NCBI GenBank assembly: GCA_031267385.1
Contig: JAIRZF010000171.1
Coordinates: 1-32,889 of the forward strand
Length of the DNA stretch: 32,889 bases
Source: Dysgonamonadaceae bacterium
GTDB lineage: Bacteria; Bacteroidota; Bacteroidia; Bacteroidales; Azobacteroidaceae
Direction: 5' to 3'
Positions 1-32,889 of the stretch are shown here, one piece after another (position 1 is the stretch's first letter; the number at the start of each line of letters is the position of its first letter). The notes beneath the pieces were generated by a model. That model ran no database searches, had not been told where the DNA came from, and saw only the letters and a program-made list of their open reading frames with translations. The position numbers and the translations under genes are program-made.

Positions 1-64
1 AGATAAATAAAATAATTACAGCTACAGCAAGGACGCCATTAATAATGTAATTTGTATTCTTCAT
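1..64 (-). CDS. 5' end of a truncated protein with an N-terminal hydrophobic segment (MKNTNYIINGVLAVAVIILFI...), possibly OmpH/Skp-like
   Basis: Open frame on the minus strand from ATG at 64-62 to the window edge; hydrophobic N-terminus. OmpH assignment is only an impression. Confidence 0.4.
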   Translation of the reverse strand, partial: MKNTNYIINGVLAVAVIILFI

Positions 65-124
65 AAACAACTTGAATTCGTTTAACTTTATTTTTGTTTT
101 TATTAATTCATAAAAGACAATCAC

Positions 125-355
125 TCATTTTGAAAGCTCAAAGATATTCTTTTTGTTTTGTTCCTGCAAATCCTGAGAACTCATACAATCAATACCTTTT
201 CTCTTAAGTTGTTCATTACTACCAATATGTGAATCCGGAAATGTTCCATTTTTAGAGAAAAAAACTCTGAATCCAAGTAATAAAACACTTAAAGCGATCA
301 AAAAAATAGAAAATAAAAAGACATAAAGCATACACTTCCCTTTTTGTGAACGCAA
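125..355 (-). CDS. Small single-pass membrane protein, hypothetical
   Basis: 76 aa ORF with strong N-terminal TM segment; minus-strand -7-like TATATTTG (complement of 353-360) just upstream; same strand as the partial CDS at 1-64. Confidence 0.55.
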   Translation of the reverse strand: MRSQKGKCMLYVFLFSIFLIALSVLLLGFRVFFSKNGTFPDSHIGSNEQLKRKGIDCMSSQDLQEQNKKNIFELSK

Positions 356-465
356 ATATAATAGTAATTATCTTTAAAATCAGTTTTTTTCTTGAATATT
401 CGCTATTTTTTTTGTTTCTTTAGGCTTTCAAACGATTATATCTATAAGAATTAATAATTTATATC

Positions 466-1923
466 ATGGAAGTTAAAGATTTATCACCGAAATTAATTTG
501 GATTTTTTTTGATCAGATCACCAAAATCCCGCGTCCTTCAAAGAAAGAAGGGAAAATGGTTCAGTTTCTACTCGATTTTGCAAAATCTTATGGTTTGGAA
601 GCAAAAAAAGATGATGCAAACAATGTCCTGATAAAGAAACCTGCTACGCCGGGAAAAGAAAATGTAACCCGGATTATCTTACAATCACATGTCGATATGG
701 TGTGTGAAAAGAACAGCGATGTAAAACATGATTTTGAAAATGATCCTCTTCAGACTTATATTGATAACGGATGGGTGAAAGCAAAAGGGACTACTCTCGG
801 AGCTGACGACGGCATCGGAGTGGCTGCTTCCCTGGCCGTTTTGGCGTCAAAGGACTTAGAACACGGCCCTCTGGAATGTCTGTTCACTACGGATGAAGAA
901 ACCGGTCTGACGGGAGCTTTTGCGCTACAAAAAGGTTTTCTGACGGGGGATATCCTGATCAACCTGGACACGGAAGAGGAAGGTGAGTTTTATATTGGTT
1001 GTGCCGGAGGAAAGAATACCCTGGCTACTTTCACGTATGATCCGGAGAGCGCCCCTGCCGGTTATTTCTGGTTTAAAGTCAGTGTAAAAGGTTTGAACGG
1101 AGGTCATTCCGGCAGTGAAATTGATAAAGGACTTGGAAACGCCAATAAAATTCTGACCCGTTATTTGTGGACTTTAAATAAGGAGTATCCGGTTGTTCTA
1201 GCTCAAATCAACGGAGGAAATCTTAGCAATGCTATTCCTCGGGAAGCATGGGCTATAGCCGGAATCCCAACGACAGGCAAGGAAAAAACCGGTATTTTGG
1301 CAAATCTGTTGCAATCTGAAGTGGAAACTGAACTAAAAGTCGCCGATCCGGGAGTGAAAATCAGCATTGAAAGTGCAGATGCGCCGCAAACTTGTGTTGA
1401 TAAAAAAACCGGGAATAATTTGTTGAACGCATTGTATGCCTGCCCTCATGGAGTGATGGGCATGAGTTTTGATATTCCGGGACTTGTGGAAACATCCACC
1501 AATATGGCTTCCGTGAAAATGAAAGAAGACAATGCAATTGTCGTTACCACCAGCCAGCGTAGTTCTATCAATTCCCTCAAGGTAGATGTCGCCAATAAAG
1601 TGGCAGCGCTATTCACTTTAGCCGGAGCGGAAATAAAAGCGACAGACGGTTATCCGGGTTGGAAGCCGGATTCAAATTCGGAAATCCTGAAAATTTCAGA
1701 AAATGTTTATCTGAAACTGTTTGGAAATAAACCGGAAATTAAAGCAATACATGCCGGACTGGAATGTGGATTATTTCTCGAAAAATATCCCCATCTGGAT
1801 ATGATTTCCTGTGGGCCGACTATCTTGGGGGCACATTCTCCGGAAGAAAGGATCGATATTGTAACTGTAGATAAATGGTGGAAATTTTTGGTAGAATTAC
1901 TAAAAAACATTCCTGTGAAATAA
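466..1923 (+). CDS. pepD: Aminoacyl-histidine dipeptidase / cytosol non-specific dipeptidase (M20C)
   Basis: 485 aa; motifs SHVDMV, LGADDGIG, TTDEETGLTGA, CGPTILGAHSPEER typical of PepD. Confidence 0.95.
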   Translation: MEVKDLSPKLIWIFFDQITKIPRPSKKEGKMVQFLLDFAKSYGLEAKKDDANNVLIKKPATPGKENVTRIILQSHVDMVCEKNSDVKHDFENDPLQTYIDNGWVKAKGTTLGADDGIGVAASLAVLASKDLEHGPLECLFTTDEETGLTGAFALQKGFLTGDILINLDTEEEGEFYIGCAGGKNTLATFTYDPESAPAGYFWFKVSVKGLNGGHSGSEIDKGLGNANKILTRYLWTLNKEYPVVLAQINGGNLSNAIPREAWAIAGIPTTGKEKTGILANLLQSEVETELKVADPGVKISIESADAPQTCVDKKTGNNLLNALYACPHGVMGMSFDIPGLVETSTNMASVKMKEDNAIVVTTSQRSSINSLKVDVANKVAALFTLAGAEIKATDGYPGWKPDSNSEILKISENVYLKLFGNKPEIKAIHAGLECGLFLEKYPHLDMISCGPTILGAHSPEERIDIVTVDKWWKFLVELLKNIPVK

Positions 1924-1969
1924 AACTTCGTTATTTGCGTTATATAGACCTGATAAGGATTTGACCGCC

Positions 1970-3484
1970 ATGCGTAAATTACGATTAATACTACTTTTCC
2001 CGTTCACGCTGTTATTGATTGCCGTAGCAGCGTGTACGGATGATTTCGAGGATTATACTACCGGAGCGAATGATATTCTGGCGTTTTCAAAAGATACCGT
2101 CGCTTTTGATACCATTTTATCTACCATTGTCACTCCTACGGGTGGTTTCATCGTTTACAACAATAACAGTAAACCTTTGCTGATATCCTCAATAAACCTT
2201 TCCAAAGGAGACGCCAGCAATTTCAACATCGTTATCGACGGACAAACCGGAAATTACTTTGAAAATATTGAAGTTGGAGCAAAAGACAGTATTTATGTTT
2301 TTGTCAATGCCCGACTTGATGAAAATGGAGCGGTAATCCCCGTGTTATATGAAGATCAGATCCTGTTTCAAACCAATGGAGTTCAACAAAAGGTCGTCCT
2401 GGAGGCTTACGGACAAGATGTTTACATTTGGAAAGGTCGGGTCATTGACGAATCCGGAACACTCCCGAACGATAAACCGTATTTGATTTATGACAGTTTG
2501 GAAATCAAAGAAGGAGTAACGCTCACCATACAGGAAGGAACCACTTTTTATATGCATCAGAATTCCGGAATAAAAATCTACGGGACTTTGAATGTGAAAG
2601 GTAGTCCCGGCCGGAGAGTCGTGTTCAGGGGAGACCGTATGGATAATGATTACATGGTGAATATCCCTTATGACCGGGTGCCCGGGCAATGGGGCGGTTT
2701 TCGCTTCTATGAAACCAGTTTCAATAACGAATTTGAATCTGTATACATTCGGAATGGTTCGTACGGATTGATTTTTGAGACTTCAACAGCAGAGCAATCG
2801 AAACTGAAAATAAAGAATTCCATTATCACCAATATGAAAGGAGTCCTGATATCAGCCGATAATTGCCGGATAGAAGGAGATAATTGTGAGTTTTCAAATT
2901 CGCAACATCATTTGTTGTCGTTGGCCGGAGGAAAATACCGGTTTTCCCAATGTACAATGGCAAACTATTACCCTTCGACGCAACAATGGGGAACATCGGG
3001 TAATCAGACTATTTATCTGACAAATGAAATAGTGGAAATGGATGCTGTTACTGAAAATATAGTGTATAAACCGGCTCCATTGGAACAGGCGGATTTCACA
3101 AACTGTATTATTTATGGTCCGAATTCCAAGGCGGGAATAAATCTGTCCAAAGATACGGTGCATAATCCGGCGACTGTTTACAACTATAATTTCCTGAATT
3201 GCCTGGTTCTGTATGATGAAACAAAACCGAAGGCTCAATTTGTGGACTGTATTTTCAATAAAGACCCTAAATTCCTGAATATCAAGTTGACGGATACGGA
3301 TTCAAAGTCAATTCCTTATGACTTCCGTCTCGATTCCATTTCTCCCGCAAGAAATGTGGCAAATCAGGAAGCAGCCCGGCGAATCCCCGACGATATGAAT
3401 GGAATATCCCGGTTCATGGACGATGGTCCTGATATTGGAGCCTATGAGTATATAAAAAATGAAAAAAATGAAATACAAAAATAA
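1970..3484 (+). CDS. Lipoprotein with right-handed beta-helix-like repeats
   Basis: Signal peptide with lipobox (LLLIAVAAC); repeated short beta-strand segments; C-terminal DIGAYEY motif. The ORF track starts at TTG 1961, but ATG 1970 fits the signal peptide better. Confidence 0.75.
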   Translation: MRKLRLILLFPFTLLLIAVAACTDDFEDYTTGANDILAFSKDTVAFDTILSTIVTPTGGFIVYNNNSKPLLISSINLSKGDASNFNIVIDGQTGNYFENIEVGAKDSIYVFVNARLDENGAVIPVLYEDQILFQTNGVQQKVVLEAYGQDVYIWKGRVIDESGTLPNDKPYLIYDSLEIKEGVTLTIQEGTTFYMHQNSGIKIYGTLNVKGSPGRRVVFRGDRMDNDYMVNIPYDRVPGQWGGFRFYETSFNNEFESVYIRNGSYGLIFETSTAEQSKLKIKNSIITNMKGVLISADNCRIEGDNCEFSNSQHHLLSLAGGKYRFSQCTMANYYPSTQQWGTSGNQTIYLTNEIVEMDAVTENIVYKPAPLEQADFTNCIIYGPNSKAGINLSKDTVHNPATVYNYNFLNCLVLYDETKPKAQFVDCIFNKDPKFLNIKLTDTDSKSIPYDFRLDSISPARNVANQEAARRIPDDMNGISRFMDDGPDIGAYEYIKNEKNEIQK

Positions 3485-4527
3485 TGAAAAACAAAAAACT
3501 TTTAATCGTAATCTTAACTTTATCCTGCTGTTTTCCTACCGGTTTATTTTCCCAACAAAAATTCAGAGTGGTATCATATAATGTTGAGAACCTTTTCGAT
3601 ACGAATGATGATCCGGCTAAGGATGATAGTGAATTCCTGCCTGACGGCAAGCGTTATTGGACTTATAAACGTTATGCGAATAAACTGAATAATTTAGCCC
3701 GTGTTATAGCTGTAGCCGGAGAATGGGACATACCTGCTATTGTTGGCCTTTATGAGGTCGAAAATGAAAAAGTGATGGATGATTTCACAAAAAGATCCCC
3801 TTTGAAAAATCAGAAGTACCGCTATGTGATGACTAATTCGGAAGATGCCCGTGGAATCGACGTTGCTATGATGTACCAGCGGGACCAGTTTAAGTATTTG
3901 TATCACCGGTCGTACAGGATCAGATTTCCGGCTAATCCGAGTCGGAAAACCAGAGATATACTTCATGTTACAGGTTGTGTGATGTCCGGAGATACTTTGG
4001 ATGTTTTTCTGTGCCATTTTCCGTCGAGGCGTGGAGGAGAAGTCCGGTCTGAGCCTGATCGTATGTACGCGGCATCTGTTGTGCGTTCAAAAGTAGACAG
4101 TCTGTTTCAGATCCGTCGAAACGCCAATATCCTCATTATGGGAGATTTCAATGATGAGCCCGGAAACAAAAGTATTTACGATGTTTTGAGGGCTAAACCA
4201 TACTCGGTAAATATGAAATCCGGGGATTTGTGTAATTTATTTTACCCCTATCAGAAGAAACAGAATACCGGGACTTACAAATTCGGTAGAGAATGGAACA
4301 TGTTGGATCAAATCATTGTTTCGGTTAATTTGTTAAATAAAAAACAACAATTTCATGTCTTGCCGGAAACTGCTACTATTTTCACTCCCTCATTTATCGT
4401 GACGGAAGATAAGGTAAATGGAGGGAAACGACCTTTTAAAACATATCATGGAGTGAAACACGAAGGAGGTTTCAGTGATCATTTCCCTATATTGTTAGAT
4501 TTTGAAGTTTATTTTTCTGACAAATAA
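3484..4527 (+). CDS. Secreted endonuclease/exonuclease/phosphatase family protein
   Basis: Signal peptide; VVSYNVENLFDT, LYEVEN, MGDFNDEPG and SDHFPILLDF motifs of the EEP fold. TAATG overlap with the upstream stop. Confidence 0.88.
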   Translation: MKNKKLLIVILTLSCCFPTGLFSQQKFRVVSYNVENLFDTNDDPAKDDSEFLPDGKRYWTYKRYANKLNNLARVIAVAGEWDIPAIVGLYEVENEKVMDDFTKRSPLKNQKYRYVMTNSEDARGIDVAMMYQRDQFKYLYHRSYRIRFPANPSRKTRDILHVTGCVMSGDTLDVFLCHFPSRRGGEVRSEPDRMYAASVVRSKVDSLFQIRRNANILIMGDFNDEPGNKSIYDVLRAKPYSVNMKSGDLCNLFYPYQKKQNTGTYKFGREWNMLDQIIVSVNLLNKKQQFHVLPETATIFTPSFIVTEDKVNGGKRPFKTYHGVKHEGGFSDHFPILLDFEVYFSDK

Positions 4528-4551
4528 GTATGAAAAAAGTTGGATTTTTTT

Positions 4552-4582
4552 TTTGTAATTCCTCCATAACTTATTATCTTTG
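4552..4582 (+). promoter_or_regulatory. Bacteroidota-type promoter (TTTG-N19-TATCTTTG)
   Basis: TTTG 4552-4555 and TATCTTTG 4575-4582, 19-nt spacer, 28 bp upstream of the AraC gene start. Confidence 0.7.
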
Positions 4583-4610
4583 TGTGTTGCTTTGTTAAAA
4601 ATTTCAAGTT

Positions 4611-5504
4611 ATGATTAAGAATTTGTCACCGGATTCTCGCTTTCAGGAAACATTAAGCATCTTGTCCTTTGAAGATACTCAGAAAGTGCAGTTTGAATCC
4701 TATTGCCGGGCTAATTATTATCAGGTAATTTGGATTAAAAAAGGAGAAGCCGTGTTTGAAGTTGATATGAAGAAGATATCTCTTACTTCGGGTCAATTTA
4801 TTTGTATCGGCAAAGACTTGGTGTATAAATTCGACTCTGAAAACGAATACACAGGATATGTCCTGAGTTTCGCAGAACATTATTTCGACCGGTGTGAACG
4901 GGAAAAACTGTTTCTTCAGGATGCGCGTATTTTTAAAGATCAATCACAGCCCATGTCAGCCGCCGAAATGATGCTTGATGGTAATTTGCTGAGTGTAGAG
5001 TCTATATTGAATACCTATCTGAATGATACGGATCCGTTGAGTGATGATATCATCCATACCCTTCTGAAGTTTTTCTTGTTTCGGGCTGAAGCTGCATTAA
5101 CAAAAAATTCGCCGCCCGTTTCTATTTCGGATACCAACAAGATCCTTGTAAATAATTTCAGGAAATTGGTTAATGAGCATTTCATAGAACATAAAGATCT
5201 TGTTTTTTATACGGAACGGTTGGGCGTATCTTCCAGGCAATTGTTGTATGCAACAAAACAGGCTGTCGGAAAAAATGCCAAGGAAATTATTATTGAAAAA
5301 GTCATTGTTGAAGGGAAGCGTTTTCTTACTTATTCCGGACTTTCCGTCAAACAGATAGCTTATCGTCTGGGATTCAATGAGCCTAATAATTTTTCGATCT
5401 TTTTTAATAAATATACCGGAATGACCCCTCTCGCTTTCAAAAAAAATATTCTTGATTCATCATCCGGTAAGGCGAAAAAGATAATGTTTAGCGGACATTC
5501 ATGA
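4611..5504 (+). CDS. AraC-family transcriptional regulator
   Basis: N-terminal cupin-like domain; C-terminal HTH (LSVKQIAYRLGFNEPNNFSIFFNKYTGMTPLAFKK). Ends in TGA. Confidence 0.9.
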   Translation: MIKNLSPDSRFQETLSILSFEDTQKVQFESYCRANYYQVIWIKKGEAVFEVDMKKISLTSGQFICIGKDLVYKFDSENEYTGYVLSFAEHYFDRCEREKLFLQDARIFKDQSQPMSAAEMMLDGNLLSVESILNTYLNDTDPLSDDIIHTLLKFFLFRAEAALTKNSPPVSISDTNKILVNNFRKLVNEHFIEHKDLVFYTERLGVSSRQLLYATKQAVGKNAKEIIIEKVIVEGKRFLTYSGLSVKQIAYRLGFNEPNNFSIFFNKYTGMTPLAFKKNILDSSSGKAKKIMFSGHS

Positions 5505-5552
5505 TTTTTGCGGTTGTATTTTAATAAGAAGAAAAATAATTATAGCAGGAAA

Positions 5553-5584
5553 TTTGTCTATATTTAAAGTTTGCATTATCTTTG
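5553..5584 (+). promoter_or_regulatory. Bacteroidota-type promoter of rpsU (TTTG-N20-TATCTTTG)
   Basis: TTTG 5553-5556 and TATCTTTG 5577-5584. Confidence 0.75.
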
Positions 5585-5652
5585 CAAGCCGAAATTTGAA
5601 TAAAATTCAGAAAAATATAAAATAAACGGATTCAATTTATTAAAAGAAAATT

Positions 5653-5844
5653 ATGATTATTGTTCCATTAAAAGAAGGCGAAAATATTGAGAGAGCCTTG
5701 AAGAAATTTAAAAGAAAATTTGAAAAAACAGGTGTTGTTAAAGAATTAAGAAGAAGACAAGCTTTCTCAAAACCTTCTGTAGAAAAGAGAAAACAGAAAA
5801 TTCACGCTGTATACGTGCAAAAACTTCATCAGGCAGAAGAATAA
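5653..5844 (+). CDS. rpsU: 30S ribosomal protein bS21
   Basis: 63 aa basic protein, MIIVPLKEGENIERALKKFKRKFEKTGVVKELRRRQAF. Confidence 0.95.
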   Translation: MIIVPLKEGENIERALKKFKRKFEKTGVVKELRRRQAFSKPSVEKRKQKIHAVYVQKLHQAEE

Positions 5845-5889
5845 TTCTTTTTTTATTATTATATTTGTTGCATCAAACGTCGCATCCTT

Positions 5890-6774
5890 ATGCTAATAGA
5901 CTCGTTTCTGCAATATCTCCGTTATGAGAAGGGTTTCTCTTCTCATACGGTGTCTTCGTATAGTAACGATTTGAATCAGTATCAGGACTTTGTCCTTCGG
6001 GAGAAGTCGGTTTTTGATCCGAAAGAAGCGGATGTGGCTCTGGTTCGCCGGTGGATTGTTTTTCTGATGAGCGAGGGATATTCCCCTCTGTCTGTGAATC
6101 GTAAGCTTAGTGCATTGAAATCTTTCTTCAGGTACTTGTTTCGGCTAAAACAGATTGCAGTCGATCCTGTTAAAAAAGTAAGCGGCCCCAAAGCAAACAA
6201 AGTACTCCCCAATTTTGTTAAAGAGAAAGACATGGAGATGATTCTCGATGACCCGGAATCGGATCGGTCTTTTGAATCCGTTAGAGACCATACTATTGTA
6301 GAGTTCCTTTACACTACGGGGATGCGCTGTGCCGAACTGGTTGGATTGGATGACAATGACGTCGATTTGGAGTCCGGTTTGTTGAAAGTCACGGGAAAAA
6401 GGAATAAACAGAGGTTAATCCCTTTCTCCGGGCGGTTGAAAGAAGCGGCGGATATTTATTTGAATGTAAGGAGAGAGATGGAGTCCGGCAAACAGGATTC
6501 GGCATTTTTTGTACGAAAAGATGGGCGTCGCCTGACAAATAGCCTTGTGTACAGGATTGTGAATTCCAGTTTGTCGAAAATACCGGGTCTGTCGAAAAAA
6601 AGCCCTCACGTGTTGAGACATACATTTGCAACAAGTATGTTGAATAATGGTGCAGACCTGAATGCGGTTAAAGAATTGTTGGGGCATGCGAGTTTGTCGT
6701 CAACTGAAGTTTATACTCATACTACTTTTGAGGAATTAAAAAAAGTGTATCACCAGGCTCATCCGAGAGCCTGA
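5890..6774 (+). CDS. xerC: Tyrosine recombinase XerC/XerD family
   Basis: 294 aa; N-terminal SAM-like domain; catalytic motifs TTGMRCAEL, HVLRHTFATSML, LGHASLSSTEVYTH. Ends with tandem in-frame TGA TAA. Confidence 0.9.
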   Translation: MLIDSFLQYLRYEKGFSSHTVSSYSNDLNQYQDFVLREKSVFDPKEADVALVRRWIVFLMSEGYSPLSVNRKLSALKSFFRYLFRLKQIAVDPVKKVSGPKANKVLPNFVKEKDMEMILDDPESDRSFESVRDHTIVEFLYTTGMRCAELVGLDDNDVDLESGLLKVTGKRNKQRLIPFSGRLKEAADIYLNVRREMESGKQDSAFFVRKDGRRLTNSLVYRIVNSSLSKIPGLSKKSPHVLRHTFATSMLNNGADLNAVKELLGHASLSSTEVYTHTTFEELKKVYHQAHPRA

Positions 6775-6781
6775 TAAAATT

Positions 6782-6790
6782 AAAGGAGGT
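6782..6790 (+). promoter_or_regulatory. Strong Shine-Dalgarno sequence (AAAGGAGGT) of hpf
   Basis: AAGGAGGT (6783-6790) is 8-nt complementary to the canonical 16S 3' tail; 5 nt before ATG 6796. Confidence 0.85.
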
Positions 6791-6795
6791 TACCT

Positions 6796-7095
6796 ATGGA
6801 AATCAGAATTCAGCCTATTCGTTTTGAAGCAAGTCAACAATTGGAATCTTTTATCCAAAAGAAAGTTGCTAAGTTGGAAAAATATTTCGACGGAATCATT
6901 GCCGCCGAAGTCGTATTGAAAGTGATCAAGCCGGAATCCGCAATGAATAAAGAAGCTTCCATCAAATTGGAAGTGCCTGGACCCGATCTTTTTGCGACAA
7001 AAACCAGTGACACATTTGAAGAATCTATTGATATTGTGGTCGAAGCATTGGAGAAACAATTGGTGAAATTGAAAGAAAAGCAAAGAAGTAAATAA
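6796..7095 (+). CDS. hpf: Ribosome hibernation promoting factor (short HPF/RaiA family)
   Basis: 99 aa with HPF/YfiA-like pattern (IRFEASQQLESFIQKKVAKLEKYF...). Confidence 0.9.
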   Translation: MEIRIQPIRFEASQQLESFIQKKVAKLEKYFDGIIAAEVVLKVIKPESAMNKEASIKLEVPGPDLFATKTSDTFEESIDIVVEALEKQLVKLKEKQRSK

Positions 7096-7111
7096 AAAAT
7101 ACCGTAGATAT

Positions 7112-7142
7112 TTTGCAGATACAAAAAAAATGTCTAAATTTG
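7112..7142 (+). promoter_or_regulatory. Bacteroidota-type promoter of the tRNA-tuf superoperon (TTTG-N19-TAAATTTG)
   Basis: TTTG 7112-7115 and TAAATTTG 7135-7142. Confidence 0.75.
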
Positions 7143-7196
7143 CAGCCGTTTCGGCCCTTTTTGTAAGGATTCGGAACGGCTATTTAATTGTTTAAT

Positions 7197-7270
7197 GCCT
7201 CTTTAGCTCAGTTGGCCAGAGCACGTGATTTGTAATCTCGGGGTCGTTGGTTCGAATCCGACAAGAGGCT
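7197..7270 (+). tRNA. tRNA-Thr (anticodon TGT)
   Basis: Acceptor GCCTCTT/AAGAGGC; anticodon loop TTTGTAA; GGTTCGAATCC T-loop. Confidence 0.95.
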
Positions 7271-7341
7271 CGGAGAGTTTAAAGAGAAGATTGACAATTG
7301 AAGATAGATCGAAGATAGGTGGTTGACGATTAAACAATTAG

Positions 7342-7424
7342 GGGCAGTTACCAGAGTGGCCAAATGGGGCTGACTGTAACTCAGCTGGCTTACGCCTTCG
7401 GTGGTTCGAATCCATCACTGCCCA
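7342..7424 (+). tRNA. tRNA-Tyr (anticodon GTA)
   Basis: Acceptor GGGCAGT/ACTGCCC; GCTGA-CTGTAAC-TCAGC anticodon arm; long variable arm. Confidence 0.95.
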
Positions 7425-7425
7425 C

Positions 7426-7468
7426 AACGTAAAAACGTATAACGTATAACGTAAAACGTAAAACGTAA
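7426..7468 (+). repeat. Tandem repeat with 7-bp period, unit AACGTAW (about 6 copies)
   Basis: AACGTAAA-AACGTAT-AACGTAT-AACGTAA-AACGTAA-AACGTAA read directly between tRNA-Tyr and tRNA-Gly. Confidence 0.9.
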
Positions 7469-7471
7469 TTC

Positions 7472-7544
7472 GCGGAAGTAGCTCAGTTGATAGAGCATTA
7501 GCCTTCCAAGCTGAGGGTCGCGGGTTTGAGTCCCGTCTTCCGCT
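7472..7544 (+). tRNA. tRNA-Gly (anticodon TCC)
   Basis: Acceptor GCGGAAG/CTTCCGC; anticodon arm TTAGC-CTTCCAA-GCTGA. Confidence 0.95.
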
Positions 7545-7549
7545 CTCTC

Positions 7550-7621
<72 letters not shown>

Positions 7622-7725
7622 CAGAAACTAAAGGAGAATTGAGAACCAGGTAAAAAATTTGCTGATTTTCAGTTTCAATTATCAGTTTGAAAAGACAATA
7701 TTAATCAAATAAAGATCATTAAATT

Positions 7726-8913
7726 ATGGCAAAAGAACATTTTAACCGGTCGAAACCCCACGTTAACATCGGTACAATCGGTCACGTTGACCACGGTAAA
7801 ACTACTTTGACTGCTGCTATTACTACTGTATTGGCAAAGAAAGGTCTTTCTGAAGTGAAATCATTTGATCAAATTGATAACGCTCCGGAAGAAAAAGAAA
7901 GAGGTATTACTATTAATACGGCTCACGTAGAGTACGAGACGGAAAACCGCCATTATGCTCACGTAGACTGTCCGGGTCACGCCGACTACGTTAAGAATAT
8001 GGTTACCGGCGCTGCTCAAATGGATGGCGCTATCATTGTGGTAGCCGCTACAGACGGTCCTATGCCTCAAACCCGTGAACACATCCTTTTGGCTCGTCAG
8101 GTAAACGTACCTAAACTGGTCGTTTTCATGAACAAATGCGATATCGTTGACGATGATGAAATGTTGGAATTAGTTGAAATGGAGATGAGAGAATTACTCG
8201 AATTTTACAATTTTGACGGCGATAATACTCCGGTTATCCAAGGTTCTGCTTTGGGTGGATTGAACGGAATCCCTGAATGGGAAGAAAAGATCATGGACTT
8301 AATGAACGCTGTGGATACCTGGATTCCACTGCCTCCGCGCGACGTTGATAAACCGTTCCTGATGCCGGTAGAAGATGTATTCTCTATCACAGGTCGCGGT
8401 ACAGTTGCTACGGGTCGTATCGAAACCGGTATTATCAAAACCGGAGAAGAAGTTCAAATCATTGGTCTGGGCGCTGACGGTAAAAAATCAGTTGTTACCG
8501 GAGTTGAAATGTTCCGTAAGATCCTTGATGAAGGCCAAGCCGGTGATAACGTAGGTTTGTTGCTTCGTGGTATCGACAAAGATGAAATCAAACGTGGTAT
8601 GGTTATCACTCACCCTAACAAAGTGAAACCTCATACAACCGTTAAAGCTGAGGTGTATATCCTGAAGAAAGAAGAAGGTGGACGTCACACGCCATTCCAT
8701 AACAAATATCGTCCTCAATTCTATATCCGTACATTGGATGTAACCGGTGAAATCACTCTTCCGGAAGGAACTGAAATGGTAATGCCGGGTGATAACGTGA
8801 CAATTACCGTGGAATTGATCTATCCGGTTGCTTGTAGCGAAGGTCTTCGTTTTGCTATCCGCGAAGGTGGACGTACAGTAGGTGCAGGACAGATCACTGA
8901 AATTGTTGAATAA
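7726..8913 (+). CDS. tuf: Elongation factor Tu
   Basis: 395 aa; [23 protein letters not shown] motifs. Confidence 0.99.
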
Positions 8914-9000
8914 AATTAACAATTGACAATTGACAATTGACAATTAAATCGGGTTCTAAAAACTTTATTTTCGATTGTTGGTTTTCAATTGTCAATTAAC
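8914..9000 (+). repeat. 7-bp-period tandem repeat (AATTGAC x3 plus degenerate flanking copies) with a downstream inverted copy
   Basis: AATTAAC-AATTGAC-AATTGAC-AATTGAC-AATTAAA at 8914-8948; inverted TTCAATTGTCAATTAAC at 8984-9000. Confidence 0.9.
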
Positions 9001-9001
9001 T

Positions 9002-9074
9002 ACGGGTCTAGCTCAGTTGGTAGAGCACTGGTCTCCAAAACCAGGTGTCGGGAGTTCGAGTCTCTCGACCCGTG
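9002..9074 (+). tRNA. tRNA-Trp (anticodon CCA)
   Basis: Acceptor ACGGGTC/GACCCGT; anticodon arm CTGGT-CTCCAAA-ACCAG. Confidence 0.96.
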
Positions 9075-9092
9075 CTAAAAATCTATCATTAG

Positions 9093-9287
9093 ATGAAAAA
9101 GATTATTAATTATATCAAAGAAGCTTATAGCGAGCTTGTGTATAAGGTGTCTTGGCCTACAAGACAAGAATTGACGAGTAGCACTGTTGTCGTGATGACT
9201 GCTTCCCTTATAATGGCGGCGGTGATATTTCTCATTGATTTTGGATTTGAGTCTATAGTCAAGTTCTTTTACGGTAAAATCTTTTAA
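9093..9287 (+). CDS. secE: Preprotein translocase subunit SecE
   Basis: 64 aa; YIKEAYSELVYKVSWPTRQELTSSTVVV plus single TM; position between tRNA-Trp and nusG. Confidence 0.96.
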   Translation: MKKIINYIKEAYSELVYKVSWPTRQELTSSTVVVMTASLIMAAVIFLIDFGFESIVKFFYGKIF

Positions 9288-9296
9288 TCAAGGACA

Positions 9297-9836
9297 ATGT
9301 CTGAAGTTGAAAAGAAATTTTATGTTCTTAGAGCCGTAAGTGGCAAAGAGAATAAAGTTAAGGAATATCTTGAGGCGGAAATTAAAAATTCCGGTCTCGG
9401 GAACTATATTTCTCAAGTACTTATTCCTACGGAAAAAGTTTTTACGGTACGTAACGGAAAGAAGATGTTGAAAGAACGCGCCTATCTTCCCGGTTACATT
9501 ATCATTGAAGCTAATCTGGTAGGAGAGGTCATGCACTTCCTCAAAAATGTAACTTATGTAATTGGATTCCTGGGCGGAAATGCGCCTGTGCCCCTCAGAA
9601 CATCAGAAGTAAACCGTATTTTGGGTACTGTTGATGAATTGCAGGAACAGGCGGAAGAACTGGATATCCAATTCTACGTAGGCGAAACGGTAAAAGTTAC
9701 TTCCGGGCCTTTCAATGGTTTTTTTGGAGTTATTGAAGAAATCAATACCGAAAAGAAGAAATTGAAAGTTATGGTCAAAATTTTTGGTCGTAAAACGCCA
9801 CTGGAGTTGGGGTATATGCAGGTTGAAAAAGAATAG
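9297..9836 (+). CDS. nusG: Transcription termination/antitermination protein NusG
   Basis: 179 aa; NGN and KOW-like segments (ETVKVTSGPFNGFFGVIEEI). Confidence 0.97.
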   Translation: MSEVEKKFYVLRAVSGKENKVKEYLEAEIKNSGLGNYISQVLIPTEKVFTVRNGKKMLKERAYLPGYIIIEANLVGEVMHFLKNVTYVIGFLGGNAPVPLRTSEVNRILGTVDELQEQAEELDIQFYVGETVKVTSGPFNGFFGVIEEINTEKKKLKVMVKIFGRKTPLELGYMQVEKE

Positions 9837-9899
9837 TCGGTGGTTACGAACCGGTTATGAAAAGGTTGTAAGATCTTAAAACTTAAAATTAAATTAACA

Positions 9900-10343
9900 A
9901 TGGCTAAAGAGATTGCTGGACAACTAAAATTTCAAATTAAATGAGGAGCAGCAAACCCTTCTCCACCGGTAGGGCCTGCACTGGGTTCTAAAGGTATTAA
10001 CATTATGGAGTTTTGCAAGCAATTTAATGCCAGAACCCAAGACAAGCCGGGTAAGATATTACCGGTTGTAATTACTTACTACGCCGACAAGTCTTTCGAT
10101 TTTATCGTTAAAACGCCACCGGTTGCAATCCAATTACTGGAAGCGACCAAACAAAAAAGCGGATCTGCAGAACCCAACCGTAAAAAAGTTGCGGAAATTA
10201 CCTGGGATCAGGTAAAGACCATCGCAGAAGATAAAATGGTTGATTTGAACTGTTTCACGCTGGAAGCTGCCATGAAAATGGTTGCCGGTACAGCAAGAAG
10301 TATGGGTATTGCAGTAAAAGGGACTTTCCCTGTAAACAATTAA
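9900..10343 (+). CDS. rplK: 50S ribosomal protein L11 with in-frame TGA at codon 15 (9942-9944)
   Basis: Frame-0 translation [47 protein letters not shown]...GTFPVNN; 148 codons including the final TAA, the normal L11 length. The ORF track only found the part after ATG 10005. Confidence 0.93.
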
Positions 10344-10359
10344 AAACTTCAATAGAGAT

Positions 10360-11058
10360 ATGAGTAAACTTACAAAAAATCAGAAGTTGGCTTTAAGCAA
10401 AGTTGAAGCAGGGAAATTATATACACTCAGAGAAGCATCTGCTTTGGTGAAAGAAATTACTACCGCCAAATTTGATGCATCAGTCGATGTCGACGTACGT
10501 TTGGGTGTTGATCCCCGTAAAGCTAACCAAATGGTAAGAGGTGTGGTTTCACTGCCTCATGGAACAGGTAAGCAAGTTAGGGTTCTCGTATTATGTACTC
10601 CCGATCAGGAAACTGCTGCGAAAGAAGCAGGCGCCGAGCATGTGGGACTTGACGAATATATAGAGAAAATCAAAGGCGGTTGGACTGATATTGATGTCAT
10701 CATCACTCAGCCTGCAATCATGGGTAAAATTGGCGCTTTAGGTCGTATATTGGGTCCTCGTGGCTTGATGCCGAATCCTAAGAGCGGAACGGTTACCAAT
10801 GATGTCGCTACTGCCGTGAAAGAAGTAAAACAAGGTAAAATCGACTTCAAAGTGGATAAAGCCGGTATCGTTCATACTTCTGTCGGTAAGGTTTCTTTCT
10901 CTCCGGAACAAATTCGCGATAATGCAAAAGAGTTTGTTTCTACATTGAACAAGTTGAAACCTACAGCTGCTAAAGGAACGTACATTAAGAGCGTTTATCT
11001 TTCAAGTACTATGAGTCCGGGTATTCAGATTGACCCTAAATCAGTTGATGAAAATTAA
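10360..11058 (+). CDS. rplA: 50S ribosomal protein L1
   Basis: 232 aa; [17 protein letters not shown] motif. Confidence 0.98.
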
Positions 11059-11070
11059 AACAATTGAATT

Positions 11071-11586
11071 ATGAGAAAGGAAGATAAAACAGCTGTTATA
11101 GAACAAATTGCTACTACTATAGGAGCATATTCTCACTTCTATCTTACTGATATTGCTACGCTGAATGCGGCAAAAACCAGTGATTTGAGAAGAGAGTGTA
11201 CAAAACAAGAGATTAAACTGGTTGTTGTTAAAAACACCCTGTTTAGAAAAGCTTTAGAGAAAGCAGAAGGTGATTTTTCTGCTTTGGATGTTGCCCTGAA
11301 AGGAAATACTGCAGTCATGTTCTGTAATGCAGCTAATGTTCCTGCTAAACTCATCAAACAGGTTTCAAAAGGAACGGATATTCCTAAATTGAAAGCTGCT
11401 TATGTTGAGGAAAGTTTTTATGTTGGTGCACAACACCTCGACGCGCTTGTTTCTATCAAGAGTAAGAACGAACTTATCGGAGAAGTTATCGGATTGTTAC
11501 AATCTCCGGCAAAGAATGTTATTTCTGCTCTTCAATCGGGTGGTACGACCATCCACGGAGTGTTGAAAACACTTTCAGAAAGATAA
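11071..11586 (+). CDS. rplJ: 50S ribosomal protein L10
   Basis: 171 aa; position rplA-rplJ-rplL; typical L10 N-terminal region. Confidence 0.97.
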   Translation: MRKEDKTAVIEQIATTIGAYSHFYLTDIATLNAAKTSDLRRECTKQEIKLVVVKNTLFRKALEKAEGDFSALDVALKGNTAVMFCNAANVPAKLIKQVSKGTDIPKLKAAYVEESFYVGAQHLDALVSIKSKNELIGEVIGLLQSPAKNVISALQSGGTTIHGVLKTLSER

Positions 11587-11624
11587 TATTAAATTAGTAA
11601 TTAAACATTTAAAACTATACAAAA

Positions 11625-12002
11625 ATGGCAGATTTAAAAGCTTTTGCTGAACAATTGGTTAACTTAACCGTAAAAGAAGTAAATGAACTTGCTCAAATTT
11701 TGAAAGAAGAATATGGTATCGAGCCTGCTGCTGCAGCTGTTGCAGTTGCTGCTCCTGCCGCCGGAAGTGATTCTCCCGCTGTTGAAGAAAAAACTTCATT
11801 CGATGTGGTATTGAAAGAAGCAGGCGCTAATAAGTTAGCAATTGTAAAATTAGTTAAAGAATTAACCGGTCTTGGTTTGAAAGAAGCCAAAGACTTGGTA
11901 GACGGGGCTCCGAGCGCCCTGAAAGAAGGCGTTGCCAAGGATGAAGCTGATGCTTTGAAAAAATCATTGGAAGAAGCCGGAGCACAAGTTGAACTTAAGT
12001 AA
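11625..12002 (+). CDS. rplL: 50S ribosomal protein L7/L12
   Basis: 125 aa; Ala-rich hinge; [27 protein letters not shown]. Confidence 0.98.
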
Positions 12003-12024
12003 TTATACCTGTAATCAGGTCTAT

Positions 12025-12062
12025 GGTTAAGAACCTTCGTGCAGAAGGTTCTTAACCTTTTT
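12025..12062 (+). terminator. rplL-rpoB intrinsic terminator / attenuator
   Basis: Perfect 14-bp stem GGTTAAGAACCTTC (12025-12038) / GAAGGTTCTTAACC (12044-12057), 5-nt loop, followed by TTTTT. Confidence 0.85.
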
Positions 12063-12101
12063 GTGTCTTTCATATATTCATTGTTCCAAATTCCGCAATA
12101 A

Positions 12102-15100
12102 ATGTCTGCAACAAACAATAACACCCAAAGAATTAATTTTGCCACGATTAAAAATCCGTTTGATTTTCCGGATTTTCTCGAAGTGCAATTGAAATCGTTC
12201 CAGAACTTTCTCCAATTAGATACTCCGCCTGAAAAAAGGAAAAACGAGGGTTTGTATAAGGTATTTGCAGAAAATTTCCCAATAGCAGATACCCGTAATA
12301 ACTTCGTTCTTGAATTCCTGGATTATTATATTGATCCTCCAAGGTATGCAATTGAAGAATGTATTGAAAGAGGACTGACATACAGCGTCCCTCTGAAGGC
12401 GAAGTTAAAATTGTATTGCACGGACCCGGACCACGAAGATTTCGATACGGTAATTCAAGATGTATATCTGGGCCCGATTCCGTATATGACCGAAAGAGGT
12501 ACATTCGTCATCAATGGAGCCGAACGTGTGGTCGTATCCCAATTGCACCGTTCTCCGGGAGTATTTTTCGGGCAAAGTATCCATACAAACGGGACAAAAC
12601 TTTACTCGGCAAGGATCATTCCTTTCAAAGGATCGTGGATCGAATTTGCAACGGACATCAACAATGTGATGTATGCATATATCGACCGTAAAAAGAAATT
12701 GCCCGTTACGACCTTGTTGCGTGCTATCGGTTTTGAAAGTGATAAGGATATCCTTGAAATTTTCAACCTGGCGGAGGAAATTAAGGTAAACAAAACGAAT
12801 CTGAAAAGTTCTATCGGACGTAAACTGGCTGCCCGTGTTTTGAAAACATGGGTGGAGGACTTTGTGGACGAAGATACCGGTGAAGTTGTTTCCATCGAAC
12901 GAAATGAAGTCCTTATTGACCGTGAGGTTATAATTGAGGAGCATCATGTCGATGAGATCCTGGAATCCGGAGTTCAAACGGTATTATTACACCGTGAAGA
13001 TCAAAACCTTTCCGACTTTGCTATCATCTATAATACCTTACAAAAAGATCCGAGTAATTCGGAACGCGACGCCGTGGTTTATATTTATCGCCAGTTGCGT
13101 AATGCGGATCCTGCAGATGATGCCAGCGCCAGGGAAGTTATCCAGAACTTGTTCTTCTCGGAAAAAAGATATGATCTTGGAGAAGTCGGACGTTACCGTA
13201 TCAACAAAAAGTTGAATTTGACTACCGGCATTGATGTGAAAGTTCTTACAAAAGAGGACATCATCGAAATCATCAAGTATCTGATTGAATTGATTAATTC
13301 TAAAGCCAATGTAGACGACATTGACCACTTGAGTAACCGTCGTGTTCGTACTGTTGGCGAACAATTATATAACCAGTTCGGAATCGGGTTGGCACGTATG
13401 GCCCGTACGATTCGTGAACGTATGAACGTGCGTGATAATGAGGTGTTTACTCCGATCGATCTGATCAATGCGAAGACGATTTCTTCTGTTGTGAATTCTT
13501 TTTTCGGAACAAATGCTCTGTCTCAGTTCATGGATCAGACCAACCCGTTGGCTGAAATTACACACAAACGCCGTATGTCGGCTTTAGGGCCGGGCGGACT
13601 TTCCCGTGAACGCGCCGGTTTTGAGGTACGTGACGTACACTATACTCACTACGGACGTCTTTGTCCTATTGAAACTCCTGAAGGCCCGAATATCGGTTTG
13701 ATTTCATCCCTCTGCGTATATGCGAAAATCAACGAGCTTGGATTTATCGAAACCCCATACCGGAAAGTTGCAGATAAGAAAGTGGATCTTAATCCGGAAG
13801 GTATCGTCTACCTTACAGCTGAAGAAGAGGAAGATAAGATTATTGCACAAGGGAATGCTCCGTTGAATGATGACGGAACATTTATTCTTAAACGTGTAAA
13901 ATCCCGTCAGGATGCCGATTATCCTGTTGTTGGCCCGGAAGAAGTTGAGTTGATGGACGTTTCTCCGACTCAGATTGCTTCTATCGCGGCTTCATTGATT
14001 CCTTTCCTTGAGCACGATGACGCCAACCGTGCATTGATGGGATCGAATATGATGCGTCAGGCAGTCCCGTTATTGTCTCCCGAAGCGCCGATCGTGGGAA
14101 CAGGTCTGGAAGGGCAGTTGATCAAAGATTCCCGTACTCAGATTGCAGCCGAAAGCGAAGGTACCGTCGTGTTTGTGGATGCAACACGTATTGATATTGA
14201 GTACGATCGTACCAAAGAAGAAGAATTCGTCAGTTTTGAATCTGCCGTTAAGTCTTACGGTATTCCTAAGTTCAGGAAAACAAACCAGAATACAACGGTT
14301 GACCTGCGTCCGATCTGCAGTAAAGGAGATCGTGTTACTAAAGGACAAATCCTGACCGAAGGTTATTCTACTGAAAACGGAGAATTGGCATTGGGTAAAA
14401 ACCTGAAAGTGGCATTCATGCCGTGGAAAGGATATAATTTCGAGGATGCTATTGTAATTAATGAGCGTGTTGTACGTGAAGATATCTTTACGTCGGTGCA
14501 CGTGGATGAATATATTTTAGAAGTTCGTGAAACAAAACGTGGCGTGGAAGAACTTACATCCGATATTCCGAATGTGAGTGAGGATGCGACCAAAGATTTG
14601 GATGAGAACGGAATTATCCGTATCGGGGCAAGGGTTGAACCCGGAGATATCCTGATCGGTAAGATCACTCCTAAAGGGGAATCGGATCCATCTCCCGAGG
14701 AAAAATTACTTCGCGCTATTTTCGGAGACAAAGCAGGGGATGTGAAAGACGCTTCATTGAAAGCTTCGCCGTCATTGCGGGGAGTAGTTATTGGAAGCAA
14801 CTTATTTTCTAAAGCTGTTAAGAAAAGAAAATCCAGATTGGCGGACAAAGCGCTGCTGCCGAAATTGGATGAGGAATTTGAAGATAAAGCGAGTGAATTG
14901 AAGTCTGTTCTTGTAGGAAAATTGTCGACCTTGACTCAGGGTAAGGTGTCTCCGGGAGTGAAAGACTTTATGAATGTCGAAGTCATAGGAAGAGGCGCTA
15001 AATTCTCCAAGGAAGATTTGAATAAAATCGATTACACTTCTGTTCATGTAAGTAAATGGACGACGGATTCAGCGAGAAATGAACTGATCCGTGATGTTAT

Positions 15101-15917
15101 CGTTAATTATCTGAAAAAATATAAAGAACTGGATGCCGAGCTGCGACGTAAGAAGTTCGACTACACGATTGGAGATGAGCTGCCAACCGGAATTATCCAG
15201 ATGGCTAAAGTTTATATCGCCAAGAAACGTAAGTTGCAGGTTGGAGATAAGATGGCAGGTCGTCACGGAAATAAGGGTATTGTGTCGCGCATCGTTCGTG
15301 AAGAAGACATGCCTTTCCTCGAAGACGGGACTCCGGTTGATATTGTGTTGAATCCGTTGGGTGTACCTTCACGGATGAACCTCGGACAGATTTTTGAAAC
15401 CGTATTGGGTTGGGCCGGGAAAAATCTCGGGTTCAAGTTCGCAACTCCTATCTTTGATGGAGCTTCATTGGAAGACCTCAATGAATGGACGGATAGAGCA
15501 GGTGTTCCTCAATATGGGAAAACATATTTGTATGACGGGGGCACGGGAGAACGTTTCGACCAGCCTGCTACCGTGGGTATTATCTATATGTTGAAACTTG
15601 GTCACATGGTTGATGACAAGATGCACGCCCGTTCGATCGGTCCGTATTCTCTTATTACCCAACAGCCGTTGGGTGGTAAGGCTCAATTCGGGGGACAACG
15701 TTTCGGGGAAATGGAAGTCTGGGCGCTTGAAGCATTCGGGGCATCCTTTATCTTGCAGGAAATACTCACGATCAAGTCGGATGATGTGGTTGGACGCTCC
15801 AAAGCTTACGAAGCAATCGTTAAGGGCGACCCGATGCCAATGCCGGGTATTCCGGAATCTCTCAATGTATTGTTACATGAGATGAGAGGTTTGGCGCTTA
15901 ACGTCACTTTAGAATAG
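12102..15917 (+). CDS. rpoB: DNA-directed RNA polymerase subunit beta
   Basis: 1271 aa; [41 protein letters not shown]. Confidence 0.99.
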
Positions 15918-15922
15918 TTGGA

Positions 15923-15991
15923 AATTGAGAATTGAGAATGATTTGTGTCAATGGTTATTCTCAATTCTTAACTCTCAATTTTTAATTGACT
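15923..15991 (+). repeat. AATTGAG heptamer repeat and inverted copy in the rpoB-rpoC spacer
   Basis: AATTGAG-AATTGAG-AAT at 15924-15940; inverted ATTCTCAATT at 15958-15967 and ACTCTCAATTTTTAATTGAC downstream. Confidence 0.85.
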
Positions 15992-16028
15992 ACGTCGATT
16001 TTTCAAATTCTTAATTCTTCATTAATAT

Positions 16029-19000
16029 ATGGCTTTCAGAAAAGAGATAAAAGCAAAAAATAGTTTTTCTAAGATTTCCATTGGTTTGGCGTCTCCGGAT
16101 GAGATTCTGGGAGGTTCCAGTGGTGAAGTTCTGAAACCGGAAACAATTAATTATCGTACTTACAAGCCCGAACGCGACGGTTTGTTTTGCGAACGTATTT
16201 TTGGTCCGGTAAAAGATTACGAATGTCATTGCGGTAAATATAAAAGGATCCGTTATAAAGGGATCGTTTGTGACCGTTGTGGTGTTGAAGTAACAGAGAA
16301 AAAAGTTCGTCGTGAGCGTATGGGACATATTCACTTGGTAGTTCCCGTGGCTCATATTTGGTATTTCCGTTCATTGCCCAATAAAATCGGGTATTTGCTG
16401 GGTTTACCGACTAAAAAATTAGATTCCATTATTTATTACGAGCGTTATGTGGTTATTCAACCGGGAGTGGAGAAGGATAGAGAAGTCTATGATCTTCTTT
16501 CGGAAGAAGAATATCTGGATATCCTTGATAAACTCCCGAAAGACAATCAATCATTAGAAGACGCAGATCCGAATAAATTTATCGCAAAAATGGGCGCTGA
16601 AGCCATTTATGATTTACTGGAACGGTTGGATTTGGATTCTTTGTCTTACGATTTGCGTCATAAAGCGAGCAATGATGCTTCTCAGCAACGTAAAAACGAA
16701 GCCTTGAAACGGTTGCAGGTTGTTGAGTCGTTCCGTACTTCTAAAGGTAAGAATCGTCCTGAATGGATGATCGTAAAAGTTGTTCCGGTTATTCCACCTG
16801 AATTACGCCCTTTGGTGCCACTGGACGGAGGCCGTTTTGCCACTTCCGACCTGAATGATTTATATCGTCGTGTGATTATCCGTAATAATCGTCTGAAACG
16901 TTTGATTGATATCAAAGCTCCGGATGTGATCCTTAGGAATGAGAAACGGATGTTGCAGGAATCCGTCGATTCATTGTTCGACAATTCACGTAAATCAAGC
17001 GCTGTTAAAACAGATGCCAATCGTCCGTTAAAATCATTGTCCGATAGTTTGAAAGGTAAACAGGGGCGTTTCCGTCAAAACCTGTTGGGTAAACGTGTTG
17101 ACTACTCTGCACGTTCGGTCATTGTTGTTGGACCGGAATTGAAAATGCACGAATGTGGATTGCCCAAAAATATGGCAGCCGAGCTTTATAAGCCATTTAT
17201 TATCCGTAAATTGATTGATAGGGGCATCGTAAAAACGGTTAAATCTGCAAAGAAGATCGTTGACCGTAAGGAACCTGTCGTCTGGGATATACTTGAATAT
17301 GTCATGAAGGGTCATCCGGTACTGTTGAACCGCGCCCCGACCTTGCACCGTTTGGGGATACAGGCGTTCCAGCCGAAATTGATCGAAGGAAAGGCAATTC
17401 AATTGCACCCGCTGTCATGTACCGCATTCAACGCCGACTTCGATGGAGACCAGATGGCTGTGCATTTACCTCTTGGTAATGAGGCTATTCTGGAAGCTCA
17501 AATGTTGATGTTGGCTTCTCACAATATTTTGAACCCTGCCAATGGGGCTCCTATTACCGTTCCCTCTCAGGACATGGTGTTGGGATTGTATTACATCACA
17601 AAGGTTCGTAAAGGAGCCAAAGGTGAAGGATTGATTTTCTACGGTCCGGAAGAAGCGGTTATTGCTTATAATGAAGGAAAAGTAGATATTCATGCTCCCA
17701 TTAAAGTGTATGTAAAAGACCTGGTTGACGGAGAGATTAAAACGGTAATGCGTGAGACTACTGTCGGGCGTGTTATGGTCAACGAAATTGTTCCGAAAGA
17801 GGTTGGTTATATCAATGAGATCTTATCGAAGAAATCGTTGAGGGATATTATCGGAAATGTCATCAAGATCTGTGGAGTTGCAAGAACCGCCCAATATCTT
17901 GATGAAATAAAAGACCTGGGATATTATATGGCTTTCAAAGGCGGATTGTCATTCAACCTTGAAGATATTATTATTCCTGCAGAAAAACAAAAACTGGTTG
18001 ATGATGGATATGCTGAAGTAGAACAGATTATGATGAACTATAACAGTGGATTTATCACGAATAACGAACGTTACAACCAGATAATTGATACATGGACTCA
18101 CGTAAACTCCCGTTTGTCGGATATTCTGATGAAACAATTGAGGGAAGACGATCAAGGATTCAACTCGGTATACATGATGTTGGATTCCGGAGCCCGGGGA
18201 TCTAAAGAACAGATTCGTCAGTTGTCCGGTATGCGGGGATTGATGGCAAAACCTCAAAAGAGTGGCGCCGAAGGAGGTCAGATCATTGAGAACCCGATCC
18301 TTTCAAACTTCAAGGAAGGTCTTTCGGTGTTGGAGTACTTTATTTCAACTCACGGAGCTCGTAAAGGTTTGGCTGATACGGCTTTGAAGACAGCGGATGC
18401 TGGTTATCTGACTCGCCGTCTGGTTGATGTATCCCATGATGTGATTATCAATGAAGAGGATTGCGGAACATTACGCGGTTTGGTGTGTACTGAACTTAAG
18501 AATAATGAAGAAGTTGTTGCTTCTTTGTATGAACGTATTCTGGGGCGTGTTTCTGTTCACGATGTACAACATCCTACTACCGGGGAAGTCATTGTCGAAT
18601 CAGGCCAGGAGATTACGGAAGACAAAGCAAAAGCGATACAGGAATCTCCGATCGAACGTATTGAAATCCGTTCGGTGTTGACTTGTGAATCGAAGAAAGG
18701 TGTTTGCGCCAAATGTTACGGGCGTAACCTTGCAACCGGTCGCATGGTTCAGAAAGGAGAAGCAGTGGGTGTTATCGCGGCTCAATCTATCGGGGAACCC
18801 GGTACTCAGTTGACATTGCGTACATTCCACGTAGGGGGTATTGCATCTAATATTGCTACGGAAAACAGTGTTGTTTCCAAATATGATGGTATTCTTGAAA
18901 TTGACGAGTTACGTACTGTCGATATTGTTGACGAATCAGGTAAAAAAGTACAGGTTGTGGTGAGTCGATTGTCGGAATTGAGAATTATTGATCCGCACAC

Positions 19001-20312
19001 TAAGATAGTGCTTCATACGCACAATATTCCTTATGCATCCAAGTTGTATTTTAACAATGGAGATCAGGTTAAAAAGGGAAATGTTGTTATTGAATGGGAT
19101 CCGTTCAATGCCGTTATCGTGTCGGAAGTTACCGGTAAGATTGCGTTTGAGAGCTTGATTGAAAATGTTACTTTCAAGGTGGAAAGTGATGAAACCACCG
19201 GTTTGAGAGAAAAAGTAATTATAGAATCCCGCGATAAGACAAAAGTTCCTTCCGCTCAAATTATAGATGCAAATGGGGAAATCCTGAAAACTTACAGTTT
19301 GCCGTTAGGGGCTCACGTTGTGAAGGAAAACGGAGATGCCGTTAAACTGGGGGAAGTTTTGGTTAAGATACCTCGTGCGGTTGGTAAAACCGGGGATATT
19401 ACCGGAGGTCTTCCACGTGTCACCGAGTTGTTTGAGGCTCGTAATCCATCGAATCCGGCAGTTGTTTCGGAAATTGATGGAGAAACCAGTTTCGGAAAGA
19501 TCAAACGGGGTAATCGTGAGGTAATCGTAACCTCTAAAACGGGTGAGTTTAAGACCTATTTGGTTCCACTTTCAAAACAAATCCTTGTGCAGGAGAACGA
19601 CTATGTCCGTGCCGGAACGCCGTTGTCGGACGGCGCTACTACTCCGTCTGATATTTTGGCGATCAGCGGCCCTACAGCCGTTCAGGAATATATCGTGAAT
19701 GAAGTTCAGGATGTTTATCGTTTGCAAGGGGTGAAGATCAATGACAAGCATTTCGAGGTGATCGTGCGTCAAATGATGCGTAAGGTGCAGATTGTAGAAC
19801 CGGGAGATACTCGTTTTCTTGAACAACAATTGGTTGATAAACACGATGTGATGGAAGAAAATGATCGTATCTGGGGCAAGAAAGTTGTTATGAACAGTGG
19901 CGATTCTCCCAATCTGAAACCGGGACAGATCGTTACGGTTCGTAAACTGAGAGATGAAAATAGCGCTTTGAAGCGTCGTGACCTGAAATTAGTTGAGGTG
20001 CGGGATGCTGTTCCGGCTACTGCCAACCAGGAATTGCAGGGTATTACACGTGCGGCATTGCAAACGACGAGCTTTATGTCTGCCGCTTCATTCCAGGAAA
20101 CGACTAAGGTGTTGAATGAAGCTGCGATTAACGGTAAAATAGATAAACTGGAAGGTATGAAGGAGAACGTGATTTGCGGTCACCTGATTCCCGCCGGTAC
20201 CGGTTGGCGTGATTATGAAAAATTAGTGGTTGGCGGCAAGGACGATTTTGAAAAAGCTCATGCAGCTTCCGGTCGTTCCAGAGCATTTGCTACCATGAGA
20301 GAAGAGGAATAA
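16029..20312 (+). CDS. rpoC: DNA-directed RNA polymerase subunit beta'
   Basis: 1427 aa; [12 protein letters not shown] catalytic motif; zinc-binding N-terminus. Confidence 0.99.
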
Positions 20313-20340
20313 AATAGTGTTCTTTTCTAATTATAGATGA

Positions 20341-20375
20341 AAAAGGTCGTATTCAAAAGGGATACGGCCTTTTTT
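20341..20375 (+). terminator. Intrinsic terminator after rpoC
   Basis: AAAGGTCGTAT ... ATACGGCCTTT stem (one G-T pair) followed by a T run. Confidence 0.85.
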
Positions 20376-20439
20376 AATATCTTTGCAAAGTGGCGTGATT
20401 TTTAACAATCTAAAATTATGCAAATTAAATCGGGCAAGG

Positions 20440-20470
20440 ATTGATTTTACCTGATTTTTTACTACATTTG
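20440..20470 (+). promoter_or_regulatory. Candidate promoter (ATTG-N19-TACATTTG)
   Basis: Near-consensus -33 at 20440-20443 and consensus -7 at 20463-20470, just upstream of the transglutaminase gene. Confidence 0.5.
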
Positions 20471-20492
20471 TCAATATTAAATTTTTATCATT

Positions 20493-23138
20493 ATGAAGAT
20501 ACTTTTTCGAGGAATTCTGTTTTTGTTCCTTTTGGAGTCCTGTGTTCCGCAGGAGAAACATTTTTTAACGGATAAAATATACCGGGATCAGGTTCACGAA
20601 CAATTTCTGAAAAGGAAAGATCTATTAAAAAACAGGGAAGCTGCAATGCTTACTGTGTTTAATGACAGTGCGTTATCTACAGAACAGAGAGAAGCGTTGG
20701 AGTTTCTGTATGCTTATATGCCGTTGTGTGATTTGGCGGATTATGATGGTCAATTTTTTTTAGACCAGGTGAATATTGCGTTTAATGCCCGTGATTATTT
20801 TTCTTGGGGAAACACTGTTCCTGAAGCGTTATTCCGACATTTTGTTCTTGTTTACCGGGTAAATAATGAGAACCTGGATACTTCCCGGATGGTATTTTTT
20901 GATGAATTGAAAGACCGTATTTCAGGGATGAGTATGGGGGATGCAGTATTGGAAGTGAATCATTGGTGTCATGAAAAAGTAACGTATCGTGGTACGGATG
21001 GTCGTACTTCGGCTCCTTTGGCGCTAGTTCGTACCGCTTGGGGACGTTGTGGTGAAGAATCTACATTTACGGCTGCGGCATTGCGTGCAGTGGGTATTCC
21101 TGCCCGGCAGTGTTATACGCCACGGTGGGCGCACACGGATGATAATCATGCCTGGGTGGAAGCCTGGGTCGATGGGAAATGGCATTATATAGGCGCCTGC
21201 GAACCGGAGCCGGAGTTGGATGTCGCCTGGTTTACGGCCCCTGCAAAGCGTGCAATGATGGTGCATACCAATGTTTTCGGATTGTATAATGGTACTGAAG
21301 AAAAAAATCTGGAAACGAATTTATATTCTAAAATTAATTTGTTGGCTAATTATGCAGAAACCCGCCAACTGCAAGTAAATGTGCTGGACATAGACGGAAA
21401 ACCGGTAGCCGGCGCTGATGTGAAATTCAAATTGTATAACTATGCACAGCTTTATCCGATTGCCGAGACAAAAACCGATTCCCTGGGAAGAGCGTCATTG
21501 CTGACCGGCCTGGGAGATCTGGTTGTGTGGGTTAGTAAAGGGGAATATTATGGGTATGGGAAAGCTCCTTCCGGACAAAATGAGGTTACGGTGGAGTTGG
21601 CACATCAACAAGGTACGGGATATGATGAAAATATGGAATTAGTTCCTCCTGTGGAGCAGAAAATCAAACCGATTGACGAAAGTAAGGTTGCTGAAAATGC
21701 CGGGCGCTTTGTCTATGAAGATTCTGTCAGAAATGCTTATATGGCGACATTTATGAACAGGGAGCAGGCCGGTATTCTATCGAAAGAAAACGACTTAAAT
21801 CAGGATTTAGTATGGAAATATATCAATGCATCGCAAGGGAATTGGGGAGAAATTTCCGGTTTTATTAAAACGAATAAGGCAAATCCTTATTTGTTTGAGT
21901 TTCTGGCATCTTTATCCGGAAAAGATCTTAGAGATACGCCTGAGGCGTATTTGAATGATCACCTGAACGAAAAAACTGCGACTGAAATAGCTCCCCGGTA
22001 CGCCAAAGATAAAGATTTTGCAGCAAAATATATATTATCGCCCCGGATTGGTATTGAATTGATCAAGCCCTGGCGTTCTTATTTCAACTCAAAATTTCAA
22101 TTTTCGAGAGAAGAGGTAACACCCGGCGGTATTATTGATTGGATCAATGAAAATATCCGGATTATGGATGAAGAAAACTATTATAATTGTGCAATTACTC
22201 CGATTGGTGTTGCCGAATTGCGTATTTCCGATTCCCGTTCGAGAGACATTGCTTTTGTTGCCGCTTGCCGGGCGTATGGTATTCCCGCCCGTTTGGAACC
22301 CTCCACCTCAAAACCTCAATATTTTGAGAAAACCAGGTGGGTGGATGCTTTGTTTGAAGCGCCATCTCCCGAAGTCACCGTACAAGCGCAGGTGACGTTT
22401 GTGAATAATCCTGCCAATACGATAAAACCGCAATATGAAATACATTACACGATTGCTAAGTTTACGGATGGAGATTTTATGCCTTTGGATTATTACGGTG
22501 ATCCGGCCTTGGAAAAATATCCGGCTACGGTTTCTGTGGATACGGGATATTACCGGCTGATGGTGGGAAGCCGTGCCAATGATGGTTCTGTGACAACCGT
22601 TACCGGATATTTTACATTAAAAGCGAATGAAAAGAAAACCCTGGATATTAAAATGCCGGAAGTGGAAGGTAAACTTCAGGTAATGGGTACAGTGGATATG
22701 AATACCATTGCGGACTTGAAAGACGGTAGTAAAAAGATCTTGAAAGAGTTGTCCAATGGCAAAGGTTTGATGTTGTGTTTTATTGATCCGGACAGGGAAC
22801 CGTCGAAGCATATTTTACAGGATTTGCCGGCTTTACAGCAAGAATTCAACACCTGGAACGGAGGGGTTGTGTTTATGACTCCCGATGATAAATTATCAGC
22901 GGCTTTTGATGCTTCCGTATTCAATGGATTGCCTCAACAAACGGTTTGGACAGTTGATTTTGGTCGTACGTTGTTAAAAACGGTTTCTAATACATTACAA
23001 CTTGAATTCCGGGATAATTTCCCGTTAACGCTTTATTTGTCGAACAATGGAGGCGTGTTGTTTTTCTCCGAAGGCTACAGGATCGGTATTGGAGAGAATA
23101 TCATGAAGACTATCGGGTTGGAGAAAACAAGGAAATAA
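20493..23138 (+). CDS. Lipoprotein with transglutaminase-like domain, second degenerate transglutaminase-like domain and thioredoxin-like C-terminus
   Basis: Lipobox LLESC; WGRCGEESTFTAAALRAVGIPARQCYTPRW...NHAWVEAWV core; second RSRDIAFVAACRAYGIPARLE copy lacking the Cys-Gly. Confidence 0.82.
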   Translation: MKILFRGILFLFLLESCVPQEKHFLTDKIYRDQVHEQFLKRKDLLKNREAAMLTVFNDSALSTEQREALEFLYAYMPLCDLADYDGQFFLDQVNIAFNARDYFSWGNTVPEALFRHFVLVYRVNNENLDTSRMVFFDELKDRISGMSMGDAVLEVNHWCHEKVTYRGTDGRTSAPLALVRTAWGRCGEESTFTAAALRAVGIPARQCYTPRWAHTDDNHAWVEAWVDGKWHYIGACEPEPELDVAWFTAPAKRAMMVHTNVFGLYNGTEEKNLETNLYSKINLLANYAETRQLQVNVLDIDGKPVAGADVKFKLYNYAQLYPIAETKTDSLGRASLLTGLGDLVVWVSKGEYYGYGKAPSGQNEVTVELAHQQGTGYDENMELVPPVEQKIKPIDESKVAENAGRFVYEDSVRNAYMATFMNREQAGILSKENDLNQDLVWKYINASQGNWGEISGFIKTNKANPYLFEFLASLSGKDLRDTPEAYLNDHLNEKTATEIAPRYAKDKDFAAKYILSPRIGIELIKPWRSYFNSKFQFSREEVTPGGIIDWINENIRIMDEENYYNCAITPIGVAELRISDSRSRDIAFVAACRAYGIPARLEPSTSKPQYFEKTRWVDALFEAPSPEVTVQAQVTFVNNPANTIKPQYEIHYTIAKFTDGDFMPLDYYGDPALEKYPATVSVDTGYYRLMVGSRANDGSVTTVTGYFTLKANEKKTLDIKMPEVEGKLQVMGTVDMNTIADLKDGSKKILKELSNGKGLMLCFIDPDREPSKHILQDLPALQQEFNTWNGGVVFMTPDDKLSAAFDASVFNGLPQQTVWTVDFGRTLLKTVSNTLQLEFRDNFPLTLYLSNNGGVLFFSEGYRIGIGENIMKTIGLEKTRK

Positions 23139-23192
23139 TGGGAAGAAGAAAAAAATAGACCCTTAAATAATTACCCTTAGTTTATAAATACC

Positions 23193-24074
23193 ATGTCGAG
23201 CGCCAATATTTTGAGGGAAGTTACTCCGTTAGCTCCTGAGAATTGTTTCATATACATATCCAGGACCAAAAAGGAGTTCACATATCCGATTCATTTCCAT
23301 CCCGAATGTGAATTGAATTTCATAGAAAATGCCAAAGGGGTGAAACGGATAGTCGGGGACTCTATTGAAGATATTGATGAATTGGAATTGGTGCTTATTA
23401 CAGGTCACAATCTGGAACATGCATGGATCAACGGCAGTTGTAAAAGTCAGGAAATTCGTGAGATCACGATTCAGTTTCACGAAGATCTTTTCATGAATGT
23501 TCTTTCCAGAAACCAGTTCAGGTCTATTCGTGAGATGTTTGAAAAAGCAAAACACGGTTTGGCATTTCCTGTGGGTACAGCAAGAAAGATGAAACCTGTA
23601 ATTATGAATTTAGGTGATGAGAAAAATGGATTTTACTCGGTAATGCAATTGATGCAGTTGATGTATGAATTGTCGTTGGATACCGGTTCCAGGGTATTAT
23701 CCAGTTCTTCATTTTCGAATAATGAAGAAGAAACCGATAGTCGCAGGATCAAAAAAGTATTGGAATACTTTCAGGAAAATTATAAAAAACCGGTTCGATT
23801 GGTCGAAGTGGCCAATTTGGTGAATATGAGTGAGGTTGCTTTTAGCCGGTTTATAAAAAAGCGGACATCACGTACCTTTGTGGAATATTTGAATGGAGTG
23901 CGGTTAGGTGTTGCGACGAGGATGTTAATTGATACGACAAGTTCAGTGGGAGAAATTTGTTATGAATGTGGTTTCAATAACCTTTCTAACTTTAACCGGA
24001 TATTCAAAAAAAGGAAAGGCTGTACTCCAAAAGAATTCAGAGAAAATTATTCAAAAAAGAAAATATTAGTTTAA
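23193..24074 (+). CDS. AraC-family transcriptional regulator, probable regulator of the adjacent glycan locus
   Basis: N-terminal cupin-like HFHPECELNFIENAKG; C-terminal AraC HTH (VGEICYECGFNNLSNFNRIFKKRKGCTPKEFR). Confidence 0.9.
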   Translation: MSSANILREVTPLAPENCFIYISRTKKEFTYPIHFHPECELNFIENAKGVKRIVGDSIEDIDELELVLITGHNLEHAWINGSCKSQEIREITIQFHEDLFMNVLSRNQFRSIREMFEKAKHGLAFPVGTARKMKPVIMNLGDEKNGFYSVMQLMQLMYELSLDTGSRVLSSSSFSNNEEETDSRRIKKVLEYFQENYKKPVRLVEVANLVNMSEVAFSRFIKKRTSRTFVEYLNGVRLGVATRMLIDTTSSVGEICYECGFNNLSNFNRIFKKRKGCTPKEFRENYSKKKILV

Positions 24075-24079
24075 TGCTT

Positions 24080-24196
24080 TTGGTAAAATAGTATTAATGA
24101 TTGGTTAAAAAAGTATCATTGTTGAATCTTTTATTTGTTTTTTTTGATTTGACTGTCTGAAAAGTATCATTCTTGGTTAAAAAAATATTCATATTG
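24080..24196 (+). promoter_or_regulatory. Four direct-repeat half-sites, candidate AraC-family operator upstream of susC
   Basis: Half-sites aligned on GTAT/ATAT at 24091, 24113, 24164 and 24185; the longest shared words are TTGGTTAAAAAA and AAAAGTATCATT, each present twice. Confidence 0.55.
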
Positions 24197-24211
24197 TTTT
24201 ATTTTTACAAT

Positions 24212-24219
24212 TACATTTG
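24212..24219 (+). promoter_or_regulatory. Candidate -7 element (TACATTTG) of the susC promoter
   Basis: Matches TAnnTTTG; no good TTTG at the expected -33 position. Confidence 0.5.
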
Positions 24220-24314
24220 CATCTGAAAAGTTTGGATCCTTTTCAAAGATCCTGTCTATTCTCGTCTGATTATCAGATGCATTATGAATTATTATTAATA
24301 ATACTTGTTTACGT

Positions 24315-27300
24315 ATGAAAAAACGAAAAGCCATTCTACTATTTTTATTGTTATTCTTTATTGCAGATCTTTCTTTTGCTCAACAAAACATTGTTGTGAC
24401 GGGGGTTGTAAGGTCTTCTGAAGATAATGATCCTCTTGCCGGAGTTTCAGTGACCCAGAAAGGGAACACTTTGGTCGGAACTGCAACAAATATTGAGGGG
24501 AAGTACAGTTTATCGGTTCCTAACGGTACCAAACTGGTCTTTTCTTATGTAGGGATGGAGTCAAGAGAAATTACGGTTGACCGGAATGTAATTGATGTAA
24601 CCCTTATTCCTAATACTGATTTGGATGAAGTTGTAGTTGTAGGATACGGAACGCTTAAAAAGAGAGATTTATCCGGTTCGGTAGGGCAGATAAAGACCGA
24701 TGATATGTTGAAGGGAAACCCGACTGCAAGTATCAATAATGCGCTACAAGGGCGCCTTGCCGGTGTTGTTGTGAATCAAAACGACGGAGCTCCGGGAGCT
24801 GGAGTCAGTATAACAATCCGCGGTACGAATTCATTCTCCACCAATTCGCAACCATTGTATATTCTGGACGGTATCCCTTATGATGTTGCATCAGCGCCAA
24901 CCAGTTCATTGCAGGATGGGAATAACCAGACATCCAATCCGCTGGGAAATATTAACCCGAATGATATCGAATCAATTGAAGTTCTGAAAGATGCTTCAGC
25001 AACAGCTATTTATGGTTCCCGTGGAGCAAATGGGGTAATTTTGATTACCACTAAAAGGGGTAAAAACGGGTCTGATAAGATTGAATTCACTTCTAATTTT
25101 GGGGTTTCCAAAATAGGTAAACGAGTAGAAGTGCTGGATCCGGTAACTTATGCAAATTACGTGAATGAAGGGGTTCTCAATCGTGAGAGGTACGATGGAG
25201 TAGGATATTATAATTTGCCTTATCCGGGACTTTGGTCTTATCGGTTCGATGCCAATAATAATATGTTGACAAACACAGGAATATACGAGCCGGGTCCGGA
25301 AGATTTTCTGAATTTAGGTATGAGGACAGACCAATATGGAAATCAGACCATGGTTAGTTCTACTGATTGGCAGGACGAAATATTTCAGACCGGATATTCC
25401 CAGGAATATAATTTAAGTTCATCGGGAGGCAGCGATAAAGGCTGGCATTCTTTTTCCGGCAATTATTTGAAGCAGGACGGTATCATCGTCAATTCAGGTT
25501 ATGAGCGTTATTCTTTCCGATCAAATATCGGCCGGAGTTTGAGAAACTGGCTGGATGTCGGATTGAATATCAGTTATACCCATGCTGTAACGGATTTTTC
25601 TAAGACGAATTCGTCTGAAGCTGCTGTAATTCGTTCCGCATTGGTCTTTCCCCCGACATATGATCCTGATTTTGGAGCCGGACAAAATAATCAGTTAGAC
25701 TGGCTGGCTGCAAATCCTTCCGTTTATGTTCGCAACGCCAAAGATCAGTTGTTGACCAATAGTGCATTTGCCGCTTCTTATATTGAGCTGAAATTTACAG
25801 ATTATCTGAAATTCCGTCAGAATATAGGGGTCAATTATTCCGGAAATAACCGGTATTCTTATTATAACCGTCTCACTCATGAAGGTTATCCTCCGACAAA
25901 CGGACGTGGGGCGCAAAGTGACAACTGGTATTTGGGTACTACATCCGAATCTATTTTGACGTTTGATAAGACGTTCAATAAGATACATTCGATCAATGCG
26001 GTTGCCGGATATACCTATGAAATTTCCAATTATGGGAATAAAACCATGAGTGGCAGCGATTTTCCTACAGATATAACACAGTCTTACGATATGAGCCAGG
26101 CCTTGCATCTGGACCCGTTGCAAAGCGGAAGAGGTCAAACAAGCCTGATTTCCATGCTGGGACGTATCAATTATACGTATAGCGGGAAATATATTTTGAC
26201 GGCGTCTGTTCGTCGAGACGGTTCCAGTAAGTTTATTGAAGGGAATAAATATGCAACATTTGCATCCGGGGCGCTTGCCTGGCGTTTGTCTGAAGAGGAA
26301 TTTATTAAAAATCTGAATTTATTCTCCAATCTGAAACTACGTCTTAGTTATGGACAAACGGGGAATCAGGGTATCAATGCATATCAGACACAAGCTTACC
26401 TTGCTACGGCGAACTATCCGATTGCCGGAAGTTTGAACAGTGGTTTTGCGGAAGTTGACTGGAGAGGGGCTTTGAATCCCAGTCTGAAATGGGAAACTAC
26501 CGACCAGTACAATGCCGGTTTAGACCTTTCATTTTTAAAAGACAGAATCGGTTTCACAATAGATGTATATTACAAAAAAACGACCGATTTGCTTCAAAAT
26601 GTGAAAATAGAGTCCAATAGCGGATTTACCAGTATGTGGCAAAACTCAGGCTGGATTGAGAACCGTGGAATAGAACTTACCGGGAGATTTCATCCCATAT
26701 TACAAAAAGACCTCTCATGGACTATTGATGCGAATGTATCGTTCAATAAAAATGAAATTGGAGGACTGGAAGGAGATCAGTTTGCAACACGTTTATGGTA
26801 TGCTGTAGACAATGTATTTATTCAGCGGAATGGAATGCCGGTAGGAGCTATTTACGGGTATGTTGAAGACGGATTTTATGATAATATTGCAGAGGTCAGG
26901 GCAGATCCTCAATATGCCGACGAAACGAAAGTCCCGGCTCAAATGGCACAATCAAAAGTAGGAGAAATTAAATACCGGGATATTGACGGAGATGGTCAGA
27001 TCACGGATGCAGACCGGGTGATTGTTGGGAATACCAATCCTGATTTTGTGTTTGGCCTTACAAATAATTTCAAATGGAAATCGTTCGATTTTGGCTTTTT
27101 CTTCCAGGGTAGTATTGGAAATGATATTTTTAATGCCAACCTGACCGAAGTAAAGATGACAAATATTTCCAATATTCCGGTTGATGCTTATAAAACCCGT
27201 TGGACGGAAGATAACCGCGAAGATGCGAAATGGCCTAAATCTATTTCCGGAGGATATACCCGTGAGTGGAAGCTCAGCAACAGATATATCGAAGATGGTT

Positions 27301-27533
27301 CGTACATTCGTTTGAAAAATGTCAATGTAGGATATACCTTCAAACCTAAATTCAAAGGAATTGAGAGTGTTAATGTCTATCTTAGTGCAAGCAACTTGTT
27401 CATTATCACTGATTACAGTTGGTATGATCCGGATGTAAATGCGTTTGCAGGCGATGCTTCCAGACGAGGTGTGGATTTATATTCCTATCCGAGTAGCCGG
27501 ACTTATTCTCTTGGATTGAAATTGGATTTTTAA
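24315..27533 (+). CDS. SusC-like TonB-dependent outer membrane transporter
   Basis: 1072 aa; signal peptide, carboxypeptidase-D-like domain, DEVVVVGYGTLKKRDLSGSV, plug IYGSRGANGVILITTKRGK. Confidence 0.97.
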   Translation: MKKRKAILLFLLLFFIADLSFAQQNIVVTGVVRSSEDNDPLAGVSVTQKGNTLVGTATNIEGKYSLSVPNGTKLVFSYVGMESREITVDRNVIDVTLIPNTDLDEVVVVGYGTLKKRDLSGSVGQIKTDDMLKGNPTASINNALQGRLAGVVVNQNDGAPGAGVSITIRGTNSFSTNSQPLYILDGIPYDVASAPTSSLQDGNNQTSNPLGNINPNDIESIEVLKDASATAIYGSRGANGVILITTKRGKNGSDKIEFTSNFGVSKIGKRVEVLDPVTYANYVNEGVLNRERYDGVGYYNLPYPGLWSYRFDANNNMLTNTGIYEPGPEDFLNLGMRTDQYGNQTMVSSTDWQDEIFQTGYSQEYNLSSSGGSDKGWHSFSGNYLKQDGIIVNSGYERYSFRSNIGRSLRNWLDVGLNISYTHAVTDFSKTNSSEAAVIRSALVFPPTYDPDFGAGQNNQLDWLAANPSVYVRNAKDQLLTNSAFAASYIELKFTDYLKFRQNIGVNYSGNNRYSYYNRLTHEGYPPTNGRGAQSDNWYLGTTSESILTFDKTFNKIHSINAVAGYTYEISNYGNKTMSGSDFPTDITQSYDMSQALHLDPLQSGRGQTSLISMLGRINYTYSGKYILTASVRRDGSSKFIEGNKYATFASGALAWRLSEEEFIKNLNLFSNLKLRLSYGQTGNQGINAYQTQAYLATANYPIAGSLNSGFAEVDWRGALNPSLKWETTDQYNAGLDLSFLKDRIGFTIDVYYKKTTDLLQNVKIESNSGFTSMWQNSGWIENRGIELTGRFHPILQKDLSWTIDANVSFNKNEIGGLEGDQFATRLWYAVDNVFIQRNGMPVGAIYGYVEDGFYDNIAEVRADPQYADETKVPAQMAQSKVGEIKYRDIDGDGQITDADRVIVGNTNPDFVFGLTNNFKWKSFDFGFFFQGSIGNDIFNANLTEVKMTNISNIPVDAYKTRWTEDNREDAKWPKSISGGYTREWKLSNRYIEDGSYIRLKNVNVGYTFKPKFKGIESVNVYLSASNLFIITDYSWYDPDVNAFAGDASRRGVDLYSYPSSRTYSLGLKLDF

Positions 27534-27554
27534 CTAAAAATAAAACGAATACAA

Positions 27555-29312
27555 ATGAAAAAACATTTTTGCAATATAATATATTTGATATTCTTTGCCG
27601 GTATATTTCTTCCAATGGTGTCTTGTGATGATGCGTTAGTGGAGAAAAAGTATGACTTCATACAGCCGCAAGACATCCCGAATAATGATGATGGTGCAAC
27701 ACAATGGGTGATGGGAACTTATAGTAAACTGCTGGATGATATGTTCAGATGGAATATTTTCCCGACAATCCTGGAATTTGATTGTGATTATGTCTCCGGC
27801 CCGGATTGGGCGTTCCGAGAGCTTGGAGCGGGTAATTTCCAGGGAATAGAACAGGTTTCATATTTATGGGAAAAACCGTATAATATGATCCATAGAGCGA
27901 ATTTTGCTATTGAGAATATCAACAAAATGGACATTACAGAAAGATATAAACAAAATGTTTTAGGAGAGTTGTATTTTCTGAAAGCATATTCCTATTTCTT
28001 GTTGGTCAGGGCATTTGGAGAAGTCCCAATTCGTAAAGAATCAATCAATGCAACAGGAGAGATCAATATTCCGCGCTCCCCGGTAAAAGATGTTTACGGA
28101 TATATTATCGAGTTGTTACTTGATGCTGAGGATATGATGTATAAAAATACCGAAAAGGAATTCGTGCCGGGAAGAGCCTCCGCGGGAGCTGCCGCTGCTC
28201 TTTTGGCAAAGGTATATGCAACAGTTGCATCAGGAGCCATGCCTGCAGGAAATCAGCTTATTGTAAAAGGAGGGGTTCCTTATATAATGAATTCCGGCAC
28301 AAAAGTATACACTAATCCGGTGTCAAATACATTTTCAAAAGAACAACTTGTGGGCTATGAATCATTTGATTATAAGGAATATTACGGCTTGGCCAGAGAC
28401 AAAGCCAAACAAGTGATGAATGGAGAATACGGAGATTATAGCTTGTTAGCTTACGATGATCTTTGGAAAAAGGAAAACAGGAATTCGAGAGAACATATGT
28501 GGACTTTGCAGTCTGTTTCCGGAGATACCCGTTGGGGGATTACTTTTTCTATCGGGTACGCAGGGATATATGATGCAGCAGGAGATATAAATAACGGATT
28601 GTGGTACGGATGCCGTGATCATTGGTATAAATTATTTGAGAGCAAAGATTACCGTGTCGACAAGGGTGTAATGCATCGTTGGGTACGTGACTTTGACCGG
28701 ACATGGAATCTGGGATCGTTCTATCCGAATAATGAGGAATGGCGAAGGAGGGCTGTCGGATATACCGATGATAATGGGAATCAGGTGACTCCGGTTGCTC
28801 CTTTCAACGATGGCCTGTCTTACAGGTGTAATCCGGATGCAGCTTTTCTGGCTTTTTTGACAAAGTACGATGATCGTGATGATAATAAGATCGAACGTTC
28901 AAATGCTTTTTGGCCTTTCCTTCGTTATGCCGATGTGGTGTTGATCTATGCAGAAGCCGCAGCAGAGGCAAGTGGAACTCCAACCGGGGAGGCATTGGAC
29001 GCATTGAATCAGGTGAGAATGCGTAGTAATGCAACTCCCAGAACTCTGACAGGGACGGACAATATCGGTTCTATGGTGGACTTCCGTTCGGCTGTATTGG
29101 AAGAACGGGCTTTGGAGTTGGCTTTGGAGGGAGACCGCAGATGGGACTTGATCCGTTGGGGAATTTATCTGGATGTCATGAATTCTATTGAGGGAACGGA
29201 CGAGTCGGGTGTTTATAAATCGCGGAATGAAAGACATAAATTATTCCCTATACCTGCTTCGGAAATGAACTCAAACAAGAGCATCACTAAAAACAATCCG
29301 GGTTGGAGTTAA
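27555..29312 (+). CDS. SusD-like glycan-binding outer membrane lipoprotein (RagB/SusD)
   Basis: 585 aa; lipobox MVSC; ALEGDRRWDLIRWG and LFPIPASEMNSN motifs; directly after SusC. Confidence 0.96.
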   Translation: MKKHFCNIIYLIFFAGIFLPMVSCDDALVEKKYDFIQPQDIPNNDDGATQWVMGTYSKLLDDMFRWNIFPTILEFDCDYVSGPDWAFRELGAGNFQGIEQVSYLWEKPYNMIHRANFAIENINKMDITERYKQNVLGELYFLKAYSYFLLVRAFGEVPIRKESINATGEINIPRSPVKDVYGYIIELLLDAEDMMYKNTEKEFVPGRASAGAAAALLAKVYATVASGAMPAGNQLIVKGGVPYIMNSGTKVYTNPVSNTFSKEQLVGYESFDYKEYYGLARDKAKQVMNGEYGDYSLLAYDDLWKKENRNSREHMWTLQSVSGDTRWGITFSIGYAGIYDAAGDINNGLWYGCRDHWYKLFESKDYRVDKGVMHRWVRDFDRTWNLGSFYPNNEEWRRRAVGYTDDNGNQVTPVAPFNDGLSYRCNPDAAFLAFLTKYDDRDDNKIERSNAFWPFLRYADVVLIYAEAAAEASGTPTGEALDALNQVRMRSNATPRTLTGTDNIGSMVDFRSAVLEERALELALEGDRRWDLIRWGIYLDVMNSIEGTDESGVYKSRNERHKLFPIPASEMNSNKSITKNNPGWS

Positions 29313-29345
29313 TCGTCTAAATAATAATTACATAATATACGGATT

Positions 29346-30494
29346 ATGAAACGAAAAAATAAAATATACCTGTCTGTTATTTTTGCCGCCTTTCTTATGG
29401 TTGCATGTCAGGATAATATTGTTGATTACAATGAAGGATATGATGATAAATTATCATCCGATGGCCCTCCGAAAATAACGAAAATAACGGCCTCTACCGA
29501 TCTTGTAACTCCTATTACAGAGGGTGAGTTAGCTCAAATGATTGCTATTCAAGGGAATAATCTGACCGGAATCAAATCAATTACATTCAACGATGTGGAA
29601 GTCGATTTGTCGACCATACATTCCCTCCGGGATCGCATCACGTTGCCTGTTCCCCGTGTTATTCCCACATCTGTCAATAATCAGGTTAAGGTAGTGACTC
29701 AATTGGGAGAAGTTACGGCTCCCCTGATCATCAATGTTCCTCCACTGATTCTTTCCGGGCTTGATAACGAATATGCCGCTATAGGAGATACTGTAAACAT
29801 AAATGGCGCTAATTTCGACTTGTATGAAATTACCGGTGAAAAGGGGAAGGTTTATTTTGGAAATGTTGAAGCTAAGATTGATACGACTACTTCGGAATAT
29901 GTTGCTGTGATCGTGCCGCAAGGCGCCGCACAGGGAGATAAGATACGCATAGTGGGAGACGCTGCCGATATGTATACTCCAGGTCGTTATAAAGACGATC
30001 GCGGACTGTTTCAGGATATTGATCATTATCAGGGATGGACAGGGCAAAACTGGTTTACAGATGGTTCGAATCCGGGAGATCCGGAGCCATGTAGCGGACT
30101 ATATACGCGCGTTACCAGGACTCTGGGGTCGTGGGAGTGGTTCGATTTCATCGCATCCTGGTATCCGATATTCGATGGAAAGGATTATTTTACGTCTCCG
30201 GAGAAATACAACTATAAGTTCGAGGTACTTACATTGATTCCACTTAAAACCAAAGGTATCGGGCTGATTTTCCAAACCAGTTATTATTGGGAACCCTGGA
30301 GAATTGTAGAATTCAATACCAATGAAAAATGGAAAACGATCACTGTCGACTTAGAAACAATCATGAATGGAATGAAAGAAGAGCAATTACCTCATGAAAA
30401 CGGGCATCTTGGGTTCCAAATTAATATTGCAGGAGGCCAGTCCGAATCCATCGACATTTGCTTCGATAACTTCAGGATAGTTCCTAAAGAATAA
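29346..30494 (+). CDS. Surface glycan-binding lipoprotein with IPT/TIG-like repeats
   Basis: Lipobox FLMVAC; TIG-like segments; C-terminal aromatic-rich putative glycan-binding domain; position after SusD. Confidence 0.8.
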   Translation: MKRKNKIYLSVIFAAFLMVACQDNIVDYNEGYDDKLSSDGPPKITKITASTDLVTPITEGELAQMIAIQGNNLTGIKSITFNDVEVDLSTIHSLRDRITLPVPRVIPTSVNNQVKVVTQLGEVTAPLIINVPPLILSGLDNEYAAIGDTVNINGANFDLYEITGEKGKVYFGNVEAKIDTTTSEYVAVIVPQGAAQGDKIRIVGDAADMYTPGRYKDDRGLFQDIDHYQGWTGQNWFTDGSNPGDPEPCSGLYTRVTRTLGSWEWFDFIASWYPIFDGKDYFTSPEKYNYKFEVLTLIPLKTKGIGLIFQTSYYWEPWRIVEFNTNEKWKTITVDLETIMNGMKEEQLPHENGHLGFQINIAGGQSESIDICFDNFRIVPKE

Positions 30495-30569
30495 TATTCA
30501 AATTTATTACGGGGTTGTGTCAAAAGTGATTTTTTGGCACACCTCGTACCATTTTTTTGTAAAAGGGAT

Positions 30570-31712
30570 ATGAGAATAATATTGATGTGTTGCTTTTTTG
30601 TCGTAATCCGGACTGTAAGCGCCCGGTGCGATCATCTCATTACATCGGATGAGATCCCTGCCTGTCCGATAGTCGACAAGCAGGCGGCGAAAGAGACAAA
30701 AGACCTTTACTCCCGTTTGAAATCCCTGATGGAAAAAGGAATATTATTCGGACATCAGGACGATCTTGCGTACGGGCATGATTGGTACCGTATTAAAGAT
30801 AAATCGGATGTTAAAGATATTTGTGGAGATTATCCTGCATTGATGGGTTGGGAACTCGGTCATATAGAGCTTGGTTCCGATTTTAATCTGGATTCCGTTT
30901 ATTTCTCTGATATGAAGCAATATGTCAAAGAAGCTCATAAAAGAGGATCTTTCAATAGTTTCAGTTGGCATGGCGACAATATCGTAACCGGCAATACAGC
31001 TTGGGATTGTAAGCAGGATTTTGTAGTTAAAAATGTTCTCCCCGGAGGAAAAAATCACAACAAGTACTTGCAATGGCTGAATCGTTTAGGATCATTCTTC
31101 TCAGATCTGAAAGATGAAAAAGGAGTTGCCATCCCCGTCATTTTCCGGATGTACCATGAACATACAGGTAATTGGTTTTGGTGGTGTCGTGAGCAATGTA
31201 CTCCGGAGGAATATAAACAACTTTGGATCATGACTGTCGAATATTTGCGGGATAAAAAACAGGTGCATAATCTACTGTATGCCTATTCTCCGTCGGAGGT
31301 AGATGACGAAGCAGGGTTTTTAGAACGGTATCCCGGAGACCAATATGTAGATATAGTGGGATTTGACAGTTATGCTCCGGGAAAAGAACCGGAACAAATC
31401 GAACACTATAAAAAAAGGATGGATCTTAATCTGAATATTGTAACCGGTTATGCCCGGAAAGCCGGTAAAATTCCGGTTGTAGGAGAGACCGGAATGGAAA
31501 GTGTTGCTGTGCGGACTTATTTTACGGAAATTTTGTATCCGATCATCAGTAAATATAAAATAGCCTCCGTTTTACTGTGGAGGAACGCCTGGGAACCGGG
31601 CATAAAAGCTCATCATTACTATGTTCCGTTTCCGGGACATCCGGCTTGCGATGATTTTCGTGAGTTTATAAATAAACCGGATATTTTAATGGGTCGGGAT
31701 ATTTCCAAATAA
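30570..31712 (+). CDS. GH26 family endo-beta-1,4-mannanase
   Basis: [27 protein letters not shown] (acid/base Glu) and PVVGETGME (nucleophile Glu). The ORF track begins at TTG 30534; ATG 30570 gives a better signal peptide. Confidence 0.9.
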
Positions 31713-31720
31713 ATAAAAAA

Positions 31721-32889
31721 ATGACAAGTTATAGTGAAAAAATAAAAGCGCTTCTCGATAAACAGGAAGATTTGCTCTCACGGGTCAATGTGCCGGAAGG
31801 GAAAAATAACGGGATTTATGTTCGGTACAAGGATCCGGTACTGACTTCCGAACATATACCTCTTTCCTGGAGGTATGATTTCGATCCGGAGACCAATCCG
31901 TTTTTAATGGAGCGTATAGGCCCTAATGCAACCATGAATTCCGGAGCTATAAAATGGAACGGGAAATATATTCTGGCTGTCAGGGTTGAAGGTCTGGACC
32001 GGAAATCTTTCTTTGCGATAGCAGAAAGTCCGGATGGCATAGATAATTTTCGTTTTTGGGAATATCCTGTTGTGATGCCGGAGACGGATAATCCCGACAC
32101 CAATGTTTACGATATGCGATTGACGGCTCATGAGGATGGTTGGGTTTACGGGATTTTTTGTGCAGAACGGAAAGATCCGGATGCTCCGGCGGGAGATTTG
32201 TCTTCTGCAGTTGCTGCTGCCGGGATTGCCCGTACAAGAGACCTGATAAGCTGGGAACGTTTGCCGGATCTGAAATCGGTAAGTCAGCAACGAAATGTGG
32301 TTCTTCATCCGGAATTTGTAAATGGGAAATATGCTTTGTATACACGTCCCCAGGATGGTTTTATTCATGCCGGAAATGGAGAGGGAATAGGATGGGCGCT
32401 GGTTGATGATATTTGTAATGCGGAAATTAAAGAAGAAAAGATCATTGACAGAAGGTATTATCATACCATTAAAGAGGTTAAGAACGGAGAAGGGCCTCAT
32501 CCGATCAGGACAGATAAAGGATGGTTGCATCTGGCACACGGAGTACGTACCTGTGCGGCAGGATTGAGGTATGTGTTGTATCTTTATATGACTTCGTTGG
32601 AAGATCCTTCCGAATTGATTGCCGAACCCGGAGGGTATTTTATGGCTCCCGTAGGAGAAGAACGCATTGGCGATGTTTCCAATGTATTATTTTCCAATGG
32701 TTGGATTGTTGATGACGATGGTAAGGTATTTATTTATTATGCTTCATCCGATACCCGGATGCATGTTGCGGTGTCAAGTGTTGACCGGTTGGTTGACTAT
32801 TGTATGAATACGCCTAAAGACGGACTTCGTTCGGCAACATCCGTACAAGAAATTATTTCGTTGATAGATAAAAATAAATCGTATCTCAA
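31721..32889 (+). CDS. GH130 glycoside phosphorylase, probable 4-O-beta-D-mannosyl-D-glucose phosphorylase; truncated by window end
   Basis: Open frame from ATG 31721: [141 protein letters not shown]...; no signal peptide. Absent from the ORF track because it runs off the end. Confidence 0.9.

Follow-up and report, generated by a model that had tools for sequence, protein, structure and literature searches.

A strong, conserved Shine-Dalgarno sequence on the hibernation factor gene hpf is characteristic of the Bacteroidales

A strong, conserved Shine-Dalgarno (SD) sequence on hpf is characteristic of the Bacteroidales. It was identified in the window, which is the whole 32,889-nucleotide stretch of Dysgonamonadaceae DNA that was analyzed, and was followed through the order. 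Complete ribosomes of this group are expected to sequester the 3' tail of 16S rRNA in a pocket formed by bS21, bS18, and bS6, and the hpf SD would be an exception to that arrangement. The features of the hpf gene cluster are as follows.

Positions 5553 to 5584, forward strand: candidate Bacteroidetes-type promoter of rpsU-xerC-hpf, read from the sequence, with TTTG (5553-5556), a gap of 20 nt, and TATCTTTG (5577-5584).
Positions 5653 to 5844, forward strand: rpsU (bS21, 63 aa; TIGR00030), with an A-rich leader lacking an SD (-2.5 kcal/mol) and with Tyr54 present.
Positions 5890 to 6774, forward strand: tyrosine recombinase, XerC-like, 294 aa (TIGR02224, PF00589).
Positions 6782 to 6790, forward strand: Shine-Dalgarno sequence AAAGGAGGT, complementary over 9 nt to the 16S tail ACCUCCUUU.
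Positions 6796 to 7095, forward strand: hpf coding sequence, 99 aa, short-form HPF/YfiA with an ATG start (TIGR00741, PF02482, phmmer).

The hpf product scored above the cut-offs of NCBIfam TIGR00741 (E value of 2.5e-16, 60 bits versus 40.9) and Pfam PF02482, the S30AE domain (79.8 bits versus 23.7), and a phmmer search with the protein matched ribosome-bound HPFs in the PDB. Judged by these matches, the gene is a short-form HPF/YfiA ribosome hibernation factor. The XerC-like protein matched Pfam PF00589 and fell slightly under the cut-off of NCBIfam TIGR02224 (E value of 4e-97). The gene order rpsU-xer-hpf was kept in nearly all relatives, and the xerC stop codon of the window was located 21 nt 5' of the hpf start. 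The Bacteroidetes promoter consensus is TTTG/TAnnTTTG, and the candidate promoter upstream of rpsU may produce one transcript for rpsU, xerC, and hpf. An internal hpf promoter was considered and rejected: the TAnnTTTG sequence found within xerC in the window was not conserved (6 of 34 and 20 of 63). No Rfam family matched the cluster.

Nucleotides 6781 to 6798 read TAAAGGAGGTTACCTATG, with the SD ahead of the hpf ATG at 6796 and a spacing of 6 nt between GGAGG and the ATG. An earlier note on this DNA had described a perfect SD here with 8 nt of complementarity to the anti-SD. The string was found exactly where the note had placed it and the pairing was indeed strong, but its length was one more than claimed, because 9 contiguous nt of the 16S tail ACCUCCUUUCU (order form ACCUCCUUU(CU)) paired with AAAGGAGGT of the hpf leader. 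The duplex with ACACCUCCUUUCU had an energy of -13.2 kcal/mol, which was borderline relative to the published range, where about -13 is the exceptional level; our SD-tail energies were computed with RNAduplex, and those of the published work were computed with free_scan (PMC9976891).

Among the 22 gene starts of the window that were scanned, hpf had the sole strong SD, and the runner-up (-6.8 kcal/mol) belonged to a doubtful TTG start. The duplex energies of weaker leaders in the same scan were -4.3 for nusG, -2.5 for rpsU, -1.7 for rplA, and -1.3 for tuf; rplK was off-register in the scan, and its leader, TTAAAATTAAATTAACA, contained no SD by direct reading. Thus, the further claim that rpsU, tuf, rplK, and rplA lack SDs was borne out. 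In the whole assembly, AAAGGAGGT followed by 3 to 7 nt and ATG occurred at 8 sites, compared to 10 for a reversed-pattern control, and the corresponding seven-mer pattern with ATG occurred at 105 sites, compared to 159 in the control. Since these counts were no higher than those of the controls, the genome of the window overall showed no use of strong SDs. It followed that the single hpf site proved nothing on its own, and that conservation was the test.

A search across 393 genomes from the order yielded an hpf orthologue in 354. Leaders were taken from 80 fetched regions, 9 further loci, and the window, with starts located by homology; the sampled loci come from the half of the hpf matches with the better scores and so do not extend to the order's most divergent orthologues. 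Among the matches listed, 78 of the 89 Bacteroidales loci had an hpf SD of -7 kcal/mol or stronger; 69 reached -10 and 35 reached -13, and the median was -12.2. Mock windows placed 42 to 62 nt upstream of hpf reached -7 in 7 of 89 loci and -10 in 3, and 4.8% of shuffled hpf leaders reached -10. When family medians were used, the hpf SD reached -7 in 47 of the 56 sampled families, again among the matches listed. In the same Bacteroidales survey, none of the tuf, secE, rplA, rplL, rpoB, and rpoC leaders reached -7; other leaders that did were those of rpsU (16/86), nusG (15/60), and rplJ (8/59). The lack of conservation in relatives that the earlier note had named as telling against its proposal was therefore not what the survey showed, and conservation placed the hpf site beyond chance.

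The position of the SD was nearly constant while the HPF proteins strongly diverged, down to 43-47% identity. Of the 74 loci holding GGAGG, 73 had it 4 to 8 nt 5' of the hpf ATG, and each of the seven positions just 5' of the motif was an A in 73-88% of cases. The SD nucleotides persisted whether the xerC stop was upstream, xerC overlapped hpf by 11 nt, or no in-frame stop was present. In predicted folds, the hpf GGAGG was moderately open (median unpaired probability of 0.43). A set of 80 named loci from Bacteroidaceae and allied groups, mostly Bacteroides, Phocaeicola, and Parabacteroides and including B. fragilis and P. vulgatus, had an hpf SD of -7 or stronger in all 80 cases and of -10 or stronger in 79, and because these are close relatives, they represent few independent observations. 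We regard it as nearly certain that the hpf SD is under selection. The SD was missing in 11 of the 89 Bacteroidales loci, including one (L061) of the window's own family. On a tree of 120 rows, its distribution needed at least 22 changes, with gain and loss not distinguishable.

The 3' end of the 16S rRNA was absent from the assembly of the window, and the tail was checked on relatives. It read ACCTCCTTTCT in 15 of 16 genomes of the order with an assembled end and ACCTCCTTTTT in the remaining one, and the CCUCC core was present in all 16. Thus, the mutated 16S tail that the earlier note had raised as a counterindication was not seen in these relatives, whose tails were all canonical. An altered tail was also rejected as the cause of hpf SD loss, since the CCTCC core was retained in G013, G032, and G268, the three genomes without an hpf SD whose tail was assembled. 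On the protein side, bS21 Tyr54 was present in the window and invariant in 86 of 86 orthologues; in Flavobacterium johnsoniae, this residue stacks on A1534 and redirects the 16S tail (PMC9976891).

Previous work showed that the tail is sequestered in F. johnsoniae and that ribosomes lacking bS21 prefer strong SDs (PMC9976891). Specifically, a tuf reporter with AGGAGGU gained more than 2-fold when bS21 was truncated and 1.7-fold when it was depleted, SD-less reporters showed no such gain, and on complete ribosomes a strong SD gave no help and somewhat lowered expression (PMC9976891). On our energy scale, the hpf SD was about equal to the AGGAGGU core in an A-rich context. The same scale gave -20.9 kcal/mol for a full 13-bp match and -21.4 for one surveyed rpsU leader, close to the published mode of -20 for rpsU SDs (PMC9976891).

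The earlier note had also proposed that the strong SD sits on hpf instead of rpsU. This was the case in the window and in a 37-genome core clade that includes it, in which 35 genomes had an hpf SD of -9 kcal/mol or stronger and none had an rpsU SD. However, there was no strict trade-off, because 11 Bacteroidales loci carried SDs on both genes, as did several families of other orders, and the negative association between the two was not significant (Fisher P = 0.16; P of about 1 for independent pairs). A strict switch in which the hpf SD replaces that of rpsU was rejected on these grounds. Across 40 families of other Bacteroidia orders, the hpf SD reached -9 in 12 of 39, some of which had an rpsU SD as well. 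As a separate observation, an interrupted extended SD, GAAAG-AGGT (one core G missing), or a near variant recurred 5' of rpsU. This type was seen in seven Bacteroidales families (L100, L116, L124, L126, L130, L120, and L127); it has an energy of about -10 kcal/mol with one bulged rRNA C, and a contiguous-pairing screen might miss it.

SDs were also found on other genes. In the Bacteroidales, rpsR carried AAGGAGAA with a median energy of -9.6 kcal/mol; 22 of 29 leaders reached -7 and none reached -13. A nusG SD of -9 kcal/mol or stronger was observed in 10 Bacteroidales families (L067, L073, L071, L081, L086, L138, L117, L104, and others). In P. vulgatus ATCC 8482 (L204/G676), AAGGAGG followed by 4 to 9 nt and ATG occurred 180 times genome-wide, compared to 105 in a control. 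Among 293 ORFs of 100 aa or longer from 400 kb of the P. vulgatus genome, 2 reached -13, which places the hpf SD near the top 1% in this species. Two P. vulgatus ORFs (L335 and L338) had long SDs of -16.3 kcal/mol.

We judge the chances to be evenly balanced that the Bacteroidales hpf SD is a selected SD of a working type, such that 30S subunits with a free tail initiate better on hpf and HPF levels track incomplete ribosomes. A 30S subunit that lacked bS21, or whose platform pocket was open, would pair through its free tail with the hpf SD and would favor hpf for initiation over genes with ordinary A-rich leaders. More incomplete or damaged ribosomes would then yield more HPF, and basal translation of hpf would continue on complete ribosomes. 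Taken by itself, a response of the hpf SD to ribosome composition, as the earlier note had suggested, is a plausible but tentative proposal with an even or slightly lower chance of being right. A fuller version, in which an anti-SD switch is wired to hibernation, is possible, and we lean against it. In that version, ribosomes without bS21 would translate hpf and hibernate both themselves and others, and a hairpin at the end of xerC would be a second cis element, possibly docking near bS21/bS18. Several observations count against the main proposal. The hpf SD (8 to 9 bp) is weaker than the 9- to 13-bp rpsU SDs needed for autoregulation in F. johnsoniae, 11 of the 89 loci lack the SD with no sign of an altered 16S tail, and GGAGG is no more than moderately open in the predicted folds. 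Given the SDs on rpsR and nusG and the P. vulgatus excess, hpf would not be the sole target of tail-exposed ribosomes, and the other SD-like gene starts in P. vulgatus indicate that the proposed regulation would not be hpf-specific.

A different explanation is that the SD aids initiation constitutively, with no tie to ribosome composition. In this view, hpf, as the third cistron and a short gap after xerC, would have no room for a good A-rich leader, and the SD would help ordinary ribosomes via partial tail exposure. The additional SD genes of the order (rpsR and the nusG genes of 10 families) and the P. vulgatus count of 180 versus 105 fit such a general use. On the other hand, the hpf genes of other families do without an SD at equally short gaps (3 to 15 nt), most Bacteroidales genes lack one, and a strong SD did not help complete F. 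johnsoniae ribosomes (PMC9976891). We consider this explanation rather unlikely.

Under translational coupling, the SD would recapture ribosomes or 30S subunits on completion of xerC, and HPF synthesis would follow xerC translation. The adjacency of xerC and hpf in 85 of 89 loci, with an 11-nt overlap in several, is in keeping with this idea, as is the lack of an SD at the two loci where hpf lies away from xerC (L088 and L125). However, tight adjacency without an SD was common in other families (L221-L223, L230, L232, L247, and L249), and SDs were also present with gaps of 44 to 68 nt (L089, L126, L235, L244, and L251). Closeness to xerC as the sole cause of the SD was rejected because 3- to 15-nt gaps occur without an SD outside the order and SDs occur at 44 to 68 nt. 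In addition, XerC is expected to be scarce and HPF to be abundant, which speaks against coupled synthesis. Coupling thus appears improbable.

The SD might instead serve mainly to start translation internally in genomes whose xerC frame continues into hpf, so that free HPF is still made. In G240 (L076), a single-contig genome, and in G127 (L057), xerC reads through to hpf, and both have a strong SD. Likewise, chain 14 of PDB entry 9i5v is a 401-residue XerC-HPF open frame that was deposited as RaiA. The apparent fused frames are 398 to 408 aa long, and in such species, the simplest source of HPF would be initiation at the SD within the frame. However, in most genomes, including that of the window, xerC has its stop ahead of hpf or within an overlap with it, and fused frames cannot explain the general conservation of the SD, which extends beyond the lineages that have them. 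We therefore consider it very improbable as the main function. Finally, chance or phylogenetic inertia, with an AG-rich leader inherited without function, agrees with the chance-level site counts in the window's genome and the 4.8% of shuffles reaching -10, but can be dismissed given the SD in 47 of 56 sampled families, its near-constant position, the diverged HPFs, and the blank neighbouring leaders.

The proposed response of hpf to tail-free 30S subunits has parallels in known systems. The closest is rpsU autoregulation in F. johnsoniae and much of the Bacteroidota (McNutt et al. 2023, PMC9976891), which likewise places a genome-rare strong SD on a gene of the ribosome economy. The two also share a tail-sequestering class, a canonical tail (here in relatives), bS21 Tyr54, and the same gene cluster. 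Unlike in rpsU autoregulation, the target is hpf, which would be a downstream output rather than a case of self-regulation. The SDs differ in length and strength as well, at 8 to 9 bp (about -12 to -14 kcal/mol) for hpf and 9 to 13 bp (-14 to -21) for rpsU. Extended rpsU SDs were reported in four of five Bacteroidia orders and in none of the Bacteroidales, the order in which the hpf SD is mainly found, and only ribosomal-protein genes were ranked there (PMC9976891). The main text of that paper does not mention hpf. With no qualifying rpsU in the order and only ribosomal-protein genes ranked, hpf appears to have been overlooked so far as an SD gene of the Bacteroidales. The hpf SD names a concrete candidate target for the anti-SD retained in the one Bacteroidia order without an extended rpsU SD.

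Jha et al. 2021, as cited in PMC9976891 and PMC8710568, reportedly described SDs on rpsR (bS18) and some ribosomal-protein genes in the Bacteroidales. Like hpf, rpsR is a translation gene in the same order, and the AAGGAGAA sequence was seen again here; the rpsR SD is weaker (none of 29 at -13, versus 35 of 89 for hpf). In Escherichia coli, CsrA is reported to control hibernation-factor mRNAs (PMC10746276). That system also acts post-transcriptionally on hibernation-factor synthesis, but it works through an RNA-binding protein, whereas the proposed control of hpf would work through anti-SD availability. The presence of the hpf SD in common gut commensals makes the specialized-ribosome idea testable in workable strains. 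If the idea is true, then ribosome completeness would be connected to dormancy.

The end of xerC contained a second conserved element, as follows.

Positions 6754 to 6773, forward strand: RNA hairpin of 7 bp, CAGGCUC-AUCCGA-GAGCCUG, found by folding and formed by the last xerC codons (AHPRA) and the stop.
Positions 6757 to 6760 with 6767 to 6770, forward strand: conserved 4-bp core of the hairpin, GCUC/GAGC, found by comparison of relatives.

Coding for AHPRA already fixes three of the core's four pairs. The fourth is free and joins two synonymous positions, the third bases of the Ala and Arg codons; the covariation of the hairpin thus rests on one free base pair only. In AHPRA sequences, this position was paired in 144 of 147 cases, compared to 115 expected on shuffling, and the pairs were U-A (85), C-G (36), U-G (19), and A-U (4). 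When one sequence was kept per family and type, pairing was retained in 56 of 58, with U-A, C-G, A-U, and U-G types represented. In 12 phylogenetically independent contrasts between T and C in the Ala codon, about 10 were matched by a change in the Arg codon and approximately none were opposite (median P of 0.002). Thus, the hairpin was not simply a consequence of encoding the HPRA peptide of XerC. The U-G pair was common and C-A was nearly absent, which points to coding-strand RNA rather than a DNA palindrome. When Lys replaced Arg and the adjacent pair was lost, pairing dropped to 10 of 19. The Xer paralogue mostly ended in xHPRN/S and served as a loose control only.

A terminator was rejected because no U-tract followed the hairpin. 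In most loci with an SD, 18 to 30 nt separated the end of the core from the hpf ATG, compared to mostly 15 to 19 nt in loci without one, and the hairpin was present across the class, which indicates that it is independent of the SD. As a border 15 to 30 nt ahead of the start in most genomes, the hairpin probably separates the hpf initiation region from the xerC message. We infer this bounding role on the 5' side, as well as the response of the Bacteroidales hpf SD to ribosome composition, from the comparisons above; alternatively, the hairpin may dock on the 30S platform or have a processing role. The hairpin is a covarying RNA element without a match in Rfam.

A minor observation concerned rplK (uL11, 9900-10343), which had an in-frame TGA at codon 15 (positions 9942-9944). 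The rpoB, rpoC, and tuf genes of the window had no internal stops. An error of assembly or sequencing in this metagenome-assembled genome is the probable cause of the TGA; a real nonsense change is possible, and codon reassignment is unlikely. In relatives, codon 15 encoded Gly (GGN) in 57 of 59 sequences and Ala in the other 2.
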